64,000 bases of DNA from the NCBI GenBank assembly GCA_035471805.1, contig DATIPS010000055.1, positions 16,737 through 80,736 of the forward strand, given 5' to 3'. Shown one piece after another: positions 1 to 64,000 of the stretch. The notes under the pieces are model-generated. The model searched no databases. It was not told the DNA's origin and saw only the letters and a program-made list of their open reading frames with translations. Positions within the stretch are counted from its first letter, which is position 1. The number at the start of each line of letters is the position of its first letter. The translations under genes were made by a program, and so were the position numbers. The DNA is from Acidimicrobiia bacterium. GTDB lineage: Bacteria > Actinomycetota > Acidimicrobiia > Spongiisociales > JAHEDJ01.

Positions 1-489
1 AAGACCTACGAAACCAGTTCGGGGGTGCTTTCCAACACGATGAGCGTCCTCGATCACATGCTTGCCCAGATTCGTACGCCGGATCTCGTCACCAGGCGCG
101 TCCAGCTGATGAACAAGGACAGCCTCGACATGACCGGGCCCGATCACGAACTGATCGCCGTCACGGCCCACGAGTGTGCACGATCAGCAGACGGTGTGGT
201 GGTGGTGCATGGAACCGACCGGCTGGCCGAGAGCGGCGAAGCCGCCCATGCCGTCGGGACACCGGCTTCGCCCATCGTTTTCACCGGTGCGATGCGACCG
301 TTCGAACTGCGCGACACCGACGCCTTGCAGAATCTCGTCGAGGCCCTGGTGGCCGTTCGTCTGGTCGAACCGGCCGTCTACGTGGCAATGCACAATCGGG
401 TGCTGCGTTTCCCCGGTGTCGTCAAAGACCACAATGCGGGCACCTTCACATACGGGACCGCCGGCGAAGGAAGCAACCGGCCCGGTTGA
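1..489 (+). CDS. Asparaginase-domain protein (5' end cut by window)
   Basis: The frame is open from base 1, so the start lies upstream. The visible part matches the N-terminal catalytic domain of type I/II L-asparaginases, which hydrolyse L-asparagine to aspartate and ammonia. It carries the second active-site Thr/Asp motif as VVVHGTDRLAESG (near bases 205-240) and the following FTGAMRP segment. The protein stops soon after the HNRVL strand, so the C-terminal domain of full-length (~330 aa) asparaginases is absent. Short, single-domain asparaginase homologues of about 160 residues exist, so this is probably a natural short form and not a truncation. The first Thr motif is not in the window. 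It converges on the OsmC gene with only 3 bases between stops. Confidence 0.8.
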   Translation, partial: KTYETSSGVLSNTMSVLDHMLAQIRTPDLVTRRVQLMNKDSLDMTGPDHELIAVTAHECARSADGVVVVHGTDRLAESGEAAHAVGTPASPIVFTGAMRPFELRDTDALQNLVEALVAVRLVEPAVYVAMHNRVLRFPGVVKDHNAGTFTYGTAGEGSNRPG

Positions 490-492
490 TCC

Positions 493-900
493 TCATTCCG
501 CCAGCCGGACCGTCATCTCCGCGGCCCGCTCGAGGGTGTTGGACACCGCGCACCCGTTACGGGCGATGGTGAGGAGCTTCTGCTTCTCATCGGCCGTGGC
601 AGGGCCTTCGAGTACGACTTCCATCCGGACTGCCGCGAAGCGGAAAGGTTCGTGCGCCAGATCCCCTTCGATATCCAGCTCGAGTCTTTTGATCGGTATC
701 TCCCGTGCCTCTGCGGCAGCGACGAGGGTGCTCTTGAAGCAGGCACCCCAGCCGATCAGCATCAAGTGCCCACCGTTGAATCCCAGTCCTGTGCCGCCGG
801 TCGAAACAGGTCGATCGAGTGGTATCACCCCGTTCTGCTCCTGCCGGCCGATCGCACGGTGACCCCTTAGCGCCTCAACGGTGACTCTGAGTGTCGGCAT
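493..900 (-). CDS. OsmC family peroxiredoxin-like protein
   Basis: A 135-residue OsmC/Ohr-family protein. These are thiol-dependent organic hydroperoxide reductases or redox sensors that work as intertwined homodimers in the cytoplasm. The two expected redox cysteines are visible: one in the GACF segment at about residue 54 at the start of the central helix, the second in NGCAVSNTLER near residue 116. The N-terminal FNGGHLMLIGWGACF stretch is typical of the OsmC branch. Length is normal for the family. ATG start. It has its own short intergenic regions and no obvious operon partner. Confidence 0.82.
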   Translation of the reverse strand: MPTLRVTVEALRGHRAIGRQEQNGVIPLDRPVSTGGTGLGFNGGHLMLIGWGACFKSTLVAAAEAREIPIKRLELDIEGDLAHEPFRFAAVRMEVVLEGPATADEKQKLLTIARNGCAVSNTLERAAEMTVRLAE

Positions 901-958
901 CGCACCTCCTCACAGGAAACGTAGCGGGCACTGCGGGGGTTCGCATACCGGGCGGGCG

Positions 959-1789
959 TCATCCGGTGGCGATCAATCCAACTGCGACCAATGCACCGGC
1001 CAGTCCGACCAGGCGAGGCGGCGAGATCCGCTCCTTGAAGAAGAGGCGGGCCAGCAGAACGGTCGTCGCCGGGAACATCGAGGCCACGACGGCGACGATG
1101 GCCAGCGACCCGCGCTGGGCGGCCAGGATGAAGGCTCCATTCCCAAAGATCGTCGCCGCCCCCGCTCCGACGACCGGGGCCAGCGAGACACGGTGGGGGA
1201 GCAGGACTGCTCCGGTTCGCCATGCGATCAAGTAGAGCAACACAAACCCGGCGCCGCGGGCAGGGACAAGCGGCCAGATCCCGGAGTCTTGCGACACCAG
1301 GCTGAGGAAGACGAGCATGCTGCCGAAGCCCAGACCTGCCAAAGCCCCGTAGCCGAGGCCCGTGACCGTCGTCTCGTTACGGTCGATGGGTGACCTGCTG
1401 ATCAGATAGATGGAAACCATCCCCAGGACAACGCCCGCCACCTGCATACCAGCAGGAGGTTCGCCCATGACTGTGGCAAACAGGACCCCGGTGGCCGCCG
1501 CGCCGACGGCGGCCACCGGTGACACGACCGCGACCTGACTCTTCGTGAACCCCGTGTAGAGGGCCAGGACCGCCAGGGCTCCGGCAATGCCGGCCAGAGC
1601 GCCCCAACCGAAATCCGTTCCTATCGGGTTCCCCGGCAACAGCAGTGACACCAGGATCGCAGTGATGAACCCAGCAACGTGGGAGGCGGCGACGACGGCG
1701 AGGACCCTCCCGTACCGGCTTCCCAGGCCGCCGAGGAAGTCGCCGGTGCCGCTGAAGGCAGCGGCAAGGAGAGAAAGAAGGATCGCCAC
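959..1789 (-). CDS. EamA/DMT-superfamily transporter
   Basis: A 276-residue integral membrane protein with about ten hydrophobic segments arranged as two repeats of five, the drug/metabolite transporter layout (EamA domain). It likely exports a small metabolite or drug; the substrate cannot be read from sequence. It begins at a GTG (VAILLSLLAA) with the first membrane helix immediately at the N-terminus and GTGDFLGG in the first loop. The second half starts near residue 145. Length matches the family. It lies between OsmC and the divergent large propeller protein. Confidence 0.82.
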   Translation of the reverse strand: MAILLSLLAAAFSGTGDFLGGLGSRYGRVLAVVAASHVAGFITAILVSLLLPGNPIGTDFGWGALAGIAGALAVLALYTGFTKSQVAVVSPVAAVGAAATGVLFATVMGEPPAGMQVAGVVLGMVSIYLISRSPIDRNETTVTGLGYGALAGLGFGSMLVFLSLVSQDSGIWPLVPARGAGFVLLYLIAWRTGAVLLPHRVSLAPVVGAGAATIFGNGAFILAAQRGSLAIVAVVASMFPATTVLLARLFFKERISPPRLVGLAGALVAVGLIATG

Positions 1790-2028
1790 AACCCGGAGAG
1801 GCTACTTCCTCCGTGACCGGTTGGGATATGCGCGCCGGCCGGCAGACCCGCCAGGATCCTGCTCGATTGGACGTCATAGGTTGCGGATGTCGGGTAAGTT
1901 CTCCTCGACGCTGACGACTAAACGGTAAGTTCGGGCGTACGGAGGGGACCATATGAGAGCCACGCAGGATCATTCCGTGTTGCGGCCGCTCGACTCGTCC
2001 CGATTGAATCACTGCGCGGGGAGCCATT

Positions 2029-5000
2029 GTGAGTAACGGACAGTTCACGGACCTAGCGATCCTGGCGGGATTGATAGAGAGGCCGCTCCGGGTTGAGGAA
2101 GCGGCGGAAGCTCTCGACATCAGCCCGCAAGACGTCCTGGCTCGAGCCCACGAAGGCGTCGAGCAGGGTGTGCTGGCCAGCGAGGGATCAGGATACGTTC
2201 TCACCGGGGCTGCTCCGGAGGTCGATCCGCCGTACCTCGCCTACCTGGCGGGGAAGCTGGCCGAGACCCTCACAGCCCGTGGAGCCAACGGCGAGGCAGG
2301 AAAGCTCTTCATCCGCGCCGGGCGCGAGGTAGAGGCCATCGGCGCCTTGGTGGCGGCTGCACTCGGTGACGACGACGAGCAGGCAGCCAATCTCGCGCTC
2401 GAGCTCGATCCCGAACTCACCCCGGTTGAACGGCAGGATGCCGGGCGCCTGCACCTCATGCTGGCCCGTCATGCTCGCGACCACGGATCGAGCCCCACTG
2501 CCGACGAGCACGCCCGAAATGCGATCCGCCGCCTCGAAGGGCCGGAGCTGATCGACGCCCTCCGGTTCGGCGCCGCCGTTGCTTCGGACCTTCAAGACTC
2601 CCAGCGAGCCGAGAGTCTGACTGCGCTGGGCGCCGGAGTGGCGATATCGCTGGGCCGCAAAGACAAGGCCGGCACGATGCTCACCCTGCTGGGAAGAGAG
2701 CTCAACAGGCTGGGTTTTGCCGACGAGGCGGACGCCGCTCTGGCACGAGGCATCGCCATGCTCGACACCCACGGCGATCGAAGTGAGCAGTTCCTCGGCC
2801 GGATGAACGCCGGATGGGTCGCGTTCGACCGGGGAATCCTTCAGGAAGCGGAGATAACCTTCGACAACCTGACCGACCAGGCCGACGATCTCCACGACTC
2901 CGTGACCAAATCCAGCCAGATGGCCTATCACAGTCGTGCACTCGGAATGGTCGGCCGGATCAATGAGTCCAGGGTGCGCGCTGCCCAGGCCAGGGCGATT
3001 GCCGCCGAATACGGGGCAAGGGCCATCGAATTCCTCGTCGCTCTCGGCGAAGTGGAAGGGGCCCTGGCGTTTCGGCGCCCGGCAGACGCCGCCGAGGCGG
3101 TCGAGAACGCCGATCGAATTGCCCGCGAGCATCTGCCGTCGTGGCTGAACAGGACGCTCCATTACGAGGCGAAGGCCGCCCTGCTGGTCGGCGATCGGGA
3201 GACGGCGCGCCGGGCCCTGGCCGAGGCCCGGGAGCACACACCCAGCGGCATCGACGGTTGGCGCGTTCGGAATCTGATTCGCATCACCGAGATGGAGATG
3301 ATCGAAGGCGACTGGCCCCAGGGAGAGGCCGAGGACCTGACCGACGAGTTCCTCCAGTCCCGCCAGTATCTGGCGGCGGCTGAGCTGCTGACCATCCGGG
3401 CCGAGCGCGAGAAGGATGCCGAACTCGCCCTCCAGGCCGCTGCGCTCGCCGGACAGGTGGGTGCGCCGGCACATGCCGCGCTGGCGATCGAAGCGGCCGG
3501 GGCGTGGGACGACGCGCCGGTGGCCGCCGCCGCAGGTGAAATGATCCGCCGGGCGGCCGCCGCCATGCCGGATGACTGGCGAGACGGCCTGCGTGATGTC
3601 CCTGCGTTCGCGCACGCACTCGACGCCGAGCCCCTCGAGACACCCGATTCGGAGGCCCTCGACGATCTCCTCGCCGAAGTGCTGACCAGCGCCGGTTTGA
3701 CCGGCGACTTCGTCTTGAGCCCTGCACAGCGGCGAGCTCGCGGCCTCGTGCGGCGGAAGTCGCGCCGTCGCAAGACGTCCCCGGTGACGTGGCTGGCCGC
3801 GGCCGTCGGCGGAGCGGCGCTGGTCGTGTCGATCTTTGCCGTCACAGCCGGCGACGGGCCGGCTACCGGAACGACGCTGGCCGCGCAGCCGACCACCACC
3901 ACCTCCTCGACAACGACCACGACGCTGCCGGAGGATCCCAATCCGGAACCCCCCGAGCTGGGGCTCTTCGGCGAGTCCCAGTTCCGCGGCAGCGACGGTC
4001 TGACCGGAGTGGCGAGCGAGCCGGCGTTGACCGCCTTCAACGGGCACTACTGGGCGCAAAAGCCGGGAGGGTTCTTCCGCGCCGACCCGGTAGCCGCCGG
4101 CAGGTTTCTCTATCTGGGCAGCTCGACCAATGATCAGGTCTATCTGATCGACCTCACGACCGGAATAGTGGCGGACAGGCTCGAAGCCGACGGAAGGGTG
4201 CTCGTTCCGGTCGCGGTCGGTGATATGAACGTAGCGCGCGGCGACGGGACCGTGAAGATGGTGGTGTATGTTGCCGAAGGCGGCACCGTGCACGGTCGAC
4301 CGGTCGAGGGAGGCGGAGCATTCGCCCCCCTCTCGCTGGGATCCGACGTTTCAGCCGGCCCGGTCATCGCCGGCGGCCTGGCCGTGATCCCGACCGAGGG
4401 GGGCCGTGTGTATGCCCTCAACAGCGATGGCATCGAGTGGATCTATCCGGCCGAGGATCAGGAACCTCTAGCCGAGATCGGCGAGGAGGCCGCATATGCG
4501 GACGGGATCCTGTATGTCGTGGACCAATCGGGAGAACTGCATCTGATCGAGGCGGAAACAGGCACCGGCATCTGCAGCAGGAGGTTTGGCCAGCCCCCGG
4601 TCGGGAATCCGGTTGTGTCCGACGGAAACGTGTACGTGCAGGCCACGGGCGTGGTGGTCATTGCACCTGCAGGGACATGTGAGGGAACCGAGAGCGTCGT
4701 CGTTGCCTCGCCGGAGGTGACGAATCCTATTGCCGTGCAGGATGGAATCATCTTCTCCGCAGAGGCAAACCGGCTGTTCCCGTTTGATCCGAACCTGATG
4801 ACTCTCGAGTCGATGGGTTCCGACAGCCAGCTCGGACCCTGGGCGCCGTTCATCGCCGACTCCGACATAACGACTCCGCCGGTGATCGCCGGGGAACTAG
4901 TCATCTTTGGGACACAGAACGGAATCGTCTATGCGGTAGATCTGGCGACGGGCGAAGAGGTATGGCGTTTCGACGTCGGCGTGGCGACCGGTGAATCAGT

Positions 5001-5091
5001 CGGTATCGAGGGATCCCCGGTCGTCCTGAAGAACACGGTCATCGTCATGACCAATCAGGGAAACCTCGTCGCCATCGCCAGCGGCGAGTAG
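2029..5091 (+). CDS. Large winged-helix/TPR, single-TM, beta-propeller protein
   Basis: A 1020-residue protein of unusual composition. Residues ~1-65 look like a winged-helix fold (LRVEEAAEALDISPQDVL, then a short hairpin). Residues ~70-560 are almost all alpha-helical with TPR-like spacing (ALARGIAMLDTHG, AAELLTIRAEREKDAEL). A basic stretch (RRKSRRRK) precedes one transmembrane helix at ~585-607, followed by a Thr-rich linker (~618-638). The last ~370 residues are a PQQ/WD-like propeller with repeated blades (GRVYALNSDGIEW, GIVYAVDLATGEEVWRFDVG). The likely topology is cytoplasmic N-terminus and extracellular propeller, suggesting a sensor or scaffold, but function is unknown. GTG start with GGGGAG at 2018-2023 five bases upstream. 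It stands alone. Confidence 0.8.
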   Translation: MSNGQFTDLAILAGLIERPLRVEEAAEALDISPQDVLARAHEGVEQGVLASEGSGYVLTGAAPEVDPPYLAYLAGKLAETLTARGANGEAGKLFIRAGREVEAIGALVAAALGDDDEQAANLALELDPELTPVERQDAGRLHLMLARHARDHGSSPTADEHARNAIRRLEGPELIDALRFGAAVASDLQDSQRAESLTALGAGVAISLGRKDKAGTMLTLLGRELNRLGFADEADAALARGIAMLDTHGDRSEQFLGRMNAGWVAFDRGILQEAEITFDNLTDQADDLHDSVTKSSQMAYHSRALGMVGRINESRVRAAQARAIAAEYGARAIEFLVALGEVEGALAFRRPADAAEAVENADRIAREHLPSWLNRTLHYEAKAALLVGDRETARRALAEAREHTPSGIDGWRVRNLIRITEMEMIEGDWPQGEAEDLTDEFLQSRQYLAAAELLTIRAEREKDAELALQAAALAGQVGAPAHAALAIEAAGAWDDAPVAAAAGEMIRRAAAAMPDDWRDGLRDVPAFAHALDAEPLETPDSEALDDLLAEVLTSAGLTGDFVLSPAQRRARGLVRRKSRRRKTSPVTWLAAAVGGAALVVSIFAVTAGDGPATGTTLAAQPTTTTSSTTTTTLPEDPNPEPPELGLFGESQFRGSDGLTGVASEPALTAFNGHYWAQKPGGFFRADPVAAGRFLYLGSSTNDQVYLIDLTTGIVADRLEADGRVLVPVAVGDMNVARGDGTVKMVVYVAEGGTVHGRPVEGGGAFAPLSLGSDVSAGPVIAGGLAVIPTEGGRVYALNSDGIEWIYPAEDQEPLAEIGEEAAYADGILYVVDQSGELHLIEAETGTGICSRRFGQPPVGNPVVSDGNVYVQATGVVVIAPAGTCEGTESVVVASPEVTNPIAVQDGIIFSAEANRLFPFDPNLMTLESMGSDSQLGPWAPFIADSDITTPPVIAGELVIFGTQNGIVYAVDLATGEEVWRFDVGVATGESVGIEGSPVVLKNTVIVMTNQGNLVAIASGE

Positions 5092-5100
5092 ACCCGCCGA

Positions 5101-5373
5101 TCAGGCATCCGGGGTTCTGATGCCTGTTTCGTGCTCGAAGCACCAGGCCCAATGCTCGCCCGGTTCCTTTGATCGGATCACCGGATGGCCGTGTTCCGCG
5201 GCGTGCTTTCTGGCGTGACGATTGGGGGAATCGTCACAACAGAGAGTCCGCCCGCAGCCGACACAGAAGCGTAGATGCACCCATGTGCCTCCGATCGCCA
5301 GGCAGTCCGCACACCCACCATCCGGCATCGGATCCAGTGGAACTGACAAAAGGTGTTCGCAGGGTTTCCCCAT
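5101..5373 (-). CDS. UBP-type zinc finger protein
   Basis: A 90-residue protein that is essentially one UBP/ZnF (ubiquitin-hydrolase-type) zinc-binding domain. Ordered ligands are visible: CEH near the N-terminus, CADC, CVGCGRTLCC, then a His cluster (NRHARKHAAEHGHP), ending in HWAWCFEHE. In eukaryotes this domain binds the ubiquitin C-terminus; actinobacteria encode many stand-alone copies whose ligand is unknown. ATG start at 5373; no partner gene. Recognition of the fold is firm, function is not. Confidence 0.85.
   Translation of the reverse strand: MGKPCEHLLSVPLDPMPDGGCADCLAIGGTWVHLRFCVGCGRTLCCDDSPNRHARKHAAEHGHPVIRSKEPGEHWAWCFEHETGIRTPDA
5102..5130 (+). terminator. Candidate terminator after the propeller gene
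   Basis: Perfect 8-bp inverted repeat CAGGCATC (5102-5109) / GATGCCTG (5119-5126) with a 9-base loop, then TTTC, 10 bases after the stop of the 1020-aa gene. It overlaps the last codons of the convergent zinc-finger gene. The U-run is short, so terminator function is only plausible. Confidence 0.45.
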
Positions 5374-5544
5374 GACGCTCCTTCACTCGGCTACTCGTGC
5401 CCTTGGGGCTGTTCGGCACTCTACCGGTCCCCGGCTCCTGTGGCCGGTGGATGTCGGAACTGTCGTCGGGTTGGCGGTCGTGCATCGGCGGGAAGGAGCG
5501 GACCGGACGGCGACATTCAACTCGTGACCGGGCCACGTCGTATC

Positions 5545-5928
5545 ATGGTTGCGGCGATGTCCTATCCGACCGACTTCCGCGCCCCGTGGATCGACGACAA
5601 CGGTTTCCTGCGCTTTCAGATCGGCTTGAAGCGCCCGTCGCTCGCCGTCGTCTCCGGAATCTTCCGTGACGCCGCCGAATTGTCGGCAGGCAAGTTGCTC
5701 CCGCTCATCATCGACGGACGAGCGATGCGAATGGCGCCGCCGGCCAAAGCTTGGACGTACGCCATCTACCGCCTCAACTCAATCGCATCGGCCGTGGCCT
5801 TCTTGTTCAGCGACATGACGCCGCAGGAAGTGTTCAAGTACCAGAAGGGCATAGGTGCAATGATCCCCAGCCGGGTGTTCGAAGAGGAGTATGAGGCCGT
5901 CGCCTGGCTCCGGTCGTTCGCGGATTAG
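5545..5928 (+). CDS. STAS/SEC14-like small protein
   Basis: A protein of 127 residues (123 if the second ATG at 5557 is used; neither start has a clear ribosome site). The pattern is an N-terminal beta hairpin (NGFLRFQIGL), a hydrophobic strand ending in IIDGRAMRM, a helix containing Tyr/Ala-rich residues, a second strand (AVAFLFSD) and a C-terminal EEEYEAVAWLRSF helix. This resembles the STAS/SEC14-like (DUF7793-type) proteins common in actinobacteria and bacteroidetes. Role unknown; such proteins may bind lipids or act in partner switching. It converges on the ABC-2 operon with 3 bases between the genes. Confidence 0.65.
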   Translation: MVAAMSYPTDFRAPWIDDNGFLRFQIGLKRPSLAVVSGIFRDAAELSAGKLLPLIIDGRAMRMAPPAKAWTYAIYRLNSIASAVAFLFSDMTPQEVFKYQKGIGAMIPSRVFEEEYEAVAWLRSFAD

Positions 5929-5931
5929 CCG

Positions 5932-6738
5932 CTAGGACAGCAGCAGCCGTTCCAGTCTCCGGCCGATTACCGCCGAACCGGCGATACCCATGCCGACCAG
6001 TACCCCGATATTCACCCACAGCCCCGAGTCCAGGGTTCCGAGCGTGAGGCTCCGGACCAGTTCCGTGCCGTGGTACAGCGGTGAGAACTGGGTGAATCGC
6101 TGGAAGAACTCCGGGTAGACCTCGAGCGGATAGAAAGTCGCCGAGAACAAGAACAGCGGCAGGGTCACCATGGTCACGAGGTCGAAGTCCTGCCAGCTGC
6201 GCATGAAGGTGGTCGCGGCCATTCCTACCGCACCGAAGGCAAAGCCGATCAAGAGGGTGGCCGGCAGGGCGAGGAGGCCCAGCGGTGATCGGACCAGACC
6301 CATGAGCGCCATGACCACAATGAATCCGGCTGAGTAGAGCGCACCGCGAAAGAGCGACCAGACGATCTCTCCGGTAGCGATGTCTCCCGGGGCGACGGGT
6401 GTCGCCAGAATCGACTTGTAGGTGTTGCCGTAGCGGATCTTGAAGAAGATGTTGAACGTCGACTCGTAAACGGCTCCGTTCATGGCGGAGGCGGCAAGCA
6501 TCGCCGGGGCGACGAAGGCGGCATACGAGACCAGTTCACCGTCGGGGCCGGGCACGTCCCCGACGAGTGTGCCGAGCCCGATTCCTATTGAGAAGAGATA
6601 GAAGACCGGCTCGAAGAAACCGGCCAGGATCACCCACCACACCGACCTGTAGACGATGAGATTGTGTTCGAGGAGGTGGCGCACCCGGTGGCTGGGCCGC
6701 ACGGCCGGTGATGCCACGCGTGCAAGCAGTGTCGTCAT
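5932..6738 (-). CDS. ABC-2 type transporter permease (second subunit)
   Basis: A 268-residue membrane protein with six predicted helices in the ABC-2 permease pattern, including the FEPVFYLFSIGIGLG region after TM1 and the FLFSATFYPLEVYPEF signature loop before the last helices. It is the last gene of a three-gene operon (ATPase 7505-8431, permease 6735-7508, this). Its ATG (6738) overlaps the upstream stop as ATGA, so translation is coupled and a heterodimeric exporter is likely. The frame extends upstream in the same phase, but the coupled ATG (MTTLLARVA) is the sensible start. Substrate unknown; drug, glycolipid or polysaccharide export are the family options. Confidence 0.85.
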   Translation of the reverse strand: MTTLLARVASPAVRPSHRVRHLLEHNLIVYRSVWWVILAGFFEPVFYLFSIGIGLGTLVGDVPGPDGELVSYAAFVAPAMLAASAMNGAVYESTFNIFFKIRYGNTYKSILATPVAPGDIATGEIVWSLFRGALYSAGFIVVMALMGLVRSPLGLLALPATLLIGFAFGAVGMAATTFMRSWQDFDLVTMVTLPLFLFSATFYPLEVYPEFFQRFTQFSPLYHGTELVRSLTLGTLDSGLWVNIGVLVGMGIAGSAVIGRRLERLLLS

Positions 6739-7508
6739 GGTCTCAGCCTCTTCGTGAGATTGTGCCGGGCGACCAGAGCACCGAGGAGGAAGAGGGCGAC
6801 CAGGTAGGTGACGTGCTGCCAAAGCGGAAGAGCAGCTTCGATGCCGAGCGCGACGGAACGGGTGAGTTCGACGCCGTGGAAAAGGGGAGTGGCGTAGGCG
6901 AGACCCTCGAGCAGATCGGGCAGCTGCTCGATCGGGAAGAACGTTCCGGAGAACAGGAACAGAGGCACGATGGCGAACCGAAAGACCATCGTCAGGCCCG
7001 TGTCATCCTCGATCCACGAGGTGAAGGCTGCCATCGGGGCTGCAAAGGCGAGACCGGTCAGAACCGCCGGGAAGATTGCCAGGAATGCTCGCCCGATGCC
7101 GGCCGCGTCGAACACGACCAGCATTCCGGCGAAGATCGTGCAGATCATGAGGAGCCGGACGCCGATCCAGGTCAGCAAACCGACCAGCAGGTCGGTCACC
7201 GACACAGGGGTGTTCATGATTGCCGGAAAGGTCTTGATCCATTTGAGCCCGGCCATGATCGGGAAGCTTCCTTCGCCTGCACCGCTTTGCATGCCGGTGG
7301 CGGCGAGCAGGCCGGGAGCAAGCCATACGAGATAGGTGAGCCCGCCGAACTCGGCAGAGGGGTTGCGGTCGACCAGCGATCCGAGGCCGATGCCCATCGC
7401 GGCCAGATACAGCACCGGGTTCAGGAAGTTCGAGAAGACCGAGGCACGCCACACGCGGGCATAGTTGAGAGCCTGCCCCTCGAAGACGTGCAGCGGGAGC
7501 GCGGTCAT
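6735..7508 (-). CDS. ABC-2 type transporter permease (first subunit)
   Basis: A 257-residue permease paralogous to the next gene: FLNPVLYLAAMGIGLGSLV after TM1, a cytoplasmic segment, and the FLFSGTFFPIEQLP signature loop. Six membrane helices are predicted. It starts at an ATG overlapping the ATPase stop (ATGA at 7505-7508) and ends overlapping the start of the second permease. Together the two permeases and the ATPase form one exporter of the DrrAB/NodIJ type. The frame runs further upstream inside the ATPase gene, but that part is a shadow. Confidence 0.86.
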   Translation of the reverse strand: MTALPLHVFEGQALNYARVWRASVFSNFLNPVLYLAAMGIGLGSLVDRNPSAEFGGLTYLVWLAPGLLAATGMQSGAGEGSFPIMAGLKWIKTFPAIMNTPVSVTDLLVGLLTWIGVRLLMICTIFAGMLVVFDAAGIGRAFLAIFPAVLTGLAFAAPMAAFTSWIEDDTGLTMVFRFAIVPLFLFSGTFFPIEQLPDLLEGLAYATPLFHGVELTRSVALGIEAALPLWQHVTYLVALFLLGALVARHNLTKRLRP

Positions 7509-8431
7509 TCGACCAGGCTCCGGCCGGTCAGTCGCAGAAACACATCCTCCAGGGTTGATCGGCGCACCACCGCACTCTCGATCTGCAGCTCCCGTGCAGA
7601 CACCTCCGCAAGGGCCCGGTCGGCGTCGTCGACGTAGAGGAGAACTCGATCGGCGAGAGTCTCCTGTCTCGGTGCGAGACCGTCCAGCTTGAGCAGCGCC
7701 GGCTCCTGCATGCCGACGGGGAAGCGCAGCTCGAGGACCTCCCGGTGGGAGTGTTCTTCGATCAGGGAGCGCGGCGATCCCTCGGCAACGATCCGACCCT
7801 GATCCATGACCACGAGCCGGTCGCACAGCTGCTCCGCCTCATCCATGTAATGGGTGGTGATTATCAGCGTCGAACCTTGTTGCTTGAGCCGGTACAACCG
7901 ATCCCACAGGATGTGCCGGGCTTGAGGGTCGAGGCCGGTCGTCGGTTCGTCCAGGAGGATGAGCTCCGGTTCGTTGATTAGTGCTCGTGCGATGGTGAGC
8001 CTTCGTTTCATGCCGCCGGAGAGATGCTCGACCTTGGCGGTTCGCTTGTCCTCGAGATGTGCAAACGCCAGGAGGTCTTCGATTCGCTCCCTGATCAACT
8101 TCCTCGGCAGGGAGAAGTAGCGGCCGTAGATGTAGAGGTTGTCACGCACCCGCAGTTCCTCATCGAGCATGTTCTCCTGCGGAACCACGCCCAGGCGACC
8201 GCGGATTTCCCGTCCATCGGCGCGGGGATCGAGGCCGAATACCGTGAGCGTGCCGGCAGTGATCGGGGATGTGGCTCCGATCATTCGCATGATCGATGAC
8301 TTCCCCGCCCCGTTCGGGCCGAGGAAACCGAAGACCTCGCCTCGCCGGATGTCGAAATCGACACCGTCTACGGCCGTCAGGTCGTCGAAGCGTTTGGTGA
8401 GCCCGCGGGCCGTTACGAGTGATTCGCTCAT
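7505..8431 (-). CDS. ABC transporter ATP-binding protein (DrrA/NodI type)
   Basis: A 308-residue ATPase with Walker A GPNGAGKSS (residues ~39-47), Q-loop (VPQENMLDEEL), signature LSGGMKRRLTIA, Walker B ELILLDEPTTGLDP, and the switch His in IITTHYMDEAEQ. The C-terminal ~80 residues form the accessory domain typical of DrrA-like exporters, ending in STLEDVFLRLTGRSL. It powers the two ABC-2 permeases encoded directly downstream with 4-base overlaps. ATG start. Confidence 0.92.
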   Translation of the reverse strand: MSESLVTARGLTKRFDDLTAVDGVDFDIRRGEVFGFLGPNGAGKSSIMRMIGATSPITAGTLTVFGLDPRADGREIRGRLGVVPQENMLDEELRVRDNLYIYGRYFSLPRKLIRERIEDLLAFAHLEDKRTAKVEHLSGGMKRRLTIARALINEPELILLDEPTTGLDPQARHILWDRLYRLKQQGSTLIITTHYMDEAEQLCDRLVVMDQGRIVAEGSPRSLIEEHSHREVLELRFPVGMQEPALLKLDGLAPRQETLADRVLLYVDDADRALAEVSARELQIESAVVRRSTLEDVFLRLTGRSLVE

Positions 8432-8561
8432 GAGCCTGGTCAGGATACCGGTTCGGTCCCGGTTGTCCCTTCGGTATTGCGCTCTCCGGAACGGGGACGG
8501 GGCGGGAGGGATGGTGCGGCGGCCGGCGCGTAGTGTGATGAGAAGCAGAGGAGGGAGAATC

Positions 8562-8918
8562 GTGTCACGCCCTGTTCATTTTGAGATCCACGGCGAGGAT
8601 CCGGTTGCGGCGACCGAGTTCTACGCGGCTGTGTTCGGCTGGAAGGTCGAACGGTGGGGTGATCAGCCCTACTGGTTGTACACGACCGGCGAAGGTCCCG
8701 GTATCGACGGTGCCTCCGCACCAAGTCAGGAACACGGCCAGAAGGTGGTGTTGACGGTGGAGACCGACAACCTGGCGGAGACAGTCGCAAAGGCTCGTGC
8801 GGCGGGTGGCACGGTCCTGCTGGAGAACGCTCCGATTCCCGGGGTCGGCATTCTCGCCCAGGTGCTCGATCCCAACGGAGTTCTGGTCGGAATCATGCAG
8901 CCGGAGACGTCGGAATAG
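8562..8918 (+). CDS. VOC (glyoxalase/bleomycin-resistance fold) protein
   Basis: A 118-residue single VOC domain: PVHFEIHGEDPVAATEFYAAVFGWKVE at the N-terminus and a closing QVLDPNGVLVGIMQPE strand. These proteins use a paired beta-alpha-beta3 fold, often with a metal bound by His and Glu; substrate is not predictable. The GTG start (VSRPVHFEI) is chosen because GGAGGGAG lies at 8550-8557; the frame is open further upstream but inside the promoter region. It is followed after 2 bases by the YrdB-like gene, so the two are probably co-transcribed. Confidence 0.85.
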   Translation: MSRPVHFEIHGEDPVAATEFYAAVFGWKVERWGDQPYWLYTTGEGPGIDGASAPSQEHGQKVVLTVETDNLAETVAKARAAGGTVLLENAPIPGVGILAQVLDPNGVLVGIMQPETSE

Positions 8919-8920
8919 GG

Positions 8921-9289
8921 ATGGGGTCGCATCCGCTCAACCTCGGCCTGCGTTTCGTTCTCGAACTCGTTGCGCTGTTCGCACTGGGCTGGTGGGGTTA
9001 CTCGCTCACCGGCGGGTGGCTTCGATTCGCGCTCGCCGGAGTTTTCCCGCTCGTTGCAGCCGCCGTCTGGGGTACCTTCGCCGTTCCGGACGACCCCAGC
9101 CGATCCGGTGAAGCTCCGATCGCTGTGAGCGGCCGGGTCCGTCTGGTCATCGAGTTTCTGGTGTTCGCAGCGGCTGTCGTCGGGTTCGTGGTGGTCGATC
9201 GGTTGTCGATCGCCGCCGGATTGCTGGTTGCGCTGATCGTTCACTACCTGCTCTCGACTGATCGGATCGGCTGGCTGCTCGAGAGGTGA
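8921..9289 (+). CDS. YrdB/DUF2568-like membrane protein
   Basis: A 122-residue protein with four hydrophobic helices: LRFVLELVALFALGWWGY, a Phe/Ala-rich second helix ending in AAAVWGTFAVPDDP, then LVIEFLVFAAAVVGFVV and a short final helix. The LRF-ELxALFALGWWG opening and the WGTFxxPDDPSRSGEAP loop match the YrdB family of unknown function. The ATG is 2 bases after the VOC stop, indicating an operon. Confidence 0.75.
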   Translation: MGSHPLNLGLRFVLELVALFALGWWGYSLTGGWLRFALAGVFPLVAAAVWGTFAVPDDPSRSGEAPIAVSGRVRLVIEFLVFAAAVVGFVVVDRLSIAAGLLVALIVHYLLSTDRIGWLLER

Positions 9290-9357
9290 AGCGGCGGCCG
9301 CCCGATTGGTGCATCGACAGGGCCTATCGTGGAGCCGGACACCAATAGGGAGTGCAT

Positions 9358-10020
9358 GTGCCGTTCGAACTGACACGCCGGGAAGACGTCTTCATCCTCA
9401 CGATGGACGAGGGCGACAATCGATTCAACGAGGACTCGCTCGGGCGACTCGGTGAGATCCTCGACGAGGTCGAAGCGGCTGAGGGGCCGGCGGCACTTGT
9501 AACGACCGGAACCGGAAAGTTCTACTCGAACGGCCTGGACCTCGACTGGATCATGGCGGGGAACTCTGACTGGACTTTCGCCGATCTGGCCATCGAGACT
9601 CAGCGACTCTTCGCCAGGACGCTGACGTTCCGGCGACCGACGGTGGCTGCGATAAACGGACATTGTTTCGCGGCCGGCGCGATGTGGTCGTTGGCGCACG
9701 ATTTCCGGGTGATGCGGGCAGATCGCGGGTTCTGGTCGATGCCCGAAGTCGATATCAGGATTCCGTTCACGCCGGGAATGTCCGCACTGATTCAGGCGCG
9801 TCTTCGTCCGCAGGTTGCACACCGGGTGATGACGACCGCCCACCGATATGGTGGCAACGAGGCCATGGAGGCGGGCATTGTGGATCAGGCGGTCGATGAG
9901 CACTACGTGTTGAACGTCGCCATCGAGATGGCGGCTGCCCTAGCCGGCAAGGATCCCGACACGTCGGCAGCGATCAAGACCGGCATGTACAAGCCGGTGA
10001 TCGAGGCGTTGACGACCTGA
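9358..10020 (+). CDS. Enoyl-CoA hydratase/isomerase family protein
   Basis: A 220-residue crotonase-fold protein. The first oxyanion-hole segment is TGTGKFYSNGLDLDWI and the second is INGHCFAAGAMWSLAHDFRVM. The SNGLDLDW variant and short length resemble the delta3-delta2-enoyl-CoA isomerase (ECI) branch more than true hydratases, so a role in fatty-acid beta-oxidation of unsaturated chains is likely. GTG at 9358 is chosen because AGGGAG (9347-9352) is 5 bases upstream; a GTG at 9352 is in frame but has no spacing. Two palindromic repeats follow directly. Confidence 0.8.
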   Translation: MPFELTRREDVFILTMDEGDNRFNEDSLGRLGEILDEVEAAEGPAALVTTGTGKFYSNGLDLDWIMAGNSDWTFADLAIETQRLFARTLTFRRPTVAAINGHCFAAGAMWSLAHDFRVMRADRGFWSMPEVDIRIPFTPGMSALIQARLRPQVAHRVMTTAHRYGGNEAMEAGIVDQAVDEHYVLNVAIEMAAALAGKDPDTSAAIKTGMYKPVIEALTT

Positions 10021-10023
10021 TCT

Positions 10024-10074
10024 TTTTCTCGGCAATACTGTGGTTCCCCACGCGCATCAGTATTGCTCAGAAAA
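10024..10074. repeat. Palindromic intergenic repeat, copy 1
   Basis: A 51-bp imperfect palindrome with 17-base arms (10024-10040 and 10058-10074; two internal mismatches) around a GC-rich loop. It belongs to the family also at 10085, 20968, 31281, 32169, 41612 and 41672. It is 4 bases after the isomerase stop, between convergent genes. Confidence 0.9.
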
Positions 10075-10084
10075 GTGGATCCCA

Positions 10085-10133
10085 TTTCTCCGCAATACTG
10101 TGGTTCCCCTGGCGCAACAGTATTGCTCGGAAA
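10085..10133. repeat. Palindromic intergenic repeat, copy 2
   Basis: A 49-bp member of the same family, arms 10085-10100 and 10118-10133, in tandem with copy 1 (10-base gap). The loop TGGTTCCCC start is shared with copy 1 only, so this pair probably arose by local duplication. Confidence 0.9.
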
Positions 10134-10164
10134 CCTGAGCACCACCGGACGACCCGGTCGGCGG

Positions 10165-10854
10165 CTAGCTGCCAGCAGGTTCGAAGACGAGATCGAACTC
10201 GAGACGAAGATCGTCCGCAACGTCTGCGACATGAGCGACGTTCGGGATCTTCAGGTCGAAGTCCTGGCGACGTACTTCCGAACTACCCGACACTCTTATC
10301 TGCTCGGTCGAAACCACGTCGAAAGTGACAGAGAAGCTGACCGGACGGGTGATGTCCCGAACGGTCAGGTCGCCGCGGACTTCCGTGGTGCCGCCCTCGC
10401 CGATCCCGGTCAGATCGATGATCTCAGACGGCGTGAAGGTAATGGTCGGATAATCGTTGCTGTTGAGAATGAAGCGGTTGATAGCGGTGTCTCTCCATCC
10501 GACTTCCTCACCGAGAGGGCTCGGTTCTTCACCAGGTTCGGTATCGAAATACGCAGCCTTGATGATCACCGGTCCCATCACGACGGAGGAAGGGTCGTCG
10601 AAATCTGCGACAACCTCGGCGGCAACCTTCGAGTTGACGCCGACGACCGTCTTCGGATTCCCGCGGAACATCTCGTCGATCACAAACCACACCTTGCTGC
10701 CCGGAGCGGTCAGGTACGTGGTCGGGGTTGCGATCTCCGCCTCCACTATCAGAGCCTCGCTGGGCCCGGCCGCTTGAACAACCTCAGCATCGCCGGTGCT
10801 GCTGCATGAAGAGGCAATCAGCATGAGAATGATGATCGCTGGTATCGACTTCAT
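10165..10854 (-). CDS. YceI-family lipoprotein
   Basis: A 229-residue secreted protein: a hydrophobic signal (IPAIIILMLIASSC) with Cys17 as likely lipidation site, then a YceI-type lipocalin-like barrel. Family marks include the SKVWFVIDEMFRGNP opening, VVADFDDPSSV, a DTAINRFILNSNDYPTITF strand and GDLTVRDITRPVSFSV. YceI barrels bind isoprenoid-like or other apolar ligands at the cell surface. ATG start. It is convergent with the isomerase gene and separated from it by two palindromes. Confidence 0.85.
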   Translation of the reverse strand: MKSIPAIIILMLIASSCSSTGDAEVVQAAGPSEALIVEAEIATPTTYLTAPGSKVWFVIDEMFRGNPKTVVGVNSKVAAEVVADFDDPSSVVMGPVIIKAAYFDTEPGEEPSPLGEEVGWRDTAINRFILNSNDYPTITFTPSEIIDLTGIGEGGTTEVRGDLTVRDITRPVSFSVTFDVVSTEQIRVSGSSEVRRQDFDLKIPNVAHVADVADDLRLEFDLVFEPAGS

Positions 10855-10937
10855 TGAACCCTCCGTGTCATACCCCTATACGGACCCGGGCCGGGAACGG
10901 ATGAGAGTCGATTTCGAGCTTGGGAGACGGCGGTCGG

Positions 10938-12578
10938 TCAGTCGCTGGAGAGCGGAATCGACCCGTCGTGGCGGTGGTACTCATCGTGAGCGGCCAGGAG
11001 CGGCTCCCAATCTTCCGGGTGGTCGACGTCGACGGCCACGAGATGGCGAGTGGTCGGACCGTCGCCTTCGTCGAATGATCGAGCACGACGGATCAGATCG
11101 GCCGATGCGTCGTCGATGCGCCGATGTTGAGCGAGGTGTTCGTCCCAGGACACCGTCAGGAAGATCTCCGACAACCGGTGTGGGTCGGAGGCATTCCGGT
11201 AGAGCCGCCACCTGTATGCCCCGGTGCGGAGCCGGACGAGGCGGATCTCCGTCATGACACGAAGGAAATCATCGAGATTCTGGCTGTTGACCCTCCAGGT
11301 GTTCACCACCATCACGGGCCCGCCCTCAGTGACGACATGTGGATCGGGCGCCTGTTCGACGGTGAACTCAGGAGACACGACATCTGCGAGAGCCGGGATG
11401 CCGAAACGGGGAGCAGTCATGCCGAGGGCAACCGATCCGACCGAGAGGACGACTATGGCGGCTCCGGCTCCGATCAGGTCGGCGATGGTCCCGGCGAGTA
11501 TCGAGCCGAGCGGCAGGATGCCGACGAAAGCCAGGGAGTAGAGGCTCATCGCCCGACCCCTCACCCATTCCGGCGACATCAACTGCGCGGTGGCGTTGGT
11601 GGTTGTGAGCGTCCACACCCAGGCCATACCGGCGAGCAACAGGCCGGGCGCCGTCCACCAGATGGTGGGTGCCAGGCCGGTGGCGATGCCCGCCACTCCG
11701 AAGGTCGAGATCGTGATCGGGATCGATCGGGCCCCCAGAGCTTCAACGACTTGCTGCCTGGTGAAGGCACCGATCAGGGCTCCGAGGCCCATTGCGCCGA
11801 GCAGGAGTCCGAACGCGTCTGCGGAGCCACCCAGCTCCTCGGTCCGGTTCGGTAGAACCGTCTGCACGACGGCTGATGTGAGCGCGAAGAGTGCCGCCAG
11901 CAGCAGCAGCATCCGGAACGGTCTGGTGAATCGTGCGAAGCGGACGCCGTTGGCTATGGCGTTGGCGACCGAGGAAGCGTCCCGGTCGGCTGAGCCGAAA
12001 CGTCGGACGAGGACCGCCAGCACGGCGATGACGCCCAGATAACTGAGCGCATTGAGCATGAACGCCAGCGCCGGCCCGGCCGTTGCGACGATCAGGCCAC
12101 CCAACGCCGGGCCTACCGCCCGGGCGACGTTGAAAGCCACAGAGTTGAGCGCCACCGCGCTGGCGACCATCCCGCGCGGCACCAGGTCGGGGACCATCGC
12201 CTGCCATGCCGGGAGGTTGAAGGCCACACCCACGCCCAGTAGCAGCGACAGCGCGAGCAACCGGCCCGGAGTCACCAGGTCGAGGGCGGTGAGGATCGCC
12301 ATGCCGGCGGCGGCCAGGCCCATCACGATCTGACTGATGAGGAGCACCATTCCTCGGTTGACGAGATCGGCCACGGCACCTGCTGCCAGGGCGAGGAAGA
12401 GGAGGGGGAGCGTGGTCGAGGCAGCCATCAGGCCGACCCAGGTTGCCGAACCGGTCAGTTCGAGCATCAGCCATGCGCCGGCTACTGCCTGCAGGAAGGA
12501 TCCCACGTTGGAGAAGATCGACGCTATCCACAGCGAGCGGAAATGGCGGATTCGGAGCGGAGCGACGGCCTGCGACAT
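10938..12578 (-). CDS. MFS transporter with C-terminal ABM-like domain
   Basis: A 546-residue protein. Residues ~1-405 form a 12-helix major-facilitator carrier of the TMR/DUF894 group (LRIRHFRSLWIASIFSNVGSFLQ, motif-A-like loop AVADLVNRG). The final ~130 residues are soluble and start with VMVVNTWRVNSQNLDDFLRVM. They resemble an antibiotic-monooxygenase-type dimeric alpha/beta barrel, as seen fused to some MFS proteins. Likely an efflux carrier. ATG at 12578 chosen because the conserved N-terminus begins there, although the frame is open upstream. It follows the APH-like gene by 67 bases on the same strand. Confidence 0.84.
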   Translation of the reverse strand: MSQAVAPLRIRHFRSLWIASIFSNVGSFLQAVAGAWLMLELTGSATWVGLMAASTTLPLLFLALAAGAVADLVNRGMVLLISQIVMGLAAAGMAILTALDLVTPGRLLALSLLLGVGVAFNLPAWQAMVPDLVPRGMVASAVALNSVAFNVARAVGPALGGLIVATAGPALAFMLNALSYLGVIAVLAVLVRRFGSADRDASSVANAIANGVRFARFTRPFRMLLLLAALFALTSAVVQTVLPNRTEELGGSADAFGLLLGAMGLGALIGAFTRQQVVEALGARSIPITISTFGVAGIATGLAPTIWWTAPGLLLAGMAWVWTLTTTNATAQLMSPEWVRGRAMSLYSLAFVGILPLGSILAGTIADLIGAGAAIVVLSVGSVALGMTAPRFGIPALADVVSPEFTVEQAPDPHVVTEGGPVMVVNTWRVNSQNLDDFLRVMTEIRLVRLRTGAYRWRLYRNASDPHRLSEIFLTVSWDEHLAQHRRIDDASADLIRRARSFDEGDGPTTRHLVAVDVDHPEDWEPLLAAHDEYHRHDGSIPLSSD

Positions 12579-12645
12579 TTCTCGGAGTGTACGAGGCTCG
12601 ATGGGGAGGCTGCTCGCATGGGCCGCCTGATCGTGATTCGGGATC

Positions 12646-13587
12646 TCAGCGGTAGAGGGCCTCGACCTCGGCGATCGTGGATCCGGTGGCCTCAACGAAG
12701 CGCTGATAGGCAGGCCGCAGGAGTCGAATCCCATCCGACACCTGCGTCTTCACCGATGCAGGAGGGTTCTCGCGAAGCAGTGTCACGATGGTGGCAAAAC
12801 GCCGCCAAACGGCCGAGACTTCGAAAAAGACCAGGTCTTCGATGCCTTCGGGCCTCCGGTTCTCGTAGTGGGCGAGGAAGTACTCGGCCGCCGCATCGTC
12901 GAGGTACGTCCGGGCGAGCAGTAGCGACCAGGCGAGGTCGGCTCGAGGGTCGGCGACCGCGAAAGATCCCCAGTCGAAAACGACCGGCCCTCTTCCGGTG
13001 ATTATCACGTTTCTCGGATGGAAGTCCATGTGAACGTAGGAGAGCGGGACCTTCTCGAGGTGTCCGACCCTTTCGAGCAGCCACTGCAAGGACGGCCGGA
13101 AACCGCCGAGGTCGAGTTCGTCGAGCAGGGCGAAGCGGCCCTCGATGAGATTCCGGTTCGATCTCCAGGGGACGGCGCCTTCGTCCAACAGATCTCCGCT
13201 GGGGACTATGTCGTGCAGGCGGACCATCAGGTCGACGATCATGTCCAGGGCGGCGGCGGAGGTTCCGAGCGAGTCGGCGACCGGGCCCTCCAGCCAGTCG
13301 ATCAATACGAACGGTGCCCCCAGGGGTTGGCGGTCGTCGTGCCGGGCCAGCAGTTTCGGAGCCGGATACTCGACCTTTTGGAGGGCGAGATAGGCCGCCA
13401 CCTCGGCTCGCATGGTCTGGCCGCTCGGATCGCCCGTGTAGAGGCGGAGGGCGACATCTTCCACGCCCGGGCGTTCGACCCGAAAGACACGGCACTCCCA
13501 GCCGTCACCGACCTCTTCGATCGCGACGACCGCGGCCGGTTCTATCCGTGCTGCCCGAAGAGCCTTCTCGATGTCGACGGGTCGCAT
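12646..13587 (-). CDS. Aminoglycoside phosphotransferase (APH)-family kinase
   Basis: A 313-residue APH/choline-kinase-fold protein. Catalytic loop YVHMDFHPRNVII (HxDxxxxN) and the metal-binding VFDWGSFAVADP motif are both present, as is the substrate-lobe ADLAWSLLLARTY. These enzymes phosphorylate hydroxyls of small molecules; resistance is only one possibility and the true substrate is unknown. ATG at 13587 (MRPVDIEKAL) is preferred over an upstream TTG at 13605. Upstream of the MFS gene in the same direction, divergent from the DUF885 lipoprotein. Confidence 0.82.
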   Translation of the reverse strand: MRPVDIEKALRAARIEPAAVVAIEEVGDGWECRVFRVERPGVEDVALRLYTGDPSGQTMRAEVAAYLALQKVEYPAPKLLARHDDRQPLGAPFVLIDWLEGPVADSLGTSAAALDMIVDLMVRLHDIVPSGDLLDEGAVPWRSNRNLIEGRFALLDELDLGGFRPSLQWLLERVGHLEKVPLSYVHMDFHPRNVIITGRGPVVFDWGSFAVADPRADLAWSLLLARTYLDDAAAEYFLAHYENRRPEGIEDLVFFEVSAVWRRFATIVTLLRENPPASVKTQVSDGIRLLRPAYQRFVEATGSTIAEVEALYR

Positions 13588-13683
13588 GACGGTCAGAGTA
13601 TCCAATCCGGGTGCGGCGCGTCGTCTTAGGATCGACGGCCTCGTTTCGGTAGGGCATCATGGGAGTGTCGGAAAGGATGTGGG

Positions 13684-15612
13684 ATGCGCATACCGCCGAG
13701 GTTGGCTTTGACCGTCGCTCTTGCGGTCGTTGTCTCCGCCTGCACCGGAGCGAGCTCCGGGACCTCGCCACCGCTCGAGGTTTCGACGACCGTAGCCGCG
13801 ACGAGTTCGACCCGGGCCCCTGCGTCGAGTTCCACCACCACTACCACCACCACCACTACCACTACCACCACCACGGCAGTAGCCGTCACAAGCGAACTCG
13901 CCGCTCTCGACGGCCTGGCCTTCGGCGAGTTTCTGGAGGCGTCGTTCGCGATGCTGTTGGTCAGGAACCCCCAGTTCCTCACTTCGCTCGGTGTGTCGGA
14001 TCAGTACGGTTTTCGAAACGACCGGCTGGACGACCTCTCTCCCCGGTACCTCGACGAGACCCAGGCGCTCGAAGTCGGGATTCTTGGTCGGCTGCACGCC
14101 TACGACAGGTCGTCGCTGTCGGCCACAGATGCACTGTCGTTTGATGTATACGAGTGGTACCTGGACCAGAAGGTCAGAGGTCACCGCTTCGCCTATCACG
14201 ACTATCCGGTTCACCATTTCGTGAACAGCTACAACTTCGACCTGATCCTCTTCCTCAGCGAGGAGCATCCGATCGCCACGATCGAGGACGCCGAGGACTA
14301 CATCACCCGGTTGTCCCGGATCGATGAGCAAGTCGCCCAGGTGCTCGACCGGCTGCGTATCAGCGAGGAGATGGGTGTGATGCCTCCGAGCATCATCGTC
14401 ACCTGGACCAGCGGAGCGCTTCAGGAGGATCTCGGCGGTACCCGTGATCCGGGGGCCGTCCGGACCTCGCGCCTGGCGTTGTACACGTCGTTCGCCGACC
14501 GTTTGGAGGCGGTGGAGGGGATCGACGAAACGACCAGGGCGTCGCTGCTCGATCGAGTTGAAGAGGAACTGACGGAGTCGTTCGTCCCGGCTTGGGTAGC
14601 ACTGATCGATCACATGGAGGCGATCAGGGCCGAGGCCTCGTCCGACGCCGGTGTTTGGCGCCTTCCCGACGGTGACGCCTATTACGAGTGGCTGCTGCGC
14701 GACCACACCTCAACGGACCTGACTGCCGGCGAGATTCATCAGCTGGGCCTCGAGGGAGTTGCCCGGGTAGAGGGGGAGTTGCGTGCGGCCTTCAATCGAC
14801 TGGGGTATCCGGAGGATGCGTCGATTGGGGATCTGCGCCGACGGGCCGCCGAAGACGCCGGGTTCCTGGACGGCTCTTCGGAAGCCGGCCGGGAGGAGGT
14901 TATCGACGAATACGAACGGTTGATCGCCCAGGCTGAAGAAGTCGGCGCCGGTTTCTTCAATCTCTGGCCGGAGGCCCGAGTGGGGATAGTCGCGGAGGCT
15001 GCCGGGCGCGGCGGCTATTACGTGGCTGCCTCGGTCGACGGTTCCCGGCCCGGTGCATTCCATGCCGGCGTGGGAGGCACGATCGCTGCCTATACGATGC
15101 CCACCATCACCTATCACGAGGCCGTCCCCGGCCATCACACGCAGATCGCCATCGCGCAGGAACTCGACCTTCCGACCTTCCGTCGCTACATCCAGTACAA
15201 CGCCTTTGCCGAGGGTTGGGCCCTCTATGCGGAACGTCTGGCTGCGGAGATGGGACTGTACGAGACCGATCCGTACGGAGACATCGGCCGGCTCGAGTTG
15301 GAGTTGGTTCGAGCGGTTCGGCTGGTAGTCGATACGGGGATCCACTCGCTGGGGTGGACCCGCAAGGAAGCGCGCGACTACATGGACCAGACGATCGGAG
15401 GTTGGTCCGCTGAGGTTGAGCGGTACATGGTCCTTCCGGGCCAGGCGACCGGCTACATGATCGGAATGCAAACCATTCTCGATCTCAGAGATCGGCTGGC
15501 TGCCGGTGGAATGTCGGATGTCGCCGCGTTCCACGACACCGTCCTCGGCGGCGGCAGCATGCCTCTCAGCATCCTCGAGTCTGTTGTCGAGGATCTGATC
15601 GGCGGTCCGTAG
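13684..15612 (+). CDS. DUF885 lipoprotein (metallopeptidase-like)
   Basis: A 642-residue exported protein with a lipoprotein signal ending VVVSAC (Cys20), a Ser/Thr-rich spacer containing 14 consecutive Thr codons (13834-13875), then a DUF885 domain to the C-terminus. The zinc motif HEAVPGHH is at residues 478-485 and is followed by NAFAEGWALYAERLAAEMGLY, the family's second conserved block. DUF885 proteins are related to M32-type metallocarboxypeptidases. It is likely a surface-anchored peptidase. ATG start; divergent from the APH gene across 96 bases. Confidence 0.86.
   Translation: MRIPPRLALTVALAVVVSACTGASSGTSPPLEVSTTVAATSSTRAPASSSTTTTTTTTTTTTTTAVAVTSELAALDGLAFGEFLEASFAMLLVRNPQFLTSLGVSDQYGFRNDRLDDLSPRYLDETQALEVGILGRLHAYDRSSLSATDALSFDVYEWYLDQKVRGHRFAYHDYPVHHFVNSYNFDLILFLSEEHPIATIEDAEDYITRLSRIDEQVAQVLDRLRISEEMGVMPPSIIVTWTSGALQEDLGGTRDPGAVRTSRLALYTSFADRLEAVEGIDETTRASLLDRVEEELTESFVPAWVALIDHMEAIRAEASSDAGVWRLPDGDAYYEWLLRDHTSTDLTAGEIHQLGLEGVARVEGELRAAFNRLGYPEDASIGDLRRRAAEDAGFLDGSSEAGREEVIDEYERLIAQAEEVGAGFFNLWPEARVGIVAEAAGRGGYYVAASVDGSRPGAFHAGVGGTIAAYTMPTITYHEAVPGHHTQIAIAQELDLPTFRRYIQYNAFAEGWALYAERLAAEMGLYETDPYGDIGRLELELVRAVRLVVDTGIHSLGWTRKEARDYMDQTIGGWSAEVERYMVLPGQATGYMIGMQTILDLRDRLAAGGMSDVAAFHDTVLGGGSMPLSILESVVEDLIGGP
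13834..13875 (+). repeat. In-frame ACC/ACT microsatellite (14 Thr codons)
   Basis: Fourteen successive Thr codons, mostly ACC and ACT, ending in ACG, within the spacer between the lipid anchor and the peptidase domain. Slippage here would change linker length by whole residues and keep the frame. Confidence 0.9.
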
Positions 15613-15779
15613 GACCCCCAGATCTGTTGTTCCGGAGCGGTGATAGCCCCGTGTGCGGAGGGATCCGCGTCGCGGAAACGGGGAGTCAGGGGAAATCCCC
15701 GACGCAGTGAGCGAAGCTCAGGGTTTTGGCAGGGAGAGACCCAATAGCGCCGTCTCCGCGCGGTAGTCACTATGTGGGT

Positions 15780-16184
15780 ATGACAGCTCCAATCCATACT
15801 CCCAAAGGAACACGGCTCGAACGGCCCCATACCGGTCGGGTCCTGGCCGGCGTTTCGACCGGCATTGCCCGCTACTTGCAGATCTCGACCGGACTGGTCC
15901 GCCTGATGTTCATAGTCGCCACGGTATTCGGGGGCTTCGGGATACTCGCCTACATAGCGGCATGGCTGTTCATCCCTGCCGAGGGCCAGTCCCAGCCGGT
16001 CGCCGGGAACTGGATCAAAGACCTCAATACGCAGGGAAGCACAACCGGTGCCCTGCTGGTCGGTGTCCTTGCCTTCCTGGTCATCGTCGCATTCATCCCT
16101 GGAGGCAAGGCCCTGGCCCTCGCCCTCCTGATCGTCGGTGCACTGGTCATCGGAACCCGTAACAACACACAAACCACCCAGTGA
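15780..16184 (+). CDS. PspC domain membrane protein
   Basis: A 134-residue protein with an N-terminal PspC domain (GRVLAGVSTGIARYLQISTGLVRLMFIVATVFGGFGILAYIAAWLFIPAEG) and one or two further hydrophobic helices (GALLVGVLAFLVIVAFI). PspC proteins sense or stabilise membrane stress; in actinobacteria many PspC paralogues have unknown roles. ATG at 15780 is where family similarity begins. Followed after 20 bases by another membrane protein, probably co-transcribed. The upstream 165 bases contain several short hairpins. Confidence 0.82.
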   Translation: MTAPIHTPKGTRLERPHTGRVLAGVSTGIARYLQISTGLVRLMFIVATVFGGFGILAYIAAWLFIPAEGQSQPVAGNWIKDLNTQGSTTGALLVGVLAFLVIVAFIPGGKALALALLIVGALVIGTRNNTQTTQ

Positions 16185-16204
16185 TAGAAACAGGAGAAAC
16201 ACTC

Positions 16205-16906
16205 ATGCGTATAGGCAAACTCATCGCAGCCCTCGTCGGAATCACGATGGTTGTCGGAAGCGTCGGACTGTTGGTCGCCGGAACTTTTCTGGTTGTCGCA
16301 ACCGATGATGCAGACGGATTCATCTCAGCAGGCCCGGTGCGTGTCCGGACCTCTTCGGCAGCCCTGGTCGGTGACGACATCGATATCTTCCTCGAAGACT
16401 CGGTCAGGGGCGGGGCGTTCCTGGGGATCGACAACATAGAGACCCGCCTCTCCGTGGATCCTCGCAACGACAAGGCACTGTTCATCGGTATTGGTCCATC
16501 GAGTGACGTCGGCCGATTCCTGGCAGGCAGCTCCTACTCGGTCGTGGAGGTCTTCGGCGACAGGGTGGTGCTCGACGACTTCGCCGGTTCCTCTCGTCTC
16601 GGAGCGCCCGCCGATCAGGATTTCTGGGTTGCTTCGACCCTCGAGGAGGTCCTGAACTGGGATCTGGAGTCTGGCCGCTGGTCGGTCGTCGTCATGAACC
16701 AGGACGGTACCGCCGGCATCGACAGCTCGGTCACCGTGGGGGCCAGGGTTCCTTTCCTCCAGCCGATCGGCGCCGTCCTCCTGGTGGTCGGCCTCATCGG
16801 TCTGGCGGGTGGAATCGCGCTCACCTACCTAGGCGTGCGAAACGATCCCCCGGCTGCCGCCGTCCGGCAGCAGCAACTCCCCCTCGAACCGGCTCCGGTC
16901 GCCTAG
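16205..16906 (+). CDS. Membrane protein of unknown function
   Basis: A 233-residue protein with an N-terminal hydrophobic helix (~residues 6-32), a ~160-residue extracytoplasmic beta-rich region, and a second helix near residues 180-212 (IGAVLLVVGLIGLAGGIALTYL). The overall plan (short tail, TM, exported domain, TM, short tail) is common in small envelope proteins encoded next to PspC. No catalytic motif seen. ATG at 16205 with AGGAGA upstream (16191-16196). Probably one operon with the PspC gene. Confidence 0.7.
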   Translation: MRIGKLIAALVGITMVVGSVGLLVAGTFLVVATDDADGFISAGPVRVRTSSAALVGDDIDIFLEDSVRGGAFLGIDNIETRLSVDPRNDKALFIGIGPSSDVGRFLAGSSYSVVEVFGDRVVLDDFAGSSRLGAPADQDFWVASTLEEVLNWDLESGRWSVVVMNQDGTAGIDSSVTVGARVPFLQPIGAVLLVVGLIGLAGGIALTYLGVRNDPPAAAVRQQQLPLEPAPVA

Positions 16907-16924
16907 CAACCAACGATCCCTTGC

Positions 16925-16954
16925 CAGTGTCCCCGTCAGGCGGCGGGGACACTG
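16925..16954. terminator. Strong hairpin between convergent genes
   Basis: Perfect 11-bp stem CAGTGTCCCCG (16925-16935) / CGGGGACACTG (16944-16954), loop of 8. It lies 18 bases after the membrane-protein stop and 8 bases before the GNAT stop. No U-run, as is usual for actinobacterial hairpin terminators; placement suggests it serves both strands. Confidence 0.7.
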
Positions 16955-16962
16955 TGCGTTGC

Positions 16963-17952
16963 CTAGGCCAGCGGCTTCTCGTAGGTGGTGCCGAAACTGA
17001 CGACCTGGAAACCGAGGCTCTGGTAGAGCCGGTAGGCACCGTGCGGGTTTTCCACATGGACGCCCAGGGCCGCCTCTTCCATCCCTCGCTGTGCCAGTTC
17101 CCTCAGGCTGGCACAGATGAGCGCCGTGGCAACGCCCTTTCCGCGCCAATCCCGGGCCGTCGAGATGAACTCGGTCCATCCGCGCTTGCGACTGTTCTCG
17201 CGGTTCTCCGACTCGTTGATGAATGTTCGCACCTGTCCCGCCACCCGGTCGCCGTCCCAGGCCACCTTCCAGAGAGATTCATCCCGGTGCGGAAACTCGA
17301 GGAAGGCGTTCCAGTCGTTCTCCGTTGGTTCGGAAAACCCCCAGTGATCGCGAAAGGCTTCGATGTCCGCCTCGTAGACGGCTCTGAGCTGATCTTGGGT
17401 GACCGGGCGGATCTCCAGGCCGGCCGGGAGGGGGCCTTCGGGGATGTCGTCCAGATTCGGCCGGACCAGCGACGCGCCGTGCTGGATCGCTTGATAGCCG
17501 TCTGCTTCCAGGAGTGCTGCGCATCCGGCAGCCCCCTCGTCCGCATCGGTGCGATACACCTTCGATCTCTCGGTCGCATGTTCCGCCGCTCGCTCGGCCA
17601 GCCGGCCTTGCGCCCAGGCGAGCATGGCCGTTCCAATGCCCTGGTTCCGCCACTCCGGGAACACCTTGCACATGTGCCGGTAGACGCGCGGGCCGTTCGT
17701 CTCGTCCCACCAGCGAGTGGTCACGTACGCGACGGCCTCGCCGTCGATCTCGACGAATCGGAAGTCCTCGGCCAGGTTCAAGTTCTCGGAGTTTCGGAAT
17801 GACACTTCGACTTCCTCGCCGGTCACGACCGAGTCGTCCTGGCCGTCTGCTCTGGCTTCGGCGACGACGAGGTCGGCGACGCGCTGGAAGTCTCCGTCAC
17901 GGCCGAACCGGCGGGCAGAAATGCCGGGAATCGGGGGGAGATGAATGTCCAT
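16963..17952 (-). CDS. Double-domain GNAT acetyltransferase
   Basis: A 329-residue protein with two GNAT folds. The acetyl-CoA loops are RNQGIGTAML (near residue 101) in the first half and RGKGVATALI (near residue 272) in the second. The second half ends in NPHGAYRLYQSLGFQVV, the canonical last strand and helix. The tandem layout recalls mycothiol synthase (MshD), but sequence features do not prove that and the acceptor is unknown. ATG start (MDIHLPP). It converges on the PspC operon across the hairpin at 16925. Confidence 0.78.
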   Translation of the reverse strand: MDIHLPPIPGISARRFGRDGDFQRVADLVVAEARADGQDDSVVTGEEVEVSFRNSENLNLAEDFRFVEIDGEAVAYVTTRWWDETNGPRVYRHMCKVFPEWRNQGIGTAMLAWAQGRLAERAAEHATERSKVYRTDADEGAAGCAALLEADGYQAIQHGASLVRPNLDDIPEGPLPAGLEIRPVTQDQLRAVYEADIEAFRDHWGFSEPTENDWNAFLEFPHRDESLWKVAWDGDRVAGQVRTFINESENRENSRKRGWTEFISTARDWRGKGVATALICASLRELAQRGMEEAALGVHVENPHGAYRLYQSLGFQVVSFGTTYEKPLA

Positions 17953-18036
17953 GGGGACAAGTTACTCAGTTTCGGAACCGGGCCCGGGGTGTTTTTCCTC
18001 CGCTGATGAACACACGTCGGGGAGACCGGAACCGGG

Positions 18037-18492
18037 TCAGGCTTCGGGACTTCTCGCAGACACGAGCGCCGACAGGCGAATCCAAACGAGGTGGTCGGAG
18101 TGCAGGATACGTATCCAGTCGGAGGCATTGTTGATGACGTCGGACAGTCGTTCTCCGGAGCCGTCTTCCACGAGGAGCGAACCGTCGATCCGGTGCCCTC
18201 CGGCAAGTCGGAGGGTGGCCGGGCTCTCATGCCAGAACCCGCGCAGATCCTGATCGGACGGCAGCACTGATATCGCGCTCACCGCCGGCTTGTGGATGAG
18301 AATGAAATCACCGGCGCTGTCGACGGCCGGTAGTACTTCGCCCGGCTCATCCATAAGGTCTCTCACGGTTTGCGGACCCTCATAGGTCTGCGCGACGTCC
18401 GCCACGAATACGAGAGCTTCGATAACCCGTCCGTCCGACAGGAACACATCTGCCGGCTGCGACCGTTTCTCGACGAGAAGAGGGCTGGTCAT
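18037..18492 (-). CDS. PilT-associated small protein, two-repeat (DUF6812-like)
   Basis: A 151-residue cytoplasmic protein. Two related halves can be seen, each with a strand-turn-strand around a Gly (DVFLSDGRVIEALVFV; ATLRLAGGHRIDGSLLV), an acidic segment and an LxD helix (VRDLMDEPGE; RLSDVINNASD), then a hydrophobic strand (GDFILIHKPAV; HLVWIRLSAL). This resembles DUF6812-type domains. Its start overlaps the end of the PilT-like gene by 4 bases (ATGA), so it is translationally coupled and probably works with that ATPase. Function unknown. Confidence 0.65.
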   Translation of the reverse strand: MTSPLLVEKRSQPADVFLSDGRVIEALVFVADVAQTYEGPQTVRDLMDEPGEVLPAVDSAGDFILIHKPAVSAISVLPSDQDLRGFWHESPATLRLAGGHRIDGSLLVEDGSGERLSDVINNASDWIRILHSDHLVWIRLSALVSARSPEA

Positions 18493-19559
18493 CGGATCCC
18501 CGTCTGCGACAGATAGGGGGTTATCGAATCGTCGTTGAGGACCTTGTCCAGTGCATCGATCGGATCGATCTTGCCGGCCTGGAGGAGCTCGACGATAGAG
18601 GCGTCCATCGTTCGCATGCCCTCCTTCTTTCCGGTCTGGAGTGCTGAGGGAATCTGGAACGTCTTGCCCTCACGGATGAGGTTGGCGATCGCCGGGGTGC
18701 ACATCATCAACTCCAGTGCAGCGATGCGTCCCGGCTGGTCGACGCGTTTGAACAACGTCTGAGCTATAACGGCCTTGAGGGAGTCGGCCAGCGTGGAACG
18801 GATCTGCGGCTGCTCACGGGAGGGGAATACCTCGACGATTCTGTCGACGGTCTTCGCCGCGTTGAGTGTGTGGAGGGTTCCGAAAACGAGATGACCCGTG
18901 GATGCCGCCTCGAGAGCCAGGCGGATTGTCTCCAGATCCCGCATCTCGCCGACCATGATGACGTCCGGGTCCTCTCGCAGTGCAGAACGCAGCGCGGCGG
19001 CGAAGGACTCTGTGTGATTGCCGACCTCACGGTGGCTCACGAGGGCCTTGATGCCCTTGTGGACGAACTCGATCGGGTCTTCGATGGTGATCAAGTTGTC
19101 GGTACGGGTCTTGTTGACCTCGTCGATGATTGCCGCCAGCGTGGTTGATTTCCCCGACCCGGTTGGACCCGTGACAAGCACCAGGCCCTGGCGGAGCTGG
19201 GCGAGCCGACCTACTTGCTCGGGAAGGCCGAGTTCGGTGCAGGTCAGGATGTGTGAGGGAATCAGACGAAATACTGCTGCTGATCCGTTCTTCTGCAGGA
19301 AGAGGTTGGCGCGGAACCGGGCGACTCCCTCGAGTTCGTATCCGAAATCGGCATCGCCCAGATCTGAGTACGTCTTCCAAAGTGAAGGTGGCGTGATCTC
19401 CTGAAGCAACGGCCGGAGCGCGGCATCACCGAGGACGGGGCTCTTGAGCCGAACCAGTTCACCGTCGATGCGCATGATCGGCGGGTTGCCGGTTACGAGG
19501 TGAAGGTCGGAAGCGCCGTGCTCCTGCATGGCACGAAACAGTGTGTCGAGTTGAGCCAA
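18489..19559 (-). CDS. PilT-like type IV pilus twitching ATPase
   Basis: A 356-residue secretion/retraction ATPase. Visible: N-terminal GASDLHLVTGNPPIMRIDGEL, Walker A GPTGSGKST, Asp box (NLITIEDPIEFVH), Walker B (EDPDVIMVGEMRDLET), and the His box STGHLVFGTLHTLNAAKTVDRIVEVFP, all diagnostic of PilT/PilU. The protein powers pilus disassembly at the inner face of the membrane. The start is uncertain: TTG at 19559 gives the family's usual length, while an ATG at 19529 would remove ten residues. The only partner gene seen is the coupled small protein downstream; no other type IVa pilus gene is in the window. Confidence 0.87.
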   Translation of the reverse strand: MAQLDTLFRAMQEHGASDLHLVTGNPPIMRIDGELVRLKSPVLGDAALRPLLQEITPPSLWKTYSDLGDADFGYELEGVARFRANLFLQKNGSAAVFRLIPSHILTCTELGLPEQVGRLAQLRQGLVLVTGPTGSGKSTTLAAIIDEVNKTRTDNLITIEDPIEFVHKGIKALVSHREVGNHTESFAAALRSALREDPDVIMVGEMRDLETIRLALEAASTGHLVFGTLHTLNAAKTVDRIVEVFPSREQPQIRSTLADSLKAVIAQTLFKRVDQPGRIAALELMMCTPAIANLIREGKTFQIPSALQTGKKEGMRTMDASIVELLQAGKIDPIDALDKVLNDDSITPYLSQTGIR

Positions 19560-19695
19560 GTCTGCCGTCCCTGCTGGTCGTATTTCAGGTGTTGGTAATC
19601 GGTGCGGCCGGACGAGTTCTTGAGGGGTTTGAGGATGTGTGCGGCAACACGCGCCGCCCATTGGACCAGACTGGTGGTGTCGAAGGGAAAGAGTG

Positions 19696-20964
19696 ATGGT
19701 GGACAAGCCCAGGTCGGCGCGACAAGTCGGCCGCGCCGTCGCGAATGGTGCCAAGCAGGCGATGCTGGCGGGGGGCCGGAGCGTCGACCGCTGGGTGTCG
19801 GTGCATGGCCCGGCGTTCAAGCGACTGGCCGTCACCCAGGCGGTGGCCTACGCCGGGGACACGCTGGTCGCCATCGGGTTGGCGGGGACGATCTTCTTCG
19901 ACGTACCCTCGGCGGAAGCCCGGGGCAAGGTGGCTCTGTATCTGCTCCTCACCCTGGCACCGTTTGTCGTTCTCAGCCCTTTCCTTCCGCGGATATTCGC
20001 CCACCTGCCGAACCCTTATCGTGTCGGACTGGTCGGCAGCGGCAGCCTGCGTGCCGTGGTGACGGTGGTTCTGCTGTTGGTAGGACTCGACGGCTTCTGG
20101 CTCTTCCCGCTCGCATTCGGGCTCCTTGTTCTGTCCCGTCTGCATGGAATCGCCAGGAGCTCGCTGCTGCCGATCACCGTCCCCGAGTCGGCGGCCCTGG
20201 TGGCGGCGAACTCTCGCCTGGCACAGGTGGGTTTGGCTGCGGGAGCAGTTGCCGCCCCGCTCGGGGCGCTGCTGATGCAGACACTCGGATCGGAGGGTTC
20301 ACTGGTGCTTGCCGTCGGGGCGTATGTTGCGACAGCCTTGCTGGCGCTCGGGATCGAGAGTCCGGCCCAGGTGCAGGGCCTCGAGATGGACCGGGGCCGG
20401 CCTTGGTCGCCACCGCGGGTAGTCCGGCTGTCGATGACGGCGACCGCGATGGTGCGACTGTTGCACGGGTTTCTGGTTCTCCTTCTTGCTTTTGCGTTCA
20501 AGGAGGTTGATGCAGGTTTGCTCGACTTCGGAGCTCTACTGGCAGCTGCCGGCGCCGGCTTCGGGCTGGCCTCGCTGCTGGCACCTTGGTTGGAGCAACG
20601 GTTGCGGGAGGAACCCATGGTGGTTTCGGCGTTGGCTATTCAGGCGGCGGCCGCCTTCATCGCCGCGCAGGTCTTCGGCCTGGCGGCAGGAGCGGCTGTT
20701 GCCGCCGGGGCCGGACTGGCCTGGGGAACGGCCAAGTTCGCATTCGACGGGATGCTCCAGCACCACACGAAGACCGATCTGCGCGGACTGGCCTTCACGC
20801 GCTCAGAGACCCTCTTTCAGATCGCCTGGGTAATAGGGGCGATCGTGCCTGTGGCTATACCGCTCGGTGTGTCTCTCGGACTGGCTCTAGCCGGCACTTC
20901 GGCGCTGGCGGCGCAGGCGGTGATCGTGTCCGGGCTGCTGGTCTCGATCCGGGACAGTCGCTGA
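19696..20964 (+). CDS. MFS transporter
   Basis: A 422-residue membrane protein with about twelve helices. The N-terminus (RLAVTQAVAYAGDTLVAIGLAGTIFFDVP) and the SRLHGIARSSLLPITVPE loop match the actinobacterial MFS group often annotated simply as MFS transporter. Substrate unknown. ATG at 19696 follows AAGGGAAAG. It is divergent from pilT and ends 3 bases before a palindromic repeat. Confidence 0.78.
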   Translation: MVDKPRSARQVGRAVANGAKQAMLAGGRSVDRWVSVHGPAFKRLAVTQAVAYAGDTLVAIGLAGTIFFDVPSAEARGKVALYLLLTLAPFVVLSPFLPRIFAHLPNPYRVGLVGSGSLRAVVTVVLLLVGLDGFWLFPLAFGLLVLSRLHGIARSSLLPITVPESAALVAANSRLAQVGLAAGAVAAPLGALLMQTLGSEGSLVLAVGAYVATALLALGIESPAQVQGLEMDRGRPWSPPRVVRLSMTATAMVRLLHGFLVLLLAFAFKEVDAGLLDFGALLAAAGAGFGLASLLAPWLEQRLREEPMVVSALAIQAAAAFIAAQVFGLAAGAAVAAGAGLAWGTAKFAFDGMLQHHTKTDLRGLAFTRSETLFQIAWVIGAIVPVAIPLGVSLGLALAGTSALAAQAVIVSGLLVSIRDSR

Positions 20965-20967
20965 GCA

Positions 20968-21017
20968 TTTTCTCAGCAATGCTGATAACCCCCGGGATCA
21001 ACAGTATTGCTGAGAAA
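20968..21017. repeat. Palindromic intergenic repeat, copy 3
   Basis: A 50-bp palindrome, arms 20968-20984 and 21002-21017, same family as the copy at 10024. It lies between the convergent MFS and rhomboid genes, starting 3 bases after the MFS stop. Confidence 0.9.
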
Positions 21018-21025
21018 CCGAGTGT

Positions 21026-21595
21026 CTACCTCGGTTTGCTCAGCAGAACGGCCGCCAGCACTCCCGCGCCTAATCCGAACAGATGTCCCTCCCACGAGAT
21101 TCCGCGCTGAATCGGGAGGATGCCGACGAGGATTGCTCCTCCGTAGAACACGAAGACGCCAACCCCGACTGCCTTCCACAGCAGGTCCTTCTCGATGAAC
21201 CCAACGACGAGCAGGTATCCGATGTATCCGAAGATGAGGATGCTGACCCCGATGTGGATGTGGGTTCTGGCGAACAGCCAGACCGCCAATCCGCCGACCA
21301 GCATGATCACGAGGCTGACGGCCGTCCAGCGGCGGAGGCCTCGCAACATGACCAGCCCGCCGACGACGATGAACGGGATCGTGTTCGAGATGAGATGTCC
21401 GAACGTGCCGTGCAGAAACGGCGCCCAGAGGATCCCATCGAAGCCCGAGAGTGTGCGTGGCGTTATCCCCTGAGCCTGCAACGCATCGTCCAGAAACAGG
21501 CTGTCGATGATCTCGACCAGCCACATCAGCGCCACGAAGCCGAGAAGGACCTGAATCTCCCTGGTCGGGACCTTCCGTTCAACCGCGTCATCCAT
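21026..21595 (-). CDS. Rhomboid-family intramembrane protease
   Basis: A 189-residue membrane protein with six helices. The His/Asn helix HGTFGHLISNTIPFIVVGG, the Ser motif GVSILIFGYIGYL and the catalytic His in WEGHLFGLGAG align with rhomboid proteases. The catalytic Ser is kept, but the usual GxSG reads GVSI, so activity may be altered. Rhomboids cut transmembrane helices of membrane proteins. ATG start. Confidence 0.8.
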   Translation of the reverse strand: MDDAVERKVPTREIQVLLGFVALMWLVEIIDSLFLDDALQAQGITPRTLSGFDGILWAPFLHGTFGHLISNTIPFIVVGGLVMLRGLRRWTAVSLVIMLVGGLAVWLFARTHIHIGVSILIFGYIGYLLVVGFIEKDLLWKAVGVGVFVFYGGAILVGILPIQRGISWEGHLFGLGAGVLAAVLLSKPR

Positions 21596-21640
21596 CGTGG
21601 GTCAACCTAGCGGCAATCCGCCCCCCGGTCGTGGGATGAT

Positions 21641-22822
21641 TCAGGCGACCTTCCACACCCTCCACAAAGCCGTCGGGTCGCTGAGCGGGTCACCGTGGAC
21701 GAGAAAGAAGTCTGCAGGTCCGCCGATTTCGATCGCTCCCGCACCCGGTTCGCCGAGAAGCTCACCGCCGCGCCAGGTGACCGCCGCCAGGGCCTCCCAG
21801 GGTTCGAGGCCTGCCCGTACCATCGCTTCGACTTCCCAGGCGAGCTGATTGGCCCGCAACGAACCCCCACCGAAGTCCGTGCCGGCTGCTATCGGCACCC
21901 CGGCTTTCCGGGCGATGCGAAGGCTCTCTTCCCCGTGCTCGAGACGGTCGGCGATGGCGGAACGTGACTCCGCCTCGACGAAGCGGGGGATCGTCGTCGT
22001 AGTCGAGAATGACTGCCACGACGACATGACCGCCAGGGTCGAGACCACGAACACCCCATTGGCGGCCATGCTCTTCGCGGTGTCGGCGTCGATCTCGAAC
22101 CCGTGCTCGACGGCATCGACCCTTGCCTCCGCTCCGATCCGGGTTCCGTGGAGTCGGGTGGCGTGCGCGGTCACCTTGGCGCCCCGGGCATGGACCGCGT
22201 TCACAACCGCGGCCACCTCGTCGACCGTCCACGGGGCGGTGTCCTTGTCCGGGCCGTCGAGGTACAGCTTTATCAGGTCGGCGCCTTCGTCGAGCTGGGC
22301 CACTGCGGCGGCAACGAGCGCCTCACCATCGTCGGCCTCGACGGTCAGGCCGGGCGGCAAAGCCCCCGACTTCGTCAGCCATGTTCCGGCGGCGCGGATA
22401 TAGGGCGCCAGGCGGCCGCGGCCCGCCCAGGCATCGCGGATCTGGATGGCCATTGCCCGCTCGCCGCCGGCCGGGTCGGGCCGGCGCGGGGATCCGACGT
22501 CCCTCACCCAGCGCACCCCTGCCGCCATCAGCAGCCGGGCGTTGTCTTCTGCCACCTGCTCGAGCTCCGGGCGTGGATCCTGCCCCCGCTCTATCCAGTG
22601 GGAACCGCCCGGCAAGCTCAGGTGGCTGTGCGAGTCGACCATCGAGGGAACGATCGTTGTGCCGCCCGCATCGACCACCCGTGCGTCGCCCGGGTCCGGT
22701 TCGGAGTCGGACGGACCCATCCAACTGATCACACCGCCGGATACCAGCACGCTCACACCCATTTGCAGATCCGGCGATCTGGCGTCGGTCAGCGCGGCGT
22801 CTCGATAGAGGATGCGATCCAC
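21641..22822 (-). CDS. Amidohydrolase-family protein
   Basis: A 393-residue TIM-barrel metal-dependent hydrolase. Metal ligands are apparent: HSHL after the first strand, the likely carboxylated Lys in LIKLYLDGPD, His in VTAHATRLHG and AVEHGFEID, and the final Asp in AAGTDFGGG. It resembles the imidazolonepropionase/prolidase-like branch; substrate unknown. The start is probably GTG at 22822 (GGAG five bases upstream); an in-frame TTG at 22849 would add nine residues. Same strand as the FAD oxidoreductase 62 bases upstream. Confidence 0.83.
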   Translation of the reverse strand: MDRILYRDAALTDARSPDLQMGVSVLVSGGVISWMGPSDSEPDPGDARVVDAGGTTIVPSMVDSHSHLSLPGGSHWIERGQDPRPELEQVAEDNARLLMAAGVRWVRDVGSPRRPDPAGGERAMAIQIRDAWAGRGRLAPYIRAAGTWLTKSGALPPGLTVEADDGEALVAAAVAQLDEGADLIKLYLDGPDKDTAPWTVDEVAAVVNAVHARGAKVTAHATRLHGTRIGAEARVDAVEHGFEIDADTAKSMAANGVFVVSTLAVMSSWQSFSTTTTIPRFVEAESRSAIADRLEHGEESLRIARKAGVPIAAGTDFGGGSLRANQLAWEVEAMVRAGLEPWEALAAVTWRGGELLGEPGAGAIEIGGPADFFLVHGDPLSDPTALWRVWKVA

Positions 22823-22883
22823 TGGGGCTCCAATCTCGGTTCGCTCCAACGTTAGGGATTCCGGGGCCCGTCCGTTGACGACC

Positions 22884-24272
22884 TCAGATCTGACCTGAGT
22901 CCGTCATCCGACCGAGAAGCTCGAGGTACTCCGGGTCGGCATAGCGGTCCGGCCGGAACCAGCGTGCGTAGGCCGGCAGGGGAGCCCCGGTGACGTGCAG
23001 GGCGCCGAGCTCTCCGGCCGCGGCGGCGGCCATGACTCCGTAGCCCGAGAGGGCACCGACCACCACCGATCCCTCCGGTCCGGCCGGTCCGATCAGCGGA
23101 CGATTCTCTTTGGTCTTCGTGTAATACCCGCCGTCGACGTGAGTCTTCGGGAGCCGCTGGAGGTACTTGCCGAAGTCGGGCACCATCGTGGTCAGTCCCC
23201 GCATGACGATCTCCGGATAGAGGGGGTCGGCGGGAATCGGGAACGTCGGAGTGCGCACCTCCGGGTGGTACTCCCATAGACCGAGCACGGTCGCAGCCTC
23301 GTCCGAACCTTCCGGGCGGCAGTGTGCTCCCGGTCCGAGCCGGTCGGTCAGGTGGGCCAGGTGGGCGTCCGAACTGAGTTCGGAGCGCTCGTCGTCGCTC
23401 CAGTCGAGCGTTTGCTCGTCATTCCAGATCAGCATGGGAGCCGAGCGAGGAAGGGCGGAGAATGAGTCGCGGAAGGAGACTTTGCGGTGGACCTCCGAGA
23501 ACACCGGAAGGTCGACACCGGCCAGCTGGCCCACTTCTCCGATCAGCGGTCCGGCCGCGTTGACGAAATGTCTCGTGGCGATCGAGCCGCCCGATTGCAG
23601 TCGTACCGCTTTCACCGTTCCCTCCGACTCCTCTACGCCCACGACCCGGTCGGTGGTCAACTCCACGCCGGCTGCTCTCGCCTGTTCGAGCAGCCAGGCT
23701 CCGAGCTGCTGCGCCGAGAACCAGCCGGCCCTCCGCGCGTGCAGTCCGCCGGCTACCGCCGGGGAGAGGTGCGGGTAATGGGTTCGCAGAGCGGTCCCGT
23801 CCATGAACAGATCCGCCCCGGCGGGGGCAGACTCATATCCGATGGCCTGTGCCGGCGTGTAGGGAGGGTCGCCGGGTCTCCCCAGGTGAACTCGAAGCTC
23901 TCCCCCTCCCAGGGCGGAGATCGCTTCCGATTCCGATCGCATACCCGCCAGCCGATCCGGGTCGGCGGTGACATAGAGGTAGCCGCGACGCGAGAGGTTG
24001 AAGATGTTGCCGCTCTCGGCAGCCCACTCTTCGAGCAGGTCTATGGACCTGTTCATCAGGTCGACCATGCCGCTACCCGGCCCCGGCCACCAGTTTCGGT
24101 AGCACTCCGTCGATTTGTCGCTGGTCAGGGTCAAGGGGGGAAGCGGATCGCACACCCGGACCTTCTCGACTCCGTTCCGAACCGAGAGGTGATAGGCCGT
24201 CGAGATACCGGCGATGCCCGCCCCGGCGATCACAACGTCCGCCCTCTCGGTGCGGTTCGATCTTGCCTGCAT
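22884..24272 (-). CDS. FAD-dependent oxidoreductase (DAO family)
   Basis: A 462-residue flavoprotein. The N-terminal dinucleotide motif ADVVIAGAGIAGISTAYHL binds FAD, and the C-terminal PEGSVVVGALSGYGVMAAAAAGELGALHV segment closes the FAD site, as in sarcosine/glycine oxidase and dimethylglycine dehydrogenase relatives. It likely oxidises an amino acid or N-methylated amine. ATG start. It is upstream of the amidohydrolase, suggesting a small catabolic unit, and divergent from the selenoprotein candidate. Confidence 0.85.
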   Translation of the reverse strand: MQARSNRTERADVVIAGAGIAGISTAYHLSVRNGVEKVRVCDPLPPLTLTSDKSTECYRNWWPGPGSGMVDLMNRSIDLLEEWAAESGNIFNLSRRGYLYVTADPDRLAGMRSESEAISALGGGELRVHLGRPGDPPYTPAQAIGYESAPAGADLFMDGTALRTHYPHLSPAVAGGLHARRAGWFSAQQLGAWLLEQARAAGVELTTDRVVGVEESEGTVKAVRLQSGGSIATRHFVNAAGPLIGEVGQLAGVDLPVFSEVHRKVSFRDSFSALPRSAPMLIWNDEQTLDWSDDERSELSSDAHLAHLTDRLGPGAHCRPEGSDEAATVLGLWEYHPEVRTPTFPIPADPLYPEIVMRGLTTMVPDFGKYLQRLPKTHVDGGYYTKTKENRPLIGPAGPEGSVVVGALSGYGVMAAAAAGELGALHVTGAPLPAYARWFRPDRYADPEYLELLGRMTDSGQI

Positions 24273-24528
24273 GACGCCACACTATTCACAGAAGCGCCGC
24301 GACCATCTCTGCCGTGGGGTTTCAAGGCGAGCTGCCCGACCCTGCGCGGCAGCCGGTGGGTCCGTGCCCGCCGGTGGACTACTCCGACCGCGGTCGGGAT
24401 CATCACGATGTCTGTCAGGAAGTGAGAGGGGCCGGCCCGAACCGGACCGGACATAGGGTTGGGTCGTTCCCCATCGGCTCAGCCGGGGCTTGATACCGGT
24501 CCCGTGGCGGCGGGGTAGGGTGAATGAA

Positions 24529-25491
24529 GTGCATTTCAGCGAGTATTCCGTTGCCATTCGACCGGATCTCCTTGCAGGCCTCCGCAGCCTCTGGTCGAAC
24601 CTGGCCGCCCCCGGGACCTGGTGGTCGGGAGCGCAGCGGGTGGCAATCGCCGCAGCCGCCAGAGGCGGATCGGCTGAGGGCATTCCGGCCGCCGCAGCCG
24701 GTGCAGCCCGGACTATCTACTCCGACATCACATCTACTTCGCGCCGGTGGGTCGAGGATGTGCTGGCCGCCGGATTGACGATGCCGGCTTTCGTGGAGGT
24801 GATCGGAGTAGTCAGCCGTCTGGCCGCGGTCGACGAGTTCAGCAGGGCGCTCGGTCGGCCGCTGGAGCCGCTGCCGGATTCGCTGCCCGGCGCACCTTCC
24901 GGGGTTGAGCCACCTCCAAGTCGTCCCGGGAGATCCTGGGTGCCGATGATCGGAGGCATGTCGATCACGGGCGCGTTGAGTCTCGTCCCGGCCGAGGCCC
25001 GGGCTCAGGAGGAGATTCACGGGCCGCTCTACATGACCTACGCCCAGATGGCCGATCAGGGGTTCGAGCGTGAACTCACCCGTCCGCAGATGGAGTTGGT
25101 GGCCGGTCGGGTATCCGCAATCAATGAGTGCTTCTACTGAGTGCTCTCACACGTGATGATGCTCCGGGAGAGCAGCGAGGCATTTGGATACGAGGTAGAT
25201 CTCCGGGCTGTGACGGACCCTGCCGTCGATTCAGGCATTCCGCATGGGTCGCTGCTGATCGCTTTCAGCGATGCCGTGTTGAACCGGGCCGGCGCCGAAC
25301 CCCTCCGGGCGGAACTGATCGAGGCGGTCGGTGAAGACGGATTGGTGGCCACGGCCGGAGTGATTGCCAACTTCTCCATGATGAACCGGATCGCCGATGC
25401 CACCGGGATGCCGGTCGGCAAGAGGTTCCTGGCCGCGACCGAGGATGTGCGGGAGTTGCTGGGACTCGACCGCTTCATCCATGAGTCGTAG
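24529..25491 (+). CDS. AhpD/CMD-family protein, candidate selenoprotein (in-frame TGA = Sec204)
   Basis: One reading frame of 320 codons interrupted only by TGA at 25138-25140. The residues before it (VSAINECFY) and after it (VLSHVMMLR) join into the carboxymuconolactone decarboxylase/AhpD active site, with the TGA at the second Cys of CxxC: Cys201-Phe-Tyr-[TGA204]-Val-Leu-Ser-His208. A Glu sits 15 residues before (Glu189), as Glu118 does relative to the reactive Cys133 in mycobacterial AhpD, whose His137 is at +4 as here. The domain continues normally to residue 320. The N-terminal ~110 residues look like a degenerate CMD half without cysteines (TWWSGAQRVAIAAAAR). The likely role is peroxide or thiol redox chemistry in the cytoplasm. 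GTG at 24529 follows GGGGTAGG. Alternatives are a nonsense mutation or sequencing error. Confidence 0.85.
25141..25176 (+). promoter_or_regulatory. Candidate bacterial SECIS stem-loop
   Basis: Directly after the TGA, a perfect 7-bp stem forms between TGCTCTC (25142-25148) and GAGAGCA (25168-25174). It can be extended with single-base bulges by C25150-G25167 and C25152/G25153 with C25165/G25166. This leaves an 11-base apical loop whose second base is G. Bacterial SECIS elements sit within the coding region just 3' of UGA and favour a G early in the loop. The UGA-to-loop distance here (13 bases) is on the short side. Not computed with a folding program. Confidence 0.5.
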
Positions 25492-25512
25492 CAACCGGCC
25501 CCAGCAAAGCGC

Positions 25513-25950
25513 CTACTGCTTCCGTCTCCAGACCTCACGCTTGAAGTCCGGACCCAGCAGAGAGGCGTAGCCGACCTCGGTCTCGACGAACACGAGGTTC
25601 GGGTTGTCCGGCGACCGGAAGAACAACGCCGGGTCGTAGGCCATGTCCAGTTCTGCCCACAGGCGATGGCGGGCTTCCACTGTGTCGTGGACGACGGCCG
25701 TTCCCCGGGCGAACAATTCGCCGGGCCCTCCGTCGCCGACGGGCCAGTGGAAGGCGACGTTGGGGTTCTGGCGGATGTTCCGTGCCTTGCGGCTCGTCCC
25801 GTGGGTTGCGAACCATGTGGTCCCCTCCGTGAACCCGAGCGAGACCGGGGCCACGTGCGGCCGCCCATCGGCCCCGGCCGTCGCCAGGTATGTGATCCAG
25901 TTGATTGCGCGGGCCGCCTGAACGAACTCGTCCCAGGTCATGTGCCCCAT
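25513..25950 (-). CDS. PPOX-class flavin-fold protein
   Basis: A 145-residue split-barrel protein of the pyridoxamine-5'-phosphate-oxidase-like superfamily: INWITYLATAGADGRPHVAPVSLGF opening, TWFATHGTSRKARNIRQNPNVAFHW, and a C-terminal strand with the last conserved basic residues. Members bind FMN, F420 or heme; many actinobacterial ones are F420-dependent, but the cofactor cannot be decided here. ATG at 25950 (MGHMTWDEF); the frame is open upstream into the ligase gene. Divergent from the DNA ligase across 61 bases. Confidence 0.78.
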   Translation of the reverse strand: MGHMTWDEFVQAARAINWITYLATAGADGRPHVAPVSLGFTEGTTWFATHGTSRKARNIRQNPNVAFHWPVGDGGPGELFARGTAVVHDTVEARHRLWAELDMAYDPALFFRSPDNPNLVFVETEVGYASLLGPDFKREVWRRKQ

Positions 25951-26011
25951 CTTATGAACCTCACGGAGCCGATTCGCGGTGCGGATCGCCCGCGGCGGGC
26001 AGAATGGGCCT

Positions 26012-27535
26012 GTGCCACTCCCTTTGCATCGTCTAGTTGAAGCCTCGTCCAGTGTCGCGGCCACTCGCAAACGGACCGAGAAGGTCGCGGTTCTCGCCGG
26101 CCTCTTCGTCGGGATGGGTGAAGGGGAGGTTCCGATCGTGGTGGCGATGCTGTCGGGCGAACCCAGACAGGGGAAGATCGGGATCGGTTATCGGGTCATC
26201 TCGACGATCGGTGTGCGCCCGGCTCCGGCCGCGACCGTCACGATCGTTGAAGTCGATGCGGCCCTCACCCAGATCGCCGGCACCTCGGGTCCGGGTTCGC
26301 AGGCTGCCAGGCGAGATCTCCTCGCCGGGCTCTTCGGCAGATGCACACGGGACGAACAGGACTTCCTGAGACGCCTGCTCATCGGCGACGTCCGCCAGGG
26401 TGCGCTCGAGGGAATCATGACCGACGCAGTGGCGAAAGCGGCAGGACTGCCGGTGGCCGAGCTTCGGCGGGCGGCGATGATGCAGCCCGATCTCGGCCGC
26501 GTGGCGGTGGTGGCGCTCACCCGGGGGGTCGAGGGCCTGGCGGAGATCAAGCTCCGGGTACTTCGCCCGGTTCAACCGATGCTCGCCAAGACGGCACCTT
26601 CTGCGGCGGAGGCCATCGAAGCGGAGGGTCTCTCATCTGTTGAATGGAAACTCGACGGGGTCCGTATTCAGGTCCATCGCTCCGCCGGAGAGGTCCGGGT
26701 TTTCACCAGAAACCTCAACGACGTCACCGACCGGCTGACCGACGTTGTCGATCTGGTCCTCGGATTCACAGGGGACCGATTCGTGCTCGATGGTGAGGTC
26801 ATGTCGCTTACCACCGACGGCAAGCCCCGACCGTTCACCGAAACGATGAGTCGTTTCGGAACCGAGGATCGTCGCGAAGACACCGCACCCGTCATTCCGT
26901 TCTTCTTCGATCTCCTGTGCGAGGGCGATGTGGACCTGACGGAACGGCCGCTTTCCGAACGGCAAGCAGTGCTGGACACGGTCGTGCCCCCGGCATACCG
27001 CGTGCCGAGGGTCCTGACGGACGACCCGGTTGAGGCGCAGAACATCCTCGATGAGTCCCGCAGTCGCGGCCATGAGGGAATCATGGTCAAGCGCCTCGAT
27101 TCACCCTACGAGGCAGGCCGGCGGGGCGCTACGTGGCTGAAGGTCAAACCCGCCCACACCCTCGATCTCGTCGTGCTGGCCGTCGAGTGGGGGAGCGGCC
27201 GGCGATCCGGATGGCTTTCGAACATCCACCTGGGGGCGCGCGATGCCTCTTCCGGTGATTACGTCATGCTCGGGAAGACCTTCAAGGGGATGACCGACGA
27301 CATGCTCGCCTGGCAGACGGAGCGGTTCCTCGAGCTGGAGACACATCGTGAGGGGCATGTCGTCTTCGTGCGGCCCGAGCAGGTGGTTGAAGTCGCCTTC
27401 GACGGTATCCAGGCGAGTTCCCGCTATCCCGGCGGTATGGCACTTCGGTTTGCCCGGGTGAAGGGATATCGGCCCGACAAGCAGGCGCGAGAGGCAGACA
27501 CGGTCGAAACGGTCCGGGCGATCTTCGGCGGTTGA
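26012..27535 (+). CDS. ATP-dependent DNA ligase
   Basis: A 507-residue ATP-dependent ligase. The adenylated Lys is in EWKLDGVRIQ (Lys213); other nucleotidyltransferase motifs include FTRNLNDVTDRL (motif Ia/III region), FVLDGEVMSL, EGIMVKRLDSPYEAGRRG and WLKVKPAHTLDLVVLAVEWG. An N-terminal DNA-binding domain (~200 residues) and a C-terminal OB domain flank the core, as in LigB-type enzymes of actinobacteria. It seals nicks in repair, backing up the NAD-dependent LigA. GTG start (VPLPLHRLVEA) based on the conserved N-terminus. Confidence 0.9.
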   Translation: MPLPLHRLVEASSSVAATRKRTEKVAVLAGLFVGMGEGEVPIVVAMLSGEPRQGKIGIGYRVISTIGVRPAPAATVTIVEVDAALTQIAGTSGPGSQAARRDLLAGLFGRCTRDEQDFLRRLLIGDVRQGALEGIMTDAVAKAAGLPVAELRRAAMMQPDLGRVAVVALTRGVEGLAEIKLRVLRPVQPMLAKTAPSAAEAIEAEGLSSVEWKLDGVRIQVHRSAGEVRVFTRNLNDVTDRLTDVVDLVLGFTGDRFVLDGEVMSLTTDGKPRPFTETMSRFGTEDRREDTAPVIPFFFDLLCEGDVDLTERPLSERQAVLDTVVPPAYRVPRVLTDDPVEAQNILDESRSRGHEGIMVKRLDSPYEAGRRGATWLKVKPAHTLDLVVLAVEWGSGRRSGWLSNIHLGARDASSGDYVMLGKTFKGMTDDMLAWQTERFLELETHREGHVVFVRPEQVVEVAFDGIQASSRYPGGMALRFARVKGYRPDKQAREADTVETVRAIFGG

Positions 27536-27611
27536 GCCGGTGAGGTTCGCCCGCTGATCGTGCCGGCCTCGTGTGAGTCTGCCAGTCTTGGATGGCGAAG
27601 ATGGGAACGAG

Positions 27612-28310
27612 ATGAGTGACAAGAGCTATCCCTATACCGGTCACGGCGACTTCATCGACTACGTCCATGAGCGCCGATCCGAGGCCGACGCGCTCGAGGC
27701 CGCAGAGTCCTTCTATGAACTCATGAACCGCCGGCGCTCGGTCCGGACCTTCAGCGGCGACCCGGTACCCCGGCGGCTCATCGAACTGGCGGTCCGCACG
27801 GCGGGCACCGCTCCTTCCGGTGCACACCAGCAGCCGTGGTCCTTCGTTCTAGTTGGTGACCCGGAGGTCAAGAAGCGGATTCGACTGGCCGCAGAAGAAG
27901 AAGAGCGGACGAACTACCTGGACGGCCGGATGCCGGGGGACTGGCAGGATGAGATCGCCCGCCTGGGCACCTCCTGGCAGAAGCCTTATCTCGAGACCGC
28001 TCCTTGGCTCGTGGTCTTGTTCGAGCAGCGCTACGGAGTCGATCCGGACGGCTCTCGGAGGAAGCACTACTACGTGAAGGAGTCGGTCGGCATCGCGGCA
28101 GGTGTCTTCATCGCCGCTCTCCACAACATGGGCCTTGCCACTCTCACCCACACGCCGAGTCCCATGGCGTTCCTGTCGAGGTTGCTTCACCGGCCGGCCA
28201 ATGAGCGGCCGTTTGTGCTGTTCCCCATCGGGTATCCGGCCGAAGGGTCGGTGGTCCCCGACCTTCAACGCAAGCCACTCGAGGACGTCCTGTTCGAGGT
28301 CGGCGATTGA
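27612..28310 (+). CDS. Nitroreductase-fold flavoprotein, iodotyrosine deiodinase-like
   Basis: A 232-residue FMN protein of the nitroreductase superfamily. FMN-contact RRRSVRTFS and GTAPSGAHQQPWSF segments are present. The active-site lid matches animal and bacterial iodotyrosine deiodinases: Glu98, Tyr102 (EERTNYL) and Lys124 (SWQKPYL), spaced as the Glu/Tyr/Lys triad that binds the halotyrosine zwitterion. HYYVKESVGIAAG and the closing VPDLQRKPLEDVLF also match. It may dehalogenate halotyrosines or reduce a related phenol. ATG at 27612. Its stop overlaps the start of the rRNA-methyltransferase-like gene. Confidence 0.82.
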   Translation: MSDKSYPYTGHGDFIDYVHERRSEADALEAAESFYELMNRRRSVRTFSGDPVPRRLIELAVRTAGTAPSGAHQQPWSFVLVGDPEVKKRIRLAAEEEERTNYLDGRMPGDWQDEIARLGTSWQKPYLETAPWLVVLFEQRYGVDPDGSRRKHYYVKESVGIAAGVFIAALHNMGLATLTHTPSPMAFLSRLLHRPANERPFVLFPIGYPAEGSVVPDLQRKPLEDVLFEVGD

Positions 28311-29110
28311 CCGGGCCGCGTGTGATCGAGGTAGACGATCCCGCCGATGAGCGGCTGGCCGCCTACGTTGGCGTCCGTGATCGGATTCGGCGGGCCGAGA
28401 CGGCCGGCTCGTTCCTGTGTGAGGGGATCCTGCTCGTCGAGCGGCTGCTCGATTCGGATCTGGAGGTGCGCTCGCTTCTCGTTGCACCCGGCAAGCTGGA
28501 TCGGCTGCGGCCCCGCCTCGAGGGGCGCGCCATCGATGTTCTGGTTGCTCCCCAGGAAGTGATGAATGAAACGGTCGGTTTCAACATCCACCGCGGTGTC
28601 ATTGCCTCGGCGCGTCGCAGGCCGTCTCCGGCTGCGGCGGACCTGTTGGTACGTGTGTCGTCCGTTGCGGTTCTCGAGGGCATCACCGACCACGAGAATC
28701 TGGGAGCGGTGTTTCGCAGCGCGCTGGCATTGGGGATCGGTGGGATCCTGCTCGACACGACGTCGGGCGACCCGTATTACCGGAGAGCCGTGCGCGTATC
28801 CATGGGAGCCGTGTTCTCGATGCCGTTTTCCAGGCTCGGTGCAGCGGACGACCTGATCGATGTCTTGGATGGGGCCGGTTACGCCTCGATCGCGTTGACG
28901 CCCGACCCTGCGGCGATACCGATCGATAAGTGCCGCCCGCCGGAAGGGCGGCGGGTGGCAGTCTTGCTCGGTGCCGAGGGCGACGGGCTCAGGCCGGCAA
29001 CCATGGAGGGAGCAACCTACCGCGTGCGAATCCCCATCCGTCGAGGCGTCGACTCATTGAACGTCGGACATGCGGCGGCGATAGCGTTTCAGCGGTTCGG
29101 GTCGGTGTAG
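28307..29110 (+). CDS. SpoU/TrmH-family RNA 2'-O-methyltransferase
   Basis: A 267-residue SPOUT enzyme. An N-terminal substrate-binding domain (LVERLLDSDLEVRSLLV) precedes the SpoU catalytic domain with motif 1 (HENLGAVFRSALALG), motif 2 (VAVLLGAEGDGL) and motif 3 (IPIRRGVDSLNVGHAAAIAF), the knot that binds S-adenosylmethionine. It should methylate a ribose 2'-OH in rRNA or tRNA; the site is not predictable. TTG start at 28307 overlapping the upstream stop, with GAGG seven bases before; a GTG at 28322 is an alternative. Confidence 0.86.
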   Translation: MTGPRVIEVDDPADERLAAYVGVRDRIRRAETAGSFLCEGILLVERLLDSDLEVRSLLVAPGKLDRLRPRLEGRAIDVLVAPQEVMNETVGFNIHRGVIASARRRPSPAAADLLVRVSSVAVLEGITDHENLGAVFRSALALGIGGILLDTTSGDPYYRRAVRVSMGAVFSMPFSRLGAADDLIDVLDGAGYASIALTPDPAAIPIDKCRPPEGRRVAVLLGAEGDGLRPATMEGATYRVRIPIRRGVDSLNVGHAAAIAFQRFGSV

Positions 29111-29115
29111 CCGGC

Positions 29116-30177
29116 TCAGCGGTTCGAAGGGGGCCACACCGGATTCGAGCAGTCCTCGAACGAGTCGGCGAGATCGTTGGAGTTCCCGCCGCCGAACGTG
29201 ACGACCGGGGTGACCGATGACCGGTCCTCGGCCACACAGAACCAGGTTCCCGTTTCGCTGAAGGTGACCAGCAGCACCCTGTCCGGCTCTGCAATGAACC
29301 CGACCACCCCGGGAGTGTCGACCCGTGGTCCTTCGACATAAGAGACGCTCGGTTCGCGCAATTCGAACTGGCCGGTGGTCAGGCCGGCGAACGTTTCGTC
29401 ACTCGTGTGGAACAGCTGAGCTGCGATGAGAACGTCGTTGAGCCTGGTCTTTGCCCGGTCGTCGGCGAGGATGTTGCCGGGAATGATCAGGCCTTCGTCG
29501 GGCGGCACGATCGCATAGTTGCCGCCCAGTTCGTTGATCCGGACGGCGGCGGTCACCGTGACGAAGCCGACTCCGTCGTCGGCCGTGGCTTCCAGCTCGA
29601 AGGCGAGTACCAGCCCGGTCTCGTCGATCCACACGTCGGTGGTTCCTTCGAAACCGGCCGTTACGCCCAGTCCGGCAGCCAGTTCAACCGCGACGAGGGG
29701 GGTTGGGAAGACGGGCGGTCCGGAGAAATGTGAGGTTGTCCGGCCGGCGACGGTTTCATCGCCCACGTAGTCGAACTCATCTGCTCGAGAAGCCAGAGCC
29801 TCGTGAATCGCCCCCAGCCAGAGGACATCGTCCACGGTCTGCTCGAGGGGAACGTAGGGACCCATGCCGGTGCGGGACAGGACCGTACCGTCCTCCAGGA
29901 AGTAGATCTCGCCGGTTGTGACCTCGCCGAGCGAGGTGATCTCTCCGTTGATCCGGGTGCGCCGTGGATCGGCGGTGTGAGCCGCGTTGGAGATGGACCC
30001 GACGTCGCCGACGGTCTCACCGGCGGCGAACGAGTAGGTGTAGGCCGTCGTACTCGAGAAGGAGTCCACCGATGCAATCTCGAAGACGTCGGGGTCTGCG
30101 GCGACGATCAGCTTCTCCGACTCGCCGCAGGCGGAGAGGAGGAGGGTCAATGCGATTAGAGACAAGAAGTAGCGCAA
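29116..30177 (-). CDS. Lipoprotein of unknown function (LppX/LolA-like fold possible)
   Basis: A 353-residue secreted protein with signal and lipobox LLLSAC (Cys17). The mature part has repeated beta strands that could form an open barrel as in LppX/LprG or LolA carriers (TTAYTYSFAAGETVGD; GRTTSHFSG; TTDVWIDETGLVLAFELEA). Two Cys near the C-terminus (FCVAEDRSS; FEDCSNPVW) could form a disulfide. No catalytic motif. ATG start. It faces the SpoU gene convergently with 5 bases between them. Confidence 0.68.
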   Translation of the reverse strand: MRYFLSLIALTLLLSACGESEKLIVAADPDVFEIASVDSFSSTTAYTYSFAAGETVGDVGSISNAAHTADPRRTRINGEITSLGEVTTGEIYFLEDGTVLSRTGMGPYVPLEQTVDDVLWLGAIHEALASRADEFDYVGDETVAGRTTSHFSGPPVFPTPLVAVELAAGLGVTAGFEGTTDVWIDETGLVLAFELEATADDGVGFVTVTAAVRINELGGNYAIVPPDEGLIIPGNILADDRAKTRLNDVLIAAQLFHTSDETFAGLTTGQFELREPSVSYVEGPRVDTPGVVGFIAEPDRVLLVTFSETGTWFCVAEDRSSVTPVVTFGGGNSNDLADSFEDCSNPVWPPSNR

Positions 30178-30216
30178 GTAATGCTCTGGGATGGGGGGAT
30201 TTCCGGAGTGTAGGCG

Positions 30217-30600
30217 TCAGCCGGGTTCTTGCGGAAGTTGAAGAAGCTGGACCGTGTTGCCGTCCGGATCGGACAGCGTCGCTATCCATCCGCCCCACGA
30301 CTCGAGTTCGGGGGTTCGGATGAGCTCGACGCCCAGGTCGTGCAGTTTCCGGGAGGTCGAGAAGATGTCCTGAACTGCCAGGTTGACCATGACGCGAAGG
30401 GGATCGATCGCACGACCCCGGACCTCGCTGTGGACCCCGATCGTCAGGCGGAAGCCGGCGTCGGCGAAGGCGATGTGGTCCGGTCGTCTGGTGATCGGTT
30501 CCAGGCCGAGGGTGCCGGCATAGAACTCCGCCAGCGTGTCGAAGCGGCTTGCTTCGGTCCAGATGATGACTCCGGCCGGGACGGGCGGCAGGTCAGGCAT
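30217..30600 (-). CDS. VOC-family protein
   Basis: A 127-residue single VOC domain: GVIIWTEASRFDTLAEFYAGTLGLEP at the N-terminus, FRLTIGVHSEV in the middle and WIATLSDPDGNTVQLLQLPQ at the end, the typical second metal-binding strand. Substrate unknown. ATG at 30600 overlaps the yceH-like stop by 8 bases, so the two genes are coupled. Confidence 0.82.
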   Translation of the reverse strand: MPDLPPVPAGVIIWTEASRFDTLAEFYAGTLGLEPITRRPDHIAFADAGFRLTIGVHSEVRGRAIDPLRVMVNLAVQDIFSTSRKLHDLGVELIRTPELESWGGWIATLSDPDGNTVQLLQLPQEPG

Positions 30601-31246
30601 CGGTGGGGTCCGGGCCGGAGGCGCCGGGCTCATCGAGATCGACGCCGAGCGATTCGGCCAGCACCCGTATCTGCCGCTCGAGGGTCGCGATCCGGTCGAT
30701 TATCGGGTCGGTCTGTTCGGACGGCTCGTGCTGGGGAGATTCGGCGTCTGAAGGGCCGGTGATCAGTGTGCGGAATCGATTCTCCTTCTGGCCGGGTTCT
30801 CTGGGCAGCCGTTCGACCAGGGGTTCGACTCTTCCCATCAGGTCGTCGAGTAGGACTTCGATTGTCTCGAGGGGCTGCTCGACCGGGAAATACCGCTCGG
30901 TGCGCGATCTGAGTTCTCCGGGTGTCTGCGGCCCGCGCAGGAGAAGCACCGCCAGGATCGCAACCTGATCAGAGTCGACCTGCAAGGCGTCCTCTGCTTT
31001 GTGCAGATACTTGAGCGTCCGGCCGCCGCTGGCCCTCGTCAGGCCGACGATCCCTTTGTCGTCGAGCGATCGGATCGTTCGCTCGACCGTGAGCTCGTCG
31101 TAGTCGACGACCGGGTTGCGGTTCGTCTTCTGGTTGCAGGCGGCCACCAGGGCGTTGACGGTCATCGGGTAGTACTCGGGCGTCGTTCGTCCCTTCTCGA
31201 TGAGACAACCCAGCACCCGGGCTTCTTCGGCAGTGAGCAGCTCCAT
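30593..31246 (-). CDS. YceH-family (DUF480) protein
   Basis: A 217-residue protein. Residues 1-170 match YceH/DUF480, a tandem winged-helix protein: LLTAEEARVLGCLIEKGRTTPEYYPMTVNALVAACNQKTNRNPV, RSLDDKGIV and LLLRGPQTPGELRSRTERY. The C-terminal tail contains a short coiled coil (IATLERQIRVLAESLGV). Probably DNA-binding; physiological role unknown. ATG start. Followed by the coupled VOC gene; divergent from the LLM oxidoreductase with palindrome copy 4 in between. Confidence 0.86.
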   Translation of the reverse strand: MELLTAEEARVLGCLIEKGRTTPEYYPMTVNALVAACNQKTNRNPVVDYDELTVERTIRSLDDKGIVGLTRASGGRTLKYLHKAEDALQVDSDQVAILAVLLLRGPQTPGELRSRTERYFPVEQPLETIEVLLDDLMGRVEPLVERLPREPGQKENRFRTLITGPSDAESPQHEPSEQTDPIIDRIATLERQIRVLAESLGVDLDEPGASGPDPTDA

Positions 31247-31280
31247 GGGTACGAAGAGTAGGCGTCCGCGAGTCCCCTCG

Positions 31281-31330
31281 TTTTCTCAGCAATACTGTTG
31301 CTCCCTGAGATCAATAGCATTGCCGAGAAA
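31281..31330. repeat. Palindromic intergenic repeat, copy 4
   Basis: A 50-bp member, left arm 31281-31297, right arm ending 31330. It lies in the divergent yceH/LLM intergenic region, so here it cannot be a terminator. It differs from copy 5 at a single base. Confidence 0.9.
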
Positions 31331-31358
31331 CGCCCGCCCCACTCCTGGAGGTCAAACA

Positions 31359-32159
31359 GTGTCGCAGGTCCGCATAGCCGTACAGATTCACCCTCAGCAC
31401 GGAACCTACGAAGCGATCCGCTCAGCGCTTTCTCAGGCGGAGGAAATGGGCGTCGACGTCGCATACAACTGGGACCACTTCTATCCGCTCTACGGTGAAC
31501 CGGACGGCGCGCATTTCGAGGCCTGGACCATGCTTGCTGCATGGGCCGAGCAGACGGAGCGCATTCAGATCGGACCCCTCGTCACCTGTAACTCCTATCG
31601 CAACCCGGAGCTTCTGGCCGACATGGCGCGCACCGTCGACCATGTCTCCGGGGGCCGGCTGATCTTCGGCATCGGGTCGGGTTGGTTCGAGCGCGACTAT
31701 GTGGAATACGGCTACGAGTTCGGAACCGCCCCGTCCCGGCTGCGCGATCTCGGTAAGGCGCTTCCCCGAATCGAGGAGCGGTGGTCGAAGCTCAACCCGG
31801 CGCCGACTCGCAAGATACCTGTCTTGATCGGCGGTGGCGGTGAGAAGGTCACGCTTCGGCTGACCGCCCGGCATGCCGATGTGTGGCATTTCTTCCCGAA
31901 GAATCCGGAAGCCATGGCTCACAAGATGGCGATTCTCGACAAGTGGTGTGAGGTCGAGGGGCGTGACCCCGAGGCCGTCGAGCGCAGCGCGGGCGTGCAC
32001 CCACACCTTCTAGTTGAGGATCTCGCCAAGGCCGACGCCTATGCCGATATGGGTGTTCAGGAGATAACGCTCGGGGTTGGTGGGCCCGACTTCGACCTGA
32101 GTGGGGTTCAGAAGTGGCTCGAATGGCGGGATCGGACGAACGAACGTCTGGCCGGCTAG
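31359..32159 (+). CDS. LLM-class (probably F420-dependent) oxidoreductase
   Basis: A 266-residue luciferase-like monooxygenase-fold TIM barrel: VRIAVQIHPQHGTYEAIRSALSQAEEMG opening, YNWDHFYPLYG, IGPLVTCNSYRNPELLADMARTVDHVSGGRLIFGIGSGWF and a PVLIGGGGEKVTLRLTARHADVW block. Such proteins in actinobacteria usually use F420 (some FMN) as hydride carrier. GTG at 31359 with TGGAGG upstream; upstream in-frame sequence lies in the repeat. The gene is bracketed by near-identical palindromes (copies 4 and 5). Confidence 0.86.
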   Translation: MSQVRIAVQIHPQHGTYEAIRSALSQAEEMGVDVAYNWDHFYPLYGEPDGAHFEAWTMLAAWAEQTERIQIGPLVTCNSYRNPELLADMARTVDHVSGGRLIFGIGSGWFERDYVEYGYEFGTAPSRLRDLGKALPRIEERWSKLNPAPTRKIPVLIGGGGEKVTLRLTARHADVWHFFPKNPEAMAHKMAILDKWCEVEGRDPEAVERSAGVHPHLLVEDLAKADAYADMGVQEITLGVGGPDFDLSGVQKWLEWRDRTNERLAG

Positions 32160-32168
32160 GAACGTTCG

Positions 32169-32218
32169 TTTTCTCAGCAATACTGTTGCTCCCTGAGATC
32201 AACAGCATTGCCGAGAAA
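32169..32218. repeat. Palindromic intergenic repeat, copy 5
   Basis: A 50-bp member, arms 32169-32185 and 32203-32218, between the LLM gene and deoD (both forward). One base differs from copy 4. Confidence 0.9.
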
Positions 32219-32273
32219 CCACGGGACCGGCTGACGGCGGGTAAGTTACCGACCTAAGCGACCAGGAGGAAGG

Positions 32274-32999
32274 GTGCCAACCCCACATATCGCGGCCCAA
32301 CCGGGCGACTTCGCCGAGGCGATTCTGCTCCCCGGCGACCCGCTGAGAGCCGAGTACATCGCGGAAACGTTTCTGTCGGACGCCAAGAAGGTGAACGCAG
32401 TCCGAAACATGCTCGGGTTCACCGGCACCTACAAAGACATGCCCGTATCCGTCATGGGAACCGGTATGGGCATTCCGTCCTCCTCTATCTACGTCTCCGA
32501 ACTCATCGACCAGTACGGTGTTCGACGCCTCGTCCGCGTCGGATCCTGCGGTGGCATCAGCTCGGACGTCAATGTGCGGGACGTCATCGTCGCCACGGGA
32601 GCTTCGACCGATTCTGTCGTCAATCGGGCCCGCTACGGTGGCTGGGACTATTCCGCCATCGCCGACTTCAATCTCGCGCGCACCGCGGTTCTGGCTGCCG
32701 AGCAGGCAGGTGTCGCCGTCCTGGTTGGCAATATCCACTCAGCCGACCTCTTCTACAACCCCAACCCCGCCGCGTTCGACATCATGGATCGGATGGGTGT
32801 GCTTGCCGTCGAGATGGAAGCTGCCGGCATCTACGCTGCGGCCGCCGAACGGCGAGCCAGGGCCCTCACCATCCTGACCGTGTCCGACCATGTCCGGACC
32901 GGGGAATCCACCAGCTCCGATGAACGCGAGCGGGGGTTCGACGCGATGGCGAAGATAGCGTTGGAAGGCCTCCTCCTCGACAGCCGGGAAGCCTCCTGA
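32274..32999 (+). CDS. deoD: Purine-nucleoside phosphorylase
   Basis: A 241-residue hexameric-type (DeoD) phosphorylase that cleaves purine (deoxy)nucleosides with phosphate to base and (deoxy)ribose-1-phosphate in salvage. Recognised by [57 protein letters not shown] and [12 protein letters not shown] (ribose-binding Met-Glu). Full length. GTG start with an AGGAGGAAGG ribosome site at 32264-32273. Followed after 34 bases by mobA. Confidence 0.92.
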
Positions 33000-33033
33000 T
33001 CGCGAACCACTACCTGCATCCGGTGGGCTGATC

Positions 33034-33630
33034 ATGAGTTCCGACGGCCTCCCGGCGACCAATGAGTCCGTTGGTCCTCTGGGCGTGATCCTGGCTGGCG
33101 GCGCGTCGACCCGGATGGGTTCCGACAAAGCCCTGGTCGAGGTGGATGGGGAGCCGATGATCGAACGGGTCGCCCGTACCCTCAACCTCGTCTGCGAGGA
33201 CCTCCTGGTGGTCGGACGTCACGGCGTCCTCGCCGGTGTGCCGTGTGTTCCCGACGATCACCCCGGTCGACTGGGGCCCGCGGCCGGGGTGGCGACCGCC
33301 TTGCGGGCGGCCGCCGGGCGTTCGGTGCTCGTCGTCGCCGTTGACCAACCGTTCGTCCGGGTCGAAACGCTTCGATTCCTGGCTGCAATGGAGCAGACGA
33401 CCGTCCCGCGAGATGAAGTCCTGCAGATCACCTGTGCGCTCTTCACGTCTGAGGTCTTCGGCGTGATTACGGCTGCGGTCGACGACCGAGTGCCGCTGTG
33501 GAAGGTAGTCCGCGACAAAGCCCGGATAGTCGACGAGTCCGAGTGGCGATCCTGGGGCGAAGACGGTCGCTCTTGGTTCAGCGTCGACACGCCGGCGAGT
33601 CTCGTCGAAGGCTTGAAGCTGTTCGGATAG
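33034..33630 (+). CDS. mobA: Molybdenum cofactor guanylyltransferase
   Basis: A 198-residue nucleotidyltransferase with the signature LAGGASTRMGSDKALVEVDGEP, then DDHPGRLGPAAGVATAL and the metal-binding VVAVDQPFV. MobA transfers GMP from GTP to Mo-molybdopterin to make the bis-MGD cofactor of DMSO-reductase-family enzymes such as formate dehydrogenase or nitrate reductase; none of those is in the window. A CTP- or ATP-using MocA-type relative is the main alternative. ATG start. Confidence 0.8.
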   Translation: MSSDGLPATNESVGPLGVILAGGASTRMGSDKALVEVDGEPMIERVARTLNLVCEDLLVVGRHGVLAGVPCVPDDHPGRLGPAAGVATALRAAAGRSVLVVAVDQPFVRVETLRFLAAMEQTTVPRDEVLQITCALFTSEVFGVITAAVDDRVPLWKVVRDKARIVDESEWRSWGEDGRSWFSVDTPASLVEGLKLFG

Positions 33631-33752
33631 CACAGAGATGTCCCGGAGGCATCGCCGCCGTCCGGACCGCCCCGGTCACAGGCTCCCGACCGAGGCCCGG
33701 CCCGGGCGGTGAAACGTGCGGATGATTCCGCGATTATTCCCTTTCGTCTCCC

Positions 33753-33782
33753 ACGACAAATCGATGCTGCATGCTGTAGAAT
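33753..33782 (+). promoter_or_regulatory. Possible promoter of the BldC-like gene
   Basis: A -10-like TAGAAT (33777-33782) with a weak ACGACA at 33753-33758, spacer 18. It lies in AT-richer sequence just upstream of the 33810 gene. The stretch 33631-33750 contains only GC-rich short inverted repeats. Confidence 0.4.
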
Positions 33783-33809
33783 AGCGTTGACTACCCGAAG
33801 GAGTTGTCA

Positions 33810-34034
33810 GTGGCTGAGGACTATCCGCCGATTCTGGACGCTGCGCAAGTGGCTGAATTGCTCGGAATGAACGTGCAAATGGTGCGGATGTATGCCCGCG
33901 AAGGCCGCATTCCTGCCTACCGCCTTCCGGGTGGTCGGGCATTCAAGTTCTTCCGTGATGAGGTCTTCGAGTTCCTCAAAGCACATCCGGCGACCGATGT
34001 TCGGGAGGAGGACGAAGTCAGCGTTGAAGAGTGA
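33810..34034 (+). CDS. BldC-like MerR/excisionase-type DNA-binding protein
   Basis: A 74-residue protein that is one winged helix-turn-helix: ILDAAQVAELLGMNVQMVRMYAREGRIPAYRLPGGRAFKFFRDEVFEFLK, with an acidic tail. It matches the BldC/SsgA-era small MerR-like regulators that bind DNA cooperatively without an effector domain; in Streptomyces BldC controls development. GTG at 33810 chosen because AAGGAG (33798-33803) is 6 bases upstream; an upstream TTG at 33804 has no spacing. It may regulate the Tad locus that follows, an inference from position only. Confidence 0.8.
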   Translation: MAEDYPPILDAAQVAELLGMNVQMVRMYAREGRIPAYRLPGGRAFKFFRDEVFEFLKAHPATDVREEDEVSVEE

Positions 34035-34554
34035 AGGCGATTGCAGAGAGGGGGATGAACCACTGCGTCCGGTCTCGATCCTCCAGAACGAGATGGTCGG
34101 TACCGACGACCTTGATCCTTCCAGGAAGCTGTTCCGGTGTGGCTGATGAAACGATCTCGACAAACTCCCCGGAAATTTCCAGTTCGAGCATTCGAGATCG
34201 ATACGATTGAGAGGCGTTGGCACGACCCCGCCCGCCTTCTTGAGCACGGCGCAGTACTCGTAGAGCGACTGGACCGGCGAGGTTGATACTGACGAGAGAG
34301 TGGGGAGTTTCGAGAATGGCCAGATCGCCTGCGGCGTGTGTGATCACTCCACTGAAAGACGAACCGGCTCCGTTTACGCCGACTTCATCGCCCCGGTTCA
34401 TGAGTTCGAGGGCAATATCGGTGAGAGTCCTTCGGCGCAAGGTCATCTTGGCAGCGTCTTCTTCGACCGCTTCTGCCTCCAGCCGGAACTCGCCTCCAAC
34501 TTGTCGGCGCAGCTCGGAACCGAGCTCGTCGAAATCGGGGTCGGACCAATCCAT
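34018..34554 (-). CDS. Unknown protein, possible double small-beta-barrel
   Basis: A 178-residue cytoplasmic protein not recognised. N-terminal ~50 residues are charged helix (FDELGSELRRQVGGEFRLEAEAVEEDAAKMTLRRR). Two later segments share an Sm/LSm-like strand rhythm: GDEVGVNGAGSSFSGVITHAAGDLAILETPHSLVSI, and GEFVEIVSSATPEQLPGRIKVVGTDHLVLEDRDRTQWFI. That would suggest RNA or protein binding but is weak. ATG start. Its 3' end overlaps the BldC-like gene by 17 bases in convergent orientation, and it is divergent from cpaB. Confidence 0.6.
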   Translation of the reverse strand: MDWSDPDFDELGSELRRQVGGEFRLEAEAVEEDAAKMTLRRRTLTDIALELMNRGDEVGVNGAGSSFSGVITHAAGDLAILETPHSLVSINLAGPVALRVLRRAQEGGRGRANASQSYRSRMLELEISGEFVEIVSSATPEQLPGRIKVVGTDHLVLEDRDRTQWFIPLSAIAFTLQR

Positions 34555-34599
34555 CTCTATCCACCGTTGCTGTTGGTATTCCGATGTGAGGGTACCGAG

Positions 34600-35310
34600 A
34601 TGAAGGCCGAAGGGTCGACTCGCCGGACCTCACTCCTTGGCCGTCTCTCCGCGGGACATTTCATCATGTTGCTCGCGGGTCTGCTGGCAGTATTGGCGAA
34701 CTTCGCGGTGCTGCGTGCACGCGATGAGAGTTTCCTCGTTGCGGTCGCCGATAGGGATCTCGGTCGTGGGACGGTTGCGACGGCCGACGCGTTTCGCGTG
34801 GTTGAAGTGCAGGTCGATTCTGATCTGTTGGTCACCCTCGTCGAGGCTGAGAACCTGGCCGAGCTGGGGGGCCGGATCGCCGCGCGCTCCATTGCGGACG
34901 GTGAGCTGATCCTCGCCTCAGACTTCGTAGCGGCGGCTGCACCGTCGGAGAGGCGGGCGATGAGTATTCCGGTTGCGAGGGTGCATGCCGCCGGGGGAAT
35001 GATCACGGATGCCGACGTTGTCGACGTTGTCGCGGTCGTGGACGGCATTGCTGAGTACATTGTGGTGGCTGCTCCTGTGCTTGATGTTGCCGCGCCTTCA
35101 ACAACCGGCATAGGGTCGAGCGGTGAGTTCTACGTCACGGTCGCCGTCGACGCCACGACCGCCCTTCGCATCGCCGGCGCAATGGACCGAGGTTCGATCG
35201 AGATCGTTCGGTCGACAGGAGCGAGCAGGCCGATCGAAATGATCTTCCCGCCACCGTCGAACGACCTGGGCGATGAGACTTCAACCAGCGAGCCCGATGC
35301 TGGAACCTGA
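34600..35310 (+). CDS. CpaB/RcpC-like SAF-domain pilus assembly protein
   Basis: A 236-residue membrane-anchored protein: basic N-terminus, one TM helix (HFIMLLAGLLAVLANFAVLR), then an SAF-like domain (VAVADRDLGRGTVATADAFRVVEV, ARSIADGELILASDF) and an RcpC/CpaB region (AMSIPVARVHAAGGMITDADVVDVVAVVD). These proteins help organise Tad pilus assembly at the membrane. ATG at 34600 preceded by GAGGG. First gene of the Tad operon; overlaps the next gene. Confidence 0.8.
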   Translation: MKAEGSTRRTSLLGRLSAGHFIMLLAGLLAVLANFAVLRARDESFLVAVADRDLGRGTVATADAFRVVEVQVDSDLLVTLVEAENLAELGGRIAARSIADGELILASDFVAAAAPSERRAMSIPVARVHAAGGMITDADVVDVVAVVDGIAEYIVVAAPVLDVAAPSTTGIGSSGEFYVTVAVDATTALRIAGAMDRGSIEIVRSTGASRPIEMIFPPPSNDLGDETSTSEPDAGT

Positions 35311-36481
35311 GCTCGGGATCGCCGTATCCCCCCGGGAATGGGGCGAGCGACTTCACCGGTTCGTCGCGGATCACGGTGGTGCCCGGGTTAGGACTCGCGT
35401 TATGCGGCCCGAGGACGTTCTTTCCGAGCGATTCGACGTTCTTATCATCGACGATCTCACTTCTTACCTGACTCGCAGGCTCGTCCAGCACGCGCAGGCC
35501 ACCGGGAAGTCGGTGCTGGGCGTGTACGACGGTATCGAGTTCAGGGAGGGTGAAGAGCGTTTGCGTTCGCTGGGGGTCGATGCGGTGGTGGACGCGCATG
35601 CCTCTCCGGAAGAGTTCCTGAGGGTGATCGGCCGGATCTACTCGAGTTCCAGACCAACTGGTCGTGACCCTGCTGCCTCGCCGGAGGTGTCGGATGTGCC
35701 GGTCGAGCCCGTGAAATCTGCCGGACGCATAACTGTGATGGGTGGACCTGCTGGTGGCGTCGGACGCACTGAGATCGCCGTTGCCCTGGCCGGTGCTTTG
35801 AGATATCGGGGCGAAGCGGTGGCCCTCGTGGATGGAGACAATCTCGCTCCATCGATCGCGCAGCGATTGGGGTTGGGGCTCCACCCGAATCTGAGGACGG
35901 CGGTGGACGCGTTGCATCACCGACGCGACGGCCTTCTCGGATCGTTGGTGTCTCCGCGCCATTTCAGGGTTGACGTCCTCGCCGGCCTGGCCAACCCGCG
36001 CGATTGGATCGAGCTCCGCTCCGGTGATGTAGTCGAGGTCGTGAAGGAGCTGGCCGATGACCGAGACAGGGTGATCGTGGACATCGGCTCACGCATTGAG
36101 GATGCGTCGCCTCACGGAGGACTCGATCGCAACGGCCTTGCCAGATCGATCCTGGCAGCGGCCGATGAGGTCGTCGCGGTCGGATTGCCGTCCCCGGTGG
36201 GCGTCGCTCGCCTGATCGAATGGCTGGCAGATGCCGGCTCGCTCCTGGACCAGACCCCGGTGCACTCCGTATTCAACCGGGTCACCAAGTCGAGTTTCTT
36301 GCAGCGGGAGGTGACCAGGGAGTTCACGCGAAGTTTCCGACCGGAGACGCTGTCGTTCATTCCCGACGACCGCCGGGTGTTTGAGGCTTCCTGGGCAGGA
36401 GAGCCCGTGCCTGTTGGGTCCTTTTCGAAGGCGGTTGCTTCGCTGGCCTCCCACCTCGGCGGGAAGGTGCAGACCCCATGA
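35297..36481 (+). CDS. tadZ: TadZ/CpaE-like MinD-family ATPase
   Basis: A 394-residue protein. Residues ~1-120 resemble a degenerate receiver domain (DVLIIDDLTSYLTRRLVQHA), and the rest is a ParA/MinD ATPase with the deviant Walker A GPAGGVGRTEIAVALAG, switch region DIGSRIED and VGLPSPVGVARLIEWL. TadZ localises the Tad machine at the cell pole. ATG at 35297 overlaps cpaB by 14 bases; an ATG at 35273 is possible. Coupled by ATGA to tadA. Confidence 0.82.
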   Translation: MLEPELGIAVSPREWGERLHRFVADHGGARVRTRVMRPEDVLSERFDVLIIDDLTSYLTRRLVQHAQATGKSVLGVYDGIEFREGEERLRSLGVDAVVDAHASPEEFLRVIGRIYSSSRPTGRDPAASPEVSDVPVEPVKSAGRITVMGGPAGGVGRTEIAVALAGALRYRGEAVALVDGDNLAPSIAQRLGLGLHPNLRTAVDALHHRRDGLLGSLVSPRHFRVDVLAGLANPRDWIELRSGDVVEVVKELADDRDRVIVDIGSRIEDASPHGGLDRNGLARSILAAADEVVAVGLPSPVGVARLIEWLADAGSLLDQTPVHSVFNRVTKSSFLQREVTREFTRSFRPETLSFIPDDRRVFEASWAGEPVPVGSFSKAVASLASHLGGKVQTP

Positions 36482-37758
36482 CGACGAATGCATACGACTT
36501 GATTCGGAAGACGGCCGTTGACGTCATCGAGAGCCGGAAGATCGATCCTCAGCGAGATCGAGTTGCCGTCGAACTTGTCGTTGCCTCCGTCGTCGACGAC
36601 TACCAGCGCAAAGCTCATCTTGGGGATCAGCGAGCGCTGCATGATCCGGGGGAGATGGTCGGTCGGGTCATCAGGTCGATCGTGGATTTCGGTCCCCTGA
36701 CGGATGTGCTGGCCCGGCCCGACGTCGAGGAGATATTCATCGAGGGCGCGCGAGTCACCTATATCGACGGGTCGGGACAGCTGAGAGCGATTGCGGTTCC
36801 GACTACCGACGCCGAAAACCGGCAAGTTATAAACCGACTGCTGGCCGACACCGACCGCCATCTCGACACGGCCAGCCCAATCGTCCAGGCCCGCGTGCTG
36901 GCGGACTCGGCGAGGATGACCGCCGTCATTCCGCCGATCTCCGATCAGTTGTCCGCGACGATCCGTCGCTATGCGCTGCGGAATGAGTCCCTACCGTCAC
37001 TGGTGGAGTTGGGGGCGATTACTTCAGCCGCCGCCGGGTTTCTGTGGGCGATCATGCAGACTGGTTTGTCGGTTCTGATCTCCGGCCCACCAGGCGCTGG
37101 GAAGACCTCACTGTTGAGCGCCATGATGACGGCCGCACCCCCGACACACTGTCTCCGCTGTTGTGAGGAAGTGCGCGAGTTGCACGTGCCCATCGTCCAT
37201 GGCTCGTATTACGAGGCGCGGCCGCCGTCGCTGGACGGAGGAGGCGAGATCTCACTTCGTGATCTCGTGAAGATCGTGCTGGCTATGCGTCCCGATCGGA
37301 TAGTCGTGGGCGAGGTGAGAGGAGCGGAAGCTTTCGAGTTGACCAGGGCGGTCAATGCCGGCTGTGGCTTCGCATGTACGGTCCACGCCAACTCCGCACC
37401 CGATGCTCTCAACGCGATCGTGAATGCCGCCTTGATGGCCGGTGAGAACGTGACCGAACCGATCGTGCGAAGGGTGTTCTCCTCGTCTATCGACTTCGTC
37501 GTTCACCTCGACCGCGATTCTCTACCGCAGGCCGGTAATGATCGACTCAGGCGGCAGGTGATGGAGATCATGGCTGTCATCCCGGCGATGAGGGATGACT
37601 TCTCGGTAGAGCCCATATTCGTTCGTGAATCTATAGGTCGACCTCTCGAGTGGACTGGGGTGTTTCCGTCCGAGCAGACGACGGCAATCATCAATAGGTC
37701 GCTTCCGCACGGCATCGACCTCAAGGCGATTCTCGAAGGTCGAGCGAACCCGTCGTGA
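36478..37758 (+). CDS. tadA: TadA/CpaF-type secretion ATPase
   Basis: A 426-residue hexameric ATPase that drives Flp pilin assembly. It shows Walker A SGPPGAGKTSLLSAM, Asp box HCLRCCEEVRELHVP, Walker B MRPDRIVVGEVRGAEAFEL and the His box CGFACTVHANSAPDALNAIVNAALMAG, as in CpaF/VirB11. N-terminal domain includes VDFGPLTDVLARPDVEEIFIEG. ATG overlaps the tadZ stop. Downstream tadB overlaps as GTGA. Confidence 0.9.
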   Translation: MTTNAYDLIRKTAVDVIESRKIDPQRDRVAVELVVASVVDDYQRKAHLGDQRALHDPGEMVGRVIRSIVDFGPLTDVLARPDVEEIFIEGARVTYIDGSGQLRAIAVPTTDAENRQVINRLLADTDRHLDTASPIVQARVLADSARMTAVIPPISDQLSATIRRYALRNESLPSLVELGAITSAAAGFLWAIMQTGLSVLISGPPGAGKTSLLSAMMTAAPPTHCLRCCEEVRELHVPIVHGSYYEARPPSLDGGGEISLRDLVKIVLAMRPDRIVVGEVRGAEAFELTRAVNAGCGFACTVHANSAPDALNAIVNAALMAGENVTEPIVRRVFSSSIDFVVHLDRDSLPQAGNDRLRRQVMEIMAVIPAMRDDFSVEPIFVRESIGRPLEWTGVFPSEQTTAIINRSLPHGIDLKAILEGRANPS

Positions 37759-38654
37759 CCCTGCTTGCTTCCCTACTTTCCGGGCTTTTCGTCTTTCTGG
37801 TGGCAGGGGTGATCACCGGGAAGGGACCTCGATTCGACATACACAGGAACCGTCGTCCGGCAGTTTCGGATCAACAGACGTGGCTGATTCAGGCCGGAAT
37901 CGACTTGACCCCAAGGCAGTTCTGGGTGACGTCGCTGGGCGCGGGCGTCATCGCCTTCTTCGTGTTTCTGCCGATAACCGGCGTGCCACTCGTTGCGTTG
38001 ATGCCGGCAATCGTCGTTGCGATTCTTCCACGCGCATACTTCTCGCGGCGAAGAGCTCAGAGACTGGCAGAGGTACAACAAGCATGGCCGGACGGGATCC
38101 GAGATCTGATTGCGTCCATTGCCTCGGGCATGTCGCTTCCCAAGGCCGTGGAGACCCTATCGCAGCGTGGGCCTGTGCCACTCCGAGAAGCTTTTGCCTC
38201 ATACCCGTTACTGGCCAGAAACCTGGGGGTGGTCCCGGCCCTGGAAGTGATCAAGGAGGAGTTGGCCGATCCGACATCTGATCGTGTGATCGAGGTGCTG
38301 GTCCTTGCATACGAACGTGGGGGAGCGATCGTTTCACGCATCTTGCAGGATCTGGCCGAAGCGACCACCCGCGATCTCTGGGCCCTTGAGGAGATGAGAA
38401 CCGAGGCGCTCGAGCAGAAGATCAACGCCAGGGCCGTATTTGCCCTTCCCTGGTTTGTGCTGGTCGCGCTGACTGCTCGAGCCGGAATGTTCCGGGACTT
38501 CTACCGGTCTCCCGGTGGGGCAGTCGTGATCTTGATAGGGGCATCCATGAGCCTGGTCGGAATCTTGATCGTGAGAAGACTGAGCCGGGACCAGGAGGAG
38601 CCGCGCGTCATGGGAGGTTCCTCTCTGAGCCTCGGTCGTGAGGCCCCATCATGA
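37755..38654 (+). CDS. tadB: TadB-like platform membrane protein
   Basis: A 299-residue membrane protein with two N-terminal helices (LLASLLSGLFVFLVAG; FWVTSLGAGVIAFFVFLPI), a cytoplasmic T2SS-F domain (LAEVQQAWPDGIRDLIASIASGMSLPKAVETLSQRGPVP) and C-terminal helices. Tad platform proteins transmit ATPase motion to pilin subunits. GTG start overlapping the tadA stop; the stop overlaps the tadC ATG. Confidence 0.82.
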   Translation: MTLLASLLSGLFVFLVAGVITGKGPRFDIHRNRRPAVSDQQTWLIQAGIDLTPRQFWVTSLGAGVIAFFVFLPITGVPLVALMPAIVVAILPRAYFSRRRAQRLAEVQQAWPDGIRDLIASIASGMSLPKAVETLSQRGPVPLREAFASYPLLARNLGVVPALEVIKEELADPTSDRVIEVLVLAYERGGAIVSRILQDLAEATTRDLWALEEMRTEALEQKINARAVFALPWFVLVALTARAGMFRDFYRSPGGAVVILIGASMSLVGILIVRRLSRDQEEPRVMGGSSLSLGREAPS

Positions 38655-39613
38655 GATCGGGCGGAATCGACCTGTTGGTCTCCATCTTTTCGGGGGTTTC
38701 CGCTGCGGCTCTTGCTGCGCTGCTGGTCCCTCCGGCCCGGCGCCTGGCACCGCGAGTGCGGCCGTATACGGTGATCAGTAGGACGAACCTCGGTCGAAGC
38801 CCGGACGTTCTGAGCGTGGCGGTTCCAGGGCCGATCATGGGGGCGGGTGTCGTGGCTCGGCTATTCGGCCCCATGGTCGTGGCGCTCGCCGGCCGGTTCG
38901 GCAAGCTCGTCGAGGCCACGGGCGACGAGGGGATGGCGCTCAAATTGCGACAGGCCGGACTGTTCAACGACCTGCCGGAGGATGTCCGCCTTCAGGAATA
39001 TCGCATCCGGCAGCTGGGCACCACTGTCGCGGCCTCAGCACTGGGAGGGATCGTCGGATCGGTCGTTGGAGAGGGCGCTTCGCTGGCGGTTCTTCTTGGG
39101 GTTCTCGGTTTTGTCGTCGGTGCGACCCGCTCGCGCGCCGCGGTCGACCGTGCAATTGAGGAACGACGCGATCGGATGAGAATCGAGATCTACACGATCA
39201 ATCAGCTTCTTGCCATGCGAATCCGGGTCGGGGGCGGAGTAGTGCAGGCTGTTCACCAACTGGCGCTTCGTGGCACCGGCGCCGTGGTCGATGAGCTGGG
39301 GGAGGCGCTGAGGCTTCATCGCAGCGGAATGCCGGCTGCTGAGGCGTTCAATCGGATCGCAACAACGACGCCGGAGGCGCACTCGGCCAGAACTTACGCT
39401 CTCCTGGCCGCCGCCGATGAGCGGGGGGCCGATCTCGGGGAAGCGTTGCTTGCCCTCAGTGAAGACGTCCGGGAAGGGAGGCGAGAGGCAATGAAGCGGC
39501 AGGCGACAAAGCGTCGCGCTGCGATGTTGATTCCGACAATCGTGATTCTGGCGCCCGTGATGCTGTTGTTCGTTGCCGCTCCCCTTCCTTCCATGATCTT
39601 TGGGAATCTGTGA
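38651..39613 (+). CDS. tadC: TadC-like platform membrane protein
   Basis: A 320-residue second T2SS-F family protein: N-terminal helix, two internal helices (residues ~118-160), a cytoplasmic domain with IEIYTINQLLAMRIRVGGGVVQAVHQLALRGTGAVVDELGEALRLHRSGMPAAEAFNRIA, and a final hydrophobic segment (AAMLIPTIVILAPVMLLFVAAPLP). It pairs with TadB as the inner-membrane platform. ATGA overlap with tadB. Confidence 0.82.
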   Translation: MRSGGIDLLVSIFSGVSAAALAALLVPPARRLAPRVRPYTVISRTNLGRSPDVLSVAVPGPIMGAGVVARLFGPMVVALAGRFGKLVEATGDEGMALKLRQAGLFNDLPEDVRLQEYRIRQLGTTVAASALGGIVGSVVGEGASLAVLLGVLGFVVGATRSRAAVDRAIEERRDRMRIEIYTINQLLAMRIRVGGGVVQAVHQLALRGTGAVVDELGEALRLHRSGMPAAEAFNRIATTTPEAHSARTYALLAAADERGADLGEALLALSEDVREGRREAMKRQATKRRAAMLIPTIVILAPVMLLFVAAPLPSMIFGNL

Positions 39614-39647
39614 TGAATATGCTTTCGAGGAAGGGAAAGGAGCGGGA

Positions 39648-39848
39648 GTGATCCGACGATTGTTGGTTCTATTGCAGGACGTGCCGTCTCGAGTGGGCGT
39701 ACTCCGCCGCGAGGAAGGGCTCAGCACTGCCGAGTTGCTGGGGAACGCTGCGCTGGCAATTGCCGCCCTGGTCGTTATCTGGGGCCTACTCCAGGCGCTC
39801 GGCGTGGACGTTATCGACTGGATTCGAACCAAGATCCTCGACGGCTGA
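39648..39848 (+). CDS. Flp-like pilin candidate
   Basis: A 66-residue protein. A short basic leader ends in REEG, followed by LSTAELLGNAALAIAALVVIWGLLQALG: this fits a type IV prepilin site (Gly then hydrophobic start, Glu at +5) and a Flp-like single helix. It is therefore the likely major pilin, although the sequence differs from classic Flp (GxxxxEY). GTG at 39648 has AAAGGAGCGGGA upstream. A 12-codon open frame (ATG 39613, stop 39649-39651) overlaps its start and could couple it to tadC. A prepilin peptidase gene is not seen. Confidence 0.65.
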   Translation: MIRRLLVLLQDVPSRVGVLRREEGLSTAELLGNAALAIAALVVIWGLLQALGVDVIDWIRTKILDG

Positions 39849-39859
39849 GAGTTTTAGGC

Positions 39860-40231
39860 GTGGACGGTGCCTCTGAGCACGGCATGTCGACCCCGCAGTA
39901 TGTGCTGGCGGCGGGTCTTGCCCTTCTGCTGTTCGTTGCGTTCGCCAACTTGATCGTGTTCCAATACGGTCGGGGCGTGGTGCGCGCGGCTCTCGATGAG
40001 GGCGTTCGGGCCGCTGCGCCATTGGGCGGCGTCCCTGCGGACTGCCAGGCCACGGTCGATTCGTTCATCTTCGATTTGCTGGGCGACGAGATGGGTCGTG
40101 GTGTCACGGTCGAGTGCGGTCTGGAAGGAAACCTGGTTGTGGCAAACGCCGCGGTCAGATTCGACGGCTGGGTCATTCCCGATTGGGAGTTCGTCATGTC
40201 TGCTGCCGCCGTGAAAGAGGGTCTGCCGTGA
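39860..40231 (+). CDS. TadE-like pseudopilin
   Basis: A 123-residue protein with short leader (EHG), then MSTPQYVLAAGLALLLFVAFANLIVFQYGRGVVRAALDEGVRAAA, the TadE-type N-terminal helix. The rest has two Cys (ADCQATVD; VECGLEG) that may form an external disulfide. Likely a minor Tad pilin. GTG start at 39860, 11 bases after the Flp-like stop; overlaps the next gene by GTGA. Confidence 0.7.
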   Translation: MDGASEHGMSTPQYVLAAGLALLLFVAFANLIVFQYGRGVVRAALDEGVRAAAPLGGVPADCQATVDSFIFDLLGDEMGRGVTVECGLEGNLVVANAAVRFDGWVIPDWEFVMSAAAVKEGLP

Positions 40232-40692
40232 GGATCCGGATCGACGACCGGGGCGCCTCCCCGATCGAGTTCGCTCTTGCGGTCGGTTTCTTGCTGATAC
40301 CGACGGCCGTGCTCGTGATGTCCATCGCGCCCTGGGTCGAGAGGCAATCCTTGGCCCGTGTAGCCGCAGGTGAGGCCGCCCGTGTGTTGGTCTTGTCGCA
40401 AGGGTCGACTCCGGACGAGGGGGCTGCATACGGGGTGGTGTTGCAGATCGCCTCCAACCATGGAGTCGATCAGGGTGACGTGTCCGTGTTCTTCTGTGCA
40501 CCGGAGTCGGCGTCTGATGTGATCAAGGCGGCCTCCCATTGTCCAACCCTCGAACGCGGGGCCATCGTTGATGTCGAAGTCCGGGTTCGCGTTCCGGCGG
40601 CGACCGTTCTCGGGATAGGGACTTTCGGCGAAGCGACGGTGTCGTCCCGGGTCTCCGAGCAGGTGGAACTCTTCAGGAGTTTCGCGCCGTGA
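40228..40692 (+). CDS. TadE-family minor pilin
   Basis: A 154-residue protein: DDRGASPIEFALAVGFLLIPTAVLVMSIAPWVERQSLARVAAGEAARVLV is a TadE-like segment with the Glu of the pilin-like motif (SPIEFAL). External domain with two Cys (VFFCAPES; SHCPTLERG). GTG start overlaps the previous stop, and its stop overlaps the next GTG. Role in Tad pilus assembly. Confidence 0.76.
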   Translation: MRIRIDDRGASPIEFALAVGFLLIPTAVLVMSIAPWVERQSLARVAAGEAARVLVLSQGSTPDEGAAYGVVLQIASNHGVDQGDVSVFFCAPESASDVIKAASHCPTLERGAIVDVEVRVRVPAATVLGIGTFGEATVSSRVSEQVELFRSFAP

Positions 40693-41105
40693 ATGAGCGT
40701 GGATCGATTACGTTCTGGATACTGGGGCTGTCGATCGCCTTGTTGTTCCTTGGTGGCATCAGCGTCGATCTCTGGCGAGTGATGTCGGATAGACGGGAAC
40801 TGGCGGTGGTGGCGGATTCCGCGGCCGCAGCGGCTGCGTCTGCGATTGATGTCGATCATTGGCGCAACGCAGGTGAGGTCCGCCTGCTCTACGACCAGGC
40901 TGCCGATTTGGCGGAGAGCGTCGTGGCCCAACACGTTGTAGCCGGCGAGTTGGCGGCTCCGATCGGCGTAGCAGTCGCTGGTGACACAGTGCAGGTGACG
41001 ATGACGCGTGAAGTGGAGCTGACACTTCTCCGGATTCTCTCGGCAGGCGACGATCCGTTGGTGGTGCGGGTTGTTTCAACCGCGCGAGCCACACCATCTT
41101 CGTAG
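40689..41105 (+). CDS. TadG-like protein
   Basis: A 138-residue protein starting NERGSITFWILGLSIALLFLGGISVDLWRVMSDRRELAVVADSAAAAAASAID, the helix and Ala-rich segment typical of the Flp-pilus TadG N-terminal domain (putative Flp pilus-assembly TadE/G-like). Much shorter than full TadG. GTG start overlapping the upstream stop. Confidence 0.74.
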   Translation: MNERGSITFWILGLSIALLFLGGISVDLWRVMSDRRELAVVADSAAAAAASAIDVDHWRNAGEVRLLYDQAADLAESVVAQHVVAGELAAPIGVAVAGDTVQVTMTREVELTLLRILSAGDDPLVVRVVSTARATPSS

Positions 41106-41109
41106 GGCC

Positions 41110-41604
41110 ATGATGGGCGGCGCTGGGGCATGGCGGATTGCATCTGCCTTCGGTCTGATCGTCTTCCTGGCCGGCATCTGTTTATGGCAGTTCATCGACC
41201 CTCCTGCCGGCGGAGTAATCGATTCCAAGGATGCCACGGTGAGCAGGGTCGGCCTCACGGTGCTCTCAGAGGAGGAGTTGTGGATCGCCGCCGCGCAAGC
41301 CGCTTTGGACGGTTGGGCTGTGTACGCATCGACGGGTGATCTTGCGGAGGTCGAGGGTTTGATCGACCCGGGCGGCCCGCAGTTCGCGCAGTTGCTCGGC
41401 GAGGCGTCGACGATCGTGAATGGAGGGGGTTCCTATTCGTTCGTGCTCGATGAGCCGGCGGCCTCCATGCGTGGCGGGTACCCGGTTGTGTCGGCAGAGT
41501 TGGCTGTGTTGCTCGACGCCGAGGTGATCGAAAACCTCGAGTGGGACATCTACCTGGTTGAGCGTGAGGGGGTCTGGCTGCTCTGGACGGTCGAGGATCG
41601 CTGA
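41110..41604 (+). CDS. Membrane-anchored protein of unknown function, end of Tad operon
   Basis: A 164-residue protein with one N-terminal TM helix (IASAFGLIVFLAGICLWQFI) and an external domain of ~125 residues resembling the small cystatin/NTF2-like folds used by secreted actinobacterial proteins (AAQAALDGWAVYASTGDLAEVEGLIDPGGPQFAQL). Function unknown. ATG at 41110, 4 bases after the TadG-like stop, so it belongs to the Tad operon. Two palindromic repeats follow. Confidence 0.7.
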   Translation: MMGGAGAWRIASAFGLIVFLAGICLWQFIDPPAGGVIDSKDATVSRVGLTVLSEEELWIAAAQAALDGWAVYASTGDLAEVEGLIDPGGPQFAQLLGEASTIVNGGGSYSFVLDEPAASMRGGYPVVSAELAVLLDAEVIENLEWDIYLVEREGVWLLWTVEDR

Positions 41605-41611
41605 TCGTGGG

Positions 41612-41661
41612 TTTTCTCAGCAATGCTGTTGCGCGTGGGGATCAACAGTATTGCGGAGAAA
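41612..41661. repeat. Palindromic intergenic repeat, copy 6
   Basis: A 50-bp member, arms 41612-41628 and 41646-41661. Its GCGCGTGGGGATCAA loop is identical to that of copy 7. Confidence 0.9.
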
Positions 41662-41671
41662 CCGGGTGTCT

Positions 41672-41720
41672 ATTCTCAGCAATGCTGTTGCGCGTGGGGA
41701 TCAACGGTATTGCCGAGAAA
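41672..41720. repeat. Palindromic intergenic repeat, copy 7
   Basis: A 49-bp member, arms 41672-41687 and 41705-41720, in tandem with copy 6 (10-base spacing, as in the 10.0-kb pair). It ends 11 bases before the promoter-like element of the FTR1 gene. Confidence 0.9.
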
Positions 41721-41731
41721 CCGGCCCGTTC

Positions 41732-41757
41732 TTGACACTACGGCAATAGTGTAAACT
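41732..41757 (+). promoter_or_regulatory. Promoter with overlapping operator for the iron permease
   Basis: TTGACA (41732-41737) and TAAACT (41752-41757), spacer 14 (short). A perfect 6-bp inverted repeat ACACTA (41735-41740) / TAGTGT (41747-41752) with loop CGGCAA spans both elements, so a repressor could block polymerase. The -10 ends 8 bases before the ATG at 41766, implying a leaderless mRNA. No Fur or IdeR consensus is obvious. Confidence 0.5.
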
Positions 41758-41765
41758 CCCCGCCC

Positions 41766-42611
41766 ATGGCTGCGTTTCTCGTTATGTTGCGTGAAGGAGT
41801 TGAGGCGGCTCTTGTCGTCGCAATCCTGCTCGCTTACCTCAATAGGCTCGGTTCCCGTACTCAAATCCGGTGGGTTTGGGTTGGCACTCTCTCGGCGGCA
41901 TTCCTTTCGCTCTTGATCGGCGTCGTCATCTACAACACCATCGGAGCGCTCGAAGGTCGCGCCGAGGAGCTCACCGAGGGTGCCGTTGCCTTCGCCGCAG
42001 CCGGATTGCTCACCTGGATGATTTTCTGGATGGGCAAGAACGCCCGCCAGCTACGCGGCAAGCTCGAGTCCGAGGCCGCTTCCGCAGTCGAAGTCGGTGG
42101 AGTCGCCGCACTGGCCGCAGTCGCGTTCGTGGCTGTGATGAGAGAGGGGCTCGAGTCGGCTCTCTTCCTGATCTCGACCACAGTCGGCGAATCGGCCAGC
42201 GGCAGTCAACTCCTCGGAGGTCTCCTCGGCCTGTTGACTGCGATCGGGATCGGATACCTGATGTATCGGGGAGGTAGCCGGATCAACCTGCGCGTCTTCT
42301 TCCGGGTCACCGGGTTCCTCATCATCTTGTTCGCCGCCGGCCTCGTGTCGAAGGGAGTCCATGAGTTCCAGGAAGCGGCGGTCCTGCCGATCCTGGTTGA
42401 ACCTCTTTATCAGCTTCCCTTCGGCGATCCAGATGTGAGCACGGTCGCACGGTTCGCCAAGACGATGTTCGGATGGTCGCCGGCACCTTCGCTGCTCATG
42501 GTGTTTTCCTACTGGGCCTACTTGCTGCCCATCGGCGCGGCTTTCGCGCAGATGACCGCGGCGAAGCCGCAGGCCGAGGTGGGGCAGGCGAGCAGTAACG
42601 CGACCGCGTAG
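41766..42611 (+). CDS. FTR1/EfeU-family iron permease
   Basis: A 281-residue membrane protein with seven helices. The iron-binding REGxE motifs are REGVE at residues 9-13 (helix 1) and REGLE at 126-130 (helix 4). FTR1 proteins import iron, usually with an EfeO or multicopper-oxidase partner; none is adjacent here. ATG at 41766 with no ribosome site, consistent with leaderless translation from the promoter at 41732. C-terminal AQMTAAKPQAEVGQ tail is short. Confidence 0.9.
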   Translation: MAAFLVMLREGVEAALVVAILLAYLNRLGSRTQIRWVWVGTLSAAFLSLLIGVVIYNTIGALEGRAEELTEGAVAFAAAGLLTWMIFWMGKNARQLRGKLESEAASAVEVGGVAALAAVAFVAVMREGLESALFLISTTVGESASGSQLLGGLLGLLTAIGIGYLMYRGGSRINLRVFFRVTGFLIILFAAGLVSKGVHEFQEAAVLPILVEPLYQLPFGDPDVSTVARFAKTMFGWSPAPSLLMVFSYWAYLLPIGAAFAQMTAAKPQAEVGQASSNATA

Positions 42612-42613
42612 GA

Positions 42614-42643
42614 GCAGTCGGCCGACCCGCGCGGGTGCACTGC
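42614..42643 (+). terminator. Possible hairpin terminator after FTR1 gene
   Basis: Outer arms GCAGT (42614-42618) / ACTGC (42639-42643) enclose a palindrome ACCCGCGCGGGT (42625-42636). It is 3 bases after the stop, between convergent genes; no U-run. Confidence 0.4.
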
Positions 42644-42731
42644 TGCCGGCGAGACACAACCGCCAGAAGCCGTCGATGGTCCCGCGCCCGGACCTGCCGG
42701 GTCGCCGCCGAGTCGACTCCTACTTGTCGCC

Positions 42732-43226
42732 CTAAGCTTCGGCCGGAGGCCGCCAGAAGACTGCCAGCTGGGTGATGCCGGCACCGATACCGGCCAGACC
42801 GATGATGAAACCCGGCCAGCCGGAGAAGTCGAGGCCGGCGGCGTTGTCGATCGACCATTCACCTGCGCCTATCGTCGCCATCGTCAGGCCTACCACGCCC
42901 AGGGTCATCACATACTCCCATCCCTCGATGGGCCGGTTGAATGCGAAGAAACCCGCCTTGCGGTGATTGGACACTCCGGCGACGACCATCGTCGCGACCA
43001 GGCCGGCGGATGCGAAGGTCGTGAGGAATCCAAAGATGAGTCCGGTGCCAATTGCCAGCTCCCCGGCTGCTGCTAGGAATGCCTGCATCTTGGCTTGACG
43101 GAAGCCGATGGATTCGAACCAGGTGGCGGTGCTGTCGAGGTTCCGTCCGTGGTTCAAACCGTGGGCAATCATCACGGCGCCGATCGCCAACCGAAGTATG
43201 AAGAGACCCAGATCAATCGCTTCCAT
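42732..43226 (-). CDS. DoxX-family membrane protein
   Basis: A 164-residue protein with four helices: LGLFILRLAIGAVMIAHGLNHG, QAFLAAAGELAIGTGLIFGFLT, a third after VAGVSNHRKAGFFAF, and GWPGFIIGLAGIGAGITQLAVFW. The first-helix HG motif and the AGE-LxxG loop fit DoxX. The family includes quinol-related and stress membrane proteins (in mycobacteria a membrane-associated oxidoreductase complex subunit). ATG at 43226 (MEAIDLG); the frame is open upstream. Stands alone. Confidence 0.8.
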   Translation of the reverse strand: MEAIDLGLFILRLAIGAVMIAHGLNHGRNLDSTATWFESIGFRQAKMQAFLAAAGELAIGTGLIFGFLTTFASAGLVATMVVAGVSNHRKAGFFAFNRPIEGWEYVMTLGVVGLTMATIGAGEWSIDNAAGLDFSGWPGFIIGLAGIGAGITQLAVFWRPPAEA

Positions 43227-43375
43227 ATCAACCTCTCTCGTCCGGGGATGAGTACTCCCCCCAACCAACTTGGGGCCGTATCGTATTCCATTGCCTCCGG
43301 TCATGCTCGAAAGAGCAGGCGGAAACTGTCGCCGGTTTCATCGGGTATTTGTGCCGGGGAGCTGGGCCGATCGGG

Positions 43376-44182
43376 CTACAGCTCGGCCGAGAGACCCGGC
43401 TTCCTCGCCACCCACACAGTCCATTCGAGAACCCGCCGGTCCCGTTCGAACTCTCGCTGCCACTCGCGGGCCATGCTCCTGGCATCGACGGCGGGTTCCG
43501 GGCCGTCATACGTGTCGGCGGACTCGATCACGAGCCGGTGATATCCAGCCCAACCCTCATCCGGGCTCACGTAGCAGTGGACCGGTTCGAGGCCGGCCGC
43601 CTCGAGAGCCTCGATCTGGTCGGACTCTGAGGTCATCGATGTCTCCGGCCCGATAACCGACTCGAGAGTTGCCCGGTCGATTCCCGCTTTGGCGCGGAGA
43701 TCGCCGATGGCGATCCGACCTCCGGGTCGCGTGCGCGTGGCGAGTGCCCGTACCGTCCCGCTGAATCCATGCCATATCCATGATGCTCCGAGGCTCACGG
43801 CGACGTCCCACTGCTGCCCGTCATCGAGCGACGCACCTCCACCCAGCCACCATTCGACCGAGCCACGCAGCATGCGGCCCTTCGTTCGTTCGGTCGCGCG
43901 GGTTAGCACCCATGGCGACAAATCAAGTCCCACGCCCTCGATCTGAGCCCGTTCGGCGGCCTTGAGCAGGAACTCTCCGTGTCCGCAGGCGATGTCGATC
44001 ATCCGCTCGCCGTCGATGGGAGCCAGACGGTCGACGAGCGACTCGAGCGCCTCGTGCGTCATCGGATTGCAGATGTCGTGCAGGTGATGCATCGCCTCGA
44101 AAGGAGCGAAGCGAGCCCACTCTCCCTCGACGTCGGTACCCGGGAGTATCTTCACCGATTCCGGGAGCAGCGGGTGAGCCAT
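43376..44182 (-). CDS. SAM-dependent methyltransferase
   Basis: A 268-residue class I methyltransferase: motif I MIDIACGHGEFL (SAM-binding), acidic end of strand 2 GVGLDLSPW, motif IV region WDVAVSLGASWIWHGF, motif VI RPGGRIAIGDL. The first part (MHHLHDICNPMTHEALESLVDRL) is the cap. Substrate unknown. ATG at 44182 chosen as the start of the conserved region; the frame extends upstream. Divergent from the ABC exporter. Confidence 0.82.
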   Translation of the reverse strand: MAHPLLPESVKILPGTDVEGEWARFAPFEAMHHLHDICNPMTHEALESLVDRLAPIDGERMIDIACGHGEFLLKAAERAQIEGVGLDLSPWVLTRATERTKGRMLRGSVEWWLGGGASLDDGQQWDVAVSLGASWIWHGFSGTVRALATRTRPGGRIAIGDLRAKAGIDRATLESVIGPETSMTSESDQIEALEAAGLEPVHCYVSPDEGWAGYHRLVIESADTYDGPEPAVDARSMAREWQREFERDRRVLEWTVWVARKPGLSAEL

Positions 44183-44331
44183 TGCTGTGAGGGTAGCGGA
44201 GTGAATCGTCCCCGGCCGGAGTCCCCGGGCCGCGGCCGGCCGAGCCTTCAGCCCCCACTCGGCCGGAGACGATCTAACCACCCCGATCGTTTAGCCTCTC
44301 GTAGCCGTATTCGTTCTCCAGGGGTGACGCC

Positions 44332-45336
44332 GTGACCAATCCGATAGTTCGTGTCGAAAACGTCGTCAAGACGTTTCCAAAGGCGAACGTAGTGGCGCTC
44401 GATGGTGTGAGCCTCGAGTTTGAGGCCGGAATTGTCTACGGGCTGCTGGGGCCGAACGGTGCCGGAAAGACAACGCTGATTCGTGTTCTGACCACACTGC
44501 TGCGCGCCGACTCGGGCTATGCCGAGGTTGCCGGCGTCGACGTGGCGGCCGATCCCACGTCTGCCCGGACACACATCGGACTGGCCGGCCAGTACGCAGC
44601 CGTCGACGAATACCTGACGGGCCGTGAGAACGTTGAGATGGTGGGACGCCTCTACAACCTCTCCGCTGTCGAAGCGAGACGCCGAGCCGATGAAGTCCTG
44701 CACGGAATCCACCTCGCCGACGCCGCCGATCGTGCGGTTCGTACCTACTCGGGTGGCATGCGCCGCCGCCTCGACCTGGCGGCCTCGCTGGTCGGCAAGC
44801 CGAAAGTCCTGTTTCTGGACGAGCCGACCACCGGCATAGATCCGCAAAGCAGGATCGACCTTTGGGACCTGATCGAGGATCTGGTCTCCTCAGGAACCAC
44901 CGTTCTGCTCACCACCCAGTACCTCGACGAAGCCGACCAACTGGCGGATCGCATCGGCGTGATCGACAACGGGAGGCTGATCGCACAGGGGACGGGAGAT
45001 CAACTCAAGGATCAGATGGGTGGTTCGGTCATCGAACTGCACATCGCCGAGGAGGATCGGGACGACGCGATAGCGTCGCTGGTCGACGTATCGACCGAAC
45101 CGGCGATCTTCGACAACTACAGGGGAAGCGTCCGGCTCCCTGCTCCGGACGGTTCCCAGACGCTGATGAAAGTCGTTAGGCGCCTCGATGAGCGGGGCAT
45201 CGGCGTGCAAGACGTGGCACTGCACAAGCCCACCCTCGACGACGTGTTTCTGAAACTCACAGGACGCGGGGCGGCCGAGGCCGAGGCCGAGACATCGGCA
45301 TCCGGGAAGAGACGGGGAAGGCGGAGGAGCAACTGA
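44332..45336 (+). CDS. DrrA-family ABC transporter ATPase
   Basis: A 334-residue ATPase: Walker A GPNGAGKTT (near residue 42), Q-loop LAGQYAAVDEYLTGREN, signature YSGGMRRRLDLAASL, Walker B VLFLDEPTTGIDP, switch His replaced by Gln (TTQYLDEADQ), as is normal for the DrrA group, and the accessory C-terminal domain ending HKPTLDDVFLKLTGRG plus a basic tail. It energises the adjacent permease for antibiotic/daunorubicin-type or lipid export. GTG start. Stop and permease ATG overlap by one base (TGATG). Confidence 0.92.
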   Translation: MTNPIVRVENVVKTFPKANVVALDGVSLEFEAGIVYGLLGPNGAGKTTLIRVLTTLLRADSGYAEVAGVDVAADPTSARTHIGLAGQYAAVDEYLTGRENVEMVGRLYNLSAVEARRRADEVLHGIHLADAADRAVRTYSGGMRRRLDLAASLVGKPKVLFLDEPTTGIDPQSRIDLWDLIEDLVSSGTTVLLTTQYLDEADQLADRIGVIDNGRLIAQGTGDQLKDQMGGSVIELHIAEEDRDDAIASLVDVSTEPAIFDNYRGSVRLPAPDGSQTLMKVVRRLDERGIGVQDVALHKPTLDDVFLKLTGRGAAEAEAETSASGKRRGRRRSN

Positions 45337-46214
45337 TGGCAGCAACAAACGAGAGCGTCGAACGGACGCGGATCACCCCGCTGCACGCCGCCAAGGACAT
45401 AGCAGTTATCACGAGACGAAACCTGCTGCGCAACATCAGGCTGCCGCAACTGCTGATCTTCGCCACGGTGCAGCCGGTCATGTTCCTGCTGCTCTTCAAC
45501 TACGTCTTCGGTGGTGCGATAGGTGGGGCGATCCCGCCCGTTGCGCAGGGCGAATACATCAACTGGCTCTTGCCGGGACTGCTGATCCAGGTGGCGGCAT
45601 TCGGGGCCGGTCAGACGGCACTCGGCCTGACCGAAGATCTGTCGAAGGGCGTGATCGACAGGTTCCGCTCCTTGCCGATGGCCCGGTCGGCCGTTCTGGC
45701 AGGACGAACACTCTCGGACATAATCAGAAACGGATTCGTCATCACTCTGATGGTGGTGATGGGCTTCTTCATGGGTTTCCGCTACCAGACCAGCTTCATA
45801 GGCTTCTTTGCAGGCCTGCTGGTGGCGATGCTGTTCGCCTACGCCCTGTCGTGGATCATGGCGGCCATCGGCCTGGCAGTGAAGAACCCCGAGGCGGCGC
45901 AGTCGGCCGTGTTCCTGCCCGTGTTTCCTCTCGTGTTCGCCAGTTCGGTATTCGTGCCGACGCAGACCATGCCCGAGTGGCTGCGTGCGTTCGCCGAGAT
46001 ACAGCCGATCACCGTCACGACCAACGCCCTACGCGGGTTGATGCTCGGCCGGGAAGCTCTTGCAGACTTCGGACCCGGGATCAATCCGGCCCAGGCGCTT
46101 GCGGACGCATCGTCTGTCGGCGGCCAGGTGTTGATGTCCATGCTCTGGTCGATCGGCATCCTGCTCGTCTTCATCCCGTTGTCGGTGCGGGTCTACCGGC
46201 GGACGGTCGGGTAG
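45336..46214 (+). CDS. DrrB-family ABC-2 permease
   Basis: A 292-residue permease with six helices. Signature elements of DrrB: NLLRNIRLPQLLIFATVQPVMFLLLFNYVFGGAI, LTEDLSKGVIDRFRSLPMARSAVLAGRTLSD, and FASSVFVPTQTMPEWLRAFAEIQPIT with the NALRGL box. Works with the ATPase coded immediately upstream. ATG overlaps the ATPase stop. The 195 bases downstream to the phosphodiesterase stop show no gene. Confidence 0.9.
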   Translation: MAATNESVERTRITPLHAAKDIAVITRRNLLRNIRLPQLLIFATVQPVMFLLLFNYVFGGAIGGAIPPVAQGEYINWLLPGLLIQVAAFGAGQTALGLTEDLSKGVIDRFRSLPMARSAVLAGRTLSDIIRNGFVITLMVVMGFFMGFRYQTSFIGFFAGLLVAMLFAYALSWIMAAIGLAVKNPEAAQSAVFLPVFPLVFASSVFVPTQTMPEWLRAFAEIQPITVTTNALRGLMLGREALADFGPGINPAQALADASSVGGQVLMSMLWSIGILLVFIPLSVRVYRRTVG

Positions 46215-46409
46215 GGCGCCGGGCCGGGCCGCCGGCCGTTGCCTTCAACGTCTGGCAAGCCTGGGCCGAACTCGCCGGGGCGACCGAGTCGTTCAGTGAG
46301 GTTGCCGATCGAGTGACAATGAGCCTCGGTCCTCTCTCCCGTCGACGACTCGAGGATCGTGGCGCTCCCCCAAGGGAGAGGAGCGGTCGAGCTATGCGGG
46401 TTCGGTGGC

Positions 46410-47513
46410 CTACCCGGCACCCACCAGCAGCGGGACTCTCACTTCCTGGTCTTCGGTTCCGCCGTGATGGCCGATCATCCTCTTGTCTGCCCCCGGAGGG
46501 AGGAGGACTTTCCCCCGGTTCGCGACGAGCACACCATCTGGGGCACGCCCGGTCACGGCGGGGTGGAAGGGTTCGGGTCCGAGCAGCGGAGCTACCTCGG
46601 TCCAGGGCACCCAGGTGGCCGGATGCTCGGCCGCCAGTCTTTCACCCTCCCCTTCGGCGGACCGGACGAACGAGTTCCGCGGGTCACCGTAGAACGTGAC
46701 GCCTTCGATCCCCTCGCGAATCAGCACCTTGTCGTTCTCCTCGTAATCGATGTGGCCGTGATCCCCGGTTCCGACGGCCACCGCATGGGCCGGAAGGCGG
46801 TCCACGATGCGTTGCCAGATGGTCGCCGCAGTGGTCAGAGCCTCGGAAAAACCCTCGGACTGCTGGCCGGTCATGTGCGCTGCGACATCCACCCCCGGGA
46901 AGTAGGTGAAGATCAGTCGCCCGGGTTCGACCGCGAGGTCGAGCGTGGCGTCGATGATTTCCTCGACCGTCCAGGCACCCTCGAATCGGCAGCCTCTGTA
47001 GAGCGTTCTGCTGAGCGGTGATCCGTCGAACGCCCCCGGTTGAACCGTGATCGGTTCCACACCGGCCGCCGACAGCCGCTCCCAGAGGTTGGGAGTCGGG
47101 AGGAAGGAACCGTGGTCGACCGCCACCGGCTCCCCGGACGGCCCTCTCCACTTGAGCGTGTTGACCACGCGGTCGACTTCCGGCAGGTACAGCTGATACG
47201 AGATGAGTCCGTGCTGTGAAGGCGGAAGGCCCGTCGCGACGGTCGCCATGTTGACTGTTGTCTGGGTCGGGAACATGGCGTCTATGGCGCCCACCCGGGT
47301 GGCGGCCAGCGGCCCGGCGGCCGGATGATCCAGCATTGCATCACCAAGACCGTCGAACATGCAGAGGACGTAGGTACCGGCTCCCGGTATCGCCGCCGAC
47401 AGGTCCTCGGCCAGGCCGGGGAAACGTGTGCGACCCGTCAAGCGCACCTCGAGTTCTGCCACCAGGTTGAGCAGCGATCGGCCGGAGAAATCGGGCGAAC
47501 GGAGTGGATTCAC
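46410..47513 (-). CDS. Alkaline phosphatase-superfamily phosphodiesterase-like protein
   Basis: A 367-residue protein of the NPP/type I phosphodiesterase group. Metal/nucleophile features: CMFDGLGDAM (first metal Asp), TQTTVNMATVATGLPPSQHGLISYQLY (nucleophilic Thr), YFPGVDVAAHMTG (metal Asp and His), VAVGTGDHGHIDY (Asp/His pair), and KRMIGHHGG (last His). It likely hydrolyses a nucleotide or phosphodiester/phosphonate substrate. Start uncertain: GTG at 47513 or 47516; the frame is open to 47699 but without conserved sequence. Confidence 0.8.
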   Translation of the reverse strand: MNPLRSPDFSGRSLLNLVAELEVRLTGRTRFPGLAEDLSAAIPGAGTYVLCMFDGLGDAMLDHPAAGPLAATRVGAIDAMFPTQTTVNMATVATGLPPSQHGLISYQLYLPEVDRVVNTLKWRGPSGEPVAVDHGSFLPTPNLWERLSAAGVEPITVQPGAFDGSPLSRTLYRGCRFEGAWTVEEIIDATLDLAVEPGRLIFTYFPGVDVAAHMTGQQSEGFSEALTTAATIWQRIVDRLPAHAVAVGTGDHGHIDYEENDKVLIREGIEGVTFYGDPRNSFVRSAEGEGERLAAEHPATWVPWTEVAPLLGPEPFHPAVTGRAPDGVLVANRGKVLLPPGADKRMIGHHGGTEDQEVRVPLLVGAG

Positions 47514-47780
47514 CACCGGAAGGGTAGTTGGAGCAGACCACCCGACCGGAGGTGGATGCGTCCCCGGGTTCGAAAGCAACCGCCGGGCGGCGAACCGACC
47601 CATCGAAGCGAGGAAGGCGGGAGCATCTTCGAGTTCGCATCCCTCTGAAACCGATCTCCCGGCCAGACGAGCAACCGGTGCAGTGAGCGGCGGCCGCAAG
47701 TCCCCCCTCCCACCTGATCCTCGGGATCACGTCGGAACACCCCATTCCCAATGGGCGAGAATCTCGTCCGGCAAGTCACT

Positions 47781-47808
47781 TTGGGCGGGCACCTTGTGTG
47801 TCTAGACT
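47781..47808 (+). promoter_or_regulatory. Candidate nuo promoter
   Basis: TTGGGC (47781-47786) and TAGACT (47803-47808) with a 16-base spacer. TAGACT fits the actinobacterial TANNNT -10. The predicted mRNA would start near 47815, giving a ~50-base leader that includes the palindrome at 47820. Confidence 0.45.
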
Positions 47809-47819
47809 CCGTGCCGATC

Positions 47820-47839
47820 CGAGGGCGGGACCGCCCTCG
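47820..47839 (+). promoter_or_regulatory. Perfect 20-bp palindrome in nuo leader
   Basis: CGAGGGCGG (47820-47828) and CCGCCCTCG (47831-47839) separated by GA. It could be an operator for a dimeric regulator or an RNA hairpin 26 bases before the nuoA start. Confidence 0.55.
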
Positions 47840-47864
47840 TTTCGTGAGGGAGAGCGGAGAAGGC

Positions 47865-48230
47865 GTGAGCGCGTATTTTCAGGACTACATAACGGTCGGT
47901 TCCTTCGCTGCGCTCGGTGTTGTGCTTGTCATCGTGATGCTCGGCGTGGCTGCTCTGCTCAGACCCTCCAACCCTTCTCCCGCCAAGCTGAAGACCTACG
48001 AGTGCGGCGTTGATCCCGTAGGCGAAGGCTGGAATCAGTCGTACATCCGCTACTACGTGTTCGGCTTGCTGTTCGTGATCTTCGACGTAGAAGCCGTCTT
48101 CATCTTCCCCTGGGCCATATTGCTGGAGGATCTTGGAGTGTTCGGTCTCGTCGAGATGCTGATCTTCATCTGGATTCTCCTCATGGGGTTGATCTTCGCC
48201 ATACGTAAGGGAGTCCTCCGGTGGGAGTGA
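47865..48230 (+). CDS. nuoA: NADH-quinone oxidoreductase subunit A
   Basis: A 121-residue complex I membrane subunit with three helices. [42 protein letters not shown] contains the conserved Cys loop and the acidic FDVE of helix 2. Sits at the junction of the membrane and peripheral arms. GTG start with GAGAAGG (47857-47863). Overlaps nuoB by 10 bases. First gene of a ten-kilobase operon. Confidence 0.95.
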
Positions 48231-48718
48231 TCGAGAAGTTCGGGATGCCGAAACCGGCGTCCTGGCTGCTGAACTGGGGACGGAAGTACTCCCTGTGGCT
48301 GTTCCAGTTCGGGCTGGCCTGCTGCTCGGTTGAGATGCTCGCCGCCGCGGGCCCCCGCTACGACATGATGCGGTTCGGGATCATCCCTCTACCAGCCTCG
48401 CCCCGGCAGGCCGACCTGATGGTCGTGGCCGGCACGCTGACCGACAAGATGGCACCGGCCGTCAAGCGTATCTACGACCAGATGCCCGATCCGAAATACG
48501 TGATCTCGATGGGATCGTGCTCGAACAGTGGCGGCCCCTACTGGGACTCCTACTCGGTTACCAAAGGCGTCGATCAGATCATCCCCGTAGACGTGTACGT
48601 TCCGGGCTGCCCGCCGCGGCCGGAGGCACTGATGGAAGCCATCGTGCTGCTGCAGAAGAAGATCCAAAACGAGAACCTTCAAGACAAATGGACGCATCGT
48701 GACGAACAATCCGCCTGA
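48221..48718 (+). CDS. nuoB: NADH-quinone oxidoreductase subunit B
   Basis: A 165-residue subunit carrying Fe-S cluster N2. Ligand cysteines: the adjacent pair in [19 protein letters not shown] and [11 protein letters not shown]. The quinone-site loop [13 protein letters not shown] is also intact. Receives electrons for transfer to quinone at the NuoB/D interface. GTG start at 48221 (a second GTG at 48227). Ends inside nuoC (20-base overlap). Confidence 0.96.
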
Positions 48719-49286
48719 GTCCATCGAGGATTTTGCGGCTTCCGTCGCCGGGACCGTGGGGGCGACCGGCCACTCATCCGATCTTGGCACGGTCAAACTG
48801 TACGTCGATCGTGAGCGCTGGCGGGAAGCCGTCACGGCCGCCCGCGACGACGCCGGCCTGCCCTTCTTCTCGTGGCTCTCGGCAGTTGACTGGAGCAACG
48901 ATGTGGCGGTAGGCGACCCTCCGTCAGAAGAGGTGGAGGAGCGGTACGAGGTCATGTGCGCGGTTTCGAACGTGACCGACGGCCAGATCGTCATACTGAG
49001 CACCGACCTTCCCAAGGACGATCCGGTGATCGAGTCGGTCAGCAGTGTCTACCCGGGTGCCAACTGGCATGAACGGGAGACGGCCGAGATGTTCGAGATC
49101 ACATTTGCCGGTCATCCGAACCTCGTGAAGCTCTACCTGACATCCGACTTCGTAGGCCATCCACTCAAGAAGTCGTACGGACTGATCAGTCGTGAAGTGA
49201 AGCCCTGGCCCGGCGATGTCGACGTCGAGGACATGCCCGATTCTGCCGATTCAGATTCGCCCAGTTTCGAGAACCCGGACGCCTGA
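48699..49286 (+). CDS. nuoC: NADH-quinone oxidoreductase subunit C
   Basis: A 195-residue peripheral subunit (30-kDa type). Conserved block [38 protein letters not shown] near residues 128-165. Acidic C-terminal tail. Separate from NuoD, not fused. GTG start inside nuoB; stop overlaps the nuoD ATG by one base (TGATG). Confidence 0.93.
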
Positions 49287-50473
49287 TGCTGGATCGAAGC
49301 GCCCTCCACCATCTGTCCGAAGCGGCCGTCGCGATCGAACTCGAGACGCCGGAAATGACCCTGAATATCGGACCCCAACACCCATCTACTCACGGCGTGC
49401 TCCGCCTGGTGGCGAAGGTCGACGGTGAGAAGGTCTACGACGTGCAACCCGTCGTCGGCTACATGCACCGGGGCTACGAAAAGATCAGCGAGGTCCGCAC
49501 CTATCCGCAGATCATCACTCTCATCAACCGGATCGAATGGGTGTCCGGCTACGCCAACGAGATCCCGTTCCTCGTCGCGACCGAGCGGATCATGGGCGTC
49601 GAGGCGCCACCGCGCGCCCAGTACATCCGCCTGATCCTGACAGAGATGACGAGGCTTTCGAGTCACCTGATGTTCATGGGTTCGTATCCACTCGAACTGG
49701 GGGCGGCCACACCGCTGATGTTCGCGCTCCGCGAACGGGAACGGGTTCTCGATCTGATCGAGAGCGTCACCGGTGGACGGTTCCATCCGAACTTCAATCG
49801 GATTGGCGGCGTGAAACCGGTTGCAGGAGCCGGGCCCAATCAGAAGAAGGCTTCGCAGGATCTCCCTGCCGGGTTCCTCCAGGAGACACGCCGGGCGATG
49901 GATCGTGTCCTCTCGACTTCAGACGAGATCGAAGACCTGATCGCCGGCAACGAGGTGCTCCTGGCCCGCACCAAAGGTGTGGGTGTCCTGCCGGCCGAAG
50001 TTGCTCTGGCCTACGGGGTTTCCGGCCCGAACCTGCGAGCCTCGGGAGTTGACTTCGACCTCCGCAAGAAGGCCGATTACCTGCCCTACGACGAACTCGA
50101 TTTCGAGACTGCCGTCACTCAATCGGGGGACTGCTGGGATCGCTGGTGGGTTCGTCTCGTAGAGATTCGCGAGTCGGCCAAGATGATCAAACAGGCCGTC
50201 GATCAAATCCCCTCCGGCCCCCTCCAGGCCAAGGTGCCACGTGTCATAAAGGTGCCGAAGGGCGAGACCTATGTGCGTGCCGAGAACCCGAAGGGTGAGA
50301 TGGGGTACCACGTCATCTCCGAGGGTGGCCAGATCCCGTACCGGGTGAAGATCCGCTCCGCATCCTTCAACAACATCTCGATCCTGCCGCACATCCTCGA
50401 AGGGATCCTGATTCCCGACATTGTGGCGATCATGGGTTCCCTCGACTTCGTACTAGGGGACGTGGACCGCTGA
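49286..50473 (+). CDS. nuoD: NADH-quinone oxidoreductase subunit D
   Basis: A 395-residue 49-kDa-type subunit lining the quinone pocket. IGPQHPSTHGVLRLV holds the quinone-contact His, followed by YMHRGYEKISE and LTEMTRLSSHLMFMG. SVTGGRFHPNFNRIGGV and the C-terminal IPDIVAIMGSLDFVLGDVDR are typical. ATG start overlapping the nuoC stop. Followed by a 108-base gap and then nuoH, where nuoE, nuoF and nuoG would be expected in a 14-gene cluster. Confidence 0.96.
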   Translation: MLDRSALHHLSEAAVAIELETPEMTLNIGPQHPSTHGVLRLVAKVDGEKVYDVQPVVGYMHRGYEKISEVRTYPQIITLINRIEWVSGYANEIPFLVATERIMGVEAPPRAQYIRLILTEMTRLSSHLMFMGSYPLELGAATPLMFALRERERVLDLIESVTGGRFHPNFNRIGGVKPVAGAGPNQKKASQDLPAGFLQETRRAMDRVLSTSDEIEDLIAGNEVLLARTKGVGVLPAEVALAYGVSGPNLRASGVDFDLRKKADYLPYDELDFETAVTQSGDCWDRWWVRLVEIRESAKMIKQAVDQIPSGPLQAKVPRVIKVPKGETYVRAENPKGEMGYHVISEGGQIPYRVKIRSASFNNISILPHILEGILIPDIVAIMGSLDFVLGDVDR

Positions 50474-50581
50474 TGGCTTGTCTCTCGCCTTGCTCGCTCA
50501 AGCTCGCGGTCTCGCACCACAGAACTCCACCCCGGTTGACTTCCCGGGTCGCCGGGTCGAGCGTGGAAGGGGGGTCACGGC
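50474..50581 (+). other. nuoD-nuoH spacer, site of missing nuoEFG
   Basis: A 108-base gap with no gene; genes on either side are otherwise tightly packed. It contains C/T-rich direct and partly inverted short repeats (CTCGCCTTGCTCGCTC, AGCTCGCGGTCTCGC). No nuoE, F or G remnant can be seen. Confidence 0.6.
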
Positions 50582-51586
50582 GTGACTGATCTCCTCGCCA
50601 ACTTCTGGATCCTGCTGGCTCTCAAGCTCGTCGCCATCGGCGCCCTCGTTCCGGTCACCGCCCTCGTCATCGGCTACGCGGAGCTGAAGATCTCCGCCCA
50701 CATGCAGTCGAGGATCGGGCCGTACTTCGCAGGTGGCAGGTGGGGTTGGGCGCAGCTGATTGCCGACGGCGTGAAGTTCTTCCAGAAGGAAGACATCATT
50801 CCCGAGGAAGCAGACCGGCAAGTCTTCAAATGGGCACCGGCGCTCGTTCTGCTCTCCACGGTCGCCCTATTCGTGGTGATCCCGTTCTCCCCGACTCTCA
50901 TCGTTCAGGATCTCGACCTCGGGGTGTTCTACGTCCTGGCCATATCGTCGATAAGCACGATCGGCGTTTTGATGGCGGGGTGGTCGTCGGCGAACAAGTA
51001 CTCGCTGATGGGTGGCCTGCGCGCCGCCGGTCAGTTGATCGCCTACGAACTGCCCCTGTTGCTGGCCGTGGTCGGAGTGATCATCCAGGCCGGCACCATG
51101 TCGCTCGTGGGCATCGTCGAAGCTCAGGCGTCCTTCGAGGTCTTCGGAACTATCGCGGTTCCCTATGTTGCCGTTCAGTTCGTCGGCTTCCTCGTGTTCA
51201 TGACCGCAGCACTCGCCGAGCTGAACCGGATCCCGTTCGATCTTCCCGTGGCCGAGTCCGAACTGGTCATGGGATTCGTAACGGAATACTCCGGATTCCG
51301 GTTCCTGTTCTTCTTCCTCGGTGAGTACGCCAACATGTTCTCGATGTCGGCGATCGCCGCCACCCTGTTCCTGGGCGGCTATCACTTCCCGGGTCTGAAC
51401 GCCGAGATATGGGGTCCGGTGGTCCTGACAGTCAAGATCCTCGCCCTCGCCTTCCTGATGATCTGGTTCCGCTGGACGTTCCCACGGCTCCGCGAGGACC
51501 AGCTCCAGAAGTTCGCATGGAAGTGGCTGATCCCCGTGTCGCTCGCCAATATCGCGGTCACCGGCATCTTCAAGGTGGTGATGTGA
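50582..51586 (+). CDS. nuoH: NADH-quinone oxidoreductase subunit H
   Basis: A 334-residue membrane subunit with eight helices next to the quinone tunnel. AHMQSRIGPYFAGGRWGWAQLIADGVKFFQKE is the conserved first loop, and AELNRIPFDLPVAESELVMGFVTEYSGFRF the acidic loop for proton/quinone coupling. GTG start at 50582. Stop overlaps the nuoI ATG by one base. Confidence 0.95.
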   Translation: MTDLLANFWILLALKLVAIGALVPVTALVIGYAELKISAHMQSRIGPYFAGGRWGWAQLIADGVKFFQKEDIIPEEADRQVFKWAPALVLLSTVALFVVIPFSPTLIVQDLDLGVFYVLAISSISTIGVLMAGWSSANKYSLMGGLRAAGQLIAYELPLLLAVVGVIIQAGTMSLVGIVEAQASFEVFGTIAVPYVAVQFVGFLVFMTAALAELNRIPFDLPVAESELVMGFVTEYSGFRFLFFFLGEYANMFSMSAIAATLFLGGYHFPGLNAEIWGPVVLTVKILALAFLMIWFRWTFPRLREDQLQKFAWKWLIPVSLANIAVTGIFKVVM

Positions 51587-52059
51587 TGCGGCTCCGTCTT
51601 CCCAACTTCTTCGGATCAGGCCTGCTCACCGGAATGTGGGTCACCCTGAAGACATTGTTCACCAAGCCGGTCACCGTCAACTATCCGGTCGACAAGGAGA
51701 CTCCCCACCCTCGAGCCCGTGGAGTCATCGCTCTCGAGCAAGACGCCTGCACCGTGTGCATGTTGTGCGCCCGATCGTGCCCCGACTGGTGTATCTACAT
51801 CGAAGGCCACAAGGAAGAGCAGCCACCGTCCAAGCCGGGCGGTCGTGTCAAGAAGCGCGCCACGCTCGATCGGTTCGACATCGACTACGCCCTGTGCATG
51901 TATTGCGGGATCTGCGTCGAGGTCTGCCCGTTCGATGCTCTGTTCTGGACCCCCGAGTACGAGTACTCCGAGTACAAGATGGGAGCCATGATGCACGACA
52001 TGGACCGTCTCCAGGACTGGATGAAGACCGTGCCGGAGGCCCCGGAGCTGGAGTCATGA
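51586..52059 (+). CDS. nuoI: NADH-quinone oxidoreductase subunit I
   Basis: A 157-residue ferredoxin-like subunit with two 4Fe-4S motifs: CTVCMLCARSCP and CMYCGICVEVCP, carrying clusters N6a/N6b. In complexes without NuoEFG, this subunit is the likely entry point for electrons from ferredoxin or another donor. The N-terminal amphipathic helix (GMWVTLKTLFTKPVTVNYP) anchors it to the membrane. ATG start; the open frame upstream lies in nuoH. The C-terminal ~35 residues are acidic and Met-rich. Confidence 0.94.
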   Translation: MRLRLPNFFGSGLLTGMWVTLKTLFTKPVTVNYPVDKETPHPRARGVIALEQDACTVCMLCARSCPDWCIYIEGHKEEQPPSKPGGRVKKRATLDRFDIDYALCMYCGICVEVCPFDALFWTPEYEYSEYKMGAMMHDMDRLQDWMKTVPEAPELES

Positions 52060-52162
52060 ACAAGCTTTGCTTCGCTCACCGGGTCGCGAGATGCGTGATG
52101 CGAGATGCGAGACGCGCGATCAGCAACCCGCCGCTGGCGGCGATGACTGAAGGGAGGGCCCC
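52060..52162 (+). other. nuoI-nuoJ spacer with short repeats
   Basis: A 103-base gap with a run of near-repeats of GATGCGAGA/GATGCGTGA (52090-52120). No gene. It is one of only two non-coding spacers of this size inside the operon. Confidence 0.6.
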
Positions 52163-52702
52163 GTGAGCGACTGGTTCTCCGAGCCCGCCAACTGGGTTTT
52201 CCTCGTAGTCGGACTGGGTGTTGCCGGCTCGGCGTTGCGGGTCGTGACATCCAAGAACGTGGTGCACGCGGCCCTCTACCTCGTGGCGACGCTGGCCGGA
52301 ACCGCCGTTTTGTTCCTGCTGCTTTCCGCCGAGTTCGTCGCCTGGGTGCTCGTCCTCGTGTATATCGGTGCGGTGATCGTCCTCTTCCTCTTCGGAATCA
52401 TGATCACTCGCGCACCGATCGGATACGACGCCAGCCTCGACAACAACCGGCGGGCGGTGGCCGCAGTCGTGTCGGGTGCACTGTTCCTGCTGATGTCCTG
52501 GGCGGCCATCGATTTCTTCGGATCCGAGCCTCTGCAAGGCATCGGCGAAGGTACCCCGACCGAGTTGCTAGGTGAGTCGATCCTGGGTCGCTTCGTGTTC
52601 CCGTTCGAGATCGTCTCTTTCGTGCTGCTGGCCGCTCTGATCGGTGGTATCACGGTGGCGCGGAAAGACGCAACGCCGGCCGAAGCGGAGGAACAGGTAT
52701 GA
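52163..52702 (+). CDS. nuoJ: NADH-quinone oxidoreductase subunit J
   Basis: A 179-residue membrane subunit with five helices. [49 protein letters not shown] is the family core including the pi-bulge helix region. GTG start with GGAGGG upstream. The stop overlaps the nuoK ATG (ATGA). Confidence 0.93.
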
Positions 52703-53004
52703 CGCTGGCGCCTATTCTCGTCCTCGCCGCCCTGCTGTTCTCTTTGGGGGTATACGGCCTGCTGGCGCGACGCAACGCGGTTCTAGTGCTGCTGGCCATC
52801 GAACTGATGCTCAACGCCGTGAACATCAACCTGGTCGCCTTCGAAGCGTTGCTGCAGGACAGCCTGGCCATCGGTCAGGTTTTCACCATCTTCGTGATCA
52901 CCGTCGCCGCCGCCGAGGTAGGCATCGGTCTGGCGATCGTTCTGTTGATCTTCCGCAACCGGGCGACCGCGAATGTCGACGATTTCAGTCTGATGAAGTG
53001 GTGA
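52699..53004 (+). CDS. nuoK: NADH-quinone oxidoreductase subunit K
   Basis: A 101-residue three-helix subunit (MrpC-related). The two membrane Glu residues of the family are in [19 protein letters not shown] and the third-helix [17 protein letters not shown]. Takes part in the proton channel between J and N. ATG at 52699. Confidence 0.94.
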
Positions 53005-53005
53005 C

Positions 53006-55039
53006 ATGACGAACTTCCTGCTTGCCGCCGCCGAAGAAGAAGTCCACGGAGTCGTTGCCGAGTACTCCGGCTTCTGGGCGGAATACGCCTGGATCATGCT
53101 GGTGATCCCCTGGATCGCCGTGCTCGGCATCATCTTCTTCGGCAAGCGGATGAAGTACCTCGGGGCTGAGATCGCAATCGGCATGCTCGCCTTCAACTCG
53201 GTCTGGGCGTCGATCCTCTTCGTCCTCAACATCACCAAGGGCGTCGTCTACGAGGGTGCGGTGACGATTGCCGAGATCGGCAGCAACCTGATCTTCGAAC
53301 TGGGCTGGGTGGTCGACGGTCTGTCGATCATGATGTACTTCGTGGTCTCGTTCGTCGGCCTCGTGATCTTCGTCTACGCCGTCGGATACATGAAAGGCGA
53401 CGTCCGGGTCACCTGGTTCTTCGCCTCGTTCACGATATTCGCCGGTTCGATGCTGGTGCTGGTTGGTGCTCCCAACCTCGTGCAGCTGATCATCGGTTGG
53501 GAAGGCGTCGGCGTCGCCTCCTACCTGCTGATCGGCCACTACTGGGAGCAGAAAGAAAACTCGTCGGCCGGCATGAAGGCTTTCTTCACCAACAAGGTCG
53601 CAGATATCGGGCTGATCATCGGCGCCATCATGGTCGGGGTCACGCTGGGCACGTTCAAGTTCAGCGAACTGTCCAACGCGGCCGCCGAACACGCCGATAG
53701 CCTGGTCCTCGTTGCAGGAATGATCGGTGCCCTGCTGTTCTTCGGGGCAATGGGCAAGAGCGCCCAGTTCCCGTTCCACATCTGGCTGCCCGACGCCATG
53801 GCCGGTCCGACTCCGGTTTCGGCACTGATGCACGCCGCCACGATGGTCACCGCCGGTGTCTACTTGATGGCCCGCACGTTCCCCCTCTATCAGAACCTCG
53901 CCGAAGACATCCGTCCGTGGATGGTGGCGATCGCCACCATCACCCTCTTCGCCATGGGTCTCCTGGCGCTCGTGGCAGACGACATAAAGAAGGTGCTCGC
54001 CTACTCGACCGTCTCGCAGCTCGGCTACATGATGGTGGCGGTAGCCGCCGGCGGCTACACGGCCGGCGTCTTCCACCTCTTCACCCATGCCTTCTTCAAG
54101 GCGCTGCTGTTCCTCGGAGCCGGGTCGGTCATCCACGCCGTCCACTCCAACAACATGTCCGACATGGGTGGCCTCCGCAAGGACATGCCGCGCACCTACT
54201 GGACCTTCGTCGTCGGTTCGGCCGCGCTGGCTGGAATCATCCCGTTCTCGGGGTTCTGGTCGAAGGACGAAATCCTGGTCACGCTGGGGTACGAGGGCTA
54301 CACCGCCGTCATGTGGATTGCCATCGCCGGGGCGTTCATAACCGCCTTCTACATGACCCGCGCCATCATGCTCACCTTCCACGGCACCTACAAGGGGCAC
54401 GGCCATCCGCACGAATCGGAACCGGTGATGACCGTCCCCCTGATCATCCTCGCCGGGTTTGCAGCCGTCGTCGGATTCCTCAACATCCCCGGCGTCGAGT
54501 TCGGCGGAAGGGGCAACTTCACCCAGTGGCTTGGAATGCGTGAAGTCGTGATGGGCGACCACCATGCCACCGCCCCCGATTGGGGTATGGCCGCCGTTGG
54601 CCTCGGCGCCGCTTTCCTCGGTGTTCTCGGTGGTCTCGCCCTCTTCGCGCGGGACAAAGCGACCCAGCAGGAAAGGGACAAGTTCGAGATCCCTGCCCTC
54701 TATCCATTGCTACGCCGCAAGTACTACATGGACGACGCGGCTCTCGGTTTGGTCTGGTTGGTCAAGGCCCCGTTTGCCAAGGCGGTCGACTGGATCAACG
54801 ACTACATCATCGATGGTGTGGTCAACACCATGGGGTTCCTGACAGCCGGTCTCGCTCAACTCGTTTACGGTGGGCTGGACCAGCGCGGTATCGACCTGGG
54901 CTTCAACGCCTTTGCATACGCGTCGGGGGGCAGCGGCGAACGGTTGCGCCGCCTCCAGACGGGTCGGGTTCAGCAATACGCGTCGGTGTTTGTCGGCGCA
55001 GCAGTGATGTTCGTAATCGGTTTCGTGATATTCGGGTAG
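53006..55039 (+). CDS. nuoL: NADH-quinone oxidoreductase subunit L
   Basis: A 677-residue antiporter-like subunit with about 16 helices and the lateral helix at the C-terminus. LVQLIIGWEGVGVASYLLIGHYWE has the key Glu of TM5, MGKSAQFPFHIWLPDAMAGPTPVSALMHAATMVTAGVY the Lys and His region, and KKVLAYSTVSQLGYMM the second Lys. One base after the nuoK stop. Terminal subunit of the proton-pumping arm. Confidence 0.95.
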   Translation: MTNFLLAAAEEEVHGVVAEYSGFWAEYAWIMLVIPWIAVLGIIFFGKRMKYLGAEIAIGMLAFNSVWASILFVLNITKGVVYEGAVTIAEIGSNLIFELGWVVDGLSIMMYFVVSFVGLVIFVYAVGYMKGDVRVTWFFASFTIFAGSMLVLVGAPNLVQLIIGWEGVGVASYLLIGHYWEQKENSSAGMKAFFTNKVADIGLIIGAIMVGVTLGTFKFSELSNAAAEHADSLVLVAGMIGALLFFGAMGKSAQFPFHIWLPDAMAGPTPVSALMHAATMVTAGVYLMARTFPLYQNLAEDIRPWMVAIATITLFAMGLLALVADDIKKVLAYSTVSQLGYMMVAVAAGGYTAGVFHLFTHAFFKALLFLGAGSVIHAVHSNNMSDMGGLRKDMPRTYWTFVVGSAALAGIIPFSGFWSKDEILVTLGYEGYTAVMWIAIAGAFITAFYMTRAIMLTFHGTYKGHGHPHESEPVMTVPLIILAGFAAVVGFLNIPGVEFGGRGNFTQWLGMREVVMGDHHATAPDWGMAAVGLGAAFLGVLGGLALFARDKATQQERDKFEIPALYPLLRRKYYMDDAALGLVWLVKAPFAKAVDWINDYIIDGVVNTMGFLTAGLAQLVYGGLDQRGIDLGFNAFAYASGGSGERLRRLQTGRVQQYASVFVGAAVMFVIGFVIFG

Positions 55040-55054
55040 TAGGAGGACGAGTCA

Positions 55055-56632
55055 ATGGAGTGGTTTGACACCTGGGGTCTGAGCCTCATTGTGTTCCTCC
55101 CGCTGGTGGGGGCTCTGCTCGTAGTGCTCCTGCCTCGGGAGCAAGAAGAGAGTCACAAGTGGATCTCGCTGATCACCACGGGAATCGTGTTGATCCTCAG
55201 CGTCGTGGCGGCCGCCAACTTCGACTTCGGTGCTGCCAAGTCGTTCCAGTATGAGGTGAACGAGTCGTGGATCTCGGCGATCGGGGCCAACTATCACGTT
55301 GGAGTGGACGGCATCAGCTTGCCGCTGCTCGTCCTGTCCGGTTTCGTGACCCTCCTGTCGGTCATCTACTCGTGGAATCACTGGGAAGAGCCGCGCAACC
55401 CAAAGGCCTTTCTGGCCCTCATGCTCGTGCTGCTCACCGGCATGAACGGAACCTTCGTGGCGCTCGACCTGGTCCTGTTCTTCATCTTCTTCGAACTGGT
55501 GTTGCTGCCGATGTACTTCATGATCGGCATCTGGGGTGACAAGTCCGAACGGGAGCTTCCGGTGTTCGGCAAGACGGTCTCCGTCCGTCTCTACGCGGCC
55601 ATCAAGTTCTTCCTCTTCACACTTTTCGGATCCGCCTTCATGCTGCTGGGCTTCCTGGCGCTCTACCTCAACTCGGCCGACACGGTCGCCGGAAGGACGT
55701 TCGACATCCCGGCCCTCATCGACAGGGCGCCGGAGCTGACCATGTTGCCGGTGGCCGGATGGATCTTCGCGGGTCTCTTCCTCGGATTTGCCGTGAAGGT
55801 TCCGATGTTCCCGTTCCACACCTGGCTGCCGGACGCGCATACCGCCGCACCGACCGTCGGTTCGGTTCTGCTGGCTGCCATTCTCCTGAAGCTCGGCTCT
55901 TACGGTTTCATCAGGATCGCCATCCCGATGCTTCCCGAGCAGGCGAAACAGTGGGCACCTGCGATAGCGGTGCTGGCGGTGATCGGCATCATCTACGGCG
56001 CGCTGGCCTGTCTGGCCCAGACCGACATGAAACGTCTCATCGCCTTTTCCTCAGTCGGTCACATGGGGTTCGTGATGCTCGGCATCGCCACTCTCACAGA
56101 CGTCGGGATCAACGCCGCAATCATCGGCATGGTCGCTCACGGCGTGATCACCGGACTCTTGTTCTTCCTGGCCGGATCGATGAGCCATCGGTACCACACG
56201 CGCGACATGGGGCGCCTCGGCGGCAATCAGAAACTGATGCCGATGCTCGGCGGGATCCTCGCCTTCACGGCTATGGCGTCACTGGGACTGCCGGGACTGG
56301 CCGGCTTCTGGGGTGAGTTCATGGCGCTCCTCGGGTCCTACAGCCCGCTGGAGGGATTGTCGATCGGACTCTTCCGCACGGCGATGGTGATCGGCGCCGT
56401 CGGCACGGTGCTGACCGCCGGGTATCTGCTCTGGATGCTCCAGAAGGTCAATCTGGGTGAGCCGAACGCCGAGTGGGACGATCACGAGTTCCACGACGCC
56501 GACAAGTTCGAACTCGCAGCATGGGTGCCTCTCATCGTCACGATCATCGCCATCGGTGTATATCCGAAGATCGTTTTCGGTGCTACGACCGAAGCCGTGG
56601 AAGCGCTCGTCAAGACTGCCTTTGGAGGCTGA
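55055..56632 (+). CDS. nuoM: NADH-quinone oxidoreductase subunit M
   Basis: A 525-residue antiporter-like subunit with 14 helices. FFIFFELVLLPMYFMIGIWG carries the key Glu, VKVPMFPFHTWLPDAHTAAPTVGSVLLAAILLKLGSYG the Lys/His block and DMKRLIAFSSVGHMGFVMLG the second Lys. ATG at 55055, 15 bases after nuoL with an AGGAGGACG site. Confidence 0.96.
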   Translation: MEWFDTWGLSLIVFLPLVGALLVVLLPREQEESHKWISLITTGIVLILSVVAAANFDFGAAKSFQYEVNESWISAIGANYHVGVDGISLPLLVLSGFVTLLSVIYSWNHWEEPRNPKAFLALMLVLLTGMNGTFVALDLVLFFIFFELVLLPMYFMIGIWGDKSERELPVFGKTVSVRLYAAIKFFLFTLFGSAFMLLGFLALYLNSADTVAGRTFDIPALIDRAPELTMLPVAGWIFAGLFLGFAVKVPMFPFHTWLPDAHTAAPTVGSVLLAAILLKLGSYGFIRIAIPMLPEQAKQWAPAIAVLAVIGIIYGALACLAQTDMKRLIAFSSVGHMGFVMLGIATLTDVGINAAIIGMVAHGVITGLLFFLAGSMSHRYHTRDMGRLGGNQKLMPMLGGILAFTAMASLGLPGLAGFWGEFMALLGSYSPLEGLSIGLFRTAMVIGAVGTVLTAGYLLWMLQKVNLGEPNAEWDDHEFHDADKFELAAWVPLIVTIIAIGVYPKIVFGATTEAVEALVKTAFGG

Positions 56633-56635
56633 CCG

Positions 56636-58123
56636 GTGGGCTACGACATCGATTATCTGGCGATTGCTCCTGAGATCACCGTGGCGGTGGCCGCCATGGT
56701 GGTACTGAGCCTCGATCTAGTCCTGCCGAGGCGGCAGAAGTACTGGACGGCAATCGCGGCTGTGCTCGGTGTCGGGTTCGCGGCTTTCCCGCTCATCACT
56801 TTGGCCGTCTCCGACTCGGCCCCGGCCTCGATGTTCGACGGCAGCTATGTGGTAGATGACTTCGCCCTGGTCCTGAAGGGACTGTTCGTGGCGGCCGGTT
56901 ATCTCGTTCTGCTGATGTCGGTCCAGTACATCGAGTCCGATCGCTACTACCAGGGCGAGTACTACTTCCTGGTGCTGATGTCGATACTCGGTTCGATGGT
57001 GATGGCCTCGTCGCGTGACCTCATCGTCCTCTTCATAGGTCTCGAACTGGTGTCCGGCCCGCTCTTCCTGCTCGCCGGATGGCGCAAAGGCGATGCTCGC
57101 TCCAACGAGGCATCGCTCAAGTACTTCCTGCTCGGTGTTCTGTCGGCGGCGATCATGCTCTACGGCATGTCGCTGCTCTACGGCGCCACCGGAGAAATCA
57201 CGTTCGACGGCATCCGCGAGGCATCCGAGGGATTGACCGGCGAACCCCTGTTCGTTCTGGCGGTCCTGTTCGTGGTGATCGGGTTTGCCTTCAAAGTATC
57301 GGCGGTACCGTTCCATTTCTGGGCGCCCGACACATATGAGGGTGCCCCGACGCCGATCACGGCCTACCTGTCCGTTTCGTCCAAGGCGGCAGGGTTCGTC
57401 GGCCTCCTGATCATTACCTATAAGGCCCTTCCCGAAGCATCGGCGGTGTGGGGTCCGGCCATCTGGATCATGGCGGTGCTCTCGATGACCGTCGCCAACC
57501 TCACGGCGCTTCGTCAGCAGAACATCGTGCGTCTGCTCGCCTACTCGTCCGTGGCTCAGGCGGGCTTCATGCTGGTGCCGTTTGCCGTTGCCGGGGTGTC
57601 GGATGACGTCGATGCGCTGGGCTCAGCGTTCACAGCCACGATCACCTACCTCATCATCTATGCGTTCATGAACCTCGGAGCCTTCGCCATTGTCATCGCC
57701 GGGGCACGCCGTACCCGCACCGGAGACATCGACGGCTGGGCCGGATTCGGGCGCCGCTCTCCGGTACTCGGTTTCCTGGCCGCCGTGTTCTTCTTCTCCC
57801 TGGCGGGCATCCCGCCGCTGGCCGGCTGGTACGCCAAATTCGTGATGTTCTCTTCGGCCATCGGCGGCGACAGCGTATGGACCGGCCTGCTGGCTGCGGT
57901 TGCGGCCGTCAACGCCGTGATCGCCTTCTACTACTACGCCCGGGTTGTCAAGACGATCTGGATGGACGAGGCACCCGAAGCGGCCGTCGTCGAGTATGAG
58001 CCCGTTGCCGGGTCGCTGCGGTTGGCTCTGGCGCTGGCCGCGGCCGTTGTTTTCATCGCCGGATTCTTCCCCGATGTGATCAACTTCTTCAGTGAGACAA
58101 CGAGGCTCCTGGCGTCCGGGTAG
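56636..58123 (+). CDS. nuoN: NADH-quinone oxidoreductase subunit N
   Basis: A 495-residue antiporter-like subunit with 14 helices. LIVLFIGLELVSGPLFLLAGW has the helix-5 Glu, FKVSAVPFHFWAPDTYEGAPTPITAYLSVSSKAAGFVGL the Lys block, and NIVRLLAYSSVAQAGFMLVPF replaces the M/L pattern. GTG start 3 bases after the nuoM stop. Last gene of the cluster; no gene for a donor module is found behind it. Confidence 0.95.
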   Translation: MGYDIDYLAIAPEITVAVAAMVVLSLDLVLPRRQKYWTAIAAVLGVGFAAFPLITLAVSDSAPASMFDGSYVVDDFALVLKGLFVAAGYLVLLMSVQYIESDRYYQGEYYFLVLMSILGSMVMASSRDLIVLFIGLELVSGPLFLLAGWRKGDARSNEASLKYFLLGVLSAAIMLYGMSLLYGATGEITFDGIREASEGLTGEPLFVLAVLFVVIGFAFKVSAVPFHFWAPDTYEGAPTPITAYLSVSSKAAGFVGLLIITYKALPEASAVWGPAIWIMAVLSMTVANLTALRQQNIVRLLAYSSVAQAGFMLVPFAVAGVSDDVDALGSAFTATITYLIIYAFMNLGAFAIVIAGARRTRTGDIDGWAGFGRRSPVLGFLAAVFFFSLAGIPPLAGWYAKFVMFSSAIGGDSVWTGLLAAVAAVNAVIAFYYYARVVKTIWMDEAPEAAVVEYEPVAGSLRLALALAAAVVFIAGFFPDVINFFSETTRLLASG

Positions 58124-58210
58124 GCGATGCAATCCGCGCAAAGCGGCCGGTCGATAACTAGCCTCGATGACTAGCCTTCGCGCAGCTGAGGTTGGATTCG
58201 AGGTTCTGGC

Positions 58211-58582
58211 ATGTCGGAAGGTCTGAAAGTACTCCTTGCTGAAGACAGCCCGGTCATTCAGCGGATGCTGTCCGTGACCCTGGCCAAGGAAGGCCATTCG
58301 GTCGAGTCGGTCGGCAATGGACGCGACGCGGTTGCGGCCGTGCAGTTCAACACATTTGACCTCATCCTCATGGACCTGCGAATGCCGGAGATGGACGGAT
58401 TCGAGGCTGCGAGGGAGATCCGCCGGCTTTCCATCCCCCAGCCGCCGATCCTGGCATTGACCGGAGACGACGACGCCGCGACCCGGCAAGCCTGCCTTGA
58501 TGCCGGCATGAACGGCCACCTCTCAAAACCAATCGTCCTGCACGACATGCTCAAGATGATCGCAACCTTCACCCGGGCCTAG
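58211..58582 (+). CDS. Single-domain response regulator (CheY-like)
   Basis: A 123-residue receiver domain: acidic pocket LLAEDSPVIQRML, phospho-acceptor Asp in LILMDLRMPEMDGFEA, Thr switch LALTGDDD and Lys in HLSKPIVLHDML. No output domain. It closely resembles the receiver at the C-terminal part of the hybrid kinase encoded 218 bases downstream, so the two probably share a phosphorelay. ATG start. Confidence 0.9.
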   Translation: MSEGLKVLLAEDSPVIQRMLSVTLAKEGHSVESVGNGRDAVAAVQFNTFDLILMDLRMPEMDGFEAAREIRRLSIPQPPILALTGDDDAATRQACLDAGMNGHLSKPIVLHDMLKMIATFTRA

Positions 58583-58800
58583 TCTGCAGCGTCGAATCGG
58601 CTGGTTATGCCCGGGCCTGTGCTCTCTGCGGCACCGTCGGCGTCCGCCTGGACCCGACATTCAGCCGGAGCCGGCGAGTCCGGTGGGGAGAGCTGTAATC
58701 CTCCCAACCCCAATTCCACTCAGGTCGCCGCGATTTCCTGCCGAATGATCCCTTACTGACTTGACCGGCGCATTGCGCACGAGGTGGAGAGGACGCGTAA

Positions 58801-61563
58801 TTGGCAGCCCAGCCAGGCGACACAAACGGTGCTTTCAGCGCGCTGATTCCGATGCTCGACGGACTGCCGATCGGGTTGTTTCGTGCTGATGCAGATGGCG
58901 TAGTTCTGTCGGCGAACGAGGGCCTGGCACGGCTCCTTGGATTCGATGAAACTGCCGGGCTCATCGGGTCGAACATCGACGACCTCCTCGCTGCTGGGGG
59001 CAGGCTGGCGGATCTCGTCGAAGTGCACGGTGATGCCGCCGCTTCCCTGCATGGGGCGGAGATTGAGGTCCGGCGTGCCGACGGAACCACGGTCTGGGTG
59101 CGTGCAAACCTCAAGATGCACACGGAAGACGGCACGTCGCTGATAGACGGAGCTTTCGACGACATTTCCGATGCTCGCTCCCCACGGACAGTTGCTTCTC
59201 GGTCCCGGATGCTGCTCGACGCGGTCAACGAGGCTCATCGCCGCTTCTCGATGGGTGCTGAGACGGGTGACATCTTCTCCGGTCTTTTGGGACGAATCAT
59301 GGAGTTCACGCAGAGCACGGAGGGTTTCGTTGTTGCCTGCGCCGCTCGGAGTGATCTCGAACCTGACCGGACCTTGGCGGCTGAAGGTCTCAGCCCGGAA
59401 GAAGCACTCGAGAGGTTCCAAGCCGTGCGCGACGCCGGCCGGGTGGTCGTCGGGGACTTCCCGGGTTCCGAGATGCTCGACATACCGCTGCAAGGCGGAG
59501 AGGAACTCATCGGGGCAGTCGGGCTCGGGGGGCGTGCGGGAGGATACGGGGAGGAAACCATCGCCCTTCTCGAGTCGGTGCTGGCCGCGTGCAGCACCCT
59601 GATCCGGGCCAATCGGGTTGCCGCAGAGCAACTGGGAGTCGAAGCCGAACTCGAGTACAGCGAACGAGCGACCAGAGCGATGCTCGAAACGGCAGCCTCC
59701 GGCATTGTCACCGCCACATCAAGCGGAACCATCAGGTCGTTCAATCGCGCCGCCGAGCGTATCTTCGGATACAGCGCCGAAGAGGTGATTGGCCAGAACC
59801 TGATGGTGCTCATGCCGGCGAAGCACCGCCAACGACACGCCGGATACGTCGAGAACTATCTGACATCCGGGATCGCCCGGCTGATCGGAAGGGACCGTGA
59901 TGAGGTGGCCGTCCGCAAGAACGGGGAAGAGTTCCCGATACATCTGGCCGTGAGCGAATATCGCGTCAAGGACGAGCAGTTCTTCGCGGGTGTGATAACC
60001 GACATTTCTGAGCGGAAGGCTGCCGAAGCCGCGCTGGCGGAAGCGTTGGAGACTGCCGAAAGAGCTACCCAAGCCAAGACGGCCTTTCTCGCCTCGATGA
60101 GCCACGAGATCCGAACGCCGATGAACGGCGTGCTGGGTATGGCCGGAATGCTCGAGGACACGGACCTGGATCAGGAGCAGCGGGAGTACCTCGACATCAT
60201 CATGAGTTCCGGCGAACTGTTGCTCGGCATCATCAACGACATCCTCGACTTTTCCAAGGTCGAGTCGGGTCGAATCGAACTAGAGGACATGGCATTCGGG
60301 CCGCTGGCACTGGTGCACGAATGCGTTGCACTCGTCAAGCCGGATGCGGATAACAAGGGCCTGAAGCTCAGTGTGCTGACGCCTGCCGATCCTTTGCCGG
60401 CCCTGGTGGGGGATGCCGGACGAATCCGCCAGATACTCCTGAACCTGCTCTCCAACGCCGTGAAATTCACCGAATCCGGTGGTGTGACGGTGGAGGTCGT
60501 TTCGGTGGTTGAGGACGAGTTCGCTCGACTCAGCCTGGCCGTGCGTGATACCGGCATCGGCATCCCGCCGGACAAGATGGAAGATGTGTTCCAGTCGTTC
60601 GCGCAAGCGGACGCCTCCACGAGCCGCCGGTATGGGGGGACCGGACTGGGTCTGGCAATCTCCAAAGAACTGGCCGGCATCATGGGCGGCGACATCTCCG
60701 TCGTGAGTGAGGTCGGCGTTGGGTCTACGTTCACCTTTGTCGGCCGTTTCCCGGTCGGGACCCTCGCCGCCGATGACGCCAGAACCGCCTCGGTCGTTAC
60801 CAAAGCCGATCCGGTCGACTTCGACGCGTCGAAGGTTCGCATTCTCCTCGCAGAAGACACCGTCACGAACCAGCGGGTGATCGCAGCGATGCTCGCCAAA
60901 TACGGGTTCCGCGTTGAGGTGGCCGCCAACGGCTTCGAAGCGGTCGAAGCGGTGCAATCGCGACCATTCGACCTCGTGTTGATGGATGTGCGGATGCCGG
61001 AGATGGACGGGATCGAAGCAACCAAACGGATCCGGGAACTCGACATCATTCAGCCGGTGATCGCAGCCATGACCGCAGACGTGATCCAGGAGACCGTCAA
61101 TCTGTGCGTCACGGCGGGTATGGATATGTTCCTGACCAAACCCATCCGGGTTCAGGAGATCCTCGACGTAATCGGGGGTCTGCAGGTCGCAACCGCGGCG
61201 GAATCCGATGCCTCACCGGTCGCGTATTCGTCGCTGGTCGGCCTGGGAGAGTTCCTCGAGATCGAAGACCCGGTACTCGTCGGAATGCTGGTCGAGACCT
61301 ACCTCGGCGACCTTGCGGACGGGCTCGATGCCATCGCCGGCCATGCCGGATCCGGCGATCCGGAAGCGGTCTTTGAAGCCGTTCACAAGCTGAAGTCATC
61401 GTCCCGCATAATGGGCGCCGCCGGTCTCGGTGATCTTGCCGAGGCGATGGAGGTGGGAGCCCGCAACGGGTCGGTTCCCGACGAAGATACCTTCAGTGTT
61501 CTCGTCGAAGAGTCCCAGCGGGTGAGAGAGGCAATGACTCGCCTGCTGCCCGTCGCCGGCTAG
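58801..61563 (+). CDS. Hybrid sensor histidine kinase (PAS-GAF-PAS-HK-REC-HPt)
   Basis: A 920-residue cytoplasmic hybrid kinase with no TM segment. PAS at ~15-130 ([25 protein letters not shown]), GAF-like ~135-275, second PAS ~290-410 ([29 protein letters not shown]), HisKA with His435 in [13 protein letters not shown], HATPase_c ([41 protein letters not shown]), a receiver with Asp729 ([13 protein letters not shown]), and an HPt with His862 ([14 protein letters not shown]). It is thus a complete phosphorelay in one chain, able to feed the CheY-like protein upstream. TTG start with GGAGAGG at 58786-58792. Confidence 0.93.
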
Positions 61564-61785
61564 GCCCCCGTCAGATTCGATACGACACAGGTACCCCGGC
61601 GCCACAGCGTCGCGACAAGGACGTCTCCGGAACGGCCATCCCGACGTGTGACCTCCGGGATTCGATACGCGCCTATCCTGGCCGCGATGCCCAATGACCC
61701 ATCATCCAGCCGCCACTCCCGCACCGCACCTCGCACAGGATCGCCCAGTCCACGCAGCCTGTCGGTGACCGGACAGGGGTCGCCG

Positions 61786-63663
<1,878 letters not shown>

Positions 63664-63729
63664 CCGGCCGGCCATGGCTCGATGGTCGAGATCATGCCGA
63701 AGGTCCTTCGCGGATCGGGACCACACTCG

Positions 63730-63759
63730 GTGACAGGCGTTCGAATCTTCTGATACTTT
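63730..63759 (+). promoter_or_regulatory. Candidate promoter of the Tat-exported protein gene
   Basis: GTGACA (63730-63735) and TACTTT (63754-63759), spacer 18, with TGA immediately before the -10, which fits an extended -10 (TGN). Leader of ~135 bases to the GTG at 63901. A 35-codon frame from ATG 63762 has no ribosome site. Confidence 0.4.
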
Positions 63760-63900
63760 TGATGACGTGCTCCCGGGAAGAGGAGCAGTGGCGGCGGAAC
63801 GGGGAGGCTTCGTTGACCGGATTCGCACTGATCAACACATACCCGGCTTCCTTCCGTCGCGCCACCTGAAGCATCTGCCGCACGGTTGGGAGGCCTGGGC

Positions 63901-64000
63901 GTGAAGACGACGAGACGTGATTTCATCAAGATGGGCGCGGCGGCCGGAGCCGGCCTGTACATATCCACGAAGGCTGGATGGGTGCGCGTTGCGGGGGCGG
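63901..64000 (+). CDS. Tat-exported protein, N-terminus only (3' end outside window)
   Basis: Thirty-three codons are visible. TRRDFIKMGAAAGAGLYISTKAG is a twin-arginine signal peptide with a following hydrophobic stretch. Such leaders are common on multicopper oxidases and other cofactor-containing exported enzymes; which one cannot be said. GTG start with GGGAGG (63888-63893) seven bases before. Location close to glgB is probably unrelated to function. Confidence 0.7.
   Translation, partial: MKTTRRDFIKMGAAAGAGLYISTKAGWVRVAGA

Follow-up and report, generated by a model that had tools for sequence, protein, structure and literature searches.

A single gene, read through one in-frame UGA, probably encodes a selenoprotein in the 64,000-nt stretch of Acidimicrobiia DNA analysed here (the window): the UGA would be decoded as selenocysteine (Sec), and the product, a member of family NF041238 whose predicted fold is two AhpD domains fused, would reduce organic hydroperoxides at a Cys-Phe-Tyr-Sec site. 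Coordinates of this gene and of other features are collected in Table 1. Translation bore out the preliminary description of one frame with one TGA and protein on both sides, giving 320 residues, a single TGA at codon 204 and a terminal TAG. The active-site residues lie where that description had placed them, in the order E189...C201-F-Y-U204...H208, and C201 is the sole cysteine of the protein apart from the Sec column, with none before it. Under the standard code the locus comprises two ORFs, 24490–25140 and 25141–25491, the second opening with GTG directly after the TGA. The start codon is uncertain (GTG 24529, GTG 24520 or TTG 24490); in genus relatives L043 and L047 the counterpart of 24529 is the only start in the range tested. 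Throughout the window, 152 frames have one TGA between two long open stretches, and the hairpin pattern described below follows within the next 45 nt in this gene only. Another candidate, the TGA at 56630, was rejected as the join of two genes, which we take from their appearance to be NADH dehydrogenase antiporter subunits.

Table 1. Features of the window (strand given where recorded) and of related loci.
Feature	Location	Strand	Basis
Whole gene, 320 residues with UGA as Sec, NF041238 selenoprotein	24529..25491	+	
In-frame UGA, likely selenocysteine 204	25138..25140	+	Frame, column conservation, hairpin, dN/dS
Glu189 codon, predicted proton relay	25093..25095	+	Invariant in 26/26 aligned sequences
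Cys201 codon, resolving Cys of CxxU motif	25129..25131	+	Invariant in 26/26 aligned sequences
His208 codon, predicted proton relay	25150..25152	+	Invariant in 26/26 aligned sequences
SECIS-like mini-hairpin TGCTC-CGGGA-GAGCA, conserved loop G at 25166	25160..25174	+	
N-terminal AhpD-like half, ~residues 1–120, cysteine-free, predicted built-in partner domain	24529..24888	+	Predicted fold, Sestrin2 match over both halves
C-terminal AhpD/CMD half with active site, ~residues 133–312	24925..25464	+	Pfam CMD 170–215; structural matches to single-domain AhpD ~133–306
Cys (TGC) member, Acidimicrobiia genome with SelB	L087:230-1348		
SelD with in-frame TGA	L017:1501-2430 = own genome C31:62529-63458		
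UxxC AhpC-TSA-family genes with TGA	L140 (own genome C40:800-2400), L141 (own genome C17:23000-24400)		
Palindromic repeat	10025-10073, 10085-10133, 20969-21017, 31282-31330, 32170-32218, 41613-41661, 41672-41720		

Homologues had been expected to carry Cys or Sec at the catalytic column, and 113 family rows showed 110 U and 3 C. These rows, from 111 of 112 loci and including repeats of the same place, were gathered by a class-wide profile search and one scan of named genome contigs (best 80 of 124). They exclude L090, which has the family N-half and no active-site motif match, as well as three low-scoring rows that belong to another, small AhpD family. Collapsing identical downstream DNA gave 91 distinct sequences, 88 Sec and 3 Cys, the latter being L087 (Acidimicrobiia, TGC), L049 (G245, TGC) and L083 (Pseudomaricurvus alkylphenolicus, TGT). 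An NF041238 match over the cut-off was present in 73/395 genomes of the class; among the matches listed over the cut-off each had one TGA, except G245 (none) and the N-terminal pieces of split matches in G341 and G268. Five same-genus genomes had a match. The TGA stands at the same codon in four of them (the window's own genome, G105, G373 and G030), which argues against sequencing error, and the match in the fifth, G201, covers profile positions 66–158 only. Across the six pairs of the four same-genus genes, which are not independent of one another, dN/dS was 0.12–0.20 before the TGA and 0.13–0.29 after it: purifying selection acts on the gene on either side of the TGA. The Sec column, like those of Glu189, Cys201 and His208, was invariant in 26/26 aligned sequences.

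Standard annotation loses such Sec genes, since 204/212 database homologues examined end exactly before the Sec column. This figure combines all 92 relatives of the window protein, 90 of which end in CxY just before the column (2 end otherwise), with 120 listed of the 178 relatives of the Cys protein L083, of which 114 end before it and 6 are full-length CxxC forms; both searches were limited to the ~8,000 candidates with most words in common, so the number of full-length Cys forms may be an underestimate.

Downstream of the UGA lies a SECIS-like hairpin, UGCUC-nG-nnn-GAGCA, beginning 19 nt past it and spanning +23 to +37 with the UGA as 1–3 in a gap-free alignment on the UGA. At least four of its five pairs together with the loop G were found in 88/88 distinct Sec genes, against 18.8 expected when each gene was redrawn from its own synonymous usage; the count comes from 91 distinct but related sequences and is no probability. 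The hairpin Leu codon is CTC in 85/88 Sec genes (32% across the genes) and the hairpin Ser codon AGC or AGT in 86/88 (35% across the genes), and the residues between them vary (RE, SW, GL, RA). Pairing cells amounted to 85% on 21 sequences, compared with 30–48% when slid. One of the inner four pairs was lost in two Sec genes (L026 and one copy in L085), and pair-keeping C-G to T-A changes occurred in L078 and one copy in L085; covariation in the hairpin is weak because its core does not vary. Folding energy of the window's own SECIS region lent no support (z −0.17, 81/200 shuffles at least as good), and over 31 sequences mean z was −1.0 relative to synonymous redraws. Among the Cys genes, L049 and L083 are without the hairpin and L087 keeps it (TGCTC CGGGC GAGCG), likely as the fossil of a recent Sec-to-Cys change. 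The loop G of the window gene's hairpin is likewise found in bacterial SECIS elements, where figure legends describe a conserved apical-loop G (PMC1088965, PMC1794560).

The preliminary description had proposed a search for selA, selB, selD and selC, and all four were found in the genome to which the window belongs, a 97%-complete assembly of 2.85 Mb in 70 contigs whose class, Acidimicrobiia, is taken from named near relatives: SelA (431 bits) and SelB (341 bits), encoded by adjoining genes, SelD (401 bits) and a tRNA-Sec (75.2 bits) with anticodon TCA (UCA). Rfam and ARAGORN, run on the 64-kb window, found nothing there. SelD is itself of the Sec type, its catalytic position being encoded by an in-frame TGA (...SHGSGUACKLG...). 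The same genome also has two other likely selenoproteins, of AhpC-TSA fold and with UxxC motifs GDWUPYC and HFGULTC; counting the NF041238 gene and SelD, the likely selenoproteins number at least four. SelB did not discriminate between Sec and Cys genomes and was discarded as a correlate, being over the cut-off in 10/12 Sec genomes tested and 2/3 Cys genomes; the two Sec genomes in which it was not are G373 (56% complete) and G400.

The family is not new, being already catalogued as selenoprotein NF041238. The window protein matches the NCBIfam profile 'alkylhydroperoxidase-related (seleno)protein' at 297.5 bits (E 1.5e-88, cut-off 175); the profile spans both halves of the gene, and the window protein is matched only from profile position 65 onward. 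The family's CFYU motif is present (C201-F-Y-U204) and, as described, is followed by the SECIS-like hairpin. The family name AhpD_rel_CFYUT has Thr after U, whereas the window protein has Val, and it lacks the N-half CxLC of other members. Assignment to the AhpD/CMD family, as first proposed, held in that PF02627 (CMD) was matched over residues 170–215 (25.5 bits, gathering score 23) along with NF041238; it did not hold for a single AhpD, the predicted fold being a fused double AhpD. The protein scored below the cut-offs of classical AhpD TIGR00777 (13.9 bits, cut-off 191.95) and of TIGR01926, for which the window's own genome had no further match. Single-domain AhpD and peroxidase-related proteins (PF02627, TIGR01926; 6k40, 2prr, 1knc) thus differ from it in domain number, and also in having a second Cys where the window protein has Sec. 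It is this second Cys that reacts with peroxide in AhpD. The window protein's spacings, 12 from E to C, 3 from C to U and 4 from U to H, match those quoted in the preliminary description for mycobacterial AhpD (Glu118/Cys130/Cys133/His137).

The family dates from 2005, when it was named hypothetical protein 1; four Sec sequences were given, together with a CXXU motif and a SECIS prediction (PMC1088965). The entry in that paper's table reads 4, 7, 0, 5, taken here as Sec and Cys counts in Sargasso data and sequenced genomes. A 2026 review lists NF041238 under the name 'AhpD-related protein (hypothetical protein 1, Sargasso Sea metagenome)', with CxxU (PMC13188914). Family members also occurred in pairs. 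An Acidimicrobiia assembly holds two in tandem, both with UGA and N-half CxLC (L085:2471-3670 and 3687-4931), and marine Acidimicrobiia contigs carry two about 25–28 kb apart (L096/L134, L104/L109, L122/L126, L112/L116, L100/L117). Beside L101, L126 and L134 the opposite strand carries a small AhpD-like ORF containing ENECHYU or ENDCHYU.

Structure prediction suggests that the window protein is a fused pair of AhpD folds whose two-part shape resembles human Sestrin2; in sestrins (5t0n, 5dj4, 5cuf) a double AhpD-like fold likewise occupies one chain. Structural alignment with sestrin gave 10% identity, and a search of PDB chains by sequence profile found no sestrins, whether with profile A3 (E ≤ 10) or with profile A1 (E ≤ 0.01). 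The exact DDYDY string, the GATOR2-binding motif of sestrins, is absent from the window protein. Sestrin2 is described as having Cys125 in its N-half and none in its C-half (PMC4674687), whereas the window protein has its CxxU in the C-half. Bacterial fused AhpD proteins have been likened to sestrins before, namely those of Corynebacterium ureicelerivorans and Comamonas aquatica, a Rokubacteria CMD protein and E. coli YciW (PMC11429811). By description, the first two have two AhpD-like halves and a cysteine pair in the C-half only, as in the window protein; the proteins of that paper are described with cysteines, and 'seleno' in its text refers to selenomethionine labelling only, whereas the window protein has Sec.

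The N-half CxLC was detected by motif pattern in 10/111 full-length genes, those of its carriers that were placed falling in Pseudomonadota, Binatota, Acidobacteriota and a few Acidimicrobiia, and in 59/92 relatives of the window protein and 115/120 listed (of 178) relatives of L083. When N-halves with CxLC were aligned to the C-half by profile, CxLC fell on CFYC (p 0.0038). This N-half to C-half alignment is weak, as it is for all N-halves (p 0.016) and for those without CxLC (p 0.017), so the case for internal duplication rests mainly on the predicted fold. The L083 model places a helix (37–50), a turn and a helix (54–61) around CxLC, and predicts a similar arrangement at the C-half site (229–242 and 246–263). 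On an unrooted 89-sequence tree, in which L081 was tagged as without the N-half motif because its start is cut off, the label for an N-half CxxC with Sec changed 4 times, against 8.7 when shuffled. The CxLC was likely lost in the window lineage, on a tree that is unrooted and has a weak backbone near the window clade. A speculative extension, to which little weight is attached, would make NF041238 proteins bacterial 'seleno-sestrins'. An ancient AhpD–AhpD fusion would have had a redox site in each half, CxLC in the N-half and CxxU in the C-half, and its descendants would have undergone opposite losses, Acidimicrobiia keeping only the C-terminal selenium site and the sestrin line only the N-terminal one, with its C-half freed as a nutrient sensor.

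For Sec insertion in the cell, the substrate, the reductant and the role of the N-half, we infer the following scheme. With the hairpin as guide, SelB would deliver Sec-tRNA(UCA) to the UGA. By analogy with AhpD and Sestrin2, the Sec204 selenolate would attack an alkyl hydroperoxide, with Glu189 and His208 assisting as a relay, and Cys201 would then close a selenenylsulfide with Sec204, which a reductant of the thioredoxin or lipoamide type would open. The cysteine-free N-half would likely serve as a built-in second subunit, replacing that of the dimer found in ordinary AhpD-like proteins. A typical AhpC partner is not evident: PF10417 had no match in the window's genome (matches in 8/14 control genomes), and AhpC-TSA matches there number nine.

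Neighbouring genes were compared as a clue to function at 83 loci, up to 6 kb each side (L059–L138, L049, L052 and the window). Those adjoining the window gene recur mainly inside its own genus. The exceptions observed were an ATP-dependent DNA ligase gene (25979–27535 in the window), which lies downstream on the same strand, at 1.2–4.1 kb, in 6/83 loci, two of them (L061, L063) outside the genus, and a 319-residue protein (31200–32159) that has relatives near L074 and L124. Neither points to a redox partner, and the clue was set aside. Pfam matches among the window neighbours were DAO oxidoreductase, amidohydrolase, PNPOx-like, DNA ligase, nitroreductase, SpoU methylase, rhomboid and T2SSE ATPase, 2/10 having no match. 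A ~49-bp palindrome also recurs in the window, its arms resembling TTTCTCRGCAATRCTG. Its 14 arm matches form 7 inverted pairs, where chance would give 0.06; it is doubled at 2/5 sites and is REP- or terminator-like.

In a rival reading the TGA is a true stop, created by nonsense mutation or ending a regulated 203-residue product, and what follows it is decaying or is a separate gene; the two standard-code ORFs and the GTG immediately after the TGA would fit this. The reading is very improbable: four same-genus genomes share the TGA at this codon and nearly all family rows have it, it sits on a catalytic column where three relatives have Cys, the downstream part has the low dN/dS given above, and every distinct Sec gene has the hairpin. 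Insertion of tryptophan or another ordinary residue, through a recoded code or a suppressor tRNA, is extremely improbable in a genome with a complete Sec pathway whose other in-frame UGAs found lie at redox positions (SelD and the two UxxC Prx-like proteins); the three non-Sec relatives have Cys, never Trp, at the column, and the loop G matches that of bacterial SECIS elements (PMC1088965, PMC1794560). Decoding as Sec, as the preliminary description proposed, is instead supported by the Sec machinery, the U/C column, the TGA shared by four genomes and the conserved hairpin.

With UGA read as Sec, the protein could still be an AhpD-fold thiol or selenol oxidoreductase of another kind, such as a disulfide reductase or dehalogenase, and no hydroperoxide reductase. 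This appears rather unlikely, but less so than the readings without Sec. Against it, the spacing within E...CxxU...H is that of AhpD and neither relay residue varies in the 26 aligned sequences. Sestrin2, the closest two-domain fold, is moreover reported to reduce cumene hydroperoxide by means of a site of this kind (PMC4674687).

New here are strong evidence for Sec decoding in this lineage, the conserved hairpin, the predicted fused sestrin-like fold and the Cys relatives, one with the hairpin. The 'hypothetical protein 1' selenoprotein family, listed since 2005, thereby gains a predicted sestrin-like double-domain shape, and with it a testable idea of function. L087, with Cys and the hairpin kept, and natural full-length Cys relatives such as Pseudomaricurvus L083 offer comparison partners for the Sec form, and the family provides bacterial relatives in which the division of labour within a fused AhpD pair may be studied.
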